DNA of 64,000 nt from Anaeromyxobacter dehalogenans 2CP-1 (GTDB taxonomy: Bacteria; Myxococcota; Myxococcia; Myxococcales; Anaeromyxobacteraceae): assembly GCF_000022145.1 (NCBI RefSeq), contig NC_011891.1, positions 1,054,001 through 1,118,000 of the forward strand, written 5' to 3'. Shown here piece after piece: positions 1 to 64,000 of the stretch. The translations under genes and the position numbers were made by a program. How positions within the stretch are numbered: position 1 is the stretch's first letter; each line of letters opens with the position of its first letter. The notes beneath the pieces were generated by a model, which searched no databases, was not told the origin of the DNA, and was given only the letters and a program-made list of their open reading frames with translations.

Positions 1-1182
1 TCCGCCGACTGGGTGCTCGTGCCCGCCGCCCGGAGCGCGGCCCCGCGCCCGCCGGCGCCGCGCCCCCGGGGCGACGCGCCGGCCGCGACCGGCGCCGTCC
101 CGGTGGAACGCACCGTGAACGTGGTCCATCCGGAGAAGGTCTGGTTCCCGGAGGACGGGATCACGAAGGGCGAGCTCGTCGCGTACCACCGGGCCATCGC
201 ACCGTTCATGCTGCCGTACCTGGCCGATCGTCCGCTGGTGCTCACCCGGTTCCCGGAAGGCATCCACGGTCGCAGCTTCCTGCAGGAGGACGCGCCGGCG
301 TGGCGGCCGCGCTGGTTGCGCGCGGCGACGGTGCACGCAGGGGAGGGGGGCCGCACCCTCGATCACCTCCTGGTGGACGACGCCGACGGCCTCGCCTGGC
401 TGGTGGATCAGGGCGCGATCCCGCTCGACGTGCTGGCGGGCCGCGCCGGCGCGCTGGAGCGGCCGGACTGGTGCGTGCTGGAGCTCGACGCGGGCGACGC
501 GCCGTTCGCGCAGGGGGTGCGGGTGGCGCGCGCGCTCCACGCGCTGTGCGACGCCGCCGGGCTGCCGAGCCACGTCAAGACCACCGGCGAGCGGGGGCTG
601 CACGTGCTCGTCCCGCTCGGCGGCCAGCTCACGCACGCGCAGGCCCGCACGCTCGCCGAGCTGCTGGCGCGGACGGTGGAGGCCGAGCTGCCGGACCTGG
701 CCACCACCGCCCGCACGGCCGCGGCGCGCGGCGGCCGCGTGCACGTCGACGCGCTGCGGAACGGCCACGGCACCGCCATCGCGGCGCCGTACACGGTGCG
801 CCCGAGGCCGGGGGCGCCGGTGTCCACGCCGCTGCGCTGGAGCGAGGTGAATGCCCGCCTGGACCCGGCGCGGTTCACCGTGCGCACGGTGCCTGCGCGC
901 GTGGCCCGGCTCGGACGCGATCCGCTCGGGCCGGTCCTGACCGAGCGCCCGGATCTGCTGCGCGCGCTCGCGCGCCTGCGGGCGCGGCCGGGTGCGGTCG
1001 GGTGCGGTCGGCCGGCGCGCAGCGCGCCGTTCGTGACGCGCCGCACGCCTGGGGATGCGACCCGCCGCCGCGCGCGCCGCCTCGTGGTGCCGGCGCGCAT
1101 GTGGGGACAGGTGGCCGAACCCCGCCCGGGGGGCGACTTTGCGGCAATGTGCCGGCCGACGCGCAATCGTTCGCGCCAATGA
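1..1182 (+). CDS. ligD: LigD-type primase/polymerase domain, 3' part of gene
   Basis: The gene enters the window already open, so its 5' part is missing. The visible residues are the polymerase domain of the bacterial NHEJ protein LigD, which adds (ribo)nucleotides at double-strand breaks together with Ku. Typical signatures are the opening VHPEKVWFPEDGITKGEL, RFPEGIHGRSFLQ, the VDQGAIPLDV stretch and KTTGERGLHVLVPLG. The metal-binding motif usually reads DLDPG; here it is ELDAGD, so the first Asp is Glu. After the domain end near position 990 there is a roughly 65-residue Arg/Pro-rich tail with no family match that I recognise. A short linker rich in Ala, Pro and Arg precedes the domain, so a ligase or nuclease domain probably lies upstream. 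The family is clear; activity is uncertain because of the Asp-to-Glu change. Confidence 0.85.
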   Translation, partial: SADWVLVPAARSAAPRPPAPRPRGDAPAATGAVPVERTVNVVHPEKVWFPEDGITKGELVAYHRAIAPFMLPYLADRPLVLTRFPEGIHGRSFLQEDAPAWRPRWLRAATVHAGEGGRTLDHLLVDDADGLAWLVDQGAIPLDVLAGRAGALERPDWCVLELDAGDAPFAQGVRVARALHALCDAAGLPSHVKTTGERGLHVLVPLGGQLTHAQARTLAELLARTVEAELPDLATTARTAAARGGRVHVDALRNGHGTAIAAPYTVRPRPGAPVSTPLRWSEVNARLDPARFTVRTVPARVARLGRDPLGPVLTERPDLLRALARLRARPGAVGCGRPARSAPFVTRRTPGDATRRRARRLVVPARMWGQVAEPRPGGDFAAMCRPTRNRSRQ

Positions 1183-1250
1183 AGGGCGACGGGAGCGTGG
1201 ACAATCAATGCGGATGGACTATGTTTCGTCCACACCCGAGGGAAACGCCC

Positions 1251-1589
1251 ATGCCGAGACCCACCCGCGAGACCTCCATCGACGCCATCATCCGCGAGAC
1301 CGCCGACCGGGTGGTCGAGCGGATCTCCGCCGCCATCGCCCGGCAGGTCGGCGAGCTCGTGCAGGACGGGATCCAGCGCGAGATGGCGGCCGGACGCGCC
1401 GGGCGGCCGGCGCGCTCCAGCCGGCGCCGCGTCGAGATCACCCGCTGGGTGGCCGACGCCCGCGCGCGCCGCGTGCCGAACTTCGTCATCGAGGCGACCG
1501 GCCTCGACACCAAGAAGAAGATCGTGGCCCGCTTCGGCGAGAACGCGGCGTTCGAGAAGGGCAAGCCGCTGCCGCGCGCCCGCGCCTGA
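1251..1589 (+). CDS. Small basic protein, function unknown
   Basis: A 112-residue protein that I do not recognise. The start at 1251 follows a GAGGGA ribosome site 7 bases upstream; an in-frame ATG at 1221 lacks one. The N-terminal half is a predicted amphipathic helix (TSIDAIIRETADRVVERI). The middle has a basic GRPARSSRRR stretch resembling an AT-hook. The C-terminal half (VPNFVIEATGLDTKKKIVARFG) is mixed. The basic patch makes nucleic-acid binding possible, but this is only inference. It lies directly downstream of the ligD-like gene on the same strand, with a 68-base gap. Confidence 0.65.
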   Translation: MPRPTRETSIDAIIRETADRVVERISAAIARQVGELVQDGIQREMAAGRAGRPARSSRRRVEITRWVADARARRVPNFVIEATGLDTKKKIVARFGENAAFEKGKPLPRARA

Positions 1590-1607
1590 CGCCCAGCGTC
1601 GATCCGC

Positions 1608-1877
1608 TCAGCGTCGGACGAGGCCCTGCACCAGCCCGGCGCGCTCGAGCGCCTCGACGCCGCGGTCGGCGTCGGGCGCGTCCACCCAGAACCCGACCCC
1701 CTGGCGGCGCGCGCGGAACGCGCTCGGCGGCGCCAGGTCCTCGGTCTCGGCGCCGTACTCCAGCCCCGCGCCGTCGAGCGCACGCTCCACCTCCTGCGCC
1801 TCCTCGAGCCGCGCGGCCAGGTAGACGCGCACGATCTCGGTGCCCTCCTCGAAAGCCTCCATCGGGATGCGTGCCAT
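1608..1877 (-). CDS. DUF2007-like small protein
   Basis: An 89-residue protein with alternating helices and strands (VYLAARLEEAQEVERALDG, then GVGFWVDAPDADRGVEALERAG). This pattern resembles the DUF2007 'putative signal transducing protein' family, whose members carry an N-terminal helix that tracks residues across a small ferredoxin-like fold. No catalytic motif is visible. The start has a GGAGGAACC ribosome site just upstream on the minus strand. It is convergent with the 112-residue gene and divergent from the MscS gene, so it is probably transcribed alone. The family assignment is from memory of the pattern. Confidence 0.6.
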   Translation of the reverse strand: MARIPMEAFEEGTEIVRVYLAARLEEAQEVERALDGAGLEYGAETEDLAPPSAFRARRQGVGFWVDAPDADRGVEALERAGLVQGLVRR

Positions 1878-1940
1878 CCGGTTCCTCCGGCGCCAATGTA
1901 ACCCGCCGCGCCGGGCGCGCCCGCGCTATCCTCCCCCGCC

Positions 1941-3242
1941 ATGACGCGATCCTCCCTCGCCCTCGCCCGCGCCGCCGCGCTGGCGCTCGCGGCCGCGCTC
2001 GCCGCGCCCGCCGCCGCGCAGCCGGGCGCCGCCGCCGGCGCCCCGCCCGCCGCGGCGTCCCCCCGGGACGCGGCCGCGCCACCGGCGCGCGCGCCGCGCG
2101 TGGAGGTGCGCGTCGAGCCCGAGCCGGAGGCCCGTCCGTTCTTCGAGGCGCACCTGCCGGCGCCGCTCCGGGAGCGCGGGCCGCGCGGCCTGCTCTGGTG
2201 GCAGTGGCTGGCCATGCCGGGCGTGGTCCTGGTCGCCGTGACGCTCGGCTCCGTGCTCGGGTGGCTCACGCGCAAGGGGCTCGGCCACCTCGCCGCGCGC
2301 ACCCGCACCACCTGGGACGACCTGCTGCTGCAGCGCATCGCCAGCCCGCTCACCGCGCTGTGGGCGGTCGGCCTGGTCACCGCGATGCTCCCGTGGCTGG
2401 TCCTGCCGGACGGCGCCGCCACGGTGGTGCACCACCTGCTGCGCGCCGTCGCGTTCCTGGTGGTGTTCTGGGGCGCCTATCGCTCGGTGGGCGTCGCGTT
2501 CCAGGCCATGGCGCTGGCGCCGCGCACCGCCACGAACCCGGGGCTGGCCGCGTTCCTGCCGGTCGGTCGCAAGATCGCGAAGGCGGCGGTGGTCGCCATC
2601 GGCCTCATCTCGGTCCTGAACGAGCTCGGGTTCCAGGTCGCGAGCCTCCTCGCCGGCCTCGGCATCGGCGGCATCGCGGTGGCGTTCGGCGCCCAGAAGA
2701 CCGTCGAGAACCTGTTCGGCTCGGTGTCGATCGGCGTGGACCAGCCGTTCCGGCAGGGCGACTACGTCAACGTGGAGGGGGTCACCGGCACGGTGGAGTC
2801 GATCGGCATGCGCTCCACGCGCATCCGCACGCTGGACCGGACGCTCGTCACCATCCCGAACGGGAAGCTCTCCGAGATGCGGAGCGAGACCTTCGGCGCC
2901 CGCGACCGCATCCGGCTCTCGCTCAACCTCGGGCTGTCCTACTCGACCTCGGCCGCGCAGATGCGCGAGGTGATCCGCCGGGTGGACGCGCTGCTCCGCG
3001 CGCATCCCAGGGTCCACCCCGACGGCATCGGCGTGCGCTTCACCGCGCTGCTCGACTCGACGCTCAACGTGGAGGTGCTGGCCTGGTTCCAGACCACCGA
3101 CTGGAACGAGTTCTGCGAGATCCGCACCGAGGTGCTGCTGCAGATCATGGAGGCGGTGGAGGGGGCGGGGTCGTCGTTCGCGTTCCCGACCCGCACCGTC
3201 CAGCTCGTGTCGGAGGGCGGCGCCGATCCGGCGCGCCGGTAG
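1941..3242 (+). CDS. MscS-family mechanosensitive channel
   Basis: A 433-residue inner-membrane channel of the small-conductance mechanosensitive family, which releases solutes on hypo-osmotic shock. It has a cleavable-looking signal peptide (about 1-27), a Pro/Ala-rich periplasmic segment, and four hydrophobic helices between about residues 90 and 255. The pore helix and beta domain hallmark follows: GIGGIAVAFGAQKTVENLFG, then DYVNVEGVTGTVESIGMRST and the typical TIPNGKLSEM. The C-terminal alpha-beta vestibule is complete. It lies alone between the DUF2007-like gene and the tRNA, and a 14-bp hairpin follows the stop. Confidence 0.93.
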   Translation: MTRSSLALARAAALALAAALAAPAAAQPGAAAGAPPAAASPRDAAAPPARAPRVEVRVEPEPEARPFFEAHLPAPLRERGPRGLLWWQWLAMPGVVLVAVTLGSVLGWLTRKGLGHLAARTRTTWDDLLLQRIASPLTALWAVGLVTAMLPWLVLPDGAATVVHHLLRAVAFLVVFWGAYRSVGVAFQAMALAPRTATNPGLAAFLPVGRKIAKAAVVAIGLISVLNELGFQVASLLAGLGIGGIAVAFGAQKTVENLFGSVSIGVDQPFRQGDYVNVEGVTGTVESIGMRSTRIRTLDRTLVTIPNGKLSEMRSETFGARDRIRLSLNLGLSYSTSAAQMREVIRRVDALLRAHPRVHPDGIGVRFTALLDSTLNVEVLAWFQTTDWNEFCEIRTEVLLQIMEAVEGAGSSFAFPTRTVQLVSEGGADPARR

Positions 3243-3274
3243 GAGGGGCGCGCAGGCGGCCCTCCCCGAAAAGA

Positions 3275-3306
3275 CGAAGGGCCCGGCGTCGCCGCCGGGC
3301 CCTTCG
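3275..3306. terminator. Bidirectional hairpin between MscS and tRNA genes
   Basis: A perfect 14-bp inverted repeat (CGAAGGGCCCGGCG and its complement) with a four-base TCGC loop. It sits between the convergent MscS gene and tRNA-Ala. Read on the minus strand it is followed by TCTTTTC, so it looks like the intrinsic terminator of the tRNA transcript and probably stops the MscS transcript too. Confidence 0.8.
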
Positions 3307-3310
3307 AGAT

Positions 3311-3386
3311 TGGTGGAGCTGATCGGGATCGAACCGACGACCTCTAGAGTGCGATTCTAGCGCTCTCCCAGCTGAGCTACAGCCCC
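3311..3386 (-). tRNA. tRNA-Ala, anticodon CGC
   Basis: On the minus strand a 76-base cloverleaf begins GGGGCTG and ends with an encoded CCA. The D arm is GCTC-AGCTGGGA-GAGC. The anticodon stem is CTAGA/TCTAG around the loop ATCGCAC, giving anticodon CGC, which reads the alanine codon GCG. The T arm contains GGTTCGATCC. The acceptor and body closely match the bacterial alanine tRNA pattern. GCG is a heavily used codon in this G+C-rich genome. Confidence 0.97.
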
Positions 3387-3491
3387 ACGAAGACTTCCCC
3401 GAGGTCAGGGGACGCCTTCTCTAGCGGTTCCGGCGGGGGGGTGTCAAGCACCGTCTGCCCCGCCGGCCTCGATGCTATCTTGGTCTCCCCC

Positions 3492-5753
3492 ATGCGCACG
3501 CCTGGAAAGCCCCTCACGCCCGCCGAGCTGTCGGCGCTCGAGCACGCCTTCGCCTCCGACCCCGGCTCGGACGCCTATCGTCCCTTGACCGAGGCATACC
3601 TCGCCGCCGGTCGCTTCATGGAGGCGATGGTCGTCTGCAAGAAGGGCGTGAAGGCGCACCCGGACGATCCCGCCGCCAAGGTGCTGCTGGCGCGCGTCTA
3701 CGCCGAGCAGGGGAAGGACCGGAAGGCGCTCGAGGAGCTCGGCGCGGTCCTCGCGGCGTTCCCGACCTTCGCGGCGGCGAACCAGCTCGCCGGCGTGCTC
3801 CACCTGCGGCTCGGTGAGCGCGAGGCGGGCGAGGCGGCGCTGCGCCGCGCCGCCGACGCCGCGCCGAACGATCCGGAGATCCGTGCGCTGCTGGAGAAGC
3901 ACGGGATCGGCCCCGCGTCGCCCGCCGCGCCCGCGACGCCTCCGCGGCCGGCCGCGCCGGCGGCGTCCGCAGGGGGGCCGCCCGTCGCCCCGCGCGTCGC
4001 CACGCCGGGCCAGCGCCCGCCTGCTCCCCCGCCGGTCACGGCGCAGGCGCCGGCGGCTCCGCGCGAGCGGTCGGAGGAGGTGCCGCTGCCCACGCCGCCG
4101 CCCGCGCGCGCGAGCGGCGCCGCGTACGCGCAGCAGCTCGCGGAGAAGTACGGCACCCAGACGTTCCAGATCCCGCACGCGCGGCAGCAGCCGAAGCGCG
4201 CCGGCCGCGGGCCCATCGTCGCCACGGTGGCGCTCGCCGCCGCGCTGGCCGTGGCGCTGGGCGGCTGGGCGCTCTACAGCAAGGCGCGCAAGGAGCGCAT
4301 CGAGGCCATCGACCGGCTGCTCCGCGAGACGCGCGAGCTGGTGGATCGCGACGCCTACGCCGCCTACGGCGAGGCCGCGGCGAAGCTCCAGGAGATCCTG
4401 AAGCGCGACCGCGACGCGCTCGCGGGCCACGCGTTCCTCGCGTACGTGGACGCGATCCGCTGGGCGGAGCACGGCGACGGCGACGCGGTGCGCGACGAGG
4501 CGATGCGCCACGTGGACGCGGCGCGAAAGCTCGGGCGCCACTCGCACCTGGTCGCGGCGGAGGCGTACCTGCGCGCGAGCTCGGGCGACGCGGCCGGCGC
4601 GAAGCAGGCGCTCGACGCGGTGCTGGGCGGCGAGGACGGCTCGCAGAGCCCGTTCCTGCTCGCGGTGCTCGGCGCGGTGCAGCTGCGCGCCGGCGATCTC
4701 GACGCCGCGCGCGACGCGCTCACCCGCGCGCAGAAGGCGAACCCCGGCGACGCGCGCACCGCCTGGCTGCTGGCCGAGCAGTTCCGGCGGCGCGGCGAGG
4801 GCTACGAGCTGCAGGCGTCGGGCTACTACGACTACGCGCTGCGGATCCAGAAGGAGCACCTCCCGTCGATCCTGGGCAAGGCGCTGGTGGTGCTCGGCCG
4901 CGGCCAGCTCGACGAGGCGGCCCGCGCCGCCGCGCTGGTCCTCGCGCCGCAGGCCGGCGCGTCGAAGCCGCAGCAGGCGCTGGCGCACGCGGTGCGTGCC
5001 GGCGTGCTCGCCGCGCACGGCAAGGCCGCCGAGGCGGCCTCGGAGGAGCAGGCCGCGGCGAAGCTCGACCCGGCCAGCCCGGAGATCCCGTGGCTGGTGG
5101 GGCAGCGCAAGCAGCGGGCCGGCGACGCCGCCGGCGCGGTGGAGGCGTTCCAGCGCGCCGTGTCGCTCGACGACCGCCGCGTCTCGCTCTACGCCGACCT
5201 GGTGCGGGCGCAGCTCGCGCAGGAGGGCGGCGCGCAGCGCGCCCTGGAGACGCTGAAGCGGGCCGTGGCGCGCGTGGGCGAGAGCCCGCGCCTCGCGCTG
5301 CTGCTCGGCGACGCGTACCGTGCCGCGGGCGACGCCGACCTGGCGCGGGGCCAGTACGAGAAGGCCATCGCGCTCGGCAAGCCGTTCCCCGACGCGCGGG
5401 TGGCGCTGGCGCGGCTGCACCGCGATCGGAACAACGTGCCCGGCGCGCTGGTGGAGCTGACGCAGGCCATCGACGAGTACGGCCAGGGCGGCGCCGGCGG
5501 CGCGGCCGCCGCCTACGTCGAGATGGCGGACGTGGAGCGCGCGCGCGGCGCGCGCGCCGAGGTCGTGGCCGACCTGTACCGCAAGGCGCTCGACAAGGAC
5601 CCCGCGAGCTGCGAGGCGCTCTGGGGCGCCGGCAAGCTCGAGCACGACGCGAACAAGCTGGCGGACGCGAAGACCAAGCTGGGCACCTACGCAAAGCTCT
5701 GCCCGCGCGGGCCGCACGCGGCCGAGGCCGCGCGCCTGGCGGGCGGGAACTGA
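3492..5753 (+). CDS. Membrane-anchored TPR-repeat protein
   Basis: A 753-residue protein built mostly of tetratricopeptide repeats, which form protein-binding superhelices. Residues about 10-135 carry TPR units (AYLAAGRFMEAMVVCKKGVKAHP type). A Pro/Ala-rich linker follows, then one membrane helix at about 237-262 flanked by Lys/Arg, and a long C-terminal array of at least eight further TPRs to the end. The topology suggests TPR domains on both sides of the inner membrane. The start at 3492 (MRTPGKP) is preferred over an in-frame upstream start at 3441 because homology-like sequence begins there; no strong ribosome site is visible. The partner is unknown. Myxobacterial motility and envelope complexes often use such scaffolds, but nothing here proves that role. 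Confidence 0.85.
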   Translation: MRTPGKPLTPAELSALEHAFASDPGSDAYRPLTEAYLAAGRFMEAMVVCKKGVKAHPDDPAAKVLLARVYAEQGKDRKALEELGAVLAAFPTFAAANQLAGVLHLRLGEREAGEAALRRAADAAPNDPEIRALLEKHGIGPASPAAPATPPRPAAPAASAGGPPVAPRVATPGQRPPAPPPVTAQAPAAPRERSEEVPLPTPPPARASGAAYAQQLAEKYGTQTFQIPHARQQPKRAGRGPIVATVALAAALAVALGGWALYSKARKERIEAIDRLLRETRELVDRDAYAAYGEAAAKLQEILKRDRDALAGHAFLAYVDAIRWAEHGDGDAVRDEAMRHVDAARKLGRHSHLVAAEAYLRASSGDAAGAKQALDAVLGGEDGSQSPFLLAVLGAVQLRAGDLDAARDALTRAQKANPGDARTAWLLAEQFRRRGEGYELQASGYYDYALRIQKEHLPSILGKALVVLGRGQLDEAARAAALVLAPQAGASKPQQALAHAVRAGVLAAHGKAAEAASEEQAAAKLDPASPEIPWLVGQRKQRAGDAAGAVEAFQRAVSLDDRRVSLYADLVRAQLAQEGGAQRALETLKRAVARVGESPRLALLLGDAYRAAGDADLARGQYEKAIALGKPFPDARVALARLHRDRNNVPGALVELTQAIDEYGQGGAGGAAAAYVEMADVERARGARAEVVADLYRKALDKDPASCEALWGAGKLEHDANKLADAKTKLGTYAKLCPRGPHAAEAARLAGGN

Positions 5754-5797
5754 TCGGGTCGTCCCCCGCAGGCGCAAGCGATCGCGCGGCTTTCCCC

Positions 5798-5832
5798 GGG
5801 TGTGATCCGGGGCCGCGCCCCTGCGCACACCC
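5798..5832 (+). terminator. Two-tier hairpin after the TPR gene
   Basis: Outer arms GGGTGTG and CACACCC enclose an inner stem GGGGC/GCCCC with a three-base loop. It lies 45 bases after the TPR stop codon and has no T-run. It may be a terminator or a leader structure of the next gene. Confidence 0.4.
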
Positions 5833-5971
5833 GTACGGTGGGTGACACGCCGGGAATGCTCCGGGGCGCGCAGCCCCACCCACTGTCGCTCGCGTTCGGG
5901 ATTGTGCCGGTGACGTGCGGGATCCAGACTCCCCGTACTGGCGCCACCGTGGGCGCTCGGGGGATTCAGAC

Positions 5972-6478
5972 ATGCGGTTCTCGTTCGTTCCGCTGGGAGC
6001 GTCCGCAGTCGCTGCGCTGCTGCTCTGGTCCGGGGATGCGACGGCGCGGGAGAAGTTCCGGCCGGACGGCGCCAGCCGTTCGGATCCGGTGGCCGACCGC
6101 GCCGGGCGTGCGGCGCCGGCCGATCCCGGGGTGCCGTCCGTGCGCGAGCCGCTCGCCGGCGACGCGCAGGGCGAGGCGCCCGCCGACGACCGCGCCGGCG
6201 AGCAGGGAGAGCAGAACGGCGTCGGCCACCACAACGGCGGCGACCACGGCAGCGGCGTCGGCCAGGGCAACGACGGCACCCAGGGGACCGGCGGTGGATG
6301 GGGCTCCGGCGGGGTCGGCGGCGTCGACGTGGGCGGCGGCAACGCGGGCGCCGGCCACGGCGGCGGCGGGGAGTCGGGCGGCATCGGCGTCCCCGAGCTC
6401 GATCCGTCCGCGGCGGGCGTGATCGCCGCCCTGGTCGCCGGCGGCGGCATCCTGCTGGCGCGCCGCCGTCGCCGCTGA
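5972..6478 (+). CDS. VPEID-CTERM-like exosortase substrate
   Basis: A 168-residue exported protein: a signal peptide at about 1-25 (LGASAVAALLLWSGDATA), a polar region, then a Gly/His/Asn-rich middle (about 70-135). It ends in a tripartite sorting tail from about residue 139: VPELD, a hydrophobic helix (GVIAALVAGGGILL) and ARRRRR. That architecture is the VPEID-CTERM sorting signal recognised by exosortase E; here the motif reads VPELD. The exosortase/protease fusion gene starts 10 bases downstream, which strongly supports a dedicated enzyme-substrate pair. I chose the ATG at 5972 because it directly precedes the signal peptide. The role of the mature Gly-rich protein is unknown; it is probably displayed on the surface or released. 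Confidence 0.8.
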   Translation: MRFSFVPLGASAVAALLLWSGDATAREKFRPDGASRSDPVADRAGRAAPADPGVPSVREPLAGDAQGEAPADDRAGEQGEQNGVGHHNGGDHGSGVGQGNDGTQGTGGGWGSGGVGGVDVGGGNAGAGHGGGGESGGIGVPELDPSAAGVIAALVAGGGILLARRRRR

Positions 6479-6488
6479 GCACGGCCGC

Positions 6489-8135
6489 ATGAGCGCGGGC
6501 GCGGGCGTCGCCGCCAGGTCCTGCGGCCGCGGCCTGCGCGTCGCGCGGCTGCGGGGGGGCGTCCGATGGACGGTCCCGGCGGTGATCGTGGCCGCGGAGT
6601 ACCTCGGCCTGTCGCTGCTCGTCGACCTGCCCATGGCCGGCCCGGCCATGACGCTGGTCCGGCCCCTGCGCATGCTCGGGCCGGTGCTGTTCGGCGCCGC
6701 CGCCGCCGGCTGGCTCATCGCCCGCGGCGAGTCGCGCGGCGGAACGGGTGCGGCCCCGCTCCCGCCGCTGCCGGCCTGGCGGCCCTGGCCCACGCTCGCG
6801 CTCCAGGCCGGCGCCTACGCGGTCACCGCCGCGACGGCGGTGGCGCTCCTCCGCCCCGGCGCGCCCCCGCCGTCCCCCGCGGCCATGGCGGTGTTCATCG
6901 CCTGCGCGGCCGCCACGGGCCTGCTCGCCCTGCGCGCCGCCGCGCCGCTCGGGTGGCTGCTCGCCGCGCTGGCGCGGCGCTGGCTGGCGCCGCTGGTGGC
7001 GCTCTCGGTGGGGCTGCTCGCCTGGCGCGCGGCGTCGGCGGCGGAGGGGCTGTGGGGAGCGCTCACGGCGGTGACGCTGCACGCGGCCGGCGCGCTGGCG
7101 TCGGCGGCGGGCGCCGAGATCCAGGTGGACCCGGCCCGCAGCGTGATCCGGGCGAGCGGGGTGCGCATCGAGATCGCGCCCATCTGCTCCGGCGTGGACG
7201 GCATCGGCCTGGTGGTCCTGTTCCAGGCGGTCTGGATCGCGCTCGCGCGCGAGCGCATCCGGTGGGAGCGGGCCCTCGTCCTCCTGCCGCTCGGCGCCGC
7301 GGCCGCGCTCGCCGGCAACGTGCTGCGCGTCGCGGCCCTGACGCTGCTCGCGGCCGCGGGGCGCCCGGACCTCGCGTTCGGAGGCTTCCACTCCAAGCTC
7401 GGCTGGGCGTTCTTCATCGCCATCGCGCTCGGCAGCGTGGCCATCGCCGAGCGGTCGCGGTGGCTGGCTCGCCCCGCCGACGCGGAGGGCAGCGCGGCCG
7501 CCGGCGTCCCGCCCGGCGCGGGCGCGTACGCGGCGCCGTTCGTGGCCATGCTCGCGACCGCGCTCGTCACCTCGATGCTCGCGGGCGACGGCCTCGACCG
7601 GCTCTACGGGCTCCGCGTCGCCGCGGGCGCCGGCGTCCTGCTCGCGGTCCGCCGGCGGCTGCCGGTGGCGGTGCTCGCCCCGGCGCTGCTGCCGATCGCG
7701 GCCGGGCTCGCGGTGGGCGCCGCGTGGGTCGCGCTCGCCGGCGGCGACGGGACCGCCGTCTCCGAGGGGCTGGCGCGGATGGGCCCGGCGGAGCGCGCCG
7801 CGTGGATCTCGGCGCGGGTGGCCGGCGCTTGCCTGCTGGTGCCGGTGGTGGAGGAGCTCGCGTTCCGCGGGTTCCTGCTGCCCTGGCTGGTGTCGCCCGG
7901 CTTCCGGGACGTCCCGCCGCGCGCCTGGAGCTGGCCGGCGGCGCTCGGGTCCTCGCTCGCGTTCGGCGCCATCCACTCACAGTGGTTGCTCGGCGCGGCG
8001 GCCGGCCTGGCCTTCGCCGGCGTGCGCCGCTGGCGCGGCCGCCTCGGCGACGCCGTGCTGGCGCACGCGGTCGCGAACGCCGCCATCGCCGCCGCGGTGC
8101 TGGGCGCCGGACGCTGGGGGCTGTGGGGCGGCTGA
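6489..8135 (+). CDS. xrtE: Exosortase E/CPBP-protease fusion (VPEID-CTERM system)
   Basis: A 548-residue polytopic membrane enzyme with two domains. The N-terminal exosortase domain carries the transpeptidase triad: Cys233 in APICSGVDG, Arg280 in GNVLRVAAL and His301 in GGFHSKLGW. It cleaves the sorting tail and is expected to transfer the substrate. The C-terminal half is a CPBP/CAAX-type intramembrane protease with all motifs present: EELAFRG (Glu455-Glu456), FGAIHS, and HAVANA. Fusion of these two domains defines the exosortase E family. The substrate gene lies immediately upstream. The gene is convergent with the response regulator, with a 16-base gap. Confidence 0.88.
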   Translation: MSAGAGVAARSCGRGLRVARLRGGVRWTVPAVIVAAEYLGLSLLVDLPMAGPAMTLVRPLRMLGPVLFGAAAAGWLIARGESRGGTGAAPLPPLPAWRPWPTLALQAGAYAVTAATAVALLRPGAPPPSPAAMAVFIACAAATGLLALRAAAPLGWLLAALARRWLAPLVALSVGLLAWRAASAAEGLWGALTAVTLHAAGALASAAGAEIQVDPARSVIRASGVRIEIAPICSGVDGIGLVVLFQAVWIALARERIRWERALVLLPLGAAAALAGNVLRVAALTLLAAAGRPDLAFGGFHSKLGWAFFIAIALGSVAIAERSRWLARPADAEGSAAAGVPPGAGAYAAPFVAMLATALVTSMLAGDGLDRLYGLRVAAGAGVLLAVRRRLPVAVLAPALLPIAAGLAVGAAWVALAGGDGTAVSEGLARMGPAERAAWISARVAGACLLVPVVEELAFRGFLLPWLVSPGFRDVPPRAWSWPAALGSSLAFGAIHSQWLLGAAAGLAFAGVRRWRGRLGDAVLAHAVANAAIAAAVLGAGRWGLWGG

Positions 8136-8151
8136 GCCGGCCTCGCGTCCG

Positions 8152-8847
8152 TCAGTCGACGCGGTCGCGCAGGCGGTACCCGACGCCGGGCTCGGTCATC
8201 AGCAGCCGCGGCCGCGCCGGCTCGTCCTCGAGCTTCTTGCGCAGCTCGGCCACCTGGACGCGGACGTAGTGCGCCTCGGTCGCGTTCGGGCCCCACACCT
8301 CGCGGAGGATCTGGCGGTGGGTCAGCACCTTGCCCGCGTTGCGCGCGAGCATCGCGAGGACCCGGTACTCGGTGGGCGTGAGCCGCACCTCGGCGCCGCT
8401 CCGCGTGATCTCGCGGCGGGCGAGGTCGATGCGGAGCGGCCCGACCTCGACCACCGGAGGCCCATCCGGCGGCGCCTGGGCGTGCCGGAGCGCCACCCGG
8501 ACGCGCGCCAGGAGCTCGTTCACTCCGAACGGCTTCGTCAGGTAGTCGTCGGCCCCGGCGTCGAGGGCGGTCACCTTGTCCTCCTCGCGGCCGCGCGCCG
8601 ACAGCACGATGATCGGCGCGCGCGTCCACTCGCGGAGCCGCCGGGCGAGGTCGATCCCGTCGCCGTCCGGGAGCCCGAGGTCGAGGAGGAAGACGTCCGG
8701 GTTGTGGCCGGGCGCGAGCTGCTCCGCCTCGGCGACCGTGCCGGCCTCCTCGATCCGGTAGCCGTGCGCGGCCAGCGCGGCGCGCAGGAAGCGGCGTACC
8801 GGCGCCTCGTCCTCGACGACGAGCACGAGCGGGCCGCCGCCGGTCAC
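8152..8847 (-). CDS. kdpE: KdpE-like OmpR-family response regulator
   Basis: A 231-residue regulator with a receiver domain (acidic patch VVEDE, phospho-acceptor Asp in DVFLLDLGLPDGDG, Lys in YLTKPFG) and a C-terminal winged-helix OmpR/PhoB DNA-binding domain (LTPTEYRVLAMLARNAGKVLT). The WGPNATEAHYVRVQ stretch is typical of KdpE. It starts at a GTG that overlaps the TGA of the sensor kinase gene (GTGA), so the pair is translationally coupled. Its likely targets are the potassium-uptake genes next door. Direct-repeat sites with an 11-base period, as expected for this family, lie at 10861-10912. Confidence 0.85.
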   Translation of the reverse strand: MTGGGPLVLVVEDEAPVRRFLRAALAAHGYRIEEAGTVAEAEQLAPGHNPDVFLLDLGLPDGDGIDLARRLREWTRAPIIVLSARGREEDKVTALDAGADDYLTKPFGVNELLARVRVALRHAQAPPDGPPVVEVGPLRIDLARREITRSGAEVRLTPTEYRVLAMLARNAGKVLTHRQILREVWGPNATEAHYVRVQVAELRKKLEDEPARPRLLMTEPGVGYRLRDRVD

Positions 8848-10436
8848 GGCCCGCCCCCTCGCTCCGGCAGGCGCTCGCCGGGGGGCTCCGGCGGTGCGGC
8901 AGGAGGCGCCCCGACGGGCAGGGTCAGGCGGAACACCGCCCCGCCGCCGGCCCGGTTCGCCGCCGTGAGGCGGCCTCCGTGCGCCTGGGCGATCGCCCGC
9001 GCGATGGGGAGCCCCAGCCCGACGCCTCGCACGCCGGGACGGGCGGCCCGCTGGAACCGGTCGAAGATGCGCTCCTCCTCGCCCTCGGGGAGGCCGGGGC
9101 CGCGATCGGCCACCTCGATCGCGACCATCCCGCCCTCGCGGGCGGCGCGGACCGCGATCTCGGAACCCGGCGGCGTGTGCTTGGTCGCGTTCTCGAGCAG
9201 GTTCACGAACAGCTGCTGGACCAGGATCGGGTCGACGGAGAGCAGCGGGAGCTCGTCCGGGATGGCGACGGCGACCGGGCGTGCCGCGAGCGGCCGCTCC
9301 AGGCGGTTCATGGCGGCGCCGACCACCTCGGTCAGCGGGACCCACTCCCGCTTCGGCTCGACCGCGCCCCCCTCGAGGCGCGTCATGTCGAGGAGGTTCG
9401 AGACGAGCCGCTCGAGCCGCTCCGCCTCGTCGACCACCGTGGCGGCCAGGTCCCTCCGGATCGCCGGATCGTTCACGCCGTCGTCGAGGAGGAGCGTGCC
9501 GGCGCCGGTGATGGCGGCGAGCGGGGTCCGGAGATCGTGCGAGACGGAGGACAGCAGGCCGCTGCGCAGCTCCTCCGTCCTGGCCCGGAGCGCGGCCCGC
9601 CGCGCCTCGTCGGCGAGGCGTACCCGATCCAGCGCGACGGCGGCGTGCCGCGCCAGCGCCTCGACGAGCTCCTGCTGCTCGCCGCCGAGGCTGCGCTCGT
9701 TCACGGGCCGCAGCGCGATCACCGCCAGGACGTCGCCCCAGGTCCGGAGCGGGATGCAGAGCACGGACTCGCCCGGGAGCGCGTCGGTGCCGCAGCCGGC
9801 GGGACGTCCGTGCTCGGACGCCCACCGGGCGACGGCGAGCTCGCCGGTCCCGAGCGACTGGTCGGCGGGCGCGGAAGCCACCGCGTCGAGCGTGTCGCGA
9901 TCCCGCGCCAGGAAGAACAGCGCCGCGCAGTCGAAGGCCTCCGCGACCGCGCGCACACACGCGGCGCCCACCCCGGTCGAGTCCATCGCCGCCGCCAGCT
10001 CCTTGCCGAGCGCGTACACCGCGGCGGTGCGCCGTTCCCGGACGATCGCCTCCCGCCGCTGCTCGCGGAGCCGCAGCGTGAGCGTCCCGATGACCACGCC
10101 GATGCCGAGCATCATCGCGAACGTCAGGACGTAGCGGGCGTCGGCGACGTCGAGGGTGAACGGGGGCGGGACGAAGAAGAAGTCGTAGCAGACGACCGCG
10201 AGCGCGGCGGCGAGGGTGGAGGCCCGGCGGCCGCTGGTGAGCGCCACCACCATCACGCCCAGCAGGAACAGCATCTCGACATCGGGGACGTGGAGGAGCG
10301 CGCGCGCCGCCGCGGCCAGCGCGGTGGTGGCGCCGATGACGCCGGCCGCGCGCAGGTACTCGCGCGCGGGCGTCCCGAGGTCGGGCGTCCGCGCTGGGCG
10401 GCGGTCCGGGTCTGCTCGCTCGGGCGCTGACGTCAT
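8844..10436 (-). CDS. Short KdpD-like sensor histidine kinase
   Basis: A 530-residue membrane kinase with four closely spaced helices (about 25-125) of the KdpD/DUF4118 type, including VCYDFFFVPPPFTL, a GAF-like region (about 150-280), a HisKA domain with His near residue 298 (SSVSHDLRTPL), and a HATPase domain (N box LLENATKHT, G boxes DRGPGLP and GVGLGL). Full KdpD proteins are about 900 residues and start with a KdpD-N/Usp cytoplasmic module; this protein lacks that module completely. I chose the ATG at 10436 because a plausible N-terminus begins there. It is coupled to the regulator gene downstream. Confidence 0.82.
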   Translation of the reverse strand: MTSAPERADPDRRPARTPDLGTPAREYLRAAGVIGATTALAAAARALLHVPDVEMLFLLGVMVVALTSGRRASTLAAALAVVCYDFFFVPPPFTLDVADARYVLTFAMMLGIGVVIGTLTLRLREQRREAIVRERRTAAVYALGKELAAAMDSTGVGAACVRAVAEAFDCAALFFLARDRDTLDAVASAPADQSLGTGELAVARWASEHGRPAGCGTDALPGESVLCIPLRTWGDVLAVIALRPVNERSLGGEQQELVEALARHAAVALDRVRLADEARRAALRARTEELRSGLLSSVSHDLRTPLAAITGAGTLLLDDGVNDPAIRRDLAATVVDEAERLERLVSNLLDMTRLEGGAVEPKREWVPLTEVVGAAMNRLERPLAARPVAVAIPDELPLLSVDPILVQQLFVNLLENATKHTPPGSEIAVRAAREGGMVAIEVADRGPGLPEGEEERIFDRFQRAARPGVRGVGLGLPIARAIAQAHGGRLTAANRAGGGAVFRLTLPVGAPPAAPPEPPGERLPERGGGP

Positions 10437-10518
10437 GTCGGGGGCCCCCGGCTCGATCCTCCGTTCATCAAGGCTCGCGGCGCCAGGCCCGTCAAGCGCG
10501 ACCCGGGCGGCGGTGGAT

Positions 10519-10821
10519 TCACGCAACGTGCTCGGAGCGGTCCCTGCGGTGGCGCCGCTTCCCTGCGCGGATCGACGAGCCGGCCGATGCCCACAGGTGG
10601 CGTCCGGTGAACAGGGTCCCGGCCGCCGCCAACCCCAGCTCGCCCTGCGTCCACTGGCCGAAGTGGGCGGCTGCGCCGACGAGGGGCAGGCACGCGATCG
10701 CGAAGAGGGTCCCGATGAGGAGCAGGTCTTCGAGCGTCCCCTCGTCACCGGGGACGGGCACGTCGACCCGAGGCCTGCCGTGGGCCGCGACGGCGTGGAG
10801 TCGGGGGGTGACGGTGGCCAT
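10519..10821 (-). CDS. Small two-helix membrane protein
   Basis: A 100-residue protein with one or two hydrophobic helices (DLLLIGTLFAIACLPLVGAA and about 65-80) and a basic C-terminus (KRRHRRDR). I do not recognise the family. The ATG at 10821 has a GAAGGGA ribosome site six bases away; a GTG at 10839 does not. It is the first gene upstream of the sensor kinase on the same strand and faces the permease across the operator-like region, so it may be an accessory part of the potassium system. That role is inference from position only. Confidence 0.6.
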   Translation of the reverse strand: MATVTPRLHAVAAHGRPRVDVPVPGDEGTLEDLLLIGTLFAIACLPLVGAAAHFGQWTQGELGLAAAGTLFTGRHLWASAGSSIRAGKRRHRRDRSEHVA

Positions 10822-10860
10822 GGCCGGTCCCTTCGGCACGAGAGCCTAGCCCGGCCGGGA

Positions 10861-10912
10861 TCAAGAAGGTGTCAAGGTGACGGGGCCCCTTCTTGACGTT
10901 CCGTTGACGTCC
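10861..10912. promoter_or_regulatory. Direct-repeat operator-like region between membrane protein and permease
   Basis: Two half-site pairs face each other. On the left TCAAG at 10861 is followed 11 bases later by TCAAGG at 10872. On the right TTGACG at 10893 is followed 11 bases later by TTGACG at 10904. The outer 9 bases, TCAAGAAGG and CCTTCTTGA, are also a perfect inverted repeat. An 11-base direct repeat is the usual binding layout of OmpR/PhoB-family regulators, so the neighbouring KdpE-like regulator is the obvious candidate. Confidence 0.6.
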
Positions 10913-10964
10913 GCCGATCCAGTCTTGATGTCGCGGTGACACGCGCGGGCGGCAAGCTGCCGGC

Positions 10965-13007
10965 ATGCCAGCCACCCCGGGAACGACGCCGGAGGAGGGG
11001 GCGCGCGCGCAGGGATCCCTCGGCCCGCCGCGGCGTCCGCTCGCGCGGCTCCGGACGCTCGTCTTCGGCGCGCCGAGGGACGTCCAGGATCCGCGCACCC
11101 ACCACTCCATCTCGCTCGTCGCGCTGCTCGCCTGGGTCGGCCTCGGCGCCGACGGGCTGTCCTCGTCGGCCTACGGTCCCGACGAGGCGTTCCGCGCGCT
11201 GGGAGACCACCGGTACCTCGCGGTCGCGCTCGCGCTCGCCACCGCGACGACGGTGCTCGTCATCGCGGTCGCATACTCGCAGATCATCAAGCGCTTCCCG
11301 TTCGGCGGCGGAGGGTACGTCGTGGCGACGGAGCTGCTCGGCCCGCGCGTGGGCGTCGTCTCCGGCTCCGCCCTGCTGGTGGACTACGTGCTCACGATCT
11401 CGGTGTCGGTGGCCTCCAGCGGCGACGCCATCTTCAGCTTCCTCCCGCCGGGGCTCGACCGATGGAAGCTGCCGGTCGAGGCGCTCGCGATCGGCCTGCT
11501 CGTCGTGCTCAACCTGCGCGGCGTGAAGGAGTCCGTCACGATCCTCGCGCCCATCTTCGGCGTCTTCCTGGTCACGCACCTCGTCCTGATCGTGGGCGGC
11601 GTCGGCGCGCACCTGCCGGACGTGCCGCGGGTGGCCGGCGAGGTGGGCCACGGGTTCCGCTCGGGCCTGGCCGAGCTCGGCGCGCTCGGGCTGCTCGCCG
11701 TCTTCGTCCGCGCCTACTCGATGGGGGCCGGGACGTACACCGGGATCGAGGCGGTCTCGAACGGCATCCAGATCATGCGCGAGCCGAAGGTGCACACCGC
11801 CAAGCGGACCATGGCGTACATGGCGGTCTCGCTCGCGTTCACCGCGGGCGGCATCCTGGTCTGCTACCTCCTGTTTCGCGCCGCGCCCGAGGAGGGGAAG
11901 ACGATGAACGCGGTGCTGCTCGAGCGGTTCGCGGGCGGCTGGAGCCTGGGCGGCGTGCCGGTCGGCCGGGGCTTCGTGATCGTGACGCTGCTCGCCGAGG
12001 CGGCGCTGCTCGTGGTCGCCGCGCAGGCCGGGTTCATCGACGGGCCGCGGGTCATGGCCAACATGGCCCACGACTCCTGGCTGCCGCACCGCTTCGGCCA
12101 GCTCTCCGACCGGCTCACCATCCAGGACGGCGTCCTGCTCATGGGCGGCGCCTCCCTCGCGACGCTGCTCTGGACCCGCGGCGACATCCTGCACCTCGTC
12201 ACGATGTACTCGATCAACGTGTTCGTGACGTTCTCGCTCTCGCAGCTCGCGATGCTCCGCTACTGGCGCCGGACCCGCACGGGCGGGCGCCGCCGCGGCC
12301 TCGCGATCCACGGGATCGCGCTCGTGCTCTGCCTCGCCATCCTGACGGGCACCGTCTACGAGAAGGGCGCGCAGGGGGGCTGGATCACCATCCTGGTCAC
12401 GAGCCTGGTGGTGGGCCTGTGCCTCGCCATCCGGCGCCATTACCGCAGCGTGCAGGCGAACCTGAGGCGCCTCGACGACATCCTCGAGGTGCTGCCGCCG
12501 CAGCAGCCCGGCCCGCACCCCGTCCTCGACCCGCGGGCTCCGACCGCCGTGCTGCTCGTCGGCGGCTACGGGGGCCTCGGCGTGCACGCGCTGCTCACCA
12601 TCCAGCGGACGTTCCCGGGGCACTTCCGGAACTTCGTGTTCGTGTCGGTCGGCGTCATCGACGCCGCGTCCATGAAGGGGGTCGAGGAGGTGGACCGGGT
12701 CCGGCTCCAGACGCAGGCCGCGCTCGAGCAGTACGTCGCGCTCGCGCACCGCCTGAAGCTCGCGGCGGACCTCCGGATGGAGATCGGCACCGAGGCGGTC
12801 AGCGTGGCCGAGAAGCTGTGCCTCGAGCTCTCCCGCGAGTACCCGCGGAGCGTCGTGTTCGCGGGCAAGCTCGTGTTCCAGCAGGAGCGCTGGTACCAGC
12901 GGCTGCTGCACAACGAGACGGCCTACCAGCTTCAGCGCCGCCTCCAGCTCGGCGGGCTGAACGCGATGGTGCTCCCCGTGCGCGTGCTGGCCCCGGCGTT
13001 CGGCTGA
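10965..13007 (+). CDS. APC-family permease, probable KimA-like potassium importer
   Basis: A 680-residue transporter with about 12 membrane helices in residues 45-480 and a soluble C-terminal domain of about 200 residues. The conserved opening GLGADGLSSSAYGPDEAF, the PFGGGGYVVATELLG loop and the TYTGIEAVSNG segment match the amino-acid-permease-like group that includes the potassium importer KimA (YdaO). The C-terminal region contains GGYGGLGVHALLTI, comparable to the cytosolic domain of that family. The adjacent KdpDE-like system and its operator-like sites support potassium as substrate, although an amino-acid substrate cannot be excluded. The ATG at 10965 has only a weak ribosome site. Confidence 0.78.
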   Translation: MPATPGTTPEEGARAQGSLGPPRRPLARLRTLVFGAPRDVQDPRTHHSISLVALLAWVGLGADGLSSSAYGPDEAFRALGDHRYLAVALALATATTVLVIAVAYSQIIKRFPFGGGGYVVATELLGPRVGVVSGSALLVDYVLTISVSVASSGDAIFSFLPPGLDRWKLPVEALAIGLLVVLNLRGVKESVTILAPIFGVFLVTHLVLIVGGVGAHLPDVPRVAGEVGHGFRSGLAELGALGLLAVFVRAYSMGAGTYTGIEAVSNGIQIMREPKVHTAKRTMAYMAVSLAFTAGGILVCYLLFRAAPEEGKTMNAVLLERFAGGWSLGGVPVGRGFVIVTLLAEAALLVVAAQAGFIDGPRVMANMAHDSWLPHRFGQLSDRLTIQDGVLLMGGASLATLLWTRGDILHLVTMYSINVFVTFSLSQLAMLRYWRRTRTGGRRRGLAIHGIALVLCLAILTGTVYEKGAQGGWITILVTSLVVGLCLAIRRHYRSVQANLRRLDDILEVLPPQQPGPHPVLDPRAPTAVLLVGGYGGLGVHALLTIQRTFPGHFRNFVFVSVGVIDAASMKGVEEVDRVRLQTQAALEQYVALAHRLKLAADLRMEIGTEAVSVAEKLCLELSREYPRSVVFAGKLVFQQERWYQRLLHNETAYQLQRRLQLGGLNAMVLPVRVLAPAFG

Positions 13008-13014
13008 CCGGCCA

Positions 13015-13031
13015 CGGCCGTCCGGCGGCCG
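13015..13031 (+). terminator. Hairpin after the permease gene
   Basis: CGGCCG, a five-base TCCGG loop and CGGCCG form a short stem eight bases after the permease stop. There is no T-run, so termination is only a possibility. Confidence 0.3.
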
Positions 13032-13129
13032 CGACACCCCGGCCGATCGCGAACCGTCACCCCGCCGCCCCGCGCGCGACACGCGCGCGCGCCATCCTGC
13101 GCGTGCGCCGGGGCGCGGAGGTGGCCTGC

Positions 13130-13476
13130 ATGGAGTGGCTCTCGAACGTCCTCCTGGTCGGCGCCGCGGTGGGGATCGCGGCGGTCGCGACGCAGCACCT
13201 CGTGCTGTGGCGGCACGTGCGGCAGGCTCCGCGCGTGCCGCTCGGCACCCCGGGGGTCTCGGTCCTGAAGCCGCTGTGCGGGCTCGAGGACGGGCTCGCC
13301 GGAGGGCCACAGCGCCATGCGCCCGAGCACGTAGTCCTCGGCGAGCACGTCCTTCACCGGCTCGAAGCCGCCCAGCGCGAGGAGGTCGGCTCGCCTCAGC
13401 GCCATCGACTTGCCCACCTGCGGCGCACGCCCTGGGGGGCCACGGCGTCATCCTCGACGTGACCGGCTGGCGCTAG
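13130..13476 (+). pseudogene. Rearranged glycosyltransferase remnant (GT21/HpnI-like)
   Basis: From the ATG at 13130, after a GGAGGTGG ribosome site, about 59 residues encode the N-terminus of a ceramide-glucosyltransferase/HpnI-like enzyme: a membrane helix and then GVSVLKPLCGLEDGLAG. At about 13308 homology stops on this strand and resumes on the opposite strand. Minus-strand sequence from about 13425 to 13310 encodes GKSMALRRADLLALGGFE and VLAEDYVLGRM, the acceptor-binding core of the same family. From about 13426 the plus strand again reads as a plausible C-terminus ending LDVTGWR. So an internal piece of about 115 bases is inverted and the rest of the gene, several hundred bases, is missing. 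It cannot make a functional enzyme. Confidence 0.7.
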
Positions 13477-13536
13477 CGGGTCGCCGCGCGCCCCGGATCC
13501 GCGCGGGGTCCGGGGCCGCGCGGCGGCCACCGTCGC

Positions 13537-13938
13537 TCAGTGCCGGGCGGACATCTGGCGGCACGCCTCTGCGCAGGACCGGCACGCGTCCGCGCACGCC
13601 TTCATCTGCGCGTCGCCGCCGAACTCCTCGCACGCCTCCTCGCACGCCTTGCAGATGTCCGCGCACAGCTCGCAGTGCCGGGCGTGGAACGCCGACTCCC
13701 GCGACATCATCGCCGCGCTCATCCGGCAGCTCTCGGCGCAGTCCACCATCACCTTGACGAGGTCGGCCGCCGCGTGGCGGCCGCCCTTTCGCAGGCAGTG
13801 CGCCAGCGTCTGCTCGCACACGCTGAAGCAGGAGAGGCACTCCTGGATGCAGCGCTGCATCTGCTCGGCCATGTGCCCGAAGTGCGGCGTCCCCTGGTAC
13901 GCCGCCTGGAAGCCCTGCGTGCCCGTCGTCGTGGCCAT
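13537..13938 (-). CDS. Cys-rich four-helix copper-storage-like protein (DUF326)
   Basis: A 133-residue protein with 16 cysteines placed on helical faces (CIQECLSCFSVCEQ, DCAESC, HCELCADICKACEEAC, CADACRSCAEAC). This is the pattern of DUF326 and the Csp copper-storage proteins, whose four-helix bundles hold many Cu(I) ions in their core. There is no signal peptide, so it is expected to be cytosolic like Csp3. The start at 13938 has an AGGGA ribosome site; an upstream ATG at 13995 adds a poor extension. It is a single gene. The large multicopper oxidase elsewhere in the window shows that the organism handles copper, but no direct link is visible. Confidence 0.85.
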   Translation of the reverse strand: MATTTGTQGFQAAYQGTPHFGHMAEQMQRCIQECLSCFSVCEQTLAHCLRKGGRHAAADLVKVMVDCAESCRMSAAMMSRESAFHARHCELCADICKACEEACEEFGGDAQMKACADACRSCAEACRQMSARH

Positions 13939-14183
13939 CGTCGTCGCTCCCTGGAAAGAGAGACGAACGATGGGCACGCGACGGGGGGCGTTCAACGACG
14001 CCGGCGGACGGGCGGGCGCCGCGGCTGCGGGCGTGCATCGGGGCGTGCGCCACCGCCTTGGCGTGACCCCGCGGCGGCGCGGAATTCGGCCCGAGGGCGT
14101 GCGTTCCCTGGCTGCGGCGGGTGCGCGGATCGCGCACCCGTTCCGTGAGCCCGGCCCCCCACCCGCCGGGCGGGAGGATCCTC

Positions 14184-15932
14184 GTGAAGACCTCTGCTCC
14201 GGCCGCGACCGTGCTCCTCATCGCCTCGTCCGTGCTGCTCGCCGCCTGCGGGGGTGGCGGCGGAGGCTCCACGTCGCCGGGAGGCGCCTCGGCGGGCACG
14301 CTCAGCGGCGCCGTGGTGCTCGGGCCGGTGGCGGGCGCGACGGTCCGGGCGTACGCGCTGAGCGGGGGCACGCAGGGTGCGCTGCTCGGCGAGGCCACCG
14401 CCGACGCCGCCGGCCGGTTCGACGTCTCCATCGGCCACCACGCGGGGCCGGTGATGGTGGTGGCCACCGGCGGCAGCTTCGTGGACGAGGCCACCGGCGC
14501 GTCGATGGCGCTCGGCACGGGAGACGCGCTGGCCTGTGCGATCCCCTCGGTCGCCGCCGATGCCGCCACCGCCGGCATCCACGTGACGCCGCTCACCTCC
14601 ATGGCGCGCGCCCGGGCCGCCGCGATGCCCGGCGGGATGACCGAGGCGAACGTGGCGGCCGCGAACGCGGCGGTGGGTGCGTACTTCCAGGCCGGCGACG
14701 TGCTGCGCGTCGCGCCCATGGATCCGACGGCCGCGGGCGCGGGCGCCGGCGCGACGCAGGACGAGCGCGCCTACGGGATGGCGCTCGCCGCCATGTCCCA
14801 AGAGGCGATGGCGCTCGGGATGACCTCGTCCGCGGGGATGGCGACCGCGCTCGCCGCCGACGCTTCGGACGGCGTGATGGACGGGATGATGGGCGCGACG
14901 CCCGTCTCCATGGGCGGCATGGGCGGGATGAGCGGCGGGACGATGGAGGCGAACGCGGGGACCGCTGGCCTCGCCGACGCGATGCACGCCTTCCTCGGAT
15001 CCGCGCGGAACCGGTCCGGCCTGACCGCGGACGACCTGCTGGCGTGCCTCGCGCAGCTCTCGGGCTCGGGCGGGCAGCTGCCCGGCGCGGGCGGCTCGGG
15101 TCCGGGGCAGGGCGCCGGGCAGGGGACGATGACCGGGACCGCGTTCATGGGCGCGATGTCCGGCGGCACCGTGACGGCGTACGCGGTGAGCGGCGGCGCC
15201 CGCGGGCAGGCGCTCGCGGCCGCCCCGCTCGGCGCCACGGGCGCGTTCAGCGTGGGCCTGGGCGCGTACGCCGGGCCGGTCATGCTCGAGGTGGCCGGCG
15301 CGACCTACGAGGACGAGGCCACCGGGATCTCGATGCCGATGGCGTCGGGCGACGTGCTCACCGCGTGCGTCCCGTCGGTGGCGGCGGGCGCGACCACCTC
15401 CGGCGTGCAGGTGACGCCGCTCACCACCATGGCCCAGGCGAGGGCGCAGGCCATGCTGGGCGGCATGACGACCGCGAACGCAGCGGCGGCCAACGCCGGG
15501 ATCGGCAGCTACTTCATGGCGGGCGACGTCCTCGGGACCATGCCGATGGATCCGGCGGTCGCGGGATCGGGCACCGGCGCGACCCAGGACCAGCGAGACC
15601 ACGGGATGGCCATCGCCGCCATGTCCGAGTACGCGCACGGCCTCGGGATGACCGGCTCCACGTCGGCGATGGCGACCGCCATGGCCGAGGACGCGAGCGA
15701 CGGCGTCATGAACGGGATGATGGGCGGCACCGCCATCCCCATGGGCGGCATGGGCGGCGGCGGGATGATGGGCGGCGGCGCGGGCATGATGGCGGCGAAC
15801 GCGGGCACGACCGGGCTCTCCGGCGCGATGACGACGTTCGCCGGCTCCGCCATGAACCGGTCGGGCGTGGCGCTCGCAGCCGTCCAGCCGCTGGTGAACC
15901 AGCTCGCGGGCTCGAACGGCACCATCCCCTGA
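14184..15932 (+). CDS. Internally duplicated Met/Gly/Ala-rich lipoprotein
   Basis: A 582-residue lipoprotein. The GTG start follows GGGAGGA by five bases. The signal peptide ends in the lipobox LLAAC with Cys22, followed by a run of Gly. The mature part is two homologous halves (about 34-300 and 310-580). Each has a beta-rich front (AGATVRAYALSGG against SGGTVTAYAVSGG), the sequence FVDEATGASM or YEDEATGISM, then VTPLTSMARARA or VTPLTTMAQARA, a GDVL..MDP segment, and a Met/Gly-rich loop (GGMGGMSGG against GGMGGGGMMGGG). I do not recognise a named family; the front parts look carboxypeptidase-regulatory-like. The Met-rich loops could bind Cu(I) or heme iron, but that is speculation. Confidence 0.75.
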   Translation: MKTSAPAATVLLIASSVLLAACGGGGGGSTSPGGASAGTLSGAVVLGPVAGATVRAYALSGGTQGALLGEATADAAGRFDVSIGHHAGPVMVVATGGSFVDEATGASMALGTGDALACAIPSVAADAATAGIHVTPLTSMARARAAAMPGGMTEANVAAANAAVGAYFQAGDVLRVAPMDPTAAGAGAGATQDERAYGMALAAMSQEAMALGMTSSAGMATALAADASDGVMDGMMGATPVSMGGMGGMSGGTMEANAGTAGLADAMHAFLGSARNRSGLTADDLLACLAQLSGSGGQLPGAGGSGPGQGAGQGTMTGTAFMGAMSGGTVTAYAVSGGARGQALAAAPLGATGAFSVGLGAYAGPVMLEVAGATYEDEATGISMPMASGDVLTACVPSVAAGATTSGVQVTPLTTMAQARAQAMLGGMTTANAAAANAGIGSYFMAGDVLGTMPMDPAVAGSGTGATQDQRDHGMAIAAMSEYAHGLGMTGSTSAMATAMAEDASDGVMNGMMGGTAIPMGGMGGGGMMGGGAGMMAANAGTTGLSGAMTTFAGSAMNRSGVALAAVQPLVNQLAGSNGTIP

Positions 15933-15965
15933 CGACCGGGGGGCGGCGGCGGCGCGGCGACCGCG

Positions 15966-16394
15966 CTACGGCGCCGGCGCCAGGTGATACAGCATCACGT
16001 ACACGACCACCCCGGTCACGGAGACGTACATCCAGACCGGCAGCGCGGCGCGGGCGATGCGGCGGTGATCCGGAAAGCGGGCGCGGAACGCCAGGAACAG
16101 CGTCCGGAGGATGAGCGGCGCCGCCAGGGCGGCCAGCAGGGTGTGCGAGCCGAGCACGGCCAGGTACGCCGCGCGGAGCGCGCCGCCGCCGGGGAAGCGG
16201 TGCGTGCCGGTCAGCGCGATGCGCGTGAAGTAGCCGGCCAGGAACAGCACCGAGCTCGCGCAGGCGGCGAGCATGAACGCGCGGTGGACGTCGCGGGCGC
16301 CGCGGCGGATGGCCACGAAGCCGGCCAGGAGCAGCACGGCGCTGGTGCCGTTCAGGACGGCGTTCACGGTGGGGAGGATCTCGGCCAGGGTCAT
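15966..16394 (-). CDS. DUF420 membrane protein (CtaM-like)
   Basis: A 142-residue protein with four to five membrane helices and conserved His residues (VHRAFML near the second helix, GTHRF, GSHTLLA, FPDHRRIARAALPVWMYVSVTGVVVY). These are hallmarks of DUF420, which includes the cytochrome-oxidase assembly factor CtaM. Its ATG overlaps the stop of the ABC permease gene (ATGA). Together with ctaB in the same run of genes this suggests a role in heme-copper oxidase assembly. Confidence 0.82.
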   Translation of the reverse strand: MTLAEILPTVNAVLNGTSAVLLLAGFVAIRRGARDVHRAFMLAACASSVLFLAGYFTRIALTGTHRFPGGGALRAAYLAVLGSHTLLAALAAPLILRTLFLAFRARFPDHRRIARAALPVWMYVSVTGVVVYVMLYHLAPAP

Positions 16395-17257
16395 GCGCGC
16401 GGGGCCCGTCGGGTGGAGAGGACGGCGGCCGCGAGGGCGATCGCCGCGAAGGCGGCCAGCACGGCCAGGTCGCGCGCGGCGGAGCCGGGCAGCGCGCCCG
16501 GAGCGTCGGGGCCGGCCAGGGCCCGGCGCGCGGCCGACACCGCGTAGGACACCGGGTTCCAGCGCATGGCGGTGGCGAACCCGGGCCGGTCGGCCGGCAC
16601 CGGGAACATCGCGCCGGAGATCACCCACAGCGGCACGAGCAGCGTCATCTGCACCGCGTGGTAGCCCTGCACGTTGTCGATGAACCAGGCCACCGCGAAG
16701 CCGAGCGCGGCCAGCCCCACCGCGGCGAGCGCCAGCGCAGCCACCAGCAGCGGCCAGTCGATCGATCCGTACGGGAAGCCCGCCGCGGGGGCGAGGAGCA
16801 GGAACAGCGCCGCCTGGCTGAGCGCCACCGAGGCGGAGCCGAGCGTCTTGCCCGCGACGAGCGCCGCGCGCGAGCCGGGCCCCGCCAGGACGCCCTGGAG
16901 GAAGCCGCGGTGCCGGTCCTCGATGACGGACAGCGTGGTGAAGATCGACGCGAACAGCACCACCATCAGCACGACGCCCGGGAAGAAGTAGGCGAGGTAG
17001 CCGGTGCCGCTGCCGGCCATCCGGAACGTGCCGGACATGCCGGAGCCGATGACGAACCAGAAGATCAGCGGCTGCCCCAGCGCGCCGGCGAGCCGCGACG
17101 GCTGCCGGAAGAAGCGGACCAGGTCGCGGCGCCACAGCACCAGCGCGGTGGCGACGTCGCAGGCGAGGGCCGGGCCGGGCGCGGGCAGCGGCGCGGCGGG
17201 GGCGGCGCCGGCCGGCGGCGCGGCGCGGGCGGTGGACCCGGGGACGGCCGGGCTCAC
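16391..17257 (-). CDS. ABC-2 type transport permease
   Basis: A 288-residue membrane protein with six hydrophobic helices (about 55-285) and the ABC-2 family layout: an early FFRQPSRLAGALGQPLIFWFVIG region, the central segment TTLSVIEDRHRGFLQGVLAGP, and GAMFPVPADRPGFATAMRWNPVSY before the last helices. It pairs with the ATPase encoded directly upstream; its GTG overlaps that gene's TGA. The substrate is unknown. Its position between ctaB and DUF420 suggests a link to oxidase or heme assembly. Confidence 0.88.
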   Translation of the reverse strand: MSPAVPGSTARAAPPAGAAPAAPLPAPGPALACDVATALVLWRRDLVRFFRQPSRLAGALGQPLIFWFVIGSGMSGTFRMAGSGTGYLAYFFPGVVLMVVLFASIFTTLSVIEDRHRGFLQGVLAGPGSRAALVAGKTLGSASVALSQAALFLLLAPAAGFPYGSIDWPLLVAALALAAVGLAALGFAVAWFIDNVQGYHAVQMTLLVPLWVISGAMFPVPADRPGFATAMRWNPVSYAVSAARRALAGPDAPGALPGSAARDLAVLAAFAAIALAAAVLSTRRAPRA

Positions 17258-18222
17258 GCGGCCACCTCCGCGGCGTCCTCGAGCGACGCGCCGGTGAGCG
17301 CCAGGTAGGCGTCGGCGAGCGTGGGGCGCCGCAGGGAGACGGCGCGCAGCCGCCCGGCCGGGAACGCCTCGACCATGCGCGGCACCAGGGTGTGGCCGGC
17401 CTCGCGCTCGACGTGCACCGCGCCGTCGCGCACGCGGGCGGGGAGGCCCAGCCGCGCGCGGATGTCCGCGGCGAGCGCTTCCGGCGCGTCCGCCTCGACC
17501 ACCACCACGTCGCCCGGCACCCGCGCCCGCAGCGCGTCGGGCGACTCGCACGCGACCACCGCGCCGCCCGAGAGCACCGCGAGGCGATCGCAGCGCTCCG
17601 CCTCGTCGGGCCGGTGCGTGGTGAGCACCACGGTGAGCCCCTGCTCGCGCCGGAGCGCCAGGACCTCGTCCCAGAACGCCTGGAACGCGCCGGCGTCCAG
17701 CCCGGTGGTGGGCTCGTCCATGACCAGCAGCGCGGGCCGGTGCACCAGCGCGCGCGCCAGCTCGACCCGCCGCCGCATGCCGCCGGAGAAGCGGTCCACC
17801 GGCTCGCGGGCGCGGTCGGCCAGCCCCGCGCCGGCGAGCAGCGCGGCGATGCGGCGGCGGGCCTCCGCGCGCGGCACCCGGTGCATCGCGGCGGCGAGGC
17901 GCAGGTTCTCCTCGGCGGAGAGCTTCCCGTCCAGGCCCGGCGACTGGAAGACGATCCCGGAGGCGGCCCGGAGCGCGCGGGCGCCCGCGCGGATCTCGCG
18001 GCCGTCCAGCCAGAAGCGTCCGGCCGCCGGCGGCAGCAGGCCGGCCAGGATCGAGAACAGCGTGGACTTGCCCGCGCCGTTCGGCCCGAGCAGCCCGAAC
18101 ACCTCGCCGGCGCGGACCTCCAGCGAGACGCCGCGCAGCACCTCGCGCGCGCCGTGGCGGAACGCGACGTCCTTCAGCGCGAGGCGCGCGGGAGCGGCCT
18201 GCATGGCGGCGGGGGCGGGCAC
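17254..18222 (-). CDS. ABC transporter ATP-binding protein
   Basis: A 322-residue ATPase with Walker A GPNGAGKST, Q loop, signature FSGGMRRRVELARAL, Walker B LLVMDEPTTGLD and the switch His in TTHRPDEAER. It has the C-terminal extension usual for DrrA/CcmA-like exporters. The GTG at 18222 lies one base after the ctaB stop; an ATG at 18204 is an alternative start. It forms a complete exporter with the next gene's permease. Confidence 0.92.
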   Translation of the reverse strand: MPAPAAMQAAPARLALKDVAFRHGAREVLRGVSLEVRAGEVFGLLGPNGAGKSTLFSILAGLLPPAAGRFWLDGREIRAGARALRAASGIVFQSPGLDGKLSAEENLRLAAAMHRVPRAEARRRIAALLAGAGLADRAREPVDRFSGGMRRRVELARALVHRPALLVMDEPTTGLDAGAFQAFWDEVLALRREQGLTVVLTTHRPDEAERCDRLAVLSGGAVVACESPDALRARVPGDVVVVEADAPEALAADIRARLGLPARVRDGAVHVEREAGHTLVPRMVEAFPAGRLRAVSLRRPTLADAYLALTGASLEDAAEVAA

Positions 18223-18223
18223 G

Positions 18224-19120
18224 TCAGCGCGAGAGGAAGAGGGCCACGAACAGCACCGTGAGGTGGACGAGGGTGCCGAGGAAGAACGTGCGCGCCCAGC
18301 GCCCGCCCTCGCGGCCGATGCCGGAGATGGCGTAGGCGGACAGCGCGATCCCCAGCACCGCCGCGGTCACCGCGTAGCCGGTGCCGGCCAGGCCCAGCGG
18401 GACGAGCGCCAGCGAGGCGGGCAGGAGCAGGATCGTGGTCAGCGCCATCCACAGCCGGGTGGCGCGCTCGCCGTGCACCGAGGCGAACATGCGCAGCCCG
18501 CCGCGCTGGTAGTCCTCGCGGAGATAGAGCGAGATGGCGAGGAAGTGCGGGAGCTGCCACGCGAACAGGAGCCCGAACAGCGCCAGCCCGCCGGCGTCCA
18601 CCCCGCCGGTCACCGACGTCCAGCCCATGAGCGGCGGGATGGCGCCCGGGACCGCGCCCACGAACAGCGCGGCCGCGGAGCGCTGCTTCATGGGCGTGTA
18701 CACGAGCACGTAGGTCAGGAGCGCGACCAGCGCGAGCAGGGCGGTGAGCCCGTTGGCGGCGAGCGACAGGATCGGGATCGCGAAGGCGGGGGCGGCGATG
18801 CCGAGCCCGAGCGCCACGAACGGATCGACGCGGCCGGCGGGCAGCGGGCGATCGCGGGTCCGCCGCATGCGCGCGTCGATGTCGCGCTCGAGGTAGCAGT
18901 TGAGCGCGTTCGCGGCGCCGACCACCACCGCGGTGGCGAGGACGGTCAGCACGGCGCGGGCGGTGCCGATGTGGCCGGGCGCGAGCCACATGCCTCCGGC
19001 GCTGGTGATCATCACCAGGCCCGAGAGCCGCGGCTTCGAGAGGAGGACCAGGTCCTTGAGGTAGGCGAGCGGCTGCGGAGCGGTGCGGGCCTGCGCGGTG
19101 GCGACGGTCACCGCGAGCAC
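18224..19120 (-). CDS. ctaB: Protoheme IX farnesyltransferase
   Basis: A 298-residue polytopic UbiA-family prenyltransferase that converts heme b to heme o for cytochrome oxidases. The first Asp-rich motif is NCYLERDIDARMRRTRDRP and the second lies in the loop YLREDYQRGGLRM. KPRLSGLVMITSAGGMWLAP is the typical N-terminal stretch. About eight or nine membrane helices are visible. It heads the minus-strand run ctaB, ABC ATPase, permease, DUF420, all nearly overlapping. The GTG start lies just upstream of the first motif-bearing region. Confidence 0.95.
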   Translation of the reverse strand: MLAVTVATAQARTAPQPLAYLKDLVLLSKPRLSGLVMITSAGGMWLAPGHIGTARAVLTVLATAVVVGAANALNCYLERDIDARMRRTRDRPLPAGRVDPFVALGLGIAAPAFAIPILSLAANGLTALLALVALLTYVLVYTPMKQRSAAALFVGAVPGAIPPLMGWTSVTGGVDAGGLALFGLLFAWQLPHFLAISLYLREDYQRGGLRMFASVHGERATRLWMALTTILLLPASLALVPLGLAGTGYAVTAAVLGIALSAYAISGIGREGGRWARTFFLGTLVHLTVLFVALFLSR

Positions 19121-19279
19121 TTAGTCAGGGCTCGGCAGGGGGTCAACGTCGCGTTAGGGGCCTCGCCCGGGTGTCGAGCGCGGCAGCGGGCGGTCCCCAT
19201 GGCCCCGACGGGCGACGGCGCGCCTCGAATTTACGAAGGGTGAATGGGTCGGACGCCCGCGGCGGGGCGTGGCCGCGGA

Positions 19280-19546
19280 TCAGGGCTCGTCGTCCTCTGC
19301 GGCCTCGTCCACGTCCTCCGCGTCGTCCTCGAGGTCGTCGGTGTCGACCTCGACCTCCTCCGCCTCCGGCTCGACCGGGCGAGCGGCCGCCCGCACCCTG
19401 CGCTCGGGCGCCGGAGGCTTCAGGGCCGGGCTCTCGCGCTGGTCCGCGCCGCACTTCGGGCAGAGCGGGACCGGCTTCTTCATGTCGTAGAACTTGGTGC
19501 CGCACTTGAAGCAGCTGTGCTTGGTCCCGAGGTCCTTGGCAGCCAT
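19280..19546 (-). CDS. FYDLN-type zinc-ribbon protein (TIGR02300-like)
   Basis: An 88-residue protein with two CXXC knuckles (CFKCG and CPKCG) around KFYDMKKP, the FYDLN signature, followed by a tail of almost only Asp and Glu. This matches the small acidic 'FYDLN_acid' zinc-ribbon family of unknown function. It is divergent from ttcA. Confidence 0.85.
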   Translation of the reverse strand: MAAKDLGTKHSCFKCGTKFYDMKKPVPLCPKCGADQRESPALKPPAPERRVRAAARPVEPEAEEVEVDTDDLEDDAEDVDEAAEDDEP

Positions 19547-19660
19547 GTTTCCTCGTCCTGGCGGAGAAGCCGGGCCTTTATCCCAACGAAAGCGGCGGCG
19601 TCAAACGGAAATGGCGCCGCACCCTCGACCGCCGGGGCTGGGCCGCGCTAGAACCCCGCC

Positions 19661-20536
19661 ATGCAGCAGATCCACCGGCTGGAGCGGAAGCTCCTCCGCG
19701 CGACGGCAGAGGCCATCCGCGACTTCGACCTCGTCTCCCAGGGCGACCGGATCATGGTCGCCGTCTCGGGGGGCAAGGACAGCTACACCCTGCTCCACCT
19801 GCTCATGCGGCTGCGCGAGCGGGCCCCCATCGACTTCGACCTGGTGGCGGTGAACCTCGACCAGGGGCAGCCCGGCTTCCCCGCGCAGGTGGTGGAGGAT
19901 CACCTCCGGTCGGTGGGCGTCCCCTACCGCATGCTCCAGCGCGACACGTACTCCGTGGTGCGGCGGCTCGTGCCGGAGGGGAAGACCACCTGCCCGGTCT
20001 GCTCGCGCCTGCGGCGCGGGGTCCTCTACAACGCCGCCGTCGAGATGGGCTGCACGAAGATCGCGCTCGGCCACCACCGCGACGACCTCGTCGAGACGCT
20101 GCTCCTCTCGGCGCTCTACTCCGGCGCGCTGAAGAGCATGCCGCCCAAGCTCCGCTCGCGCGACGGCCGGAACGTGGTCGTGCGGCCGCTCTGCTACGCG
20201 GCCGAGGAGGACGTGGCCGCGTTCGCCGAGGCCATGCGCTTCCCCATCGTCCCCTGCGACCTGTGCGGCTCGCAGCCCAACCTGCGCCGCAAGCGCGTGA
20301 AGCGGCTGCTGGCGGAGCTGTCCGCCGAGCACCCGGCGGTGAAGGGCAACCTGCTCCACGCGCTCGCGCACGTCGTCCCCTCGCACCTGCTCGACCGCGA
20401 CCTCCACCGCCAGCTCGCCGACGCGACGGGCCGCGATCCCTGGCTCGACGCCGAGGACGAGGAGGCGGAGGACTGCGGCGAGCCGCCCGCCGGCGACGGC
20501 GTGGTGTCGCTGGGCGGCGCCCGCGGCGGGCGGTAG
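19661..20536 (+). CDS. ttcA: tRNA 2-thiocytidine synthetase TtcA
   Basis: A 291-residue PP-loop ATPase that thiolates cytidine 32 in tRNA. The ATP-binding SGGKDS motif is near residue 36. The cluster/catalytic Cys pair CPVC is in KTTCPVCSRLRRG, with a further Cys motif CDLCGSQPNLRR. ALGHHRDDLVETLLL is the family stretch. The C-terminal 30 residues are Glu/Asp-rich and vary in the family. It is followed nine bases later by deoC. Confidence 0.93.
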   Translation: MQQIHRLERKLLRATAEAIRDFDLVSQGDRIMVAVSGGKDSYTLLHLLMRLRERAPIDFDLVAVNLDQGQPGFPAQVVEDHLRSVGVPYRMLQRDTYSVVRRLVPEGKTTCPVCSRLRRGVLYNAAVEMGCTKIALGHHRDDLVETLLLSALYSGALKSMPPKLRSRDGRNVVVRPLCYAAEEDVAAFAEAMRFPIVPCDLCGSQPNLRRKRVKRLLAELSAEHPAVKGNLLHALAHVVPSHLLDRDLHRQLADATGRDPWLDAEDEEAEDCGEPPAGDGVVSLGGARGGR

Positions 20537-20545
20537 CATCCGCGC

Positions 20546-21229
20546 ATGCGCTCCGTTCCCCCCGAGGCGATCCGCACCCCGCGCGATCTCGCGCCGTACC
20601 TCGACCACACCGTGCTCGCGCCGGAGGCGACGCTCGAGGACGTGCGCCGCGCCTGCGCCGAGGCCCGCGCGCACCGGTTCGCGGGGGTGTGCGTGCGCGC
20701 CGACGCGGTGGCGGAGGTCCGGCGCGCGCTGGAGGGCAGCGGCGTGCGGGCGGTCGCGGTGGTGGACTTCCCGCGCGGCGAGGCGGACACCGGCGCGCGG
20801 GTGGCGGAGGCGCGCGAGGCGGCGCGGCTGGGCGCGGAGGAGCTGGACCTCGTCATCCGCCTCCCGGCGCTGCTCGCCGGCCGGCACGAGGACGTGCTCC
20901 AGGACCTGCGCGCGGTGATCGGGGCGGTGGGGGTGCCGGTGAAGGTGATCCTCGAGACCTCGCGCCTCACCCGCGACCAGAGGGTCGTCGCGGCGGCGCT
21001 GGCACGCTGCGCCGGCGCCGCGTACGTGAAGACCTCCACCGGGTTCGCCGGCGGCGGCGCCACGGTGGAGGACGTGGCCCTGCTGCGCGCGGTCGTGGGC
21101 GAGCAGGTGGGGGTCAAGGCGTCGGGCGGGATCCGCACCGCGGCGGCGGCGCGGGCGATGCTCGCGGCCGGGGCGAGCCGCATCGGCGCCTCCGGCTCGG
21201 TGGCGCTGGTGTCCGGCGCCTTCCCGTGA
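20546..21229 (+). CDS. deoC: Deoxyribose-phosphate aldolase
   Basis: A 227-residue TIM-barrel aldolase that splits 2-deoxyribose-5-phosphate into glyceraldehyde-3-phosphate and acetaldehyde. Visible motifs are YLDHTVLAPEAT at the start, VVDFPRGEA, the Schiff-base Lys in AAYVKTSTGFAGGGAT and the second Lys in VGVKASGGIRT. The length is normal for the family. It lies with deoB directly downstream, so the two form the end of deoxynucleoside breakdown. Confidence 0.95.
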   Translation: MRSVPPEAIRTPRDLAPYLDHTVLAPEATLEDVRRACAEARAHRFAGVCVRADAVAEVRRALEGSGVRAVAVVDFPRGEADTGARVAEAREAARLGAEELDLVIRLPALLAGRHEDVLQDLRAVIGAVGVPVKVILETSRLTRDQRVVAAALARCAGAAYVKTSTGFAGGGATVEDVALLRAVVGEQVGVKASGGIRTAAAARAMLAAGASRIGASGSVALVSGAFP

Positions 21230-21266
21230 CCGCGCCGCGCGGCGCCCCTGCGGTTAGGATCCGGGC

Positions 21267-22433
21267 ATGAACCGCCGCCTCGTCATCCTGGTCGCCGACA
21301 GCGCCGGCTGCGGCGCGCTCCCCGACGCCGCCGCCTACGGCGACGCCGGCTCCGACACGCTGGGCAACACCAGCCGCGCCGTGGGCGGGCTCTCGCTGCC
21401 GGTGCTGGGCGCGATGGGCCTCGGCCACGTGACCGCCATCCAGGGCGTGCCGCCCGATCCCGCCCCCACCGCGTTCCACGGGCGCATGGCGGAGCGCTCG
21501 GAGGGCAAGGACACCACCACCGGCCACTGGGAGATGATGGGCGTCGTGCTGCGCCAGGGGCTGCGCACGTTCCCGGGCGGCTTCCCGCCGGAGATCGTCG
21601 AGGCGTTCGTGCGGGAGACCGGCGCGCCGGGCGTCCTCGGGAACACCGTCGCGAGCGGCACCGTCATCATCCAGGAGCTCGGCGAGGAGCACCAGCGCAC
21701 CGGCAAGCCGATCGTCTACACCTCGGCCGACTCGGTGTTCCAGGTGGCGGCCCACACCGACACGGTGCCCCTCGAGACGCTGTACGCCTGGTGCCGGACG
21801 GCGCGGCGCATCCTCGACCCGTGGCGCGTGGCGCGGGTGATCGCGCGGCCGTTCGTGGGGACGCCGGGGAAGTACGCGCGCACGTACGACCGGAAGGACT
21901 TCTCCATGCCGCCGCCGGCGACGACGGTGCTGGAGCGGCTGGTCGAGGCGGGCGTGCCGGTGGTCGGCGTCGGGAAGATCCCCGACATCTTCGACCGCCG
22001 GGGCATCACCGAGGAGATCCACACGGCCGGCAACGCCGACGGGCTGGCCCGCACCGCGGCGCTCCTCGACCGGGTGGACCGCGGGCTCGTCTTCGTGAAC
22101 CTGGTGGACTTCGACATGCTCTACGGGCACCGCAACGATCCGGCGGGCTACGCGCGGGCGCTGGAGGAGCTGGACCGCGCGCTGCCGGCCATCCTCGACC
22201 GGCTCGGGCCGGGCGACCTCCTCGCGCTCACCGCCGATCACGGCTGCGATCCGACCACCCCGTCCACCGATCACTCGCGCGAGCACGTGCCGCTGCTCGT
22301 GCACGCGCCCGGGCGCGGCGGCGGGGACCTCGGCACGCGCACGACGTTCGCCGATCTCGGGGCCACGGTGGCCGAGTACTTCGGCGTCCGGTCCGACGTC
22401 GGCACGAGCTTCCTCGCCGAGGTGACGCGTTGA
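21267..22433 (+). CDS. deoB: Phosphopentomutase
   Basis: A 388-residue alkaline-phosphatase-superfamily enzyme that interconverts (deoxy)ribose 1- and 5-phosphates. Metal-binding and catalytic signatures are DSAGCGALPDAAAYGD near the N-terminus, GKDTTTGHWEMMG (the phospho-Thr region), VNLVDFDMLYGHRNDP and TADHGCDPTTPSTDHSREHVP. The length matches the family. It follows deoC, and its TGA overlaps the TTG of the next gene. Confidence 0.96.
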   Translation: MNRRLVILVADSAGCGALPDAAAYGDAGSDTLGNTSRAVGGLSLPVLGAMGLGHVTAIQGVPPDPAPTAFHGRMAERSEGKDTTTGHWEMMGVVLRQGLRTFPGGFPPEIVEAFVRETGAPGVLGNTVASGTVIIQELGEEHQRTGKPIVYTSADSVFQVAAHTDTVPLETLYAWCRTARRILDPWRVARVIARPFVGTPGKYARTYDRKDFSMPPPATTVLERLVEAGVPVVGVGKIPDIFDRRGITEEIHTAGNADGLARTAALLDRVDRGLVFVNLVDFDMLYGHRNDPAGYARALEELDRALPAILDRLGPGDLLALTADHGCDPTTPSTDHSREHVPLLVHAPGRGGGDLGTRTTFADLGATVAEYFGVRSDVGTSFLAEVTR

Positions 22434-23350
22434 GCGAGGCGGGGGTGGCGGGCGCGGGCGCGGCGGAGCGCGGGGCGGCGCAGGCGCCGGCGCCGGACGC
22501 GGGCCGGCTGGAGCGCGCCCGGTGGGCGGCGGGCGAGGTGCTGCGGGCGGCCCGGCTCCTGGCGGAGGACGCGGCGCTGCGCCGGGCGGCGCTCCTCCCC
22601 ACCGCGCTCACCGCGGCGGGGTGCGCGGTGTTCGCCGCGCTCACGGTGGCGGGCGACGCCGCCGACGGCGAGGTCACCGGGCCGGGCGCGCTCCACGTGT
22701 TCACCGTCACCTTCGTCGGGCTCGCCTCGATGCCCCCCACGCTGCTGCAGCGGCAGTGGATGCGCGTGGCGCTGGAGGCGCGCCGGGCCCTCGGCGTCCC
22801 GGCGGGCGAGGATCCCTTCGCCGGCCAGCGCTGGCCGCGGATGGTGCTGCGCGAGTGGGTGAAGGCGCTGCGGCAGGCGGTGGTGGTCTCCGCGGGGCTG
22901 TTCCCCGTGGCGATGGTGCTCGCGATGCTGCCGGGGAAGCTCGCCACCGCCGCCATGGGCGCGGCGTGGGCGTTCTACTGGGTGCTGGTGGACGCGTTCG
23001 AGCTGCCGCTGGAGGCGATCCCCGGGCCGCGGCGGGGCGGGGGCGCGCCCTGGTACGCGCGGGCGCTGCAGCGGCTCGGCGCCGCGCTGTGGCTGCTGCG
23101 GCCGTTCCGCTGGGCGGGCCGGCTGCTCGCGCGCCTGACGCGGCCGTGGGCCGAGGAGGTCGAGTTCACCGAGCGTCATCCCTGGGAGACGGCCGGCTTC
23201 GGGGTGGCGGTGGGCGCGGTGCTGGCGATCCCGGCCGTCGGCTTCTTCTTCCGCTCCATCGCGATCGTGGCCGCGACGGCGCTGAACGCGCGGCTCGAGG
23301 GCGACGGCGCCGGGGAAGCGGCGGCGCGGCGGGAGCCGTTCGGGCCCTGA
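22430..23350 (+). CDS. EI24/CysZ-like integral membrane protein
   Basis: A 306-residue membrane protein with helices at about 55-80, 90-110, 155-195 and 265-295. The pattern of an amphipathic N-terminal segment (RAARLLAEDAALRRAALLP) before the first helix and ERHPWETAGFGVAVGAVLAI with a final hydrophobic pair resembles EI24/CysZ-family proteins. The likely start is a TTG overlapping the deoB stop (TTGA); a GTG at 22445 is the alternative. The function is not clear; CysZ members move sulfate. Confidence 0.65.
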   Translation: MSEAGVAGAGAAERGAAQAPAPDAGRLERARWAAGEVLRAARLLAEDAALRRAALLPTALTAAGCAVFAALTVAGDAADGEVTGPGALHVFTVTFVGLASMPPTLLQRQWMRVALEARRALGVPAGEDPFAGQRWPRMVLREWVKALRQAVVVSAGLFPVAMVLAMLPGKLATAAMGAAWAFYWVLVDAFELPLEAIPGPRRGGGAPWYARALQRLGAALWLLRPFRWAGRLLARLTRPWAEEVEFTERHPWETAGFGVAVGAVLAIPAVGFFFRSIAIVAATALNARLEGDGAGEAAARREPFGP

Positions 23351-23376
23351 CGGCAGCGGGGGAGCGCGCGTCCGGC

Positions 23377-24216
23377 TCAGGCGCGCCGGGCGAGCGCCAT
23401 GCCGTGCACCGCGAGCCTGGGATCGGCGCGGAGCGGCCGGCCGCGAAGGCGGCGCACCACGTTCCGCACCTGGCGCTCGACGCCGAACGGCGGGATGCGC
23501 CACGGGAATGGGCCGGTGTCGGAGACGAGGAGATCGAGGGGGTGGACCGGGATCTCCGGTAGGAGCGGCTCGAACCGCTCGTGGACGGCGGCGAAGAAGT
23601 CGCGCAGCTGCGCCACGCCGAGGGTCGGGCCTCCCATGAGATCCACGTCCACCGTCACCACGAACAGGCCGCCGGGCCGGAGCGCGCGCGCGACCTCCGC
23701 GACCATCCCCGCGAAGTCGGGGACGTGCTCGATGACGCTCACGCAGTACACGGCGTCCGCCTCGCCGTCGGCGAGCGGCAGCGCGCGCCCGCTCACCTGC
23801 CGGAACCCGACCCGGCCCGGCGCAGCGTCGGTCACCGCCGCGGCGCGCCCGAGGTCGCGGCCCGCCACCGGATCGATGTCCAGGCACGCGACGTCGCACC
23901 CGAGCCGCGCCACCTCGAACGGGAAGAACGTGACGCCGCTGCCGAGGTCGACGACGAGCGGGGTAGAGGACGTGGCCCGCGCCCGCCACGCGCGCAGGTG
24001 GTGCATCGCGTACGGGTATTCCCACACGCGGCTCCACCACCGCAGCGCGTCGCGCGGCCACCGGTAGTCGGCGCTCCGGAACTCGGCCTCGTTCGCCAGG
24101 AACCGGTCCTGCGCCGCCTCCAGGGCCGAGTACGCCTCCCGCCACCCGGCCGTGTGCAGGTCCGACAGCGCGCCGAAGCCGCAGCGTTCGAAGGGGTGAG
24201 GGCGAGTCGGCGTCAT
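23377..24216 (-). CDS. Class I SAM-dependent methyltransferase
   Basis: A 279-residue protein with a Rossmann methyltransferase core: motif I VVDLGSGVTFFPFE near residue 92, the acidic CLDIDPVAG, AVYCVSVIEHVPDF as motif IV, and LRPGGLFVVTVD. The N-terminal 80 residues (WPRDALRWWSRVWEYPY) and the C-terminal part ending near LAVHGMALARR are outside the core. The substrate cannot be told. It is convergent with the EI24-like gene. Confidence 0.85.
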   Translation of the reverse strand: MTPTRPHPFERCGFGALSDLHTAGWREAYSALEAAQDRFLANEAEFRSADYRWPRDALRWWSRVWEYPYAMHHLRAWRARATSSTPLVVDLGSGVTFFPFEVARLGCDVACLDIDPVAGRDLGRAAAVTDAAPGRVGFRQVSGRALPLADGEADAVYCVSVIEHVPDFAGMVAEVARALRPGGLFVVTVDVDLMGGPTLGVAQLRDFFAAVHERFEPLLPEIPVHPLDLLVSDTGPFPWRIPPFGVERQVRNVVRRLRGRPLRADPRLAVHGMALARRA

Positions 24217-24353
24217 GCGCGTGGCTCCGGGGGCGGTGGCTCGAAGGTGGGTGGCGCGCCACGCTACTCGACGGCCGGCTGCGGCGCCACTCCCACCGTC
24301 GCTGCGCCAGGCGAGGCCGCCGGCGCGATCCGGAGCGACGCTGCGCCGCCGGA

Positions 24354-24388
24354 CCGGCCGCTCCCGAGCGCACGTCGGGAGCGGCCGG
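24354..24388 (-). terminator. Strong hairpin ending the nitrate ammonification operon
   Basis: A perfect 14-bp inverted repeat (CCGGCCGCTCCCGA and its complement) with a seven-base loop, 16 bases past the octaheme cytochrome stop on the minus strand. There is no T-run, but the stem is one of the strongest in the window. Confidence 0.7.
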
Positions 24389-24404
24389 CGATCCTTCGGC
24401 TGGC

Positions 24405-25748
24405 CTAGGGCTTCGGCTTCGGCGCGGGGGTCGGGCTGGGCCGCGGCTTCGCGGCGGCGGCCTTGCCCGCGGGCTTCCTCGCCACCCGCCGCATGTCCTC
24501 GGCCAGGGCGCGGATCTCCACCAGGTCGCGCTGCAGCTCGCTCCAGCCGTACCAGTTCGCGTAGTCCGGGTTCGCGTGGAACGCGCCCTGGAACGCGCGC
24601 ATCCGGTGCTCGAGGAACATGACGAACAGCGTCTGCTCGACGGGCGTGGGCGCGTCGTGGAACGTGAGCAGGTCCGGGAACGCGGAGGCGTAGCCCTTCG
24701 GCTTCTGCAGCACGCCGTCCTGGTACAGCGCGGCCACCTCGCGGATGCCCTCCGCCATCAGGTGGTCGGCGTCGCGCAGGAGTCCCTCCGACTGCCGGAG
24801 CTGCTCCTTCGCGAAGTTGGCCGAGTGGCACGCGTTGCAGGTGCGCAGCGTCTTCGCGCGCTCGGCGTCGAACGCCTCCTGGGTGAGGCGCGCCATGTCC
24901 GCGCCCTTCACCGCGTCGAGGCGCGCGGTCGGGTTGCCCTTCGGATCGAGCACGCCCAGGCCCTGCAGGATCGTGATGCGGTCGGCCTTCCACTGCGGGT
25001 CGTCCTCGGGGAACGGCAGGCGCAGGGCGAGGAACCCCCAGGCCGTCCGGACCTCGTGGTTCCCCTCCTGCATGTGGCAGGTCTGGCAGGTGGGGGCGGC
25101 CGCGTCCTCCGGGATCGCCTTCTGCTGCTTGAGCGCGTTGCGCACGCCGTGCTTCGACCCGGAGTACATCTCCCACTGCGGGTGGTCGAAGCCCATGTGG
25201 CAGGTCTGGCAGGCCTCGGGCCGCCGCGCCTCGGCCTTCGAGAACAGGTGGCGGGTGTGGCAGGCGTCGCAGGAGGCCACGCCGAAGCCGCCCGAGGCCT
25301 CCTTCAGCTCCTTCAGCTCGGCGGGCGACTTCAGGCCCAGCTTGTGGCAGCCGCCGCAGCCCTTCAGGCCCTCGCGGATGGCGAGCGGCTGGTAGTGGAA
25401 CGTGGGCATCGCCTTCACCGAGGCCCACGCGAGCGCGTGCTTGCCCTTCTTGAACTGCGCCACCTGGGCCTCGTGGCACTGCGCGCAGGTGTCGGGAGTG
25501 GGGATGAGCGCCTTCGCCACGTCGTCGTTGCCGCGGTGGGCGTCGCCGTGGCAGGTGGCGCAGTCCACCTGCACCGCGGCGTGCCGCGAGGCCCTCCAGT
25601 CCGCGACGATGGCGGGGGTGCGCTGCTGGTGGCAGTCCACGCAGCCCTGGCCGGCGGCCGGCGCCGGGGCCGGCTTCCTCGCCTGGGCGGCGGCGGCGCC
25701 CGCGGCGAGCCACAGGCCCAGCGCGAGCGCGGTGCGAAGCATGGTCAT
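24405..25748 (-). CDS. Octaheme HAO-like multiheme cytochrome c
   Basis: A 447-residue periplasmic cytochrome with a signal peptide (about 1-21) and eight CXXCH motifs (CVDCH, CATCH, CAQCH, CGGCH, CDACH, CQTCH, CQTCH, CNACH). The spacing and the C-terminal helices (FLEHRMRAFQGAFH, PDYANWYGWSELQRDL) match the hydroxylamine oxidoreductase fold. HAO-like proteins either oxidise hydroxylamine or, in reducing organisms, reduce nitrite or hydroxylamine. Its place at the end of the Nap/Nrf operon suggests the reductive direction, for example scavenging hydroxylamine. A Lys/Pro/Ala-rich tail follows the fold. A strong GGAGGAGGG ribosome site precedes the ATG. Confidence 0.87.
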   Translation of the reverse strand: MTMLRTALALGLWLAAGAAAAQARKPAPAPAAGQGCVDCHQQRTPAIVADWRASRHAAVQVDCATCHGDAHRGNDDVAKALIPTPDTCAQCHEAQVAQFKKGKHALAWASVKAMPTFHYQPLAIREGLKGCGGCHKLGLKSPAELKELKEASGGFGVASCDACHTRHLFSKAEARRPEACQTCHMGFDHPQWEMYSGSKHGVRNALKQQKAIPEDAAAPTCQTCHMQEGNHEVRTAWGFLALRLPFPEDDPQWKADRITILQGLGVLDPKGNPTARLDAVKGADMARLTQEAFDAERAKTLRTCNACHSANFAKEQLRQSEGLLRDADHLMAEGIREVAALYQDGVLQKPKGYASAFPDLLTFHDAPTPVEQTLFVMFLEHRMRAFQGAFHANPDYANWYGWSELQRDLVEIRALAEDMRRVARKPAGKAAAAKPRPSPTPAPKPKP

Positions 25749-25904
25749 GCGTCCCTCCTCCTGGTCTCGGTGGGTGCGAGCACGGCCGCGGCCGCGTCGC
25801 GGCCGGACCGGTCGGAGATGCTCGCAGCCCGGCGCCCGCGGGTCCCTGCGCCGCGCGGGGCGCCCCCATCGGCGCCCGGCGCCGCAGGACGCGCCCGCCG
25901 CCGC

Positions 25905-26153
25905 TCACGCCTCGCCGTGCCCCGGCTCGTCCGCGACGTAGGTCGGGTACACGCCCAGCACCTCGTCGTCGTCGGCGAGCAGGCGGTCGGCGAGCGCCTC
26001 GAGCGCCGCGCCGTCGGGCCCGGCGAACACCGCCGCCAGCCGGCGATCGCCGTCGCCGCCCTCCAGCTCCAGCGCGGGCTCGGAGAGCAGCCGCGCGGCG
26101 ACCCGGGGTGCCGCCCCCGGCACGGTCTCGATCACCACCCCAGCGACCAGCAT
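25905..26153 (-). CDS. napD: NapD chaperone for periplasmic nitrate reductase
   Basis: An 82-residue protein starting LVAGVVIETVPG, the usual NapD opening, with an alternating strand/helix ferredoxin-like pattern and an acidic C-terminus. NapD binds the Tat signal peptide of NapA and holds back export until the molybdenum cofactor is inserted. The gene lies 17 bases after napA. The length is normal. Confidence 0.85.
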   Translation of the reverse strand: MLVAGVVIETVPGAAPRVAARLLSEPALELEGGDGDRRLAAVFAGPDGAALEALADRLLADDDEVLGVYPTYVADEPGHGEA

Positions 26154-26170
26154 GTCGACCTCCGTCCGGC

Positions 26171-28429
26171 TCAGGCCTTGCGGATCGGCTCGATCTTCAC
26201 CGCGCAGATCTTGAACTCGGGCTGCTTCGAGACCGGGTCCACCGCGTCGATGGTGAGCCGGTTGCACATGCGCTGCGGGTCGTGCATGTGCACGAACACC
26301 GTGCCCGGGCGCGCCCCGTCCACCAGCTTCGCCTTGAACGTCTCCGCGCCGCGGCGCGAGCTGACGCGCACCTCGTCGCCGGTCCGGATCCCGAGCGGCT
26401 TGCCGTCGTCCGGGTGCAGCTCCACCACCGACTCGGCGTTCGCGTGGCGCAGCTCCTTGCAGTTCCGGGTCATGGTCCCGGTGTGCCAGTGCTCGATGAC
26501 GCGGCCGGTGGTGAGGACCAGCGGGTACGCGGCGTCGGTCACCTCGGCGGGCGGCTGCTGCGGCCGGAGCCAGATCACCGCGCGGGCGTCGGGCCGGCCG
26601 TAGAAGCGGATCCGGTCGGGCGCGTCGGCCGGGACGAGCGGGTCCTCGCCCTTCACGAAGCGGCGCTTCGTGCCCGGATGGCCCTCGGCCGGCAGCGGCC
26701 AGAGCAGCCCGTGCGACGCGGCCAGGCGGGCCCGGGTCATGCCGGTGAAGTCGTACGCGGTGCCCTTGCTCAGCGTCAGGATCTCGTCCCACGCCTCCGC
26801 CGGCCCCTTCCACGGCAGGAGCGCGCCGTGCCCGAGCCGCGCCGCCAGGTCGCACAGGATGGCGAAGTCCGGCCGGGCCTCGCCGGCGGGGCGGACCGCC
26901 TGCTCGAGCAGCTGGTAGCGCCGCTCGGTGCAGCCGTACACGCCCTCCTTCTCGGCCCACAGCGCCGCCGGCAGCACGACGTCTGCGAGCTCGGAGGTGC
27001 GCGTCGGGTGGAACGCCTCGGTGACCACCAGGAACGCCTTGCGCGCCTCGAGCGCCTTCCGGTACCGGTCCACGTTCGGCAGCGACTGCGCCGGGTTCGT
27101 GGTCATCACGTACAGCGCCTTCAGGTCGCCCTGCTCCAGCGCCTGGAACAGGTCCATGGTGGGCTTGCCGTTCTCGGGCTGGATCGTGCCGGGCGGCACG
27201 TTCCAGAGCTTCTCCATCTCGGCGCGGTGCTTCTCGTTCGCGATCAGCCGGCCGTAGGGCAGCAGGTGCGAGAGCGCCCCGCCGTCCCGGACGCCGCCGC
27301 AGGCATTGGGCTGGCCGGTGAGCGACAGCGGGGTCGAGCCGGGGAGGCCGATCTTGCCGGTCAGCAGGTGCAGGTTGTGGACGAGGTTGTTCGCCCACAC
27401 GCCGCGGGTCCGCTGGTTGAGTCCCATGCACCACATGGACGTGGCGGTGCGTCCCTTCTCGCCGAACCAGCGCGCGGCGGTGACGATGTCCCCGGCGCGC
27501 GCGCCGGAGAGCTCGGCGGCGCGCACCGGGGTGTACGGGGCGAGGAAGGCCCGGTAGTCCTCCCAGGCCCTGTTCACGTCCTTGCCCTCGCCGAACGCGA
27601 CGTGCGCCTTCACGAACGCCTCGTCCACCAGCCCCTCGGCGACGAGCACGTTCGCCATCGCGTTCAGGATGGCGAGGTCGGTGCCCGGGGTGAACGAGAG
27701 GTGCAGGTCGGCGATGCGCGCGGTCGGGGTGCGCCGCGGATCGAGCACGACCACCTTCACGTCCTTGCCGGTCTGCTTCCGGCGCGCCATCCGCTCGAAC
27801 AGGATCGGGTGGGCCTCCGCGGCGTTCGAGCCGACCAGCAGCATGACGTCGGCGTGGTCGAGGTCCTCGTAGCAGCCCATCGGCTCGTCCTTGCCGTAGG
27901 TGCTCAGGTATCCGCCCACCGCCGAGGCCATGCACAGGCGCGGGTTGCCCTCGACGTGGTTGGTGCGCAGGCCCGCCTTGAACAGCTTGTTGGCCGCGTA
28001 GGTCTCCTCGGTGAGCCCCTGGCCGGACCCGTAGAAGCCCACCGCGCCCGGCCCGTGCGCGTCGACGGCCTCGCGGAACCGCCGCGCGACGAGCGACATC
28101 GCCTCGTCCCAGCTCGCGCGCACCAGCTTGCCGCCTTTGCGCACCAGCGGGTGCAGGCAGCGGTCCGGCGCCGACATGATCTGCGGCAGCAGGAACCCCT
28201 TGAGGCAGAGCAGGCCGCGGTTGTGGTTGTCCCGGTCGCCCTTGACGGCGAACACCTTGCCGTCGCGGACGCCGACGTACAGGCCGCAGCCGGTGCCGCA
28301 GTAGCGGCAGACCGACTTCACCCAGCGCTCACCGCCCTCGGCGGCGAGCGCGTCCACGGGGAGCCCCAGCCCGGCCAGGGCGGAGGCGGCGGCGGAGGCC
28401 TTCAGGAAGTCACGGCGCGTGAGAGGCAT
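26171..28429 (-). CDS. napA: Periplasmic nitrate reductase catalytic subunit
   Basis: A 752-residue molybdopterin enzyme that reduces nitrate to nitrite in the periplasm. It opens with a Tat signal (LTRRDFLKASAAASALAG), then the [4Fe-4S] motif CRYCGTGCGLYVG with the final Cys in GLLCLKG. Further signatures are AVGGYLSTYGKDEPMGCYED with the likely Mo-ligand Cys (about residue 180), MWCMGLNQRTRGVWANN, and the C-terminal cofactor domain ending IDPVSKQPEFK-like. It is slightly shorter than enterobacterial NapA (about 800 residues), as in delta- and some other lineages. An AGGAGAAC ribosome site precedes the ATG. No napB, napC, napG or napH is present nearby. Confidence 0.95.
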   Translation of the reverse strand: MPLTRRDFLKASAAASALAGLGLPVDALAAEGGERWVKSVCRYCGTGCGLYVGVRDGKVFAVKGDRDNHNRGLLCLKGFLLPQIMSAPDRCLHPLVRKGGKLVRASWDEAMSLVARRFREAVDAHGPGAVGFYGSGQGLTEETYAANKLFKAGLRTNHVEGNPRLCMASAVGGYLSTYGKDEPMGCYEDLDHADVMLLVGSNAAEAHPILFERMARRKQTGKDVKVVVLDPRRTPTARIADLHLSFTPGTDLAILNAMANVLVAEGLVDEAFVKAHVAFGEGKDVNRAWEDYRAFLAPYTPVRAAELSGARAGDIVTAARWFGEKGRTATSMWCMGLNQRTRGVWANNLVHNLHLLTGKIGLPGSTPLSLTGQPNACGGVRDGGALSHLLPYGRLIANEKHRAEMEKLWNVPPGTIQPENGKPTMDLFQALEQGDLKALYVMTTNPAQSLPNVDRYRKALEARKAFLVVTEAFHPTRTSELADVVLPAALWAEKEGVYGCTERRYQLLEQAVRPAGEARPDFAILCDLAARLGHGALLPWKGPAEAWDEILTLSKGTAYDFTGMTRARLAASHGLLWPLPAEGHPGTKRRFVKGEDPLVPADAPDRIRFYGRPDARAVIWLRPQQPPAEVTDAAYPLVLTTGRVIEHWHTGTMTRNCKELRHANAESVVELHPDDGKPLGIRTGDEVRVSSRRGAETFKAKLVDGARPGTVFVHMHDPQRMCNRLTIDAVDPVSKQPEFKICAVKIEPIRKA

Positions 28430-28453
28430 GATGTTCTCCTCGGGCTGCGCGGG

Positions 28454-28846
28454 TCACTTGGAATGCGGGGGCTCGCCCGTCGCGGTGAGGGCGTGCGGCT
28501 CGTGGCAGGTGAAGCAGCCGCCGGGCCCGGCGCGCGCTGGGCCCTGCGAGGCGGCCTGGGCCGCGTGGCAGCCCGCGCAGCGCGCCTCGGCGACGGTGCG
28601 GGTGAAGTCCTTCCCGGTCGAGCCGTGGCAGACGACGCACTTCACCAGCGCGAGGCCGTGCGGCGAGCCCTCCCACGCCCGGACCACCGCGGGCGAGCGC
28701 GCGGCGTGGCACTCGGCGCAGTCCTGCACCGCGAGCTGCGCGGTGACGTCGGGGTGGCGCGGCGGCGCCTTGGCGCGGGCGGGGACGCCCGGGGCAGCGG
28801 CGGCGAGCGCAGGGGCGAGGAGGGAAGCGAGCAGGAGCGTGCGCAT
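28454..28846 (-). CDS. Small tetraheme cytochrome c
   Basis: A 130-residue secreted protein with a signal peptide (about 1-18) and four CXXCH motifs (CAECH, CVVCH, CAGCH, CFTCH). It lies between nrfA and napA, where other operons have the diheme napB. It most likely delivers electrons to NapA, or links NrfH and NapA. The residues between hemes 1 and 2 (VRAWEGSPHGLALVKC) resemble small tetraheme cytochromes of the NapM/STC type. Confidence 0.82.
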   Translation of the reverse strand: MRTLLLASLLAPALAAAAPGVPARAKAPPRHPDVTAQLAVQDCAECHAARSPAVVRAWEGSPHGLALVKCVVCHGSTGKDFTRTVAEARCAGCHAAQAASQGPARAGPGGCFTCHEPHALTATGEPPHSK

Positions 28847-28949
28847 TCTCGACTCCTTCGGGACGACGGGTGGAACGGCGTCCAGGTCCCCGCGCGCCGG
28901 CCGCCCCGGGGGAGTGGGGGACGGGGCGGCCGGCGGCGGGGCCCGGCTG

Positions 28950-30422
28950 CTACTTCAGCACCGCGGGGACCACCGCCGGGCCGGCGGGCGCGGCGGGCGC
29001 AGGCGCGGTGGAGACGTTCACCACCGCCACGGTCGGCTTGAAGGACGGGTCGCGCAGCGCGAGCTGGCCCTGGCGCGAGGCGTCGATGGACTCGAACAGC
29101 ACGCGGGCGGCCTCCTGCGGCGCGTGGAAGCCGGTGGAGTTCTCGGCCTCGACGAAGTCGAACAGGAACTGCGCGCGGCGCTGCAGGTACCGGGCGGTGA
29201 CCAGCTGCTCGTCGGCCTTGCCCGCCTCGCGCGCGGCCTTGATCTCGCCGATGAGCGCGACCAGCGCGTCGAAGGCCTGCTCGCGGAGCTCCATGTGCTT
29301 GTCCTGGATCGCCTCGACGCGGCCCTTCAGCTCCGCCTCCGGCCACTTGTGGCAGCCCTGGCAGGCGCGGTTCAGGTTCAGCACCGGGCTGCGCACCTGG
29401 TGGTCCGACACCTTGGTGCCGCCCACCCGCATGTACGGCATGTGGCAGTCGGCGCAGGCCACGCCGGAGCGGGCGTGGATGCCCTGGTTCCACATCTCGA
29501 ACTCGGGGTGCTGCGCCTTGAGCGCCGGCGCGCCGCTCTCCTTGTGCACCCAGTCCTTGAACCCGACCTCGTCGTAGTAGGAGACGATCTGGTCGGCCTT
29601 CAGCCCCTTCGACCAGGGGAAGGTGAGCCGCTTCTCGGGCCCCTTGAAGTAGTACTCGACGTGGCACTGGCCGCAGACGTACGCGCGCATCTCTTGCCGC
29701 GTGGCCATGGTGTTCGGGTCGTAGTCCTTCACGCCGAGCGACGCCTTGTACGCGCGGATGCCCTCCAGGAACCCGGGGCGCGTGACGCGCAGGTCCATGG
29801 TGGTCGGGTCGTGGCAGTCGATGCAGGACACCGGGTGCTTGAAGTGCTGCTTCGCCTCGGAGTACGGCATCTTGTTCAGGGCCTCGAAGCCCTTGAACAG
29901 GTCGCCGTTCCCGAGCTTCTTCATCGGGACGTACACCGACGCGTGGCACTGGCCGCAGGTGCCGGGCTGCTTCGCGACCACCTGGCGCTGGGTGAAGAAC
30001 TGGTCGTCGAGCATGTACGCGTGGCCGCGCTCCTCGCGGAAGTCGGCGGCGAACGCGTAGCCGGCCCACATGGTCTTCAGGCGCGGGTCCGCGTCGGTCT
30101 TGGACTGGGCGGTGACGGTGCGCGGGTCGCCGTCGCCGGGCGCGTGCGGCATCGCCTCCGAGCCGCCGTGCTTGGTCCGGACCATGTCGGTGGTCTTCCG
30201 GTAGAGGTCGTACTCGATGGGGAAGTTCCTCCCCCACACGGCGGGGTCCTCGGTCTCGTCGGTGAGCTCGACGACGCGCACCACGGGGTTGCGCGCCTCG
30301 GCCTTCTTCTGGGCGACGTCCACCAGGACCACGGCGGCGAGGACGGCGGCGAGCGCGAAGACGGCGGCGATCGCGCCGACGACGAGCGCGCGCTTCCTCG
30401 GGGACTGGGTCTCGACGGTCAT
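28950..30422 (-). CDS. nrfA: Ammonia-forming pentaheme nitrite reductase
   Basis: A 490-residue cytochrome c nitrite reductase that turns nitrite into ammonium with six electrons. A membrane helix or uncleaved signal is at about 11-35. Five heme motifs are visible: CGQCH, CIDCH, CGQCH, CADCH and CQGCH. The first, active-site heme has His as in CXXCH, not the common CXXCK. Active-site residues expected in CGQCHVEYYF (Tyr) and HPEFEMWNQGIHARSGVACADCH (the distal His region) are present. An AAGGAGAA ribosome site supports the start at 30422. The quinol-oxidising partner NrfH is encoded just upstream. Confidence 0.94.
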   Translation of the reverse strand: MTVETQSPRKRALVVGAIAAVFALAAVLAAVVLVDVAQKKAEARNPVVRVVELTDETEDPAVWGRNFPIEYDLYRKTTDMVRTKHGGSEAMPHAPGDGDPRTVTAQSKTDADPRLKTMWAGYAFAADFREERGHAYMLDDQFFTQRQVVAKQPGTCGQCHASVYVPMKKLGNGDLFKGFEALNKMPYSEAKQHFKHPVSCIDCHDPTTMDLRVTRPGFLEGIRAYKASLGVKDYDPNTMATRQEMRAYVCGQCHVEYYFKGPEKRLTFPWSKGLKADQIVSYYDEVGFKDWVHKESGAPALKAQHPEFEMWNQGIHARSGVACADCHMPYMRVGGTKVSDHQVRSPVLNLNRACQGCHKWPEAELKGRVEAIQDKHMELREQAFDALVALIGEIKAAREAGKADEQLVTARYLQRRAQFLFDFVEAENSTGFHAPQEAARVLFESIDASRQGQLALRDPSFKPTVAVVNVSTAPAPAAPAGPAVVPAVLK

Positions 30423-30459
30423 TGCGGGTTCTCCTTGGAGTGCGGCGTGAGGCGGTGGG

Positions 30460-30915
30460 TCAGCGGAGGTGTCCGACGGAGGCGTGGCAGCGGATGCACG
30501 AGACGCCGTCCCGGCCGCCGGTCATGGCGTCGACGATCTGGGCGTGGCAGTGGCGGCACTGGCCCTCGATCACCGCGCTGCTCTCGGCGCGCGCCCGGAT
30601 CACGTCCGGGAAGCCGCCCACGGTGAACGCCATCGAGTGGTGCCAGCCGTTCTCCGCCTTGACCGCGTACTTCGAGACGGTGGCGGCGGGCGTGTGGCAG
30701 TCGTTGCAGGTGGCCACCGCGTGGTGGGCCGAGGCCTGCCAGCCCGCGTAGTGGCCGCTCATGACGTGGCAGTTGGAGCAGGTGGCGGGGTCGTTGCCGA
30801 GATAGGACGTGCCCTTCGCGTAGGCGAAGGCGTATCCGCCGACGCCGACCGCGGCGCCGGCGGCGGCCGCGAGGAGGACGACCGGCAGGGAGAGGAGGGA
30901 GCTTCCTTTGCGCAT
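30460..30915 (-). CDS. nrfH: Tetraheme quinol dehydrogenase subunit
   Basis: A 151-residue NapC/NirT-family membrane cytochrome. One N-terminal helix (about 9-33) anchors it, and four CXXCH motifs follow (CSNCHVM, CNDCH, CRHCH, CIRCH). CSNCHVMSGHY carries the first heme, which in this family uses the Met as ligand. It oxidises menaquinol and passes electrons to NrfA. It is the first gene of the operon; its promoter must lie in the 800-base gap upstream. Confidence 0.93.
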   Translation of the reverse strand: MRKGSSLLSLPVVLLAAAAGAAVGVGGYAFAYAKGTSYLGNDPATCSNCHVMSGHYAGWQASAHHAVATCNDCHTPAATVSKYAVKAENGWHHSMAFTVGGFPDVIRARAESSAVIEGQCRHCHAQIVDAMTGGRDGVSCIRCHASVGHLR

Positions 30916-31732
30916 GGAGGGGAGCCTCGCGTTCGGGGACGGCCCTCCCTCCTCGCAAGCGCCCTGCCACCACCGCGGGAAGCCCCGCCGCCGCGCAACC
31001 CCGCGCGTTCACTGCGGGAGATCCCCCGGCGGCGGGATGCCGCGCCCCGCCCGGTCGGATCGGGCCCGCCGGAGCGTCGGATGCGCGCGTCCGATCGTGC
31101 GCCGTGCCGGGATCAAATGGCTCCCGGTGAAGCCGCCTGGGGAGCGGCGAGCCGGATTGCAATCCGGATCGAAGGGCCTCCCGCAGCGCAGGGCGCGCGG
31201 CGCCGCGGGCGCGGTCGCGCCGGGGGTTCCCCGGTCCCCGGTCGAGGCCGAGCGCGCCGGACCTGCGGGCGAGGCGCCTCGCAGACTTCACGGATCGTGA
31301 TCAGGTCGCCCGGCTCCGTTGGGTCGTCAATGAGATCTTTCTCACCGTGTTCTCGCGAAGCCAGCGGATCGAACGCGGAGCCGCGGCCGCGGCGGGGCGG
31401 GCCTGCAGCGCGCTCCGCACGCGCCACGCCAGATCAAGGGGGCCGACCCAAGTCCCTGCCGCCCGGACGCTTTGTCCCCGCAGGAGCATCCACCCACCGT
31501 GCGCCGCGACCCGCCGGCTGCGCGCGCGAGGCCGCCGACCCCGAGCAATCCCGAGCATCGTCGGGACTACGCCAGTTCAATCATTGATCAATGTGTCCCC
31601 GTTGTTCGGGATGGTCGCCTGCCGCCCCCTGGATAGCTTCGGCGGAGACCACGTACCGACGGAGCGAGGGTGGCCGCGGGCGGCGTGGCGCGGACGGTGC
31701 GCAGCACCGACGGTGCACGGGAGGACACGGCG
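30916..31732. other. Long divergent non-coding region between nrfH and the multicopper oxidase
   Basis: About 800 bases with no gene I can support; the open frames here are Arg/Pro/Gly-rich shadows. It must hold the promoters of both neighbours. Visible symmetric elements are TCACG-GAT-CGTGA at 31288-31300, TGAGA-TCTT-TCTCA at 31331-31344, and the 12-base palindrome CATTGATCAATG at 31582-31593. A TTGACG box on the minus strand (31324-31329 region) could be a -35 for nrfH, but no good -10 follows. Confidence 0.5.
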
Positions 31733-34700
31733 ATGACGACGAGGATGCTTCGGCACGGGGCACGGCTGGCGCTGGCCCTGATGTCGGTCGGGTGGGCGGC
31801 GGACGCGCCGCGGGCGGCGCCCGGCGCGGGCGGGTCGCTCCAGCAGACGCGGGTCACGCAGGCGCAGCGGGACGCGGCCGCCGCCGGGTCCGGCCTGGTG
31901 GTCCAGAGCCTCGACGCGGCCATGGCCACGGCGACCATGGCCGCGCCGGGGTCGGCGCCGCACTACTTCGGCCCGTATGCGAACTACGCGAACAGCCCGC
32001 TCCGGCTGGCCGACGCCACCGTGGACATCACCGGCGCGGGCACCGGGGCGGCCGCCACCGCCACCGTGGACCTCGCCACCGGCGCCGTCACCGCCATCGC
32101 CGTCACCGCCCCCGGGACCGGCTACCTCGCCGACGGGAGCACCCTCGTCACCATCTCCAGCACCGCCACCACCGCCACCGGCGCGGCCGCGACCGCGGTG
32201 GTGGATCCCCTCACCGGGGAGGTGACCGCGATCGTGCTGGACGCCCCGGGCACGGGCTACGTCAGCCCCGGCATCCGCAAGTTCGTGAACCGGCTGCCCG
32301 GGCTCGGGCCCAGCGCCGCCAACGACCTCGGCCAGTACATCCCGGTCGCGGTGCCGGACACGACCACGTACCCGGGCTCCGACTACTACGAGATCGCGGT
32401 GGTGCAGTACCGCGAGCAGCTCCACTCCGACCTGCCGCCCACGCTGCTGCGCGGCTACGTGCAGCTCGCCACCGCGGTGGTCCCCGGGGCCGGCGCGCCC
32501 ACCGTCCCGCTCACCGGGACCGACGGCCTGCCCATCCTGCTCCCCAGCGGCCAGCAGGCGGTCGGGGTGGACCGTGCGCACTCCCTCGGGCCGGCGATCG
32601 TCGCCACCCGGGACCGCCCGGTCCGGATCCTGTTCCGCAACCTGCTCCCGTCCGGCCAGGGCGGTGACCTGTTCCTGCCGGTGGACACGACGGTGATGGG
32701 CGCGGGCATGGGCCCGGACATGGGCGGCATGGCCGACCCGGACCCGCGCAACCCGATGTGCGGCATGACCCCGAAGCCGATGGGCTGCTTCGCGGAGAAC
32801 CGGGCCACGCTCCACCTCCACGGCGGCATCACCCCGTGGATCAGCGACGGCACCCCGCACCAGTGGATCACGCCGGCGGGCGACTCGACCTCGTATCCGA
32901 AGGGCGTCAGCGTGACGAGCGTGCCCGACATGCCGGATCCCGGCCCGGGCGCGATGACGTTCTTCTACACGAACCAGCAGAGCGCGCGGCTCATGTTCTA
33001 CCACGACCACGCGTGGGGCATCACCCGCCTCAACGTCTACGCCGGCGAGGCCGCGGCGTACGTGATCTCCGACGCCGCCGAGGGCTCGCTGGTGGCGAAC
33101 GGGATCATCCCCGGCCCGGCCGACACGCTGCCGCTCATCGTGCAGGACAAGACGTTCGTGCCGCCGGAGCCGCAGCTCGCGGCGCAGGATCCGACCTGGG
33201 ACATGGCGCGCTGGGGCGGCCTGGGGAGCCTCTGGGTCCCGCACGTCTACATGCCCGCGCAGAACCCGGGTGACGCGAGCGGCGTGAACCAGTTCGGCCG
33301 CTGGGCGTACGGCCCGTGGTTCTGGCCGCCCACGTCCAACATCGACTACCCGCCCATCGCGAACCCCTACTACGACCCGGCGTGCGACCCGAGCGCCGGC
33401 TGGTGCGAGCCGCCGCTGGTCCCGGGCACCCCGTGGCTGTCCATGGGCATGGAGGCGTTCAACGACACGCCCACGGTGAACGGCACCGTCTATCCCACCG
33501 TGACGCTCGAGCCGAAGACCTACCGCTTCCGCATCCTGAACGCGGCCAACGACCGCTTCTTCAACCTCCAGCTCTACGTCGCCGACGCGAGCGGCACCGA
33601 GGTGGCGCTGAACGCCGCCGAGGTCCAGGCGGCGCTGGCCGATCCCGCCGGCGTGTTCCCCACGCCCGACACCGCGCTCAGCCCGCCCGGCCCGAGCTTC
33701 GTGCAGATCGGCACCGAGGGCGGCTTCCTGCCGTCGCCGGTGGTGGTGCCGCCGCAGCCCATCACCTGGATCACCGATCCCACCGTGTTCAACGCGGGCA
33801 ACGTGGACAAGCACGCCCTGCTGCTCGGCCCCGCCGAGCGCGCCGACGTGATCGTGGACCTGTCGGCGTTCGCCGGGCAGACGCTCATCCTCTACAACGA
33901 CGGGCCCGCCGCGTTCCCCGCGCGCGACCCCCGCTACGACTACTACACCGGCAACGCCGACCTGACCTCGACCGGCGGCGCGCCCTCCACGCCGCCCGGG
34001 TTCGGCCCGAACACCCGCACCGTCATGCAGATCAAGGTGAGCGGGAGCACCCCGGCCGCGCCGTTCGACCTGGCGGCGCTGCAGGCGGCGTTCGCGCACA
34101 AGCCCGACGGGACCGGCGTGTTCGAGGCCTCGCAGCACCCCATCGTCGTCGGCCAGGAGCCGTACAACGCCGCGCTCGGCACCGCCTTCCAGGCGAACGG
34201 CCCGCGCGCCGGCCTGGTGCAGATCTACGACGAGCTGTTCGCGTTCGACACCGTCTCCGGCGTGCCGCTCACCATGCCGCTGCAGCGCAAGGCCATCCAG
34301 GACGAGATGGGCGAGGCGTTCGAGAAGGAGTACGGGCGCATGAGCGGCAACCTCGGCCTGGAGGCGCCCAACGCGCAGGCGGGCCAGCAGCAGAACCTGA
34401 TCCTGTACCCGTACGTCAACCCCGCCAGCGAGGTCCTCGCCGGGATCGTGCTGCCGCCCGGCGTGGACGTGACCCCGATCAGCACCACCGACGACGGCAC
34501 GCAGCTCTGGAAGATCACGCACAACGGCGTGGACACGCACCCCATCCACTTCCACCTGTTCGACATCCAGCTCATCAACCGCGTCGGCTGGGACGGCATC
34601 GTCCGCCGGCCGGACGCGAACGAGCTCGGCTGGAAGGACACGGTGCGGATCAGCCCGCTCGAGGACACCATCGTGGCGATGCGGCCGGTCGTCCCGAAGC

Positions 34701-35824
34701 TCCCGTTCGGCCTGCCGCACAGCGTCCGCCCGCTGAACCCGATGATGCCGCTCGGCTCGCCGGACGGCTTCAACAGCGTGGACGCGAACGGCAACCCGAT
34801 CAGCCCGGCGCTCACGAACGTCATGACCGACTTCGGCTGGGAGTACGTCTGGCACTGCCACATCCTCAGCCACGAGGAGATGGACATGATGCGGCCCATG
34901 GCCGTGTCGGTCGCGACGTCGCTGCCGTACCCGCCGACCGGCGTCACCGTCGCGCCGGGCGCCGGAGGGGTGGACCTCGCCTGGACCGATGCGACGCCGG
35001 TGGACTACGCCGGCACGGCGACCTGGGGTGATCCGTCGAACGAGATCGGCTTCCGCGTGGAGCGGGCGCCCATCGGCAACAACGGGAAGGCGGGCGCGTA
35101 CCTCTCGCTGGGTACCACGCTCGCGAACCAGGCGCGGTTCCGCGACACCACCGCCGATCCGGCGCTGACCTACAGCTACCGGATCGTGGCGGTGAACTCG
35201 GCCGGCGAGTCCGTCTCGGCGCCGGTGGGCGGGCCGCTGCCGGCCCCGCCGCAGGCGCCCACGAACGCCGTCGCCAACCTGGCGGCCGGTCCCTCGGTCG
35301 CGCTCACCTGGCGCGACAACGCGAACAACGAGGCGTACTTCGTCCTGGAGCGCGCGGTGGACGGCGGCGCGTTCGCGTACCTGTCGGCGCCGCCGGCCCG
35401 CAGCAACACCGGCACGGTGACGTTCACCGATCCCGCCGTGTCGAGCGGGCACACCTACCAGTACCGGGTGAGCGCGGTGAACGCGGGCGGCTCGTCGGCC
35501 CCGGCGGTCTCGAACGCCGTGACCGTGGTCAGCCCGCCGCTCGCGCCCTCCGGCCTGGCCGGCACCGCGGTGCGCTCCGGCAAGAAGGCGAACGTCACGC
35601 TCACCTGGGTGGACGGCTCGACCGACGAGACCGGGTTCGAGCTCCAGCGCGCGACGAACGCGTCGTTCACGGTGGGGTTCAGCACCAGCACCCTGGCGGC
35701 CAACACCGTCACGGTGACGCAGACCGGCCTGTACCGCGGCGTCACGTACTACTACCGGATCCGCGCCGTGAACGGCGGCGGGGCATCCGCCTGGTCGAAC
35801 GTGGCGACCGTGATCACGCCGTAG
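31733..35824 (+). CDS. Very large secreted multicopper oxidase with FnIII repeats
   Basis: A 1,363-residue protein. The signal peptide is at about 1-27. Residues about 95-182 are a Thr/Ala/Gly-rich insert with two copies of a VTAIAVTAPGTGY-like repeat. Copper-ligand motifs follow: TLHLHGG near residue 360, FYHDHAWG near 423, THPIHFHLFD near 936, and WHCHILSHEEMDM near 1040, which together give the T1 and trinuclear T2/T3 sites. About three fibronectin type III domains make up residues 1063-1363. Enzymes of this size oxidise metals (Mn, Fe) or phenolics outside the cell, but no residue here tells the substrate. GGGAGGA lies seven bases before the ATG. The gene stands alone, divergent from nrfH. 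Confidence 0.88.
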   Translation: MTTRMLRHGARLALALMSVGWAADAPRAAPGAGGSLQQTRVTQAQRDAAAAGSGLVVQSLDAAMATATMAAPGSAPHYFGPYANYANSPLRLADATVDITGAGTGAAATATVDLATGAVTAIAVTAPGTGYLADGSTLVTISSTATTATGAAATAVVDPLTGEVTAIVLDAPGTGYVSPGIRKFVNRLPGLGPSAANDLGQYIPVAVPDTTTYPGSDYYEIAVVQYREQLHSDLPPTLLRGYVQLATAVVPGAGAPTVPLTGTDGLPILLPSGQQAVGVDRAHSLGPAIVATRDRPVRILFRNLLPSGQGGDLFLPVDTTVMGAGMGPDMGGMADPDPRNPMCGMTPKPMGCFAENRATLHLHGGITPWISDGTPHQWITPAGDSTSYPKGVSVTSVPDMPDPGPGAMTFFYTNQQSARLMFYHDHAWGITRLNVYAGEAAAYVISDAAEGSLVANGIIPGPADTLPLIVQDKTFVPPEPQLAAQDPTWDMARWGGLGSLWVPHVYMPAQNPGDASGVNQFGRWAYGPWFWPPTSNIDYPPIANPYYDPACDPSAGWCEPPLVPGTPWLSMGMEAFNDTPTVNGTVYPTVTLEPKTYRFRILNAANDRFFNLQLYVADASGTEVALNAAEVQAALADPAGVFPTPDTALSPPGPSFVQIGTEGGFLPSPVVVPPQPITWITDPTVFNAGNVDKHALLLGPAERADVIVDLSAFAGQTLILYNDGPAAFPARDPRYDYYTGNADLTSTGGAPSTPPGFGPNTRTVMQIKVSGSTPAAPFDLAALQAAFAHKPDGTGVFEASQHPIVVGQEPYNAALGTAFQANGPRAGLVQIYDELFAFDTVSGVPLTMPLQRKAIQDEMGEAFEKEYGRMSGNLGLEAPNAQAGQQQNLILYPYVNPASEVLAGIVLPPGVDVTPISTTDDGTQLWKITHNGVDTHPIHFHLFDIQLINRVGWDGIVRRPDANELGWKDTVRISPLEDTIVAMRPVVPKLPFGLPHSVRPLNPMMPLGSPDGFNSVDANGNPISPALTNVMTDFGWEYVWHCHILSHEEMDMMRPMAVSVATSLPYPPTGVTVAPGAGGVDLAWTDATPVDYAGTATWGDPSNEIGFRVERAPIGNNGKAGAYLSLGTTLANQARFRDTTADPALTYSYRIVAVNSAGESVSAPVGGPLPAPPQAPTNAVANLAAGPSVALTWRDNANNEAYFVLERAVDGGAFAYLSAPPARSNTGTVTFTDPAVSSGHTYQYRVSAVNAGGSSAPAVSNAVTVVSPPLAPSGLAGTAVRSGKKANVTLTWVDGSTDETGFELQRATNASFTVGFSTSTLAANTVTVTQTGLYRGVTYYYRIRAVNGGGASAWSNVATVITP

Positions 35825-35895
35825 CGGTCGCGGGCGTCGCCGGCGCCGGCCTCCGGGCCGCGCCGGCGGCGCCCCTCGCTTTCCCAGCAACCGTC

Positions 35896-35914
35896 CCGGC
35901 CCATCACGGGCCGG
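35896..35914 (+). terminator. Hairpin after the multicopper oxidase gene
   Basis: CCGGCCC and GGGCCGG around a five-base ATCAC loop, about 70 bases after the stop codon and just before the ribosome site of the next gene. No T-run. It may end the oxidase transcript or hide the next gene's ribosome site. Confidence 0.35.
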
Positions 35915-35930
35915 CCCGCCGGAGGTCGCC

Positions 35931-36506
35931 GTGAGCCGCTCCCAGCGCACCCTGCTCGCCGTCCTCGCCACCGCGTTCGCCGCCGGGCTCGCGCTCCTGG
36001 CCCTGTTCGCCGACCGCGATCCGCGCGGCCTCGCGTCCGGCGCGGAGGCCGCGGCCGCGGCACCGCTCGCGCTGGCGGTGCCGCCCCCGGCGCCGGCGGG
36101 GCCCGCCGCGCCGGCGACCGCGGCCCCTTCGCCCGCTCCCGCGACCGGCGCCGCGCCGCTGCGCCCCGGCGGCGTGGACCGGTCCCCGCAGCGCGCCATG
36201 CCCCCCGCGCGCCGCCACGCGCTGGCGACGTTCCGTCGCGAGCTCGCCGGCGGGATGGTGGCGCTGCAGCAGCGCGCGCAGCGCTGCGCGCCGCGCGACG
36301 GCCAGGCCGCCGCGGTGCTGGTGGCGCTCGAGACGGTGGAGGGCGGCATCCGGGTGATCGACGCGCGCCCGCAGGCGCCCGGCAGCGCGACCGATGCCGA
36401 GGTGTCCTGCGCCCGCGCCGCGCTCGCCGGGCAGGTGCTCCCCGCCCCGAACGCCGAGCCCGGGCGGCGCTGGCAGCTGCCGCTCGCGCTGCGTCCGGGC
36501 GCCTGA
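35931..36506 (+). CDS. Membrane-anchored hypothetical protein with Pro/Ala linker
   Basis: A 191-residue protein. The GTG start follows GGAGG by five bases. One N-terminal helix (TLLAVLATAFAAGLALLALFA) is followed by a Pro/Ala linker (about 40-80) and a small folded domain (about 90-190) with two Cys (QRCAPRDG and VSCARAALAG) that could form a disulfide. The domain pattern (VLVALETVEGGIRVIDARPQAPG) resembles the C-terminal domain of AgmX/PglI-like gliding proteins, but the match is weak. It is probably periplasmic. Confidence 0.6.
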   Translation: MSRSQRTLLAVLATAFAAGLALLALFADRDPRGLASGAEAAAAAPLALAVPPPAPAGPAAPATAAPSPAPATGAAPLRPGGVDRSPQRAMPPARRHALATFRRELAGGMVALQQRAQRCAPRDGQAAAVLVALETVEGGIRVIDARPQAPGSATDAEVSCARAALAGQVLPAPNAEPGRRWQLPLALRPGA

Positions 36507-36812
36507 CGGCCGGCTCCCGTCCTCGTCGGGCCGGTCGCGAGGTACGGATGGGCGAGCGTCGCCGAGCGGGGCGCGAGGACCGAGCGGCGTCTGTCGGCGT
36601 GAGGCCGTCGCGAGCACGCAAGGTCGTCGAGCGGGCGCGCGAGGATCGAGCGGCGCCGGACGAGCCTGCCCTGCGAAGGCAGCGAGCGGGCGCGCAGCAG
36701 GGCTCCACGCGAGCGGGCGGTCTGCGGCGGCGTGCCTCGGCCCGGGCGGTGCGCCGCCGGGCGCGCCGCGGCGGCGTAGGCTGATCGCCGGAGCACCGGC
36801 CCGGAGGCGATC
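36507..36812. repeat. Non-coding gap with degenerate GAGCGGGCGCGCGAGGA repeats
   Basis: No gene visible. Two near-identical segments, 36563-36589 and 36628-36655, share the core CGAGCGG(G/C)GCGCGAGGA(C/T)CGAGCGGCG, and a partial third copy (GAGCGGGCGCGC) lies near 36683. They look like intergenic repeat debris. Confidence 0.45.
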
Positions 36813-37268
36813 ATGATCGGCATCACGCGCTCGATCGCGATCCGGGCTCCGGCGGAGCGGGTGTTCGCGCACCTGTCGGAGCCCGGGAACCTGCTGGAGA
36901 TCTGGCCCAGCCTGGTGGCCGTCCGGAACGCGGAGGTCGGCGACGACGGTCGGCACGCGTTCGGCTGGACGTACCGCATGGCCGGGCTGCCGTTCCGCGG
37001 GCACTGCGACACCACCGCGGTCGTGCCCGGCCGCAGCCGCGAGGACCACAACAGCGGCGGCATTCCCAGCACGTTCCGGTGGCGCTTCGATCCCGCCGTC
37101 GACGGGACGACGGTCGAGCTCGCCATCGAGTACGAGGTGCCCGGGATCGTGCAGATCGTCGCCGGGGCGGCGCTGCGCGCCATGAACGAGCGCGAGGCGG
37201 ACACGCTGCTCGCGAACCTGAAGGCGAGGATGGAGGTCGGCGCGGTGGCGGTCCGGCGGGGTGGGTAG
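36813..37268 (+). CDS. SRPBCC-family ligand-binding-like protein
   Basis: A 151-residue protein that starts ITRSIAIRAPAERVFAHLSEPGNLLEIWPSL, the usual strand-helix opening of the SRPBCC/polyketide-cyclase fold, and ends with the long C-terminal helix (MNEREADTLLANLKARME). These small domains bind hydrophobic ligands. No catalytic residue is evident. It stands alone between two repeat-containing gaps. Confidence 0.8.
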   Translation: MIGITRSIAIRAPAERVFAHLSEPGNLLEIWPSLVAVRNAEVGDDGRHAFGWTYRMAGLPFRGHCDTTAVVPGRSREDHNSGGIPSTFRWRFDPAVDGTTVELAIEYEVPGIVQIVAGAALRAMNEREADTLLANLKARMEVGAVAVRRGG

Positions 37269-37885
37269 GGGCGTCTCCGGGGGACGCCGGGCGTGGGTGT
37301 GGCGTCGACGCGCGTGGGCGGCGTGGGCGGGCGTGGGCGCTGGGGGCGCTGGGGCGGGGAGGGGGCTTTGGAGGTGCGGGGGCGGCCAGGGGCGGGGCTG
37401 CGTGCCGGAACCGCGGGCGCGGGATCGGCTTACGAGAGGCCTGAGGGGGCGGCGGGCACGCGGGGGCGCGCGGCCGGGAGCGGTCAAGACATCGCTGACA
37501 GGTGGGGTTGCGGGCGGAACGCTCTGCGCGACCGGACGCGATGCACGCCAGGTGTGAGTCGGCGAGATCACCTGCCCAATCAAGATCCGTCCTCGGGAGC
37601 GCGGTGACTCCTCGCTTGGGGTTCGCCGCGTCCGGGCAGGCGCGAGTCCGCGCGCGAGCGAACCCGCTCTGCGCGACCGGAGGCGATGCACGCCAGGTGT
37701 GAGTCGGCGAGATCACCTGCCCAATCAAGATCCGAGCGGGATGACCGGGGAAGTCCTCGGGAGCGCGGTGACTCCTCGCTTGTGGCTCGGCGCGTCCGGG
37801 AAGGCGCGTCCGGGCGCGAGCGAACGCTTGCGACCCGCACGGTCAGTGAGTCGATGAGGCGCCGCGCGTTAATATTTGCCCAATC
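37269..37885. other. Non-coding region upstream of the RAYT transposase
   Basis: No supported gene. The first 230 bases are a G-rich plus strand (GGGGCG runs). The second part holds the long direct repeat listed separately. The last 30 bases turn AT-rich (GTTAATATTTGCCCAATC) just before the transposase ATG; the sequence GCCCAATCA here also occurs inside both repeat copies. Confidence 0.6.
37521..37782. repeat. Imperfect tandem direct repeat (about 145 bases, two copies)
   Basis: Copy 1 begins at 37521 and copy 2 at 37666. The first 69 bases (GCTCTGCGCGACCGGA to CAATCAAGATCCG) match with a single mismatch. A second block (TCCTCGGGAGCGCGGTGACT to CCTCGCTTG) is identical at 37590-37618 and 37754-37782; copy 2 has a 19-base insertion between the blocks. 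The pair lies about 100 bases before the RAYT gene, suggesting genome-wide repeats linked to that transposase. Confidence 0.85.
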
Positions 37886-38614
37886 ATGTTCACGGCTCGT
37901 CAGCTCGGGTTCCGGCTCCCGGCTCCTCGAAGGCACGGGGGGCGCCGGCCGGGGGCGGGGCGGAAGCCGAAGGGGGCTCGGGCGGGCGTCTCGCACCACG
38001 GGCGGCCGGAGGTCACCGCCTCCACGCCGGTCCACGTCACGCTGCGGGTGCTGCCGCACGTCTGGAACCTCCGCAGCGGGCGCTCGCTGCGCGTCGTCGA
38101 GGCGGTGCTCTCGGCGATCCGGGACCGCTCCGGGTTTCGCGTGGTCCACTTCTCCCTGCAAGGCAACCACCTCCACCTCCTCGTCGAGGCGGACGGGGCG
38201 GGGGCGCTCTCCGCGGGCATGCAGGGGCTGACCATCCGCCTGGCGAAGGGGCTGAACGGCCTGATGGCCCGGCGCGGCCGGGTGTTCGCAGATCGGTACC
38301 ACGCGCACGTGCTCCGCACGCCCGCCGAGGTCCGCAACGCGCTCGCCTACGTTCTGCTGAACCACCGCAGCCACCGCGCTCGTGCGGGCGGGCGGGCGGG
38401 GCAGGGTTCGGTGGATCGGTATTCGTCGGGCGCGTGCTTCGACGGGTGGCGCGACGTGGCGGGACGGGCGGACGCGCCGCGCGTCACCGCGCGGCCTCGG
38501 ACGTGGCTGCTGGCGACGGGGTGGCGACGAAGAGGGCTGCTCTCCGTCGACGACGTCCCGGCGGTCGCGGCTCGCGGCGATCCGCCCGGATCGCCCGGAT
38601 GCGGCTCGCGCTGA
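37886..38614 (+). CDS. REP-associated tyrosine transposase-like protein (Y1/IS200 family)
   Basis: A 242-residue protein. Its core (about 50-165) matches Y1 transposases: HVTLRVLPHVWNLRSGR, then the HUH-type metal motif in GNHLHLLVEA, the helix MQGLTIRLAKGLNGLMARRGRVFADRYHAHVL containing the candidate catalytic Tyr, and NALAYVLLNHRSH. The N-terminus is rich in Gly and Arg (RHGGRRPGAGRKPKG). RAYT proteins nick single-stranded DNA at REP palindromes and are usually domesticated, single-copy genes. The direct repeats just upstream fit this. No second IS end is visible. Confidence 0.83.
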   Translation: MFTARQLGFRLPAPRRHGGRRPGAGRKPKGARAGVSHHGRPEVTASTPVHVTLRVLPHVWNLRSGRSLRVVEAVLSAIRDRSGFRVVHFSLQGNHLHLLVEADGAGALSAGMQGLTIRLAKGLNGLMARRGRVFADRYHAHVLRTPAEVRNALAYVLLNHRSHRARAGGRAGQGSVDRYSSGACFDGWRDVAGRADAPRVTARPRTWLLATGWRRRGLLSVDDVPAVAARGDPPGSPGCGSR

Positions 38615-38662
38615 GCAGGCGAGCCGCCACGGCAGTGGGATCGTCGCAGGCGGCCGGGAGTC

Positions 38663-39064
38663 TCAGTCGATCGCCACCGTGTTCACCGCATAGCAGGACA
38701 GGGCGAGCAGGCTGGTCTTCTGCCACTTGCGGGCGGGGTTCGACAGGAACCGCAGCCCGTAGCGCTGCGCCTCGGGCAGCGCCTGGATCCGCTGGATCCA
38801 GTGGATGAACGCCTTGAAGCCGGAGGAGTTGCAGAACTCGAGCTCGCGCAGGTCCACCCGCACGGCGCGCTCGCCCTTCTTCACCACCTCCTCGTGCACG
38901 GCGTCGAGGAAGGGGTTCAGGACGGTCGCGGGGTTGACGGTGCTGATGGTTCCGCGGAACAGCACCCGGGTCCCGAGCGGCTCGCTGGCCACGCTGGCGG
39001 AGTACTTCTCCTCGGACACCTGGAACGGCGTGGCGCGGCCGCCGGGCTGGAACGGTACGGTCAT
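38663..39064 (-). CDS. STAS-like anti-sigma factor antagonist
   Basis: A 133-residue protein with the STAS-like order of strands and helices: VLFRGTISTVNPATVLNPF, then VRVDLRELEFCNSSGFKAFIHWI, where Ser in NSSG sits at the usual phospho-site. In partner switching the antagonist binds and removes an anti-sigma kinase when unphosphorylated. The kinase (ATGA overlap) and the matching phosphatase are encoded immediately upstream. It is the last gene of the seven-gene operon. Confidence 0.78.
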   Translation of the reverse strand: MTVPFQPGGRATPFQVSEEKYSASVASEPLGTRVLFRGTISTVNPATVLNPFLDAVHEEVVKKGERAVRVDLRELEFCNSSGFKAFIHWIQRIQALPEAQRYGLRFLSNPARKWQKTSLLALSCYAVNTVAID

Positions 39065-39582
39065 CGGGAACCTCCGGAGGTCTGGAGCGGGGCGGGGCGG
39101 AGCCGCCCCGACGCGTGGACGGTCATGCGCCCGCCGGCGCGGCTCACGGACAGCTCGAGCTGCGCCTCGAAGCGGACGCGGGCGAGGCCGAGCCCTCCGC
39201 GCTGCGCCGTGGGCGTGTCGTGCATCGCCTGCAGGTAGTGGCGGAGGGCGTCGGGCTCGCCGTTCATGCGCGCGACCCGCTCCTCGAGCGCGTGGTACTC
39301 GGCCTCGGTGCAGCGGTTGGTCACCGCCACGGCCACGCGGTCGGCCTCGGGCTCGACCTCGAGCGTGAGCTCGACGTCGTCGTCGTGCGAGTTGGGCACG
39401 GCGTTCTGCATCAGCTCGTGCACCGCCAGGGCGAGCTGCGCCTCGCGGTTGTCGGTGGTCCCGGCGCACGCGCAGAACGACTCGACGAACCGGCGGATCT
39501 CGTCGATGAAGACCCAGGGCGGCTTCATTCGCAGCGTGAGATAGACGGGCGTCCCTCCGCGTCGGACATCAGCGGTCGTCAT
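39061..39582 (-). CDS. HATPase-domain switch kinase (anti-sigma-factor-like)
   Basis: A 173-residue GHKL-fold protein. The N box reads LALAVHELMQNAVPNS and the G-box region is RGGLGLARVRF; a Cys pair CACAG precedes the ATPase part. Such kinases phosphorylate a STAS antagonist on Ser and hold a sigma factor or another target. It overlaps the phosphatase gene by 14 bases and the STAS gene by four, so the three proteins are made together. No sigma factor gene is in the operon; the target is unknown. Confidence 0.78.
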   Translation of the reverse strand: MTTADVRRGGTPVYLTLRMKPPWVFIDEIRRFVESFCACAGTTDNREAQLALAVHELMQNAVPNSHDDDVELTLEVEPEADRVAVAVTNRCTEAEYHALEERVARMNGEPDALRHYLQAMHDTPTAQRGGLGLARVRFEAQLELSVSRAGGRMTVHASGRLRPAPLQTSGGSR

Positions 39583-41461
39583 TCTTGCGCCTCAGCACCA
39601 CGGTTGTCATGTCGTCTTCCTGCGAGGCGGCGAACGCCTCGACCGCCGAGAACACGGTCCCGAGCGCCTGCGGCGCGGATGCACCGTGCAGGTCCCCGAG
39701 CACCTGGGCCAGCCGGTCCTCGCCGAACAGCTCCCCGCCGGCGGCGGGCGCCTCCAGCATGCCGTCGGTCACCAGGCAGAGCAGCTCGCCGGGCCCGACC
39801 TGGAACTCGTACTCGGTCACGCCGGGCGGCACGCCGGCGGTGAGGCCCACCCACGGCCCGGGCGAGTCCACCACCTCGACGGCCCCGGGCCCGCGGACCA
39901 CGAAGATGGGCTGGTGCGCCCCGGCGGCGACGAAGCGGCCGTCGCCGACGTGGCGGGCCGCCATGAGCGTGAGGTAGTCGTCCCGGCCCATCCGGCGGCG
40001 GACGTTCTCGTGGACCACGCGGTTCACCGCGGCGATCACGTGGCGCGGCGAGCAGCGCGGGTCCTCGGCGATGGCGCCGTACGCGGCCGCCTGCGCCATC
40101 ATCATGACCAGGCCGGAGTTGATGCCGTGCCCGGAGACGTCGCCGACCAGCACCCAGAAGCCGTCCTCGAACGCCAGGATGTCGTACAGGTCGCCGCCGA
40201 CGTCGTCGGCGGGCTTCATCCGCGCGGCCACCTCGTAGCCGGGGACGGCCGGGCTGACCGGGAGGATGGCCGTCTGGATCTGGTGCGCGATCTGCACCTC
40301 GCGGCGCAGCGCCTCGGTCCGCTGCAGCTCGTCCCGGGAGCGCGCCACCTCCTCCACCATTACGTTGAACGAGTGGACCAGGTCGCCGAGCTCGTCGCGG
40401 TACTCCGCGTGCACGCGCGCGGTGAGGTCGCCGCGCGACACCCGCGCCATCGACGCGGAGACGTCCACCAGCGGGCGCGAGGCCTGCCGCACCGCCGCGA
40501 CGCCGGCGCCCGCGGCGGCGAGCAGCACGCCCGCGTAGAGGAGGCCGAGCACGACGCGCAGCCAGGTGAGCTTCCCGTACGCCACCCGCTCCGGCACCAG
40601 CATCAGCGTCGCCCAGCGCGGCGCCGCGGCGGCGGCCTGCGTGCGCACGGCCAGCGCGGGCTCGCCGCCGGCCGGCTCGAGCCGCTCCAGCGTGCCCGGC
40701 GCGCCCGCGGGCGCGGCCAGCACCGGCGCGAGCGCGGCCGCGTCGATCCCCGGCGTCGAGAACGTGAGCGCGGCGGTCGCGTCCGCCACGACCGGCCGGT
40801 AGTCGCCGTCGCGCCCGCTCACCTCGCCGAGCAGGCGCGCCAGCGCGTCGCGCGTCACCGCCCCGACGACGTAGCCGCAGAGGTCGCCGGCGAAGTCCTT
40901 CACCGGGGCGGTGAGGACGAGCGCGTTCCCCTCCGGCGCGCCGCGCAGGAGGCTCGAGAGCGGCACCACGTCGGTCGCCACCGCGGCGTCCTGGCCGGTG
41001 CGCGCCAGCCCGGGCAGCTCCACCACGATGCCGCGCATCTCGCCGAGCGCGATCCCGCGAGGCGCCGCGCCGGGCGCCGCGCGCACGGCCGCCCGGATCT
41101 CGCCGTCCGGCGCGAGCAGCGCGGCCGCGCCGATGGCGCCACCCTGGTCCTGGATGGTGCGGCGCAGGTAGTCCTCGGCGAACTTCGGGTCGCCGGAGTC
41201 GAGGCTCATCTGCATGGCCTCGGCCTCGGCCCAGTTGCGCACGGTCAGCGCGCGCTCGCCCTGGAACCGCACCACCGCCTCGTGCACCTCCTTGGCGCGC
41301 GCGGCGAGGTGCGAGTGCACCGCGTCCACCACCACCGAGCGCGCCACGCGCTCGAAGGCCATCGCCGCGGCGGCGAGCGCCAGCGCGAGCAGCGCCACCG
41401 TCGCCACCAGGAGGCGGAGGCGCAGGGAGGTGCGCGTGCGCTGGGCCACGAACGCGAACAC
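39569..41461 (-). CDS. Membrane SpoIIE/PP2C phosphatase with HAMP and extracytoplasmic sensor
   Basis: A 630-residue signalling phosphatase. Two membrane helices (about 14-34 and 300-322) enclose a periplasmic dCache-like sensor of about 265 residues. A HAMP domain (RPLVDVSASMARVSRGDLTA) and a short coiled coil follow. The SpoIIE-type PP2C domain (about 405-625) has the metal motifs AARMKPADDVGGDLYD, VGDVSGHGINSGLVM and LVTDGMLEAPAAGGE. It should dephosphorylate the STAS protein encoded two genes on, in response to a periplasmic signal. The GTG start is three bases after the cytochrome gene's stop. Confidence 0.88.
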   Translation of the reverse strand: MFAFVAQRTRTSLRLRLLVATVALLALALAAAAMAFERVARSVVVDAVHSHLAARAKEVHEAVVRFQGERALTVRNWAEAEAMQMSLDSGDPKFAEDYLRRTIQDQGGAIGAAALLAPDGEIRAAVRAAPGAAPRGIALGEMRGIVVELPGLARTGQDAAVATDVVPLSSLLRGAPEGNALVLTAPVKDFAGDLCGYVVGAVTRDALARLLGEVSGRDGDYRPVVADATAALTFSTPGIDAAALAPVLAAPAGAPGTLERLEPAGGEPALAVRTQAAAAAPRWATLMLVPERVAYGKLTWLRVVLGLLYAGVLLAAAGAGVAAVRQASRPLVDVSASMARVSRGDLTARVHAEYRDELGDLVHSFNVMVEEVARSRDELQRTEALRREVQIAHQIQTAILPVSPAVPGYEVAARMKPADDVGGDLYDILAFEDGFWVLVGDVSGHGINSGLVMMMAQAAAYGAIAEDPRCSPRHVIAAVNRVVHENVRRRMGRDDYLTLMAARHVGDGRFVAAGAHQPIFVVRGPGAVEVVDSPGPWVGLTAGVPPGVTEYEFQVGPGELLCLVTDGMLEAPAAGGELFGEDRLAQVLGDLHGASAPQALGTVFSAVEAFAASQEDDMTTVVLRRKNDDR

Positions 41462-41464
41462 CCG

Positions 41465-41800
41465 CTAGCTCCCGTAGCCCTGCTGCACGGCGTGGAACTT
41501 CAGGAAGTCGTAGATGAGCTGGGCCTGCTCCTCGTTGATGGCGGAGTTGGGCCGGCGCAGCATCCGCTTCATGTAGCGCTTCCACTCGGTGGGGCTGAAG
41601 CGCGCGTTCACCGAGCGCGCCAGCGGGTGGCACTTGGCGCACTTCACCGAGAACACCTGGTACTTGCGCTGCTGGTCCTGCGGGTACTGCGTGACGTCGA
41701 TGCGATCGGGGCCGCCGTCGCGCGGATCCGGCGGGGCCTGCGGGGGCTCCGCCGCGGCGATCAGCGCGGCGAGCGCGGCGGCGATCGGGAGCGCGGGCAT
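41465..41800 (-). CDS. Small monoheme cytochrome c
   Basis: A 111-residue secreted protein with a signal peptide (about 1-20), one CXXCH (CAKCHPLARSVN) near residue 60 and a C-terminal helix pair (EWKRYMKRMLRRP, QAQLIYDFLKFH). The Met in this last helix pair could be the distal heme ligand. Its ATG overlaps the stop of the porin gene by one base (TGATG). A periplasmic electron shuttle to or from the porin complex is the simplest reading. Confidence 0.82.
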   Translation of the reverse strand: MPALPIAAALAALIAAAEPPQAPPDPRDGGPDRIDVTQYPQDQQRKYQVFSVKCAKCHPLARSVNARFSPTEWKRYMKRMLRRPNSAINEEQAQLIYDFLKFHAVQQGYGS

Positions 41801-42954
41801 CAGAACGCACCTCCCATCCCGACGTGGTACGAGTGGAAGTCCTCGAAGTCGGTGGTGTCCCAGTACTCGTAGGAGAGCTTCACGAACACGCCCTGCGCAG
41901 GCGTGACGACCAGGCCGCCGGTGTAGCGCTGGATGCGGCTGTCGACCGAGAGCTCGGCGGAGGCGCCCGGCAGCGGCGCGCCCTTGCGGCGCAGCTCGTC
42001 GAAGCGGTAGACGGCGGCGAGGTACCGGCCGAGCGGGTGCTCCAGCTCGCCGTACCAGCCCTCCTTCTCGAACCAGTCGTCCACCAGGCCGTAGCGGTAG
42101 CCGGTCGCGTCGGGATCGAGGTCGGTGCGGCGCGCGGCGTACTCGCCGCGGGCGGTGAACGGGCCGACCCGGAACGACGCGTCCACCCCCCACATCAGGT
42201 ACTTCAGCTTCGCGTCCTTGTCGTAGCGCCCCCCGGTGAAGGAGCCGCCCAGCGTGGCGTCGCCGATGAACGCGTTCGCGTCGGCGGAGTAGGTCAGCGC
42301 GAGGCGCGCCCCGCCCGCCAGCTCGCGGTTGTTGTCGGAGTAGGAGCTGGTGCGGAGCGCCATCCAGTCGACGTCGTTCGAGCCCTTGAGGCCCGCCACG
42401 CCGTACAGCCCGTACCAGACCTGCAGGCGCTCACCCAGCCACGCCACGCCGTAGGCGAGCGCGCCGGTGTCGCTGTAGGGCATGGGGACGATGCCCAGGT
42501 TCATGACGGTGCGGGCGCCGTAGGCCATGCGCCCCATGTCGTAGATGAGCGGGGCCGAGGCCGGCTTGTGGCCGGAGGGATCGGCGCGCTGCGAGTACTC
42601 GCCGAACGGCACCAGGATCCGTCCGGCCTGGACGTTGAACCAGGTCTTCGGCGTGTACTCGAGCGCCACGTGCTCCATCTCGAACCCGTGGCAGCTCGCG
42701 CAGGCCTTGGCGGTGAACGAGAGGTCGTCGTGGATGTCCACGCCGACCTTGAGCGAGGCGTCCAGCGTCAGCCCCTGCGGCGCGCCCCGGCCCACGCTGC
42801 GGTCCGGGATGCCCCAGGAGTCCACGTAGGCGGAGCCGGAGACGATGACGCCGTCGCCGGCTCGGGCGGCCGCGGCGGCCGCGAGGAGGCCGGCCGCGAG
42901 CGCGAGGCGGGCGGCGAGGCGGAGGGCGCGAGGGCGGGCGAGGAGGTCAGTCAT
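41800..42954 (-). CDS. Porin-like outer-membrane beta-barrel with one CXXCH heme motif
   Basis: A 384-residue protein with a signal peptide (about 1-33) and alternating beta strands to the end (final LSYEYWDTTDFEDFHSYHV and terminal Phe, typical of barrels). Near residue 80 is KACASCHGFEMEHVALEY, a c-type heme motif placed between two strands. NVQAGRILVPFGEYSQRADP is the usual inner-barrel segment of phosphate/OprP-like and porin families. A heme in the barrel would make this a single-polypeptide porin-cytochrome. Genes for two heme lipoproteins lie upstream and a cytochrome gene downstream. Confidence 0.8.
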   Translation of the reverse strand: MTDLLARPRALRLAARLALAAGLLAAAAAARAGDGVIVSGSAYVDSWGIPDRSVGRGAPQGLTLDASLKVGVDIHDDLSFTAKACASCHGFEMEHVALEYTPKTWFNVQAGRILVPFGEYSQRADPSGHKPASAPLIYDMGRMAYGARTVMNLGIVPMPYSDTGALAYGVAWLGERLQVWYGLYGVAGLKGSNDVDWMALRTSSYSDNNRELAGGARLALTYSADANAFIGDATLGGSFTGGRYDKDAKLKYLMWGVDASFRVGPFTARGEYAARRTDLDPDATGYRYGLVDDWFEKEGWYGELEHPLGRYLAAVYRFDELRRKGAPLPGASAELSVDSRIQRYTGGLVVTPAQGVFVKLSYEYWDTTDFEDFHSYHVGMGGAF

Positions 42955-43390
42955 TGGGCGCTCCGACGGCGATCCACGCCTCGATGGCCTGGAGGTCGGC
43001 CTCGTCGAGGAGGGTGTCGCCGGTGGGCATGGGGGTGGGCACGCCGCCGGCATCGCCGGCGGTGCCGCGGAGCTTCAGGACGAGGTAGCTGCGCTCGGGC
43101 GCGCCGGGCTCCACCAGCAGGAGCGCGGGGGACTGCATCGACGGCACGCCGACGAGCTGCCCGTAGGCGAGCTCGCGGTCGAGGGAGGTGGGCGCGGTCG
43201 GCGGCGGGTTGCCGGAGTGGCAGGCGGTGGTGGCGCAGCGCGGCACCAGCACGTTCTCGGCGATCGACGAGAACGTCCCGGGGACGGCGCCGCCGCCCGG
43301 CAGCCGCTCGCCCACGCGCGGATCGGGCGCGCAGGCGGCGAGCACCGAGGCGAGCGCGAACGCGAGCGCGAGCGGGGACGTGCGGCTCAT
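42947..43390 (-). CDS. Lipoprotein with CX4CH heme-like motif
   Basis: A 147-residue lipoprotein with the lipobox LASVLAAC, then ENVLVPRCATTACHSGNPPP, in which Cys-(4 residues)-Cys-His could bind heme covalently. This CX4CH form occurs in many myxobacterial and planctomycete cytochrome-like lipoproteins. The rest (LVLKLRGTAGDAGGVPTPMPTGDTLLDEADLQAIEAWI) resembles the C-terminal part of the same group, whose Met (here in PTPMPTG) usually coordinates the iron. It overlaps the porin gene by eight bases and the upstream gene by four. Confidence 0.75.
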   Translation of the reverse strand: MSRTSPLALAFALASVLAACAPDPRVGERLPGGGAVPGTFSSIAENVLVPRCATTACHSGNPPPTAPTSLDRELAYGQLVGVPSMQSPALLLVEPGAPERSYLVLKLRGTAGDAGGVPTPMPTGDTLLDEADLQAIEAWIAVGAPND

Positions 43391-44556
43391 GGCCGGAGCG
43401 GGAACTGCGCGTCGTTGGGATCGTCGGTGACGAGCGTGCGGCGCAGCTCCACCGTCCACGTGCCGCCGGCCCAGCGGGCCGCCGCGATCACGTCGTCGCG
43501 ATGCAACCCGGGAGGCTGCAGCGCCACCGCCGGGATGCGGGTGCCCTCGGCGGGCACGGTGAGCGGGTCGAGGGGCACGGCCAGCGGCGCGCCGCCGCTC
43601 ACGAACAGCGTCGCCGGGTTGGAGGCGAGCCCCCCCTCGCCCATCCACTTCGGCGAGGCCGGCGTGAGGCCGTCGGAGTTGGTCTGCGTGAGCGCCACGC
43701 TGCACGGCGGCGCGCGGCCGGTGAGGCAGGCCTGCGCGCAGGCCGGCGGGTCGGGGCAGTCGCCGTAGATGCGGGTCTCGTTCCAGAACTGGTCGTCGGC
43801 GAGGCCGAGCGGGCCGGTGCGCGCCGCGCGCCAGGTCCAGCCGTCCACGAGCTGGCCGGCGCCGTTCGTGTGCATGCTGAAGCGCTGCGACCGGACCGGA
43901 TCGGTGAAGACGCCCAGGTTCTCCTTGACGTGGCAGCCGGCCGCGCAGCCCACCGCGTCGTGCGGCTTGAAGTTCGCGGCGTCGAACGAGAGGAAGAGCT
44001 TGTCCTCGTCGAGCGTGGCGTCCTGCGCCCACGCGCCGGCGGACCACACCCAGGGGCGCCAGGCGCGGCTCTCGGTCGGATCGCTCCAGCGGAACAGGAA
44101 CCAGACGTAGCGGTCGTCGTAGGCGACCCGCACCCGGATGCGGTCGATGCCGTAGTCGTAGCGCGGCACGCGGGTGCACGGCTCGCCCGCCACGCACACG
44201 CCGCGGGAGACGAAGTAGCCGGTGTACTCCTCGGTCCACTGCGCCTCGGTCATGCCCATGATGGCGCCGGGCGAGACGAGCGGGATCTCGCTCTCCGGGA
44301 GGCCGGCCCAGTCCGAGGCGTCGCCGTCCACGGTGGGCGGCGAGGCGACGCGGCGCGCGGCCACCGTGCTGGCGCCGGGCTTGCCCGACAGGAACGCGAT
44401 CTTCACCGAGCTCGAGGATTGCGGGATGCTGCCGCCCGAGTTCACCACGCCCACGCTGAACCAGGCGTCGGCGGGCGCGTGCGTGAGCTCCGGCGCCTCG
44501 AGGCAGCCTCCGAGCAGCACGAGCGCGGCGAGTCCCCCTGCGCGACCGAGGCGCAT
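43387..44556 (-). CDS. Ethylbenzene-dehydrogenase-related heme-binding lipoprotein
   Basis: A 389-residue lipoprotein; its start at 44556 has a GGAGGG ribosome site. The lipobox is LLGGC. The mature part has the EB_dh/DOMON-like pattern: PPTVDGDASDWAGLPE, IRVRVAYDDRYVWFLFRWSDPT, and LDEDKLFLSFDAANFKPHDAVG. This family binds b-type heme in DMSO-reductase gamma subunits and in cytochromes. GCAAGCHVKENLG contains Cys-(3 residues)-Cys-His, an unusual spacing for covalent heme. It is the first gene of the operon and has a 250-base regulatory gap upstream. Confidence 0.8.
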   Translation of the reverse strand: MRLGRAGGLAALVLLGGCLEAPELTHAPADAWFSVGVVNSGGSIPQSSSSVKIAFLSGKPGASTVAARRVASPPTVDGDASDWAGLPESEIPLVSPGAIMGMTEAQWTEEYTGYFVSRGVCVAGEPCTRVPRYDYGIDRIRVRVAYDDRYVWFLFRWSDPTESRAWRPWVWSAGAWAQDATLDEDKLFLSFDAANFKPHDAVGCAAGCHVKENLGVFTDPVRSQRFSMHTNGAGQLVDGWTWRAARTGPLGLADDQFWNETRIYGDCPDPPACAQACLTGRAPPCSVALTQTNSDGLTPASPKWMGEGGLASNPATLFVSGGAPLAVPLDPLTVPAEGTRIPAVALQPPGLHRDDVIAAARWAGGTWTVELRRTLVTDDPNDAQFPLRP

Positions 44557-44643
44557 GCCCCCTCCATGGCCGCGAGGATTCCCCGTCCCCGCGCGCCAAT
44601 CCGATGCAATGAGCGCGCATGCTAGGGGCGCAATCCATGTGGG

Positions 44644-44690
44644 TGTCAATTTCTCGAAGTGCGCAATACGGTGGGTGATTTCACCCACCG
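44644..44690 (-). promoter_or_regulatory. Promoter and 22-base palindrome upstream of the heme-porin operon
   Basis: Reading the minus strand, a perfect palindrome CGGTGGGTGA-TT/AA-TCACCCACCG lies at 44690-44669. About 20 bases further on is TTGACA (44649-44644), a consensus -35 box; TAGCAT follows 19 bases later, or CCTAGC after 17. No sigma-54 GG-N10-GC element was found in the following 90 bases. The palindrome has a two-base spacer and no T-run, so it looks like a regulator site rather than a terminator. Confidence 0.55.
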
Positions 44691-44808
44691 CCCCGCGAAC
44701 TTTGCGCGGGCGGGCAGAGGCGCCCGGACTCGCGGGGGAAATGCCTGCGGCCGGGGCCGGCGCATGCACGGACCGTGAATGCGAGCTTTCGGCACCCGCG
44801 CGCCCCCG

Positions 44809-46205
<1,397 letters not shown>

Positions 46206-46209
<4 letters not shown>

Positions 46210-48048
46210 GCCGGCACCTCCGCCGTCACGATCCGCCGCACCGGGAAGCGGATCGCCGCCACCGTCCCGCGGGCGCAGCGCGAACCGCGCCCGGTGCTGC
46301 TCCACCGCGCGCGTGACCACCACCAGGCCGAGGCCGGTGCCGGTCGCCTTGGTGGTCACGAACGGCCGCAGCACCTCGTCGAGCTGGTCCGGCGGGATCC
46401 CGCCGCCGCGGTCCTTCACCTCCACCACGATCGTCCCCTCGCCGCCGGACGCCTCGAAGCGGCTCGCCAGCGTGGGCGGCTCGTCGCCGCCCGCGTCGAA
46501 CGCGTTCGCGAGCAGGTTCACGAGCGCGTCGGTGACCATGGGGGCGTCCACGTCCAGCACCGGCAGGTCGGGCGCCAGCTCCAGCCGCACCGCGTCCGCC
46601 GGCCGACCCCGGGCCAGCGCCGCCTTCTGCGCGGCCTCGCGGAGCAGGCGGTTCACCGACACCGCCGCGAAGCGCGGCTCGGCAGGGCGCGAGATCTCCA
46701 GCAGCTCCGAGATGAAGCGGTTCACGCGCTGGACCTCGTCGCCGATGAGCTCCGAGTACTCGGCCACCTCCGCGTCCCCGTCGAAGCGACGGCGCAGGTA
46801 CTGGGCGGCCCCGGCGATGGCGTTCAGGGGGTTGCGCAGCTCGTGCGCGACCTGGGCGGACATCTGGCCCAGGCCGGAGAGCCGCTCGGCGTCGAGCAGC
46901 CGCCGCTCCAGCGTGCGCCGCTCGGTGATGTCGCGGATCACCATGACCGTGCCGAGGTAGCGCCCGTCCGCGCCCGCCACCGGCGCGTAGGTCGTCTCGA
47001 AGCGGCCCTCGCGCTCCTTGATGATCGAGTGGGCCGGGCCGGCGTCGTCGCCCCGGCGCAGGTAGCCGAGCACGCGATCCAGCATGCCGTGGCTGGCCTT
47101 CGGGTGGCAGTCCTTGATCGGCCGCCCGGGGCCGCCGGTGAGGTTGCGGAGCGCGCGCCCGGCCTGGTTCACCAGGGCCACCCGGTCCTCCGCGTCGATG
47201 AAGATGACGCCGTCCACCATCGAGTCGAGGATCGCCTGCAGGCGCTGCAGGTCGGCGGCGCGGGCCTCGCGCGCGGCGGTGGCCTCCTCCAGCGCCTCGG
47301 CCAGCTTCGCGGTGCGCTCCTGCACCCGCGACTCCAGCTCGGCGTGCGTGCGCTGCACCTCCTCGGCCATGCGCCGCAGCGCGCCGGCCAGCGCGCCCGC
47401 CTCGCCGGGCGCGTCCGGCGGCCGCGCCGCCAGGTCGCCCCGGCCGAGCGCCTCGGCGAAGCCGGAGAGCCGGCGGAGCGGCGCGACCAGGGTGGTGCGG
47501 AGCACCAGCACCACCGCCAGCGACACCGCGGCGAGCGCGAGGCCCACCAGCGCCGCCATGCGCACGGTGGAGGCGGCCAGGCGCGGCCCGAGGCCGCTCA
47601 CGTCCAGCGACACCTGCAGCGCCCCGTTCACCGCCCGCTCGCCGTGGCAGCCGCGGCAGGACGCCGCGTTCGCCACCGGGCGCGTGACGACGAGCCGCGC
47701 GTCGGTCCAGCGCAGCGACGGGGTGAGCTCGAGCCGCTCCGGCCCCTCGCCGGCCCGCAGGCGCACCCGGCCCTGGACATCCGCGAGCGACACCCCGGCC
47801 ACCCCGCCGGCGCGGCCCATGGCCCCGAGGATGGCGGCCATGCTGTCCGGCCGGTGCTCGGTCATGGCCTCCGTCAGCGATCGCTCCAGCGCCTCGGCGA
47901 TGGCCCCGGCCCGGGTCTCGAGCAGCGCGCGCTCGGCCTGCTCCTCCTCGCGGCGCAGCGCGGCGCCGGCGACGACCGAGACCGCGGCCGCCACCAGGAG
48001 CAGGAGGAGGGTGGTCCGGCCGGTGATCCCCAGGCTGAGGAGGCGCAT
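46206..48048 (-). CDS. Periplasmic-heme sensor histidine kinase with apparent 3' frameshift
   Basis: About 613 residues: membrane helices at about 8-28 and 165-190, between them a periplasmic domain with CRGCHGERAVNG near residue 131, a candidate covalent heme. A HAMP region, a coiled coil, a PAS domain (about 275-395, with IKDCHPKASHG), a HisKA domain (AHELRNPLNAIAG, His near 402) and a HATPase domain (LLANAFDAGG, DRGGGIP, GTGLGLVVV) follow. At about 46265-46280 the frame changes. The given frame runs on into the regulator; in the other frame 19 codons read TVAAIRFPVRR..VPA and stop at a TGA (46206) overlapping the regulator's GTG. That ending supplies the last strand of the ATPase fold, so it is probably the native one. 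Confidence 0.85.
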
Positions 48049-48216
48049 GCGCCCCGAGCGTAGCGCGTGGCGGCGGGAGCGGGGAAGGCCGGCGCGCCGA
48101 CTTCACGAGCCGTGGTAGCGCGGGCGGCGGCCTGCGGTGTTGGCAGGGCGTCGGGCGCGGGGAGGGGGGGCGGCGCGGGGCTCGTGCCCGGTCCGCGACC
48201 CACATCGCGATCGGGC

Positions 48217-48236
48217 CGGGTTCGATGTAGAACCCG
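48217..48236. promoter_or_regulatory. Inverted repeat upstream of the ECF sigma gene
   Basis: CGGGTTC-GATGTA-GAACCCG, seven-base arms and a six-base spacer, ending 30 bases before the sigma factor GTG. It is either an operator or a leader hairpin. The other 180 bases of this gap show nothing more that I can support. Confidence 0.45.
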
Positions 48237-48266
48237 CCGGCCGCGCGGTCGGCGAGGAGGACCCGG

Positions 48267-48773
48267 GTGACGGTGGACGTCGATTCCTGGTACCGCGCGC
48301 ACGGCGCGCGGGTGTTTCGCCGGTGCCGTCGGCTCCTGCGCGACGACGAGAAGGCGGTGGACGCGATGCACGACACGTTCGTGAACCTGCTCCGCGCGGG
48401 CGATCGGGTGGACGGCGAGGCGCCGGCGTCGCTGCTCATGCGCATCGCCACCCGGGTGTGCCTGAACGTCCTGCGCGGCGAGCGCCGCCACCCCGCCGAC
48501 CGCGACGAGCGGGTGCTGCTCGCCATCGCGTCGGCGGAGGAGCCGGAGGCGCGCACGCTCTCGCGCGTCGCGCTCCACCGGCTGCTCGGGCGCGAGCCGG
48601 AGTCCACCCGCGTCATGGCGGTGCTGCACTGGGTCGACGGGCTCACGCTCGACGAGGTGGGCCGCGAGGTCGGGCTCTCCGGCGCGGGGGTGCGAAAGCG
48701 GCTGAGGACGCTCCGCGCGCGCGTCGAGGCGCTGGCCGAGGACGGGGCCGGCGTGGCGGAGGTGGCGCGATGA
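48267..48773 (+). CDS. ECF-type RNA polymerase sigma factor
   Basis: A 168-residue sigma factor. Region 2 is at about 10-75 (RRLLRDDEKAVDAMHDTFVNLL) and region 4 at about 105-160 (VMAVLHWVDGLTLDEVGREVGLSGAGVRKRLRTLRARV). The start is a GTG with GAGGAGG six bases upstream. Its stop overlaps the ATG of the next gene (ATGA), an anti-sigma-like protein, as usual for such pairs. The regulon is unknown; the caspase-like gene of the same operon is the first candidate. Confidence 0.88.
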   Translation: MTVDVDSWYRAHGARVFRRCRRLLRDDEKAVDAMHDTFVNLLRAGDRVDGEAPASLLMRIATRVCLNVLRGERRHPADRDERVLLAIASAEEPEARTLSRVALHRLLGREPESTRVMAVLHWVDGLTLDEVGREVGLSGAGVRKRLRTLRARVEALAEDGAGVAEVAR

Positions 48774-49555
48774 CCGCCCCGCGCACGCCGGACTGGCTGG
48801 TGGAGCGGCTGCTCGCCGGCGAGCTCCCGCCCGAGGAGGCGGCCCGCGTCCGCGCCCGGCTGGAGGCGGAGGGCGGCCTGGCGCGCCTCGACGCCCTGGC
48901 CCGCGACGACGCCGCGTTCTCCGGGGACCACCCGCCCGGCCCCGCGCTCGCCGAGATCCGCCGCCGGGCTGGCGGGCCGGGGCAGGCGCCGCGGCGCGCG
49001 CCGGGCCTGCGCTGGCTGGCGCCCGCGGTCCTCGCGGCGGCGGCCGCGCTCGTCGCCGTGCCGCTGCTCCGCGCCGGCGCGCCCCGCGTCGGGCCGGACG
49101 CGGGCGGCGAGGACGTGCGGCTGAAGGGGCAGCGGCCCGAGCTCCGCGCCTGGCGGCAGGCCCCCTCGGGCGCGACCGAGCGGCTCCGCGACGGCGACGT
49201 GGCGCGGGGCGGCGAGCGGGTCCAGCTCTCGTACCTGGCCGGCGGCGCGCGGCGCGGCGCGGTGATCTCGCTCGACGGCCGCGGCGCCGTCACGCTGCAC
49301 TGGCCGGAGCAGGGCGGCGCGGCGCCGCCGCTGGAGCCGGGCGGCGCGGTGGCGCTCCCGCACGCGTACCTGCTCGACGACGCGCCGCGCTTCGAGCGCT
49401 TCTTCCTCGTCACCGCCGACGCGCCGTTCGACTCCGCCGCGGTGGTGGACGCGGCCCGGCGCCTCGCCGGCGCCGCGCACCCCGACCGCGATCCGCTGCC
49501 GTTGCCCCCCGGGCTCGAGCAGTCCGCGCTCCTGCTCCGCAAGGACGTCCGATGA
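48770..49555 (+). CDS. Anti-sigma-factor-like membrane protein
   Basis: A 261-residue protein. The N-terminal cytoplasmic helices (DWLVERLLAGELPPEEAARVRARLEAEGGL) have the layout of an anti-sigma domain but lack the zinc HXXXCXXC motif. One membrane helix lies at about 83-104. The periplasmic part (about 110-261) is beta-rich with RGAVISLDGRGAVTLHWPEQGG, close to DUF4384-type domains. It overlaps both neighbours by ATGA, so sigma factor, this protein and the caspase-like protein are translationally coupled. The role is inferred from position and topology. Confidence 0.75.
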   Translation: MTAPRTPDWLVERLLAGELPPEEAARVRARLEAEGGLARLDALARDDAAFSGDHPPGPALAEIRRRAGGPGQAPRRAPGLRWLAPAVLAAAAALVAVPLLRAGAPRVGPDAGGEDVRLKGQRPELRAWRQAPSGATERLRDGDVARGGERVQLSYLAGGARRGAVISLDGRGAVTLHWPEQGGAAPPLEPGGAVALPHAYLLDDAPRFERFFLVTADAPFDSAAVVDAARRLAGAAHPDRDPLPLPPGLEQSALLLRKDVR

Positions 49556-51666
49556 CCCCGCGCCACGCCCGCCGCGTCCCCTCCCTCGCGCTGGCAGCCG
49601 CCCTGGCGGCGCTCGCCGCGCGCCCCGCGGCGGCCGTGCCCGCGCCCTCGGGCGCGCTGCGCCGGTTCGCGCTCCTGGTCGGCGTCAACGACGGCGGCCC
49701 GGGGCGCACGTCGCTCCGGTACGCCGGCACCGACGCGGAGCGGATGGACGAGGTGCTCCGGCGCGTGGGCGGCGTGGCCGCCGGGGACGCGGTGCTGCTG
49801 CGCGAGCCCACCGCGGCCGGCCTGCGCGCCGCGCTGTCCGAGCTCGGCGCGCGCGTGGCGGCGGTGCGCGGCGCCGGGCGGGTGGAGGTGCTCCTCTACT
49901 ACTCCGGCCACTCCGACGAGGAGGGGCTGCTCGTGCGCGGCGCCCGCATCCCCTACGCGGAGGTGCGCGGGTGGCTCGACGGCCTGGGGGCGCAGGTCCG
50001 CATCGCCATCCTCGACTCGTGCGCCTCCGGGGCGTTCACCCGCGGCAAGGGCGGCACCCGGGCCGCGCCGTTCCTGGTGGACGCCTCGAGCCGCGTGTCG
50101 GGGCGGGCCATCCTCACCTCGAGCGCCGCCGACGAGGCCTCGCAGGAGTCGGATCGCATCGGCGCGTCCTTCTTCACGCACGCGCTCGTCACCGGCCTGC
50201 GCGGCGCCGCCGACACCAGCCAGGACGGGCGCGTGACGCTGTCCGAGGCGTACCAGTTCGCGTTCCAGGAGACGCTCGCGCGCACCGAGCGGACCCGGAG
50301 CGGCCCCCAGCATCCGGAGTGGGACATCCAGCTCGCCGGCGCCGGCGAGGTGGTGCTGACCGAGCTGCGCGGCGGGGGCGCCGCGCTGGTGGTCCCGGAC
50401 TCGGCGCAGGGCCGCTGGTTCGTGCGCGACGACGGCGAGCGGCTCGTGGCCGAGCTGCGCAAGTATCCGGGCCGGCCGGTGGCGCTGGCGCTCGAGCCGG
50501 GCACCTACCGCGTGACGGCCGAGGAGGGCGACCGGCTGCGCGAGGCGCGGGTGACGCTCGCGGACGGGCAGCGCCTCGAGCTCTCGTCCGAGCGCTTCGC
50601 CTCGGTGGCCCGCGAACGGACCGCGGCGCGCGGCGGCGCCCTGGAGACGGCGTTCGTCGACCTCGCGCTGTTCCCGCCGCTCTCCACCAACGGCGACCGC
50701 GCCGTGGAGAACCACCTGCAGCTCGGCCTGATCGCCTCGCGGGCGACGCGGCTCACCGGCGTGGGGATCGGCACGGTGCTGTGGGTCGACGAGGACGTGC
50801 GCGGGGTGCAGCTGGGCATGGGCAACGCCGCCAGGGGCGAGGTGGTGGGCCTGCAGCTCGGCAGCATGGGGAACCTGGCGGGCGCGCTTCGCGGCGGGCA
50901 GTACGGCGCCCTCGCGAACGTGGTGCGCGGGGACGGACGGGGCGTGCAGGTCGGCGGCGTGGTGGGCTGGACCGGCGGCGCCTTCACCGGCCTGCAGGCG
51001 AACGCGGTGGTGAGCTACGCCGCCGAGGTGCACGGCCTGCAGACCGCGGTCACCTCGGTGGTCGGCGCGCTCTCGGGCGCGCAGCTCGGGGTGGTGAACG
51101 TGGGGGGCGCGATCCACGGCGCGCAGGTAGGGGTCGTGAACGTGGCCCGCTCGGTTCGCGGCGCGCAGGTCGGGGTCGTCAACGTGGCCGACACGGTGGA
51201 AGGCGCGTCCGTGGGGCTGGTGCCGCTCGTCCGCGACGGCGAGCAGCGGCTGCTGCTGCTCGGGAACGACGCCGGCATGCTGGAGGCCGGCGTCCTGCTC
51301 GGCTCGCGCCGGGTCCACACCCTCCTCACCGGCGCGGTGCAGCGGACCGGCGACGACGCGCGGCTCTGGACCGGCCTCGGGCTGGGCGTGCGGATGGGCG
51401 GCGCGCGGCGGTTCGCCGACGTGGACCTGATCGGCCAGTCGGTTCCGGACGAGCCCATCGACCACGTCCGCGGGACGCTGCGGGTGCTGGGCGGGTGGCA
51501 GGTCGCGCGGCGGCTGGCGCTGGTGGCCGGCCCCACCGTGAACGTGCTGTGGTCGCGCGACCCGGCGTTCGATCCGGGGGTGGCGGGGACGCCGTCCCGC
51601 GAGCTCGGCCACGGCGACCGGGTGCTGCGCCTGTGGGCGGGCTTCGCGGCCGGCCTGCGGATCTGA
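49552..51666 (+). CDS. Secreted caspase-like peptidase with surface repeats and barrel-like C-terminus
   Basis: A 704-residue protein with a signal peptide (about 1-28), then a caspase/metacaspase domain (about 35-275): the catalytic His in LLYYSGHSDEEG and the catalytic Cys in IAILDSCASGAF. Residues about 395-545 hold at least eight repeats of the type GAQVGVVNVA..V.G, as in LA_2272-type surface proteins; they should form a beta-solenoid or barrel segment. The end (RVLGGWQVARRLALVAGPTVNVLW.. and GLRI) looks like an outer-membrane strand. So a peptidase may be tied to the outer membrane facing the periplasm or outside. The target is unknown. Confidence 0.85.
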   Translation: MTPRHARRVPSLALAAALAALAARPAAAVPAPSGALRRFALLVGVNDGGPGRTSLRYAGTDAERMDEVLRRVGGVAAGDAVLLREPTAAGLRAALSELGARVAAVRGAGRVEVLLYYSGHSDEEGLLVRGARIPYAEVRGWLDGLGAQVRIAILDSCASGAFTRGKGGTRAAPFLVDASSRVSGRAILTSSAADEASQESDRIGASFFTHALVTGLRGAADTSQDGRVTLSEAYQFAFQETLARTERTRSGPQHPEWDIQLAGAGEVVLTELRGGGAALVVPDSAQGRWFVRDDGERLVAELRKYPGRPVALALEPGTYRVTAEEGDRLREARVTLADGQRLELSSERFASVARERTAARGGALETAFVDLALFPPLSTNGDRAVENHLQLGLIASRATRLTGVGIGTVLWVDEDVRGVQLGMGNAARGEVVGLQLGSMGNLAGALRGGQYGALANVVRGDGRGVQVGGVVGWTGGAFTGLQANAVVSYAAEVHGLQTAVTSVVGALSGAQLGVVNVGGAIHGAQVGVVNVARSVRGAQVGVVNVADTVEGASVGLVPLVRDGEQRLLLLGNDAGMLEAGVLLGSRRVHTLLTGAVQRTGDDARLWTGLGLGVRMGGARRFADVDLIGQSVPDEPIDHVRGTLRVLGGWQVARRLALVAGPTVNVLWSRDPAFDPGVAGTPSRELGHGDRVLRLWAGFAAGLRI

Positions 51667-51849
51667 GCGCACGTGAACCCATCCCCTCCCGTCGCCGCGG
51701 CGGCCGATCCGCGTCGCATCGCGTCGTTGCTCCTCCCTCACATGCCTCGGGGCATGCTCGGTCGTCGCGCCTCGCGCTGCTCGCGGCTCGACCGCCTGGC
51801 TCGGTCCGGGGATGGATTCCACGCGCTCTGAGCGCCGCCGCGGACGGAA

Positions 51850-51881
51850 CGGCCCCTCCCGCCGCAGGGCAGGAGGGGCCG
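51850..51881. terminator. Bidirectional hairpin between caspase-like gene and metY
   Basis: CGGCCCCTCC and GGAGGGGCCG, a 10-bp stem around a 12-base loop, lie in the 240-base gap between the convergent genes. No T-run. The rest of the gap holds nothing I can support. Confidence 0.55.
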
Positions 51882-51907
51882 GGGCGCGGCGCGGCGGGAG
51901 GGAGGGG

Positions 51908-53266
<1,359 letters not shown>

Positions 53267-53463
53267 TCATCCTAAGAAGCGGACGCGCGGGATGTCAAGC
53301 CGGTCGGGCGTAATGCGGCCATCGAGGGGTGCGCCAAACCGTTCGTCCGTTTTAACGGATGGAGATCGGACGCCCGCCGCGCCGGCCGCGACGACCATTT
53401 CGCCGGCCGGCCCGGATCGGTCTACATTCCCGCCGCAACCGCAGCGACCGGAGGACCCAGCCC

Positions 53464-55284
53464 TTGCCCGACACCCAGCCCCGCAACGTCCCCGAGCTCT
53501 TCCTCGAGCGCGTCGGCCTCACGCCGGACGCCGAGGCGTTCCGCCATCCGGCCGGTGCGGGCTGGCGCAGCCTGACCTGGGCGGACACCGAGGCGCGGGT
53601 GCGCGCGATCTCCGCGGGCCTCCGGGCGCTCGGCGTCCAGTCGGAGCAGGTCTGCGCCATCCTGGCGTCCACCCGGATCGAGTGGGTGCTCTCCGACTTC
53701 GGCATCCTGTGCGCCGGCGCCGCCACCAGCACCATCTACCCGTCCTCCACCGCGGAGGAGTGCGCGTACATCCTGGCCGACTCGGGCGCGGTGGTGGCGT
53801 TCGCGGAGGACGGGCTGCAGGTCGCGAAGCTGGCCTCGCGCCGCGCCGAGATGCCGGCGCTCCGGCACGTGGTGGTGTTCGACGGCGAGGGCAGCGCGGA
53901 CGGCTGGGTGACGCCGCTCGCCGACCTGGAGGCGCGCGGCCGCGCCTGGGACGCGGAGCACCCCGGCGCGTTCGAGGAGACGGCCGCGTCGGTGCGCCCC
54001 GACGCGCTCGCCACCCTGCTCTACACCTCCGGCACGACCGGGGTGCCCAAGGGCGTCGAGCTCACGCATTCGTGCTGGGTCTCGCAGTCGGCCTCGGTGC
54101 AGGCCTCGGGCATCCTCGACCACGAGGACCCGGTGCAGTTCTTCTGGCTGCCGCTCGCGCACTCGTTCGGGAAGATGATCGGCACCGCCCAGCTCCGGAT
54201 CGGCTTCCCCACCGCGGTGGACGGCCGGGTCGACCGGATCGTCGAGAACCTCGGCGTGGTGCGCCCGACGTTCGTGTGCGCGGTGCCGCGGATCTTCGAG
54301 AAGGTGCACAACAAGATCCTCTCGAACGCGCGCGACGGCGGCCCGGTCAAGGCCGCCATCTTCCGGTGGGCCATCGACGTGGGGCTGGTGGCGTCGCGCG
54401 CGCGCCGGGCCGGCCGCCCGCCCGGGACGCTGCTCCAGGCGCAGCTCGCGGTGGCCGACCGGCTGGTGTTCCACAAGGTGCGCGAGCTGTTCGGCGGCCG
54501 CCTGCGCTTCTTCGTGTCCGGCTCGGCGCCGCTCTCCCGCGACATCGCCGAGTTCTTCGACGCGATGGGCATCGTCATCCTGGAGGGCTACGGGCTCACC
54601 GAGTCGTCCGCGGCGACGCACGCGAACCTGCCCTCGAAGCGGAAGATCGGCACGGTCGGCCCCGCGTTCCGGGGCATCGAGGTGCGCATCGCCGAGGACG
54701 GCGAGATCCTGATGCGCGGCCCGTGGATCATGCGCGGCTACCGCGGCATGCCCGAGCAGACCGCCGAGGCGCTCGACCCGGAGGGCTGGCTGCACACCGG
54801 CGACGTCGGGTTCGTGGACGCGGACGGGTTCCTGTCCATCACCGACCGGAAGAAGGACCTCATCAAGACCTCCGGCGGCAAGTACGTCGCGCCGGCCGAG
54901 CTCGAGTCCAAGCTGAAGGCCATCTCGCCGTTCGTCTCGCAGGTGCTGGTCCACGGCGACCGGCGCAACTTCGTCACCGCGCTCGTGACGCTCGACGCCG
55001 ACGCCATCGCGAAGTGGGCGGCGGAGCACGGCCACGCGGGCCAGCCGGTGTCGGCGCTCGCGCGACTCCCGGAGGTGCAGGAGCTGCTGCAGCGTCACGT
55101 GGACCGCCTCAACGCCGGGCTGCCGCGCTTCGCCACCGTGAAGAAGTTCGCCATCCTGCCGCGCGAGCTCTCCGAGGCGGAGGGCGAGGTCACCCCGTCG
55201 CAGAAGCTGAAGCGGAAGGTGATCGAGCAGCACTTCCGCGCCGAGATCGACGCGATGTACGGCGGGGAGCCGCCGCGGGCCTAG
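53464..55284 (+). CDS. Long-chain acyl-CoA ligase (AMP-forming)
   Basis: A 606-residue adenylating enzyme that activates fatty acids to acyl-CoA. Signatures are the P-loop TLLYTSGTTGVPKGVELTH near residue 180, GYGLTESSAATHANLP, and the hinge ITDRKKDLIKTSGGKYVAP with the catalytic Lys region near the C-terminus. The TTG at 53464 has a GGAGGA ribosome site eight bases upstream; the open frame extends further up but only with Arg-rich, non-family sequence. It resembles the FadD15/AMP-ligase group of about 600 residues. It is convergent with the TPR lipoprotein gene, with one base between them. Confidence 0.92.
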   Translation: MPDTQPRNVPELFLERVGLTPDAEAFRHPAGAGWRSLTWADTEARVRAISAGLRALGVQSEQVCAILASTRIEWVLSDFGILCAGAATSTIYPSSTAEECAYILADSGAVVAFAEDGLQVAKLASRRAEMPALRHVVVFDGEGSADGWVTPLADLEARGRAWDAEHPGAFEETAASVRPDALATLLYTSGTTGVPKGVELTHSCWVSQSASVQASGILDHEDPVQFFWLPLAHSFGKMIGTAQLRIGFPTAVDGRVDRIVENLGVVRPTFVCAVPRIFEKVHNKILSNARDGGPVKAAIFRWAIDVGLVASRARRAGRPPGTLLQAQLAVADRLVFHKVRELFGGRLRFFVSGSAPLSRDIAEFFDAMGIVILEGYGLTESSAATHANLPSKRKIGTVGPAFRGIEVRIAEDGEILMRGPWIMRGYRGMPEQTAEALDPEGWLHTGDVGFVDADGFLSITDRKKDLIKTSGGKYVAPAELESKLKAISPFVSQVLVHGDRRNFVTALVTLDADAIAKWAAEHGHAGQPVSALARLPEVQELLQRHVDRLNAGLPRFATVKKFAILPRELSEAEGEVTPSQKLKRKVIEQHFRAEIDAMYGGEPPRA

Positions 55285-55285
55285 G

Positions 55286-56362
55286 TCAGCGCGCGGGCGC
55301 CTCGCCGGCGGCCGCCTGCTCGAGCCGCGAGAGCGCCTCGCGCGCGCCGTCGAGCAGCGCCGGGTCGTCCACGCCGGCGCGGCGCGCCCAGTCCAGCGTC
55401 TGCTCGTAGGCGCTCGCCGCCTTCGACGCCAGCACGGCGACCTGCCCGCGCAGCTCGGCCCGGTAGGCGTCGGCGCGCGCCGCGTCCAGGCCGGGCGGGA
55501 GCGGCGCCTCGAGCAGCTCGCGCCGCAGCCCGTCGTACAGCTCGCCGACGCGCGCGCCGGCCGCCACGGCCCAGCGGGCGTCGCCCAGGCGGATGGCGCG
55601 GAGGTACTCGCCCTGCGCCGACAGGAGCGCCTCCGACTTCCGCTCCAGCGCGCCGTGCAGCGCGTCCGCGTCGCCGGTGGACGGGTCGAGCCGGACGGCG
55701 GCCACGCGGTCGCGGTACAGCTCGCCGAGGTAGTACTGCGCCTGCGCCGCGAAGTACGGCTCGAGCCGCTCCGCCGCCGAGGCCTCCTCGAAGCGGGCCA
55801 CCGCGAGCCGGAGCGACCGCTCCGCGTCGGCCGCGCGGCCGGCGTCCCGCTCCACCACGCCGTGGAGCGCCAGCGCGCGGATCCGCGCCGCCGGCTCCAG
55901 CCCGGGCCGGCCGGCCAGCGCCGCCAGCGCGGCGGCGGCCTCGTCCAGCTCGCCCAGGTGGTACCGGCACTCGGCCGCGCCGAACTCGGCCTCGAGCGCT
56001 CCGGCCGCGTCGCCCGGCCCGGCGGCGCGCGCGCGGAAGCGCTCCAGCGCGAGGCGCCACGCCCCGGCGCGCTGGTAGGCGAGGCCGGCGCGCAGCCGGG
56101 CCTCCGGCGCGCGCGGCGAGCCGGGGAACGCGTCCGCGAGGCGCGCCCAGGCCGCGGCGGCGCGCTCGAGATCGCCGGCCTGGCCCGCGGCCGCGCCCAG
56201 GGCGGCCAGCTCCTCGTCGTTCTTCCCGGCCAGGTCGCGCTCGGCGGGGCCGGGCACCGGCTCGCCCGGCGCGAACGCGACCTGCGCGGCCGACGGCGGC
56301 GCGCGCCGCGCGCCCGCGCAGGCCGCCGACAGCGCCAGCGCGCAGACGGCGAGGCGGCGCAT
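55286..56362 (-). CDS. TPR-containing lipoprotein
   Basis: A 358-residue protein with a lipoprotein signal (ALALSAACAG) and several TPR-like helical pairs (about 55-260), for example ERAAAAWARLADAFPGSPRAPEARLRAG, as in BamD/YbgF-like proteins. The C-terminal part is helical and Ala/Arg/Glu-rich. The ATG overlaps the stop of the YjbQ-family gene by one base (TGATG). The partner is unknown; an envelope scaffold is likely. Confidence 0.78.
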   Translation of the reverse strand: MRRLAVCALALSAACAGARRAPPSAAQVAFAPGEPVPGPAERDLAGKNDEELAALGAAAGQAGDLERAAAAWARLADAFPGSPRAPEARLRAGLAYQRAGAWRLALERFRARAAGPGDAAGALEAEFGAAECRYHLGELDEAAAALAALAGRPGLEPAARIRALALHGVVERDAGRAADAERSLRLAVARFEEASAAERLEPYFAAQAQYYLGELYRDRVAAVRLDPSTGDADALHGALERKSEALLSAQGEYLRAIRLGDARWAVAAGARVGELYDGLRRELLEAPLPPGLDAARADAYRAELRGQVAVLASKAASAYEQTLDWARRAGVDDPALLDGAREALSRLEQAAAGEAPAR

Positions 56363-56772
56363 CACGGGGCCACCGCCTGCAGGTGCACCGTGCGCCGGCG
56401 CGGGCCGTCGAGCTCGCACAGGAACACGCCCTGCCAGGTGCCGAGCAGCGGCGCGCCGTCGCGCACGATCACCGTGGCGGAGGACCCGAGCAGCGAGGCC
56501 ATCGCGTGCGCGGGGCTGTTGCCCTCCGCGTGCCGGTAGCGCCCGCGCGCCGGCGCGTCCGGGATCGCGTTCTCGAGCGCGAGCAGGAGGTCGCGCCGCA
56601 CGTCGGGGTCGGCGTTCTCCTGGATGGTGATCCCGGCGGTGGTGTGCGGGCAGTAGACGAGCAGCAGCCCCTCGCGCAGGCCGGCGGCGGCGACGGCGCG
56701 GCGCACCTCGGCGGTGATCTCCACCAGCTCGCGCGCGGCGTGGGTCTCGACCTCGAGATCGGGAAGGCGCAT
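56362..56772 (-). CDS. YjbQ/UPF0047-family protein
   Basis: A 136-residue protein with the family's core: ARELVEITAEVRRAV, LLLVYCPHTTAGITIQENADPDV, YRHAEGNSPAHAMASLLGSS and LGTWQGVFLCELDGPR. The His residues of PHTTAG and EGNSPAH form the presumed metal site; some members have weak thiamin-phosphate synthase activity. Another in-frame ATG at 56781 would add three residues; neither has a clear ribosome site. Confidence 0.9.
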   Translation of the reverse strand: MRLPDLEVETHAARELVEITAEVRRAVAAAGLREGLLLVYCPHTTAGITIQENADPDVRRDLLLALENAIPDAPARGRYRHAEGNSPAHAMASLLGSSATVIVRDGAPLLGTWQGVFLCELDGPRRRTVHLQAVAP

Positions 56773-56852
56773 CGGGCACATACTAGACGGCCGATCTGGA
56801 ATCGGGAACCGCCGCCGCGCGCCGCGCGCCCGCAGGGGCGCAGCCGCGAGCG

Positions 56853-57980
56853 TCACAGCCGGTCTGCCATCCGGGCCAGGCCCGCCAAGTCGTGCACGTC
56901 GCCCTCGAGGCGCGGCACCAGCGCGTGCGGCGCACCGATCCGGGCGAGGAGGCCGGCGAGCGAGCGGCGCTCCGCGGCGGCCATCGCCTGGTGCTCCGCC
57001 AGCGTGGCCGCGAGCCGCGCGGCCAGGTCGGGCGCGCTCGCGGCGGCCGCGGCCAGCGGCGCGGCCAGGTCGGCCGCGTCCGGCAGCGGCGCCGCCGCCG
57101 GCCACAGGTCCGGGGTGAGCCGGTTCACCACCAGCCCCGCCACCGGCATCGACTCCGCGTGAAGCCGCTCGTGGAAGGCGAGCGCCTCCTCGATGGCCGC
57201 GGCCGCCGGCGACGCCACCAGCACGAAGCCGGTCTCGGGCCGGGCCAGCATGGCTCGCACCTCGCCGGCGCGCTCCTTGAAGCCGTCGTACATGCCCTGG
57301 AAGCCCTGCAGGAAGTCGCCCAGATCGGACAGGACCTGCTGGCCGGTGAAGCGCGCCAGCGTCTTCGCCACGTACCCGCCGCCGAGCTGCGCCAGCCGCA
57401 GCCCGAACCTTCCCGCGCCGAGCGCGGGCGCGAGGAGCGCGCGGGCGGTCTCGTTCCCGAGGAAGTCGAGGATCCGGTCGGGCGCGTCCAGGAAGTCGAG
57501 CGCGTGCGCGGTGGGCGGGGTGTCGAGGACGATCAGGTCGTAGTCGCGGTCGGTGGCCAGCTCGTAGAGCTTCTCCATCGCCATGTACTCCTGCGAGCCG
57601 GCCAGCGCGGCGGACATCTGCTGGTACAGCCGGTTGCGCAGGATGCGGTCGCGGCGGGCAGGGTCCGGCGCGTGGCGGCCCACCAGGTCGTCCCAGGTGC
57701 GCTTCACGTCCAGCATCATCGCCCACAGCTCGCCGCGCGGCCGCAGCCCCGCCTCGGCGAGCTTGTGCTCCGGCACGCGCGACTCGACGTTGCCGAGCGT
57801 GGCCAGCCCGAGCGCGTTCGCGAGGCGCCGCGCCGGGTCGATGGTGCACACCAGCACCCGGCCGCCCTCCAGCGCGCGCGAGAGCGCCAGCGCGGCCGCG
57901 GCGGTGGTCTTGCCCACCCCGCCGGCGCCGACGCACACCGCCACCCGGCGGCCGCCCAGGCTGTCGCGCACGGTGGTCAC
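56853..57980 (-). CDS. ArsA-family ATPase (first of a pair)
   Basis: A 375-residue soluble ATPase. The deviant Walker A VGAGGVGKTTAAAALAL is near residue 20, with TIDPARRLANALG after it and the switch region DLIVLDTPPTAHALDFLDAP. It resembles the Get3/ArsA group of bacterial 'anion-transporting' ATPases. The GTG overlaps the stop of the other ArsA gene (GTGA). The two may form one heterodimer, with the single-domain pair replacing a fused ArsA. No arsenic gene is nearby. Confidence 0.85.
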   Translation of the reverse strand: MTTVRDSLGGRRVAVCVGAGGVGKTTAAAALALSRALEGGRVLVCTIDPARRLANALGLATLGNVESRVPEHKLAEAGLRPRGELWAMMLDVKRTWDDLVGRHAPDPARRDRILRNRLYQQMSAALAGSQEYMAMEKLYELATDRDYDLIVLDTPPTAHALDFLDAPDRILDFLGNETARALLAPALGAGRFGLRLAQLGGGYVAKTLARFTGQQVLSDLGDFLQGFQGMYDGFKERAGEVRAMLARPETGFVLVASPAAAAIEEALAFHERLHAESMPVAGLVVNRLTPDLWPAAAPLPDAADLAAPLAAAAASAPDLAARLAATLAEHQAMAAAERRSLAGLLARIGAPHALVPRLEGDVHDLAGLARMADRL

Positions 57981-58924
57981 GGGCGCGCCTCCGCGGGCGG
58001 CGCGGCCGCGAGCGCCGCCGCGATGGCCTCCACCGCCGCCGGCCCCCACTCCACCATCGGCAGGAGCGGCAGCACGGTGGTGGGCAGGTCGAGCGCGGCC
58101 CGGGCGCGGACCAGGTAGCGCCCGGCGGCCTCGGCGCGCAGCGCCTGGATCCGCCCGGCCTCGGCGGCGGGCCCGAGCGGCGCCGCGGCGGCGGCGAGGC
58201 GGGCCAGCTCCGCCGCCTCGGCCGCGTCGAAGCGCGCGGGCGGCATGGCGTTCACCACCAGCGCGGCCACCGCCATGCCCAGCTCGCCGCGCACCAGCCC
58301 GTCGAGCTCGATCACCTCGTTGACCGGCATCTCCTCGGGCAGCGTGACCAGCGCCACGCCGGTGCGCGCCGGGTCCACCAGCAGCGCCTGCATCCACTCG
58401 GCGTCGTGGCGCAGCGGGCCGGCCGGCACGGTGTCCACGAGCGCGGACGGGACGCGCAGGAGCTGGACGGCGTGGCCGGTGGCGGGGGCGTCGAGCAGCA
58501 CCAGGTCCCAGCGCGGCCGCCCGCCCTCCTCGGCGCGCACCTCGTGCAGCACCTTGCCGAGCATCACCAGCTCGGCGAGGCCCGGCACCATGCGCAGGAA
58601 GTAGCGCACCAGCCGGTTCTCGAAGACCGCCTCGTAGATGGTCCGGAACTTCAGGACCATGAGGCCGTACTCGCGCATGGCCTCGTGCGGGGTCACGTTG
58701 ATGGTCGAGAGCCCGGGCAGCGCCTCCCGGACGAAGGGCCCCGAGGCAGGCGCGCCGAGCAGGGGGGCGACCCGCTCGCGGGTCGCGTTCACCTCGCACA
58801 CCAGCACGCGCTTGCCCGCGCGGGCGGCGAGCAGGGCGAGCGCGGCGCAGACGGTCGTCTTGCCCACGCCGCCCTTGCCGGTCACGACGAGCAGGCGGCG
58901 ATCGAGCAGGCCGGGGGAAGCCAC
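57977..58924 (-). CDS. ArsA-family ATPase (second of a pair)
   Basis: A 315-residue ATPase with the Walker A VTGKGGVGKTTVCAAL, CEVNATRERVAPLLG, and DLVLLDAPATGHAVQLLRVP. ALVTLPEEMPVNE is a conserved middle stretch. It is transcribed before the first ArsA gene and coupled to it. The likely GTG start is at 58924; a TTG at 58936 is possible. Only 45 bases separate it from the divergent coiled-coil gene. Confidence 0.84.
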   Translation of the reverse strand: MASPGLLDRRLLVVTGKGGVGKTTVCAALALLAARAGKRVLVCEVNATRERVAPLLGAPASGPFVREALPGLSTINVTPHEAMREYGLMVLKFRTIYEAVFENRLVRYFLRMVPGLAELVMLGKVLHEVRAEEGGRPRWDLVLLDAPATGHAVQLLRVPSALVDTVPAGPLRHDAEWMQALLVDPARTGVALVTLPEEMPVNEVIELDGLVRGELGMAVAALVVNAMPPARFDAAEAAELARLAAAAAPLGPAAEAGRIQALRAEAAGRYLVRARAALDLPTTVLPLLPMVEWGPAAVEAIAAALAAAPPAEARP

Positions 58925-58929
58925 TGGGC

Positions 58930-58959
58930 TTGACAAGCTATCGAGCGGAAAGGGACAAG
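58930..58959 (+). promoter_or_regulatory. Candidate promoter of the coiled-coil protein gene
   Basis: TTGACA at 58930-58935 and, after 17 or 18 bases, a weak GGACAA/GACAAG -10. It lies within the 45-base gap between the divergent ArsA and coiled-coil genes, so the -35 overlaps the start region of the ArsA gene. Confidence 0.35.
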
Positions 58960-58969
58960 TCCACACACG

Positions 58970-59308
58970 ATGATCCTCGACGACGTGCTGCGGAATCCCG
59001 TGCTGAAGCGCGCCCTCGCCGCCGGCGAGGAGCAGGTGGGCCGGGTGGTCGGGAAGCTGCTCGCCAGCGACCGGGTCGGCGGGGGGCTCCAGTCGCTGGT
59101 GAGCTCGGCGCTGCAGGCGCGGAGCACCTTCGACCGCGGGGTCCGGCAGGCGCTGCACGCGGCCAACCTCCCGTCGCGCGACGACGTCGCGGCGCTGAAG
59201 CGCAAGCTGGAGGAGCTCGAGCAGGTGATCGACGGGCTCTCCGAGCGCGTGGACCGCGGCGGCCCGGACCGCGGCGGCCCGGACCGCGGCGGGCCCGGTC
59301 CGGAGTAG
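58970..59308 (+). CDS. Phasin-like coiled-coil protein with DRGGP tail
   Basis: A 112-residue protein with a helical N-terminal region (LKRALAAGEEQVGRVVGKLL), a coiled coil at about 70-95 (DDVAALKRKLEELEQVIDGLSERV) and a C-terminal tail of three DRGGP repeats. The layout resembles small phasin-like or granule-associated proteins, and phaR lies 4 kb away, but the match is loose. The ParA-family gene starts 18 bases downstream, so it could also be a ParA partner or cargo adaptor. Confidence 0.65.
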   Translation: MILDDVLRNPVLKRALAAGEEQVGRVVGKLLASDRVGGGLQSLVSSALQARSTFDRGVRQALHAANLPSRDDVAALKRKLEELEQVIDGLSERVDRGGPDRGGPDRGGPGPE

Positions 59309-59326
59309 CGCGCCGGCGGGGGGGAC

Positions 59327-60145
59327 GTGGCCGGCATGCGGCGGATCGCGTTCATCAACGAGAAGGGCGGTACCTGCAAGACCACGCTGTGCGTGCACGT
59401 GGCGGCGCGGCTCGCGGCGCGCGGGCTGCGCGTGCTGGTGGCCGACCTCGACACGCAGGGCCACGCCGGGAAGTCGCTCGGCGTGGACGTGCGCGGCCTG
59501 TCGCCCACCGTCCACGAGTGGCTGCTCGACGACGCGGTGCCGCTCGAGCGGGTGGTCCGGCCCACCGCGGTGGCCGGCCTCGACCTGCTGCCCGCGAACA
59601 AGGACCTGGCCGGCTTCCCGGTGGCGGTGGCCGCGGCGGCGGATCGCGCCGAGCGGCTCGATCGACGGCTCGCCACGGTGGGCGAGGACCGGTACGACGC
59701 GGTGCTCATCGACGCGCCGCCCTCGCTGTCGCTCGTGACCGAGAACGTGCTGCGCGCCGCGCGCGAGCTGGTGGTGCCGGTCGCGCTCACCTACCTCGCG
59801 CTCGACGGGTGCGCCGAGATCGTCCAGAGCCTGGAGCGGCTCCGGGCCGAGCGCGGCGCGGCGCCGGCCATCGCGCTGGTGGTGCCCACGCTGTACCGGA
59901 AGACGCAGCTCGCCGACGAGATCCTGGCGAAGCTGCGCGAGCGGTTCCCGGGGGAGCTGTCGCGGACCGTGCTGGGCTGGTCGGTGAAGGTGGACGAGGC
60001 GCAGAGCCACGGCCGGACCGTGTTCGAGCACGCGCCCCGGTCGAGCGGCGCGGCCGCGCTCGCCGCGATCGGCGACGAGGTGCTGGCGCGCGCGCCCGCA
60101 CCGGCCGGCGTCACGGCAGCGGCGGCCCGAGCGGCCGGCTCCTGA
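59327..60145 (+). CDS. ParA/MinD-family ATPase
   Basis: A 272-residue ATPase: the deviant Walker A NEKGGTCKTTLCVHVAARL with both Lys residues, VLVADLDTQGHAGKSLG, and the Walker B region DAVLIDAPPSLSLVTENVL. It has no ParB partner next to it, so it is probably an 'orphan' ParA that positions a cargo such as a cluster or granule. A GTG at 59327 has a G-rich ribosome site; an ATG at 59336 is an alternative. Its 3' end overlaps the convergent LysR gene by 35 bases. Confidence 0.88.
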   Translation: MAGMRRIAFINEKGGTCKTTLCVHVAARLAARGLRVLVADLDTQGHAGKSLGVDVRGLSPTVHEWLLDDAVPLERVVRPTAVAGLDLLPANKDLAGFPVAVAAAADRAERLDRRLATVGEDRYDAVLIDAPPSLSLVTENVLRAARELVVPVALTYLALDGCAEIVQSLERLRAERGAAPAIALVVPTLYRKTQLADEILAKLRERFPGELSRTVLGWSVKVDEAQSHGRTVFEHAPRSSGAAALAAIGDEVLARAPAPAGVTAAAARAAGS

Positions 60146-61013
60146 CGAGCTCCAGCACGAGGTCGCGGAACGCGCTCACCTTGCGCGGGACGTGGCGCGT
60201 CGCGGGCGTCACCACGTAGAGGTTGCCGCCGCTCCGCACCAGGCGCGGCAGCACGCGCACCAGCGTCCCAGCCGCCAGGTCCTGCTCCGCCATGAACGAG
60301 GGCAGCAGGCCGATGCCGGCGCCGGCCCGCATCGCCTCGCGCACGAACAGCAGCTCCGGGCACAGGATCCGCGAGCGGGGCGTCACCTCCACGGTCCCGC
60401 GCGCCCCCTCGAGCCGCAGCTTGCGGGCCTGCGTCCCGAACGTCACCCAGTCGTGCGCCTCGAGCTCCACCTCGGTGCGCGGCGTCCCGCGCCGCGCCAG
60501 GTAGAGCGGGGAGGCGAACAGCTGCAGCTGCACCGGGGAGGCCTTCCTCGCCACCAGCGTCGAGTCCTTCAGCCCCGGCGCCACGCGCAGCGCCACGTCG
60601 AAGCCCTCCGCCACCAGGTCCACCAGCCGGCTGCTCAGGTCGAGCTCCACCGAGACCGCCGGGTAGCGCAGCGTGTAGCGCGCGGTGAGCTCGGCCAGGA
60701 AGAAGATGCCGATGTCCACCGGCGCAGTGACGCGCAGCAGCCCCGACGGCTCCTCCTCGCGCTCCGGCAGCTCGCCGAGCGCGCTCTCCAGGCCCTGGAG
60801 CAGCGGGGCGATCCGGTCGTACAGCCCGGTGCCGGCCGCGCTCAGCGACACCTGGCGCGTGGTGCGGAACAGGAGCTGCACCCCGAGCTCCTCCTCGAGC
60901 CGCGCCACGGCACGGCTGGCCGACGACTTCGGGATGCGCAGCTCGCGCGCGGCGGCGGAGAAGCTGGCGGTGCGCGCGACGGCGGTGAACACGCGGAGCA
61001 GGTCGAGGTCCAT
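60111..61013 (-). CDS. LysR-family transcriptional regulator
   Basis: A 300-residue regulator. The N-terminal winged helix is at about 1-60 (LLRVFTAVARTASFSAAARELRIPKSSASRAVARLEEELG), and the effector-binding domain follows (about 88-295). LLRVTAPVDIGIFFLAELTARY is the usual junction. It is divergent from yceI, with a 141-base gap that should carry its operator. It probably controls yceI and the dioxygenase gene, as in similar clusters elsewhere. Confidence 0.93.
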   Translation of the reverse strand: MDLDLLRVFTAVARTASFSAAARELRIPKSSASRAVARLEEELGVQLLFRTTRQVSLSAAGTGLYDRIAPLLQGLESALGELPEREEEPSGLLRVTAPVDIGIFFLAELTARYTLRYPAVSVELDLSSRLVDLVAEGFDVALRVAPGLKDSTLVARKASPVQLQLFASPLYLARRGTPRTEVELEAHDWVTFGTQARKLRLEGARGTVEVTPRSRILCPELLFVREAMRAGAGIGLLPSFMAEQDLAAGTLVRVLPRLVRSGGNLYVVTPATRHVPRKVSAFRDLVLELVRSRPLGPPLP

Positions 61014-61154
61014 CGTTCCTCCAGCGCAACACTCATTCCCTGTGCGGCTGATTGCGCCATGAACGGAACGGTATCAGATTCCTCCCGTCAGCGAGGAGCC
61101 GACCCGCGAGAACCGCGCGGAACCTTCACGAATCGAAGCAGAAAGGAATCCGAC

Positions 61155-61706
61155 ATGGCCACCACCCCCTGGAGCGTCGACGTCACCCACTCCGCCATCC
61201 ACTTCTGGGTCCGCCACATGGTCATCTCCAAGGTGCACGGCCGGTTCGCCAGATGGACCGGCACCCTGGAGCTCGATCCGCAGGACCTCACCGGCGCGAA
61301 GGTGGACGTGAAGATCGACGCCGCCTCCATCGACACCCAGGTCGCCGACCGCGACACGCACCTGCGCTCGGCGGACTTCCTCGACGTCGCGAAGTACCCG
61401 GAGCTCACGTTCCGCTCGCGGCGCATCGAGAAGGCCGGCGACGGCTACCGGGTGGTGGGCGACCTCACCCTGCACGGCGTGACGCGCGAGGTGACGCTGG
61501 ACGCCGAGTTCGCCGGCATCGGCAAGGACCCCTGGGGCAACGAGCGCGCCGGCTTCTCGGCGAAGGCCGCGCTCGACCGCAAGGCGTTCGGGCTGGCGTG
61601 GAACGCGGCGCTCGAGACCGGCGGCGTGCTGGTGGGGGAGAAGGTGGAGATCACGATCGAGCTCGAGGCGGTGAAGCAGGCCGCGAAGCAGTCGGACGCG
61701 GCGTAG
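61155..61706 (+). CDS. yceI: YceI-family isoprenoid-binding-like protein
   Basis: A 183-residue lipocalin-like protein: WSVDVTHSAIHFWVRHMVIS at the start, VDVKIDAASIDTQVADRDTHL, LRSADFLDVAKYPELTF, and GDLTLHGVTREVTLDAEF are all typical. There is no signal peptide, so it is cytoplasmic, unlike E. coli YceI. GAAAGGA precedes the ATG. It is divergent from the LysR gene, and the dioxygenase gene starts 22 bases downstream. Confidence 0.93.
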   Translation: MATTPWSVDVTHSAIHFWVRHMVISKVHGRFARWTGTLELDPQDLTGAKVDVKIDAASIDTQVADRDTHLRSADFLDVAKYPELTFRSRRIEKAGDGYRVVGDLTLHGVTREVTLDAEFAGIGKDPWGNERAGFSAKAALDRKAFGLAWNAALETGGVLVGEKVEITIELEAVKQAAKQSDAA

Positions 61707-61728
61707 GCCGCGGCACGTGGGAGGCGCG

Positions 61729-62523
61729 ATGGAGCGGCAGGGCGCGGGGCGGCGGATGCCGGTGCTGTTCGTGGGGCACGGCTCGCCCATGAACGCGATC
61801 GAGGACAACCGGTGGAGCTGCGCGTTCCGCGGCCTCGCGCCGCTGCTCCCGCGGCCCCGCGCGATCCTGGCGGTGTCGGCCCACTTCGTCACCGAGGGCA
61901 GCGTCCTCACCGGCCAGGAGCGGCCCGAGACCGTCCACGACTTCGGCGGCTTCCCCGACGCGCTGTTCCGCGTCCGCTACCCGGCCCCGGGCGCTCCGGA
62001 GCTGGCGCGGCGCGCGGCGGCACTGGTCGCGGGGGACGGCGCCCGGGTGGTGGACGCCTGGGGGCTCGACCACGGCACCTGGAGCGTGCTCGTGCACCTG
62101 TTCCCGGCGGCCGACGTTCCGGTGGTGCAGCTTTCCATCTCCGCGGAGCTGGACCCGGCCGCCCACCTCGCGCTGGGCCGGGCGCTGGCGCCGCTCCGCG
62201 ACGAGGGCGTGCTGGTGATGGGCAGCGGCAACCTGGTGCACGACCTGCGGCACGCGTTCGACGCGTGGCGCAGGGGCGACGCCACCACGCCGGCGTGGGC
62301 CGCGCGGTTCGACGCGGACGCGGCCGCCGCGCTGGAGCGCGGCGACGCGCGCTGGCTGGTGGAGGCGCTCGGGACGCCGGACGGCCGGCGCGCGCACCCC
62401 ACGCCCGAGCACTACCTGCCGCTGCTGTACGCGGCCGGGGCGGCGGGCGCGGACCCGGTGCGGTTCCCCATCACCGGCTTCGACATGGGCTCGCTGTCGA
62501 TGCGCGCCGCGCTGTTCGGCTAG
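61729..62523 (+). CDS. DODA-type extradiol aromatic ring-opening dioxygenase
   Basis: A 264-residue member of the LigB/YgiD (4,5-DOPA dioxygenase) family. Probable metal-binding His residues lie in LFVGHGSPMNAIED and VSAHFVTEG, and further conserved motifs are VHDFGGFPDALF, LDHGTWSVLVHLFP and MGSGNLVHDLR. The length is normal. The ATG has a GGGAGG ribosome site five bases upstream; a GTG at 61717 is less likely. The natural substrate in bacteria is unknown. It is the second gene of the yceI transcript. Confidence 0.9.
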   Translation: MERQGAGRRMPVLFVGHGSPMNAIEDNRWSCAFRGLAPLLPRPRAILAVSAHFVTEGSVLTGQERPETVHDFGGFPDALFRVRYPAPGAPELARRAAALVAGDGARVVDAWGLDHGTWSVLVHLFPAADVPVVQLSISAELDPAAHLALGRALAPLRDEGVLVMGSGNLVHDLRHAFDAWRRGDATTPAWAARFDADAAAALERGDARWLVEALGTPDGRRAHPTPEHYLPLLYAAGAAGADPVRFPITGFDMGSLSMRAALFG

Positions 62524-62527
62524 CGCG

Positions 62528-63160
62528 TCACTGCGCGGCGGGAGGCTCCTGCGGCGGCGGCGGCCGGTCGTCGCGCGCCGACTCCTCCAGCTTCCGCTCC
62601 AGCTCGTGCAGGCGCGCGGTGATCTCGTCGAGCTGCCGGCGCACCTCGGAGAGGCTGGAGACGCCGTCCACGGCCGCGCGCACCCGCTCGTCGACCCGGC
62701 GCTGGAGGGACGCCATGGCCTCCTGCGAGGCGGCCATCAGCTCCTTGGCGCGATCGCCGGTGGCCTGGCTCCGCGCCATCAGGTTCTGCACCCGCTGCTC
62801 GGCCGCGGCCCGGACCGCCTCGACCCGCCCGCGGAGCTCGGCCTGCGTCCCCACCACCAGCCGCTGGGCCACCTCGCCGCCGTGGCGGATGAGGTCCCGG
62901 AGCGTCTCGAGGCTCATCTTGGAGGTCTTCTTCTCCTCCTCGAAGATGATCTGCGCGAGCGTGATGGAGGTGAGGTCCTCCTTGGTGCGGTTGTCGATGA
63001 TCTTGACCTCGGCACCGCCCTTGATCATCTCGGCGATCTCGTCGAGCGTGACGTACCGGGACTCCACCGTGTCGTAGAGCTTCCGGTTCGTGTACCGCTT
63101 GATGACCTTCGGCTCGACGGCGGCGCTGGTGTCCGTACCTTCGGTGTGCTGGTCGCTCAT
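62528..63160 (-). CDS. phaR: Polyhydroxyalkanoate synthesis regulator
   Basis: A 210-residue protein. The N-terminal PHA-accumulation regulator DNA-binding domain (about 18-80) reads VIKRYTNRKLYDTVESRYVTL, DEIAEMIKGGAEVKIIDNRT and LTLAQIIFEEEK-like, followed by a long helical coiled-coil tail and a Pro-rich end. PhaR represses phasin genes and binds PHA granules. It is convergent with the dioxygenase gene, with four bases between. Confidence 0.92.
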   Translation of the reverse strand: MSDQHTEGTDTSAAVEPKVIKRYTNRKLYDTVESRYVTLDEIAEMIKGGAEVKIIDNRTKEDLTSITLAQIIFEEEKKTSKMSLETLRDLIRHGGEVAQRLVVGTQAELRGRVEAVRAAAEQRVQNLMARSQATGDRAKELMAASQEAMASLQRRVDERVRAAVDGVSSLSEVRRQLDEITARLHELERKLEESARDDRPPPPQEPPAAQ

Positions 63161-63197
63161 CGCTCCATCCGCGGCGGTAAGTGTGCGAAACTTCGGG

Positions 63198-63227
63198 CAT
63201 TGTTCCTGCGGTTGGCGCTTGGTGTCA
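63198..63227 (-). promoter_or_regulatory. Candidate phaR promoter
   Basis: On the minus strand TTGACA (63227-63222) and AACAAT (63203-63198) are 18 bases apart. A start of transcription would be about 30 bases before the phaR ATG. It is the most convincing housekeeping-type promoter that I found in the window. Confidence 0.45.
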
Positions 63228-63264
63228 AGCGGCATGACGGTGTAACGTCCTGCCGGCGCCCCGC

Positions 63265-64000
63265 ATGATCGCCCACTGCACCCACTGCCAGGCGAAGTTC
63301 CGGATCGCGGACGACAAGATCGGCCCGCGCGGCGCGAAGGTGCGCTGCTCGCATTGCAAGACGGTGTTCGCGGTCCGTCGGCCCGACGCCCCGCCGGTCG
63401 CCGCGCCGCCGGAGCCTCGTCCGGCGCCGCTCCCGCCGCCGGGCCCGGCGCTCCCCGGCCCGGCCGATCCTTTCGCGGAGCCTGCCTTCGCGGCGGCGCA
63501 GGATCCGTTCGCCGCCGATCCGTTCGCAGCCCCGCGTCCGCCCGTCCAGGCGCCGGCGCCGGATCCGTTCGGCCCCGATCCGTTCGCCGGTCCGGCCCGC
63601 GGGGCGCCGGCCGCGGACCCGTTCGCGCTCGAGACGCCCCCGACCGGCTTCGCGGGGCCCGATGGCGCGGATCCGTTCGCGTTCACGATGGGTGATCGCC
63701 CCGGCGCCGAGGCCGCCGCCGGCCCGGCCGATCCGTTCGCGCCGGAGGCCGGGGGCGCGGACCCGTTCGCCGCTGCGCTCGCCGGCGCAGCCGATCCGTT
63801 CGCGGCGTCCGTGTCGCCCCGCCGCAGGGCGGCCGCCGCCGAGATCCCGGCGGGCCTGGCGGCGCCCGCGCCGGGCGCCGCGCCGGGCGGCTCGTCGGCG
63901 CTGCCGCTCACCGATCTCTCCGACCTGCTCGGCGACGCGCCCGCGCCGCCGCCGCCGCTCCCCGCGCCGCCCGCGCTCGCGCCCGAGCCGCTGCCGCCCG
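63265..64000 (+). CDS. MJ0042-type zinc-ribbon protein with DPF repeats, 3' end outside the window
   Basis: At least 245 residues, still open at the window end. It starts with a complete MJ0042 zinc ribbon (CTHCQAKFRIADDKIGPRGA then VRCSHCKTVFAV), with four Cys of the CXXC/CXXC type. After that comes a long Pro/Ala-rich, probably disordered, region with ten DPF motifs about 8-20 residues apart, then a short LTDLSDLLGD segment. N-terminal zinc ribbons followed by disordered linkers are common in myxobacterial regulators and in the gliding protein GltJ/AgmX. Its full identity depends on the missing C-terminus. Confidence 0.8.
   Translation, partial: MIAHCTHCQAKFRIADDKIGPRGAKVRCSHCKTVFAVRRPDAPPVAAPPEPRPAPLPPPGPALPGPADPFAEPAFAAAQDPFAADPFAAPRPPVQAPAPDPFGPDPFAGPARGAPAADPFALETPPTGFAGPDGADPFAFTMGDRPGAEAAAGPADPFAPEAGGADPFAAALAGAADPFAASVSPRRRAAAAEIPAGLAAPAPGAAPGGSSALPLTDLSDLLGDAPAPPPPLPAPPALAPEPLPP

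Follow-up and report, generated by a model that had tools for sequence, protein, structure and literature searches.

The window analysed here is a 64,000-nucleotide stretch of DNA (positions 1,054,001-1,118,000) from the one-contig, 5.03-Mb genome of Anaeromyxobacter dehalogenans 2CP-1. Near its beginning, the forward strand carries two adjacent genes: the first encodes a small precursor protein, here termed the cargo (5972..6478, +; ATG start, 168 aa), and the second a 548-aa exosortase E/CPBP-protease fusion, XrtE (6489..8135, +). The two are separated by an intergenic gap of 10 bp (6479..6488, +), and the coordinates given for genes and gap in the initial annotation proved to be right. The gap has the same length in two further genomes (G001 and G006), which suggests that cargo and xrtE may be co-transcribed and translationally coupled; a scan for promoters and terminators returned none and was uninformative. 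For the cargo, dN/dS between three strains is 0.27-0.39, as against 0.21-0.24 in xrtE; the cargo values, together with the constant 10-bp gap, identify the cargo as a true gene. Genes for MscS and TPR proteins lie upstream of the pair and those for a response regulator and a sensor kinase downstream, with no exopolysaccharide gene adjoining the pair in this genome. In a congener that does not possess XrtE (G005), the MscS-TPR genes are found at about 68-70% identity and are then followed by other genes.

The assignment of the second gene as an exosortase-CPBP fusion was borne out by profile searches: XrtE matches NCBIfam TIGR04162 with 196.2 bits (E 1.1e-57; curated cut-off 150) and exceeds the cut-offs of both PF09721 and PF02517, with a weak match to NF033192 in addition. 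The exosortase half exhibits the motifs Cys233-Ser-Gly235, Asn277-x-x-Arg280 and His301-x3-Gly305, corresponding to the C-x-G, N-x-x-R and H-x3-G residues that define EpsH-type exosortases (PMC1569441); Cys233 (codon 7185..7187, +) is the proposed nucleophile, acting with Arg280 and His301. The CPBP active-site region (7851..8078, +) comprises E455-E456-x3-R460, H496 and H526-x3-N530. All six catalytic motifs expected from the initial annotation are thus present, and their residues are invariant in all 15 XrtE proteins aligned, which come from Myxococcota and Alphaproteobacteria (Rhodobacterales), both in the exosortase half (C233, G235, N277, R280, H301, G305) and in the CPBP half (E455, E456, R460, H496, H526, N530). 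The enzyme shares 89% identity with its counterpart from Anaeromyxobacter sp. PSR-1 and 55% with that from A. oryzae; a tree of the 15 proteins resolved only an Anaeromyxobacteraceae-side group and a few pairs. Searches of the PDB with the sequence and with the 15-row profile gave nothing at E<=1, and an AlphaFold2 model built from three sequences (mean pLDDT 39) was too poor for use. A search of a literature library found no paper on XrtE or VPEID-CTERM.

The cargo consists of a signal peptide (about residues 1-25), a Gly-rich hydrophilic body of 114 residues and a C-terminal sorting tail. Glycine accounts for 37 of the body residues, alongside 10 Asp, 4 His, 4 Asn and no Cys: the earlier description of the cargo as Gly/His/Asn-rich therefore holds in a loose sense, His and Asn being few. 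The body taken alone is under purifying selection in the window lineage (dN/dS 0.22-0.38), and the cargo has no match in Pfam. A pattern search located the tail, VPELDPSAAGVIAALVAGGGILLARRRRR, at 6389..6475 (+; genome position 1060389). It begins at residue 140 with VPELD, continues with a hydrophobic helix and closes with RRRRR, and hence displays the tripartite form of a VPE-x-D-like motif, hydrophobic helix and basic C-terminus. Among the 513 stop-to-stop frames of at least 50 aa in the window, the cargo is the only one with a VPELD-type tail. The tail has no match to the PEP-CTERM model TIGR02595 at E<=1, and the cargo is absent from the matches to the VPEID-CTERM model TIGR04161 (cut-off 33 bits) at E<=10, as it is in hmmscan at E<=1.

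Across 195 Myxococcota genomes, XrtE (E<1e-25) was detected in 11. Ten of these also encode the tail (E<1e-3), compared with none of the 184 others (Fisher 6e-16), and the eleventh (G191) has a 60-aa protein with an MPEIS tail directly before the enzyme. Myxococcota with XrtE most often have a single tail per genome. Cargo and enzyme share a small locus in G001, G006, G018, G039, G040 (two loci), G140, G183 and G191; G039 encodes two tailed proteins, the second of them ending in a VPELD tail (L113), and in G040 two XrtE enzymes each adjoin a tailed protein of their own. One of the latter proteins (L102, G040:C242, 3-1235) is VWA-like, more than 400 aa long and TPELD-tailed, so that one XrtE lineage has a large target where others have tiny ones. 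In Rhodobacterales, small frames with VPEIS/VPEIG tails lie just upstream of the annotated xrtE in Rhodobacter sp. CZR27 and Salipiger sp. CCB-MM3; a small tailed frame was also looked for beside the Rhodovulum xrtE and was not found there. The preserved gap, the dN/dS values and the phylum-wide co-occurrence of tail and enzyme indicate that the association of xrtE and cargo is more than chance. The initial annotation had regarded a one-to-one pair as unusual, which we cannot uphold, given the prevalence of single tails in Myxococcota with XrtE and given that Haft and Varghese had already named single-target sorting enzymes "dedicated systems" in 2011 (PMC3237569): pairing with a cargo is ordinary for XrtE, and one-enzyme, one-target pairs were already known.

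The genomic surroundings of XrtE differ between relatives. In A. oryzae (G002), xrtE is part of an exopolysaccharide cluster, following a Poly_export/SLBB gene and preceding one that matches Wzy_C weakly, and its His/Gly-rich cargo of 83 aa (L082/L105, G002:C1:1686724-1686822) is encoded 2.47 Mb away; in G017, XrtE lies between glycosyltransferases with the cargo at a distance of 10 kb. Both contexts fit the usual linkage of exosortases with exopolysaccharide clusters (PMC1569441, PMC12188702), and the separation of the genes indicates that XrtE and cargo can work unlinked. The term "stand-alone", applied earlier to the system, consequently describes the strain group of the window, and it fails for A. 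oryzae and a sister genus, in which XrtE belongs to an exopolysaccharide cluster and its cargo is encoded elsewhere.

The VPE(L/F)D tails of Myxococcota fall outside TIGR04161, while their enzymes pass TIGR04162; the Rhodobacter target is also found just below the TIGR04161 cut-off (30.5 bits vs 33). The unrecognised tails thus represent a variant sorting signal as well as a gap in annotation, and could be added to the VPEID-CTERM model from the present alignment. Most of the precursors are very short, with lengths of 60 (G191), 61 (G017), 70 (G018), 77 (G183), 83 (A. oryzae), 89 (G040) and 107 aa (G039), and several of the tiny bodies are rich in His, Gly and Arg. When signal cleavage sites are placed by eye, about 2 residues are left before the motif in G191, about 10 in G017 and about 15 in G018. 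In the 60-aa neighbour of the G191 enzyme (MKLLIDRSVVFFTVLFSTGVAHAMMPEISPSS..., L101, G191:C16, ORF 1039-1245), MM stands before PEIS. It is conceivable, although we put this forward only as a speculative idea, that the Myxococcota XrtE is a module for peptide display and not for protein sorting. Its usual substrate would then be a micro-precursor with a mature part of between a few and about thirty residues, in many cases rich in His, Gly and Arg; the exosortase would transfer this part to a lipid or exopolysaccharide acceptor and the fused CPBP protease would complete release. Such tiny natural substrates are well suited to mass spectrometry, as the C-terminus created by cleavage would be directly visible, along with any attached group.

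Taken as a whole, the two genes very probably form a dedicated module for protein sorting, of the exosortase E type. How the cargo may be exported, cleaved and transferred, and what each of the two catalytic halves would do, can be pictured by analogy with exosortases (PMC1569441) and with the CPBP protease myxosortase, which has been demonstrated to cleave C-terminal tails (PMC11980579). Sec would export the cargo, with loss of the signal peptide, and the C-terminal hydrophobic helix would keep it anchored in the inner membrane, the Arg cluster lying on the cytoplasmic and VPELD on the periplasmic side. The exosortase half (Cys233/Arg280/His301) is predicted to attack at or near VPELD and cut off the helix, with the body probably being passed to an acceptor, perhaps a lipid or an exopolysaccharide precursor. 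The CPBP half (E455/E456, H496, H526/N530), as a glutamic intramembrane protease, would probably either contribute to this processing or clear away the remaining stub of the helix, and the Gly-rich, disordered-looking body would come to lie on the cell surface or within the exopolysaccharide layer. Cys lipidation, as proposed for MYXO-CTERM proteins, cannot apply here, since the cargo contains no Cys. Exosortase chemistry is poorly characterised, and a pair with only one target allows knock-out and complementation to be interpreted easily.

The claim that the cargo is the single substrate stood up to a genome-wide tail search, in which neither profile nor degenerate pattern found a second tail in the 5.03 Mb. 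A profile of four tails detected the cargo at E 1.5e-19, with the next match at E 0.7, and a six-row profile gave one match at E 0.05. The degenerate VP(E/D)xD...R-R pattern yielded 35 matches (10 forward, 25 reverse): at the 10 loci readable in frame, these were the cargo and nine sequences that bear no tail and continue as hydrophilic sequence, and inspection of the others by eye showed none with a hydrophobic helix leading into Arg and a stop. Matches to TIGR04161 elsewhere in the genome reached at best E 0.065 and were internal frames with no tail. As far as the sensitivity of these profiles and this pattern reaches, the predicted relation in this genome is therefore one enzyme, one target. 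Alternatively, XrtE could serve many proteins, the cargo being merely the closest of several targets with divergent tails. The profiles were built from 4-6 close tails and lose power on divergent ones (G183 was found at just 9e-4 and G191 was missed), such that divergent second targets could escape, and two relatives (G039, G040) have two tailed proteins each. Against this stand the large difference between the cargo and the next profile match, the hydrophilic continuation of all matches readable in frame and the presence of exactly one tail in each of the closest relatives, and we thus regard additional targets as unlikely.

A different enzyme could also process the cargo, either myxosortase (MrtX), treating it as a MYXO-CTERM protein, or a rhombosortase, leaving XrtE with another role. 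All such tails share the order of motif, helix and Arg; MrtX, accompanied by three to six MYXO-CTERM proteins, has been reported from Anaeromyxobacter (PMC11980579), as has a rhombosortase pair (PMC3237569), and the genome contains two further CPBP-type matches (G000:C1:1773667-1773933 and 1522804-1523094). However, MYXO-CTERM requires an invariant Cys (PMC11980579), which the mature cargo does not have, no GlyGly motif precedes the tail helix, neither model was matched, and the distribution of the tail follows XrtE rather than the phylum-wide MrtX. Processing by one of these enzymes hence seems highly improbable. A search of the genome with TIGR03901 gave no match at E 0.01, but as the control was equally silent, this does not speak for absence. 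Instead of being displayed, the small tailed protein could act on XrtE as its regulator, cofactor or partner in the membrane, a reading favoured by the near lack of sequence from signal peptide to motif in G191, G017 and G018, and by the tail being better conserved than the rest. It is nevertheless difficult to reconcile with a 114-residue body under purifying selection in the window lineage, with the VWA-like tailed protein of more than 400 aa in one relative and with the retention of the A. oryzae cargo 2.47 Mb from its enzyme, and we consider a partner role to be improbable, albeit less so than processing by another enzyme.

Comparison with known sorting systems shows shared as well as differing features of the dedicated XrtE module. 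With PEP-CTERM/EpsH (PMC1569441) it shares the C-x-G, N-x-x-R and H-x3-G motifs, the tripartite tail and, in relatives, the exopolysaccharide clusters; those systems, however, usually have many targets and no fused CPBP protease, and their model TIGR02595 does not match the cargo tail. MrtJ and MrtX (PMC11980579) exhibit a CPBP glutamic protease domain related to the C-terminal half of XrtE, and MrtJ/JDVT-CTERM likewise occurs as a two-gene enzyme-target unit, whilst both enzymes are devoid of an exosortase domain and depend on tails with a Cys that is absent from the cargo; MrtX, in addition, serves many targets. The adjacent rhombosortase/GlyGly-CTERM pair listed for Anaeromyxobacter dehalogenans 2CP-C and Anaeromyxobacter sp. 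K (Table 3 of PMC3237569) resembles the present one in combining one enzyme with one adjacent tripartite-tailed target in the same genus, although its enzyme is a rhomboid serine protease, its motif is another one and the families are unrelated. In case of the VPEID-CTERM system (TIGR04162/TIGR04161, Rhodobacterales xrtE), the Myxococcota tails differ in their VPE(L/F)D motif and helix, go unseen by TIGR04161 and are joined to bodies that contain no Cys; in spite of this, both comprise an exosortase-CPBP fusion scoring above the curated cut-off and a VPE-x-(D/S/G)-tailed target, which in CZR27 and CCB-MM3 is likewise a small protein encoded directly upstream of the enzyme.
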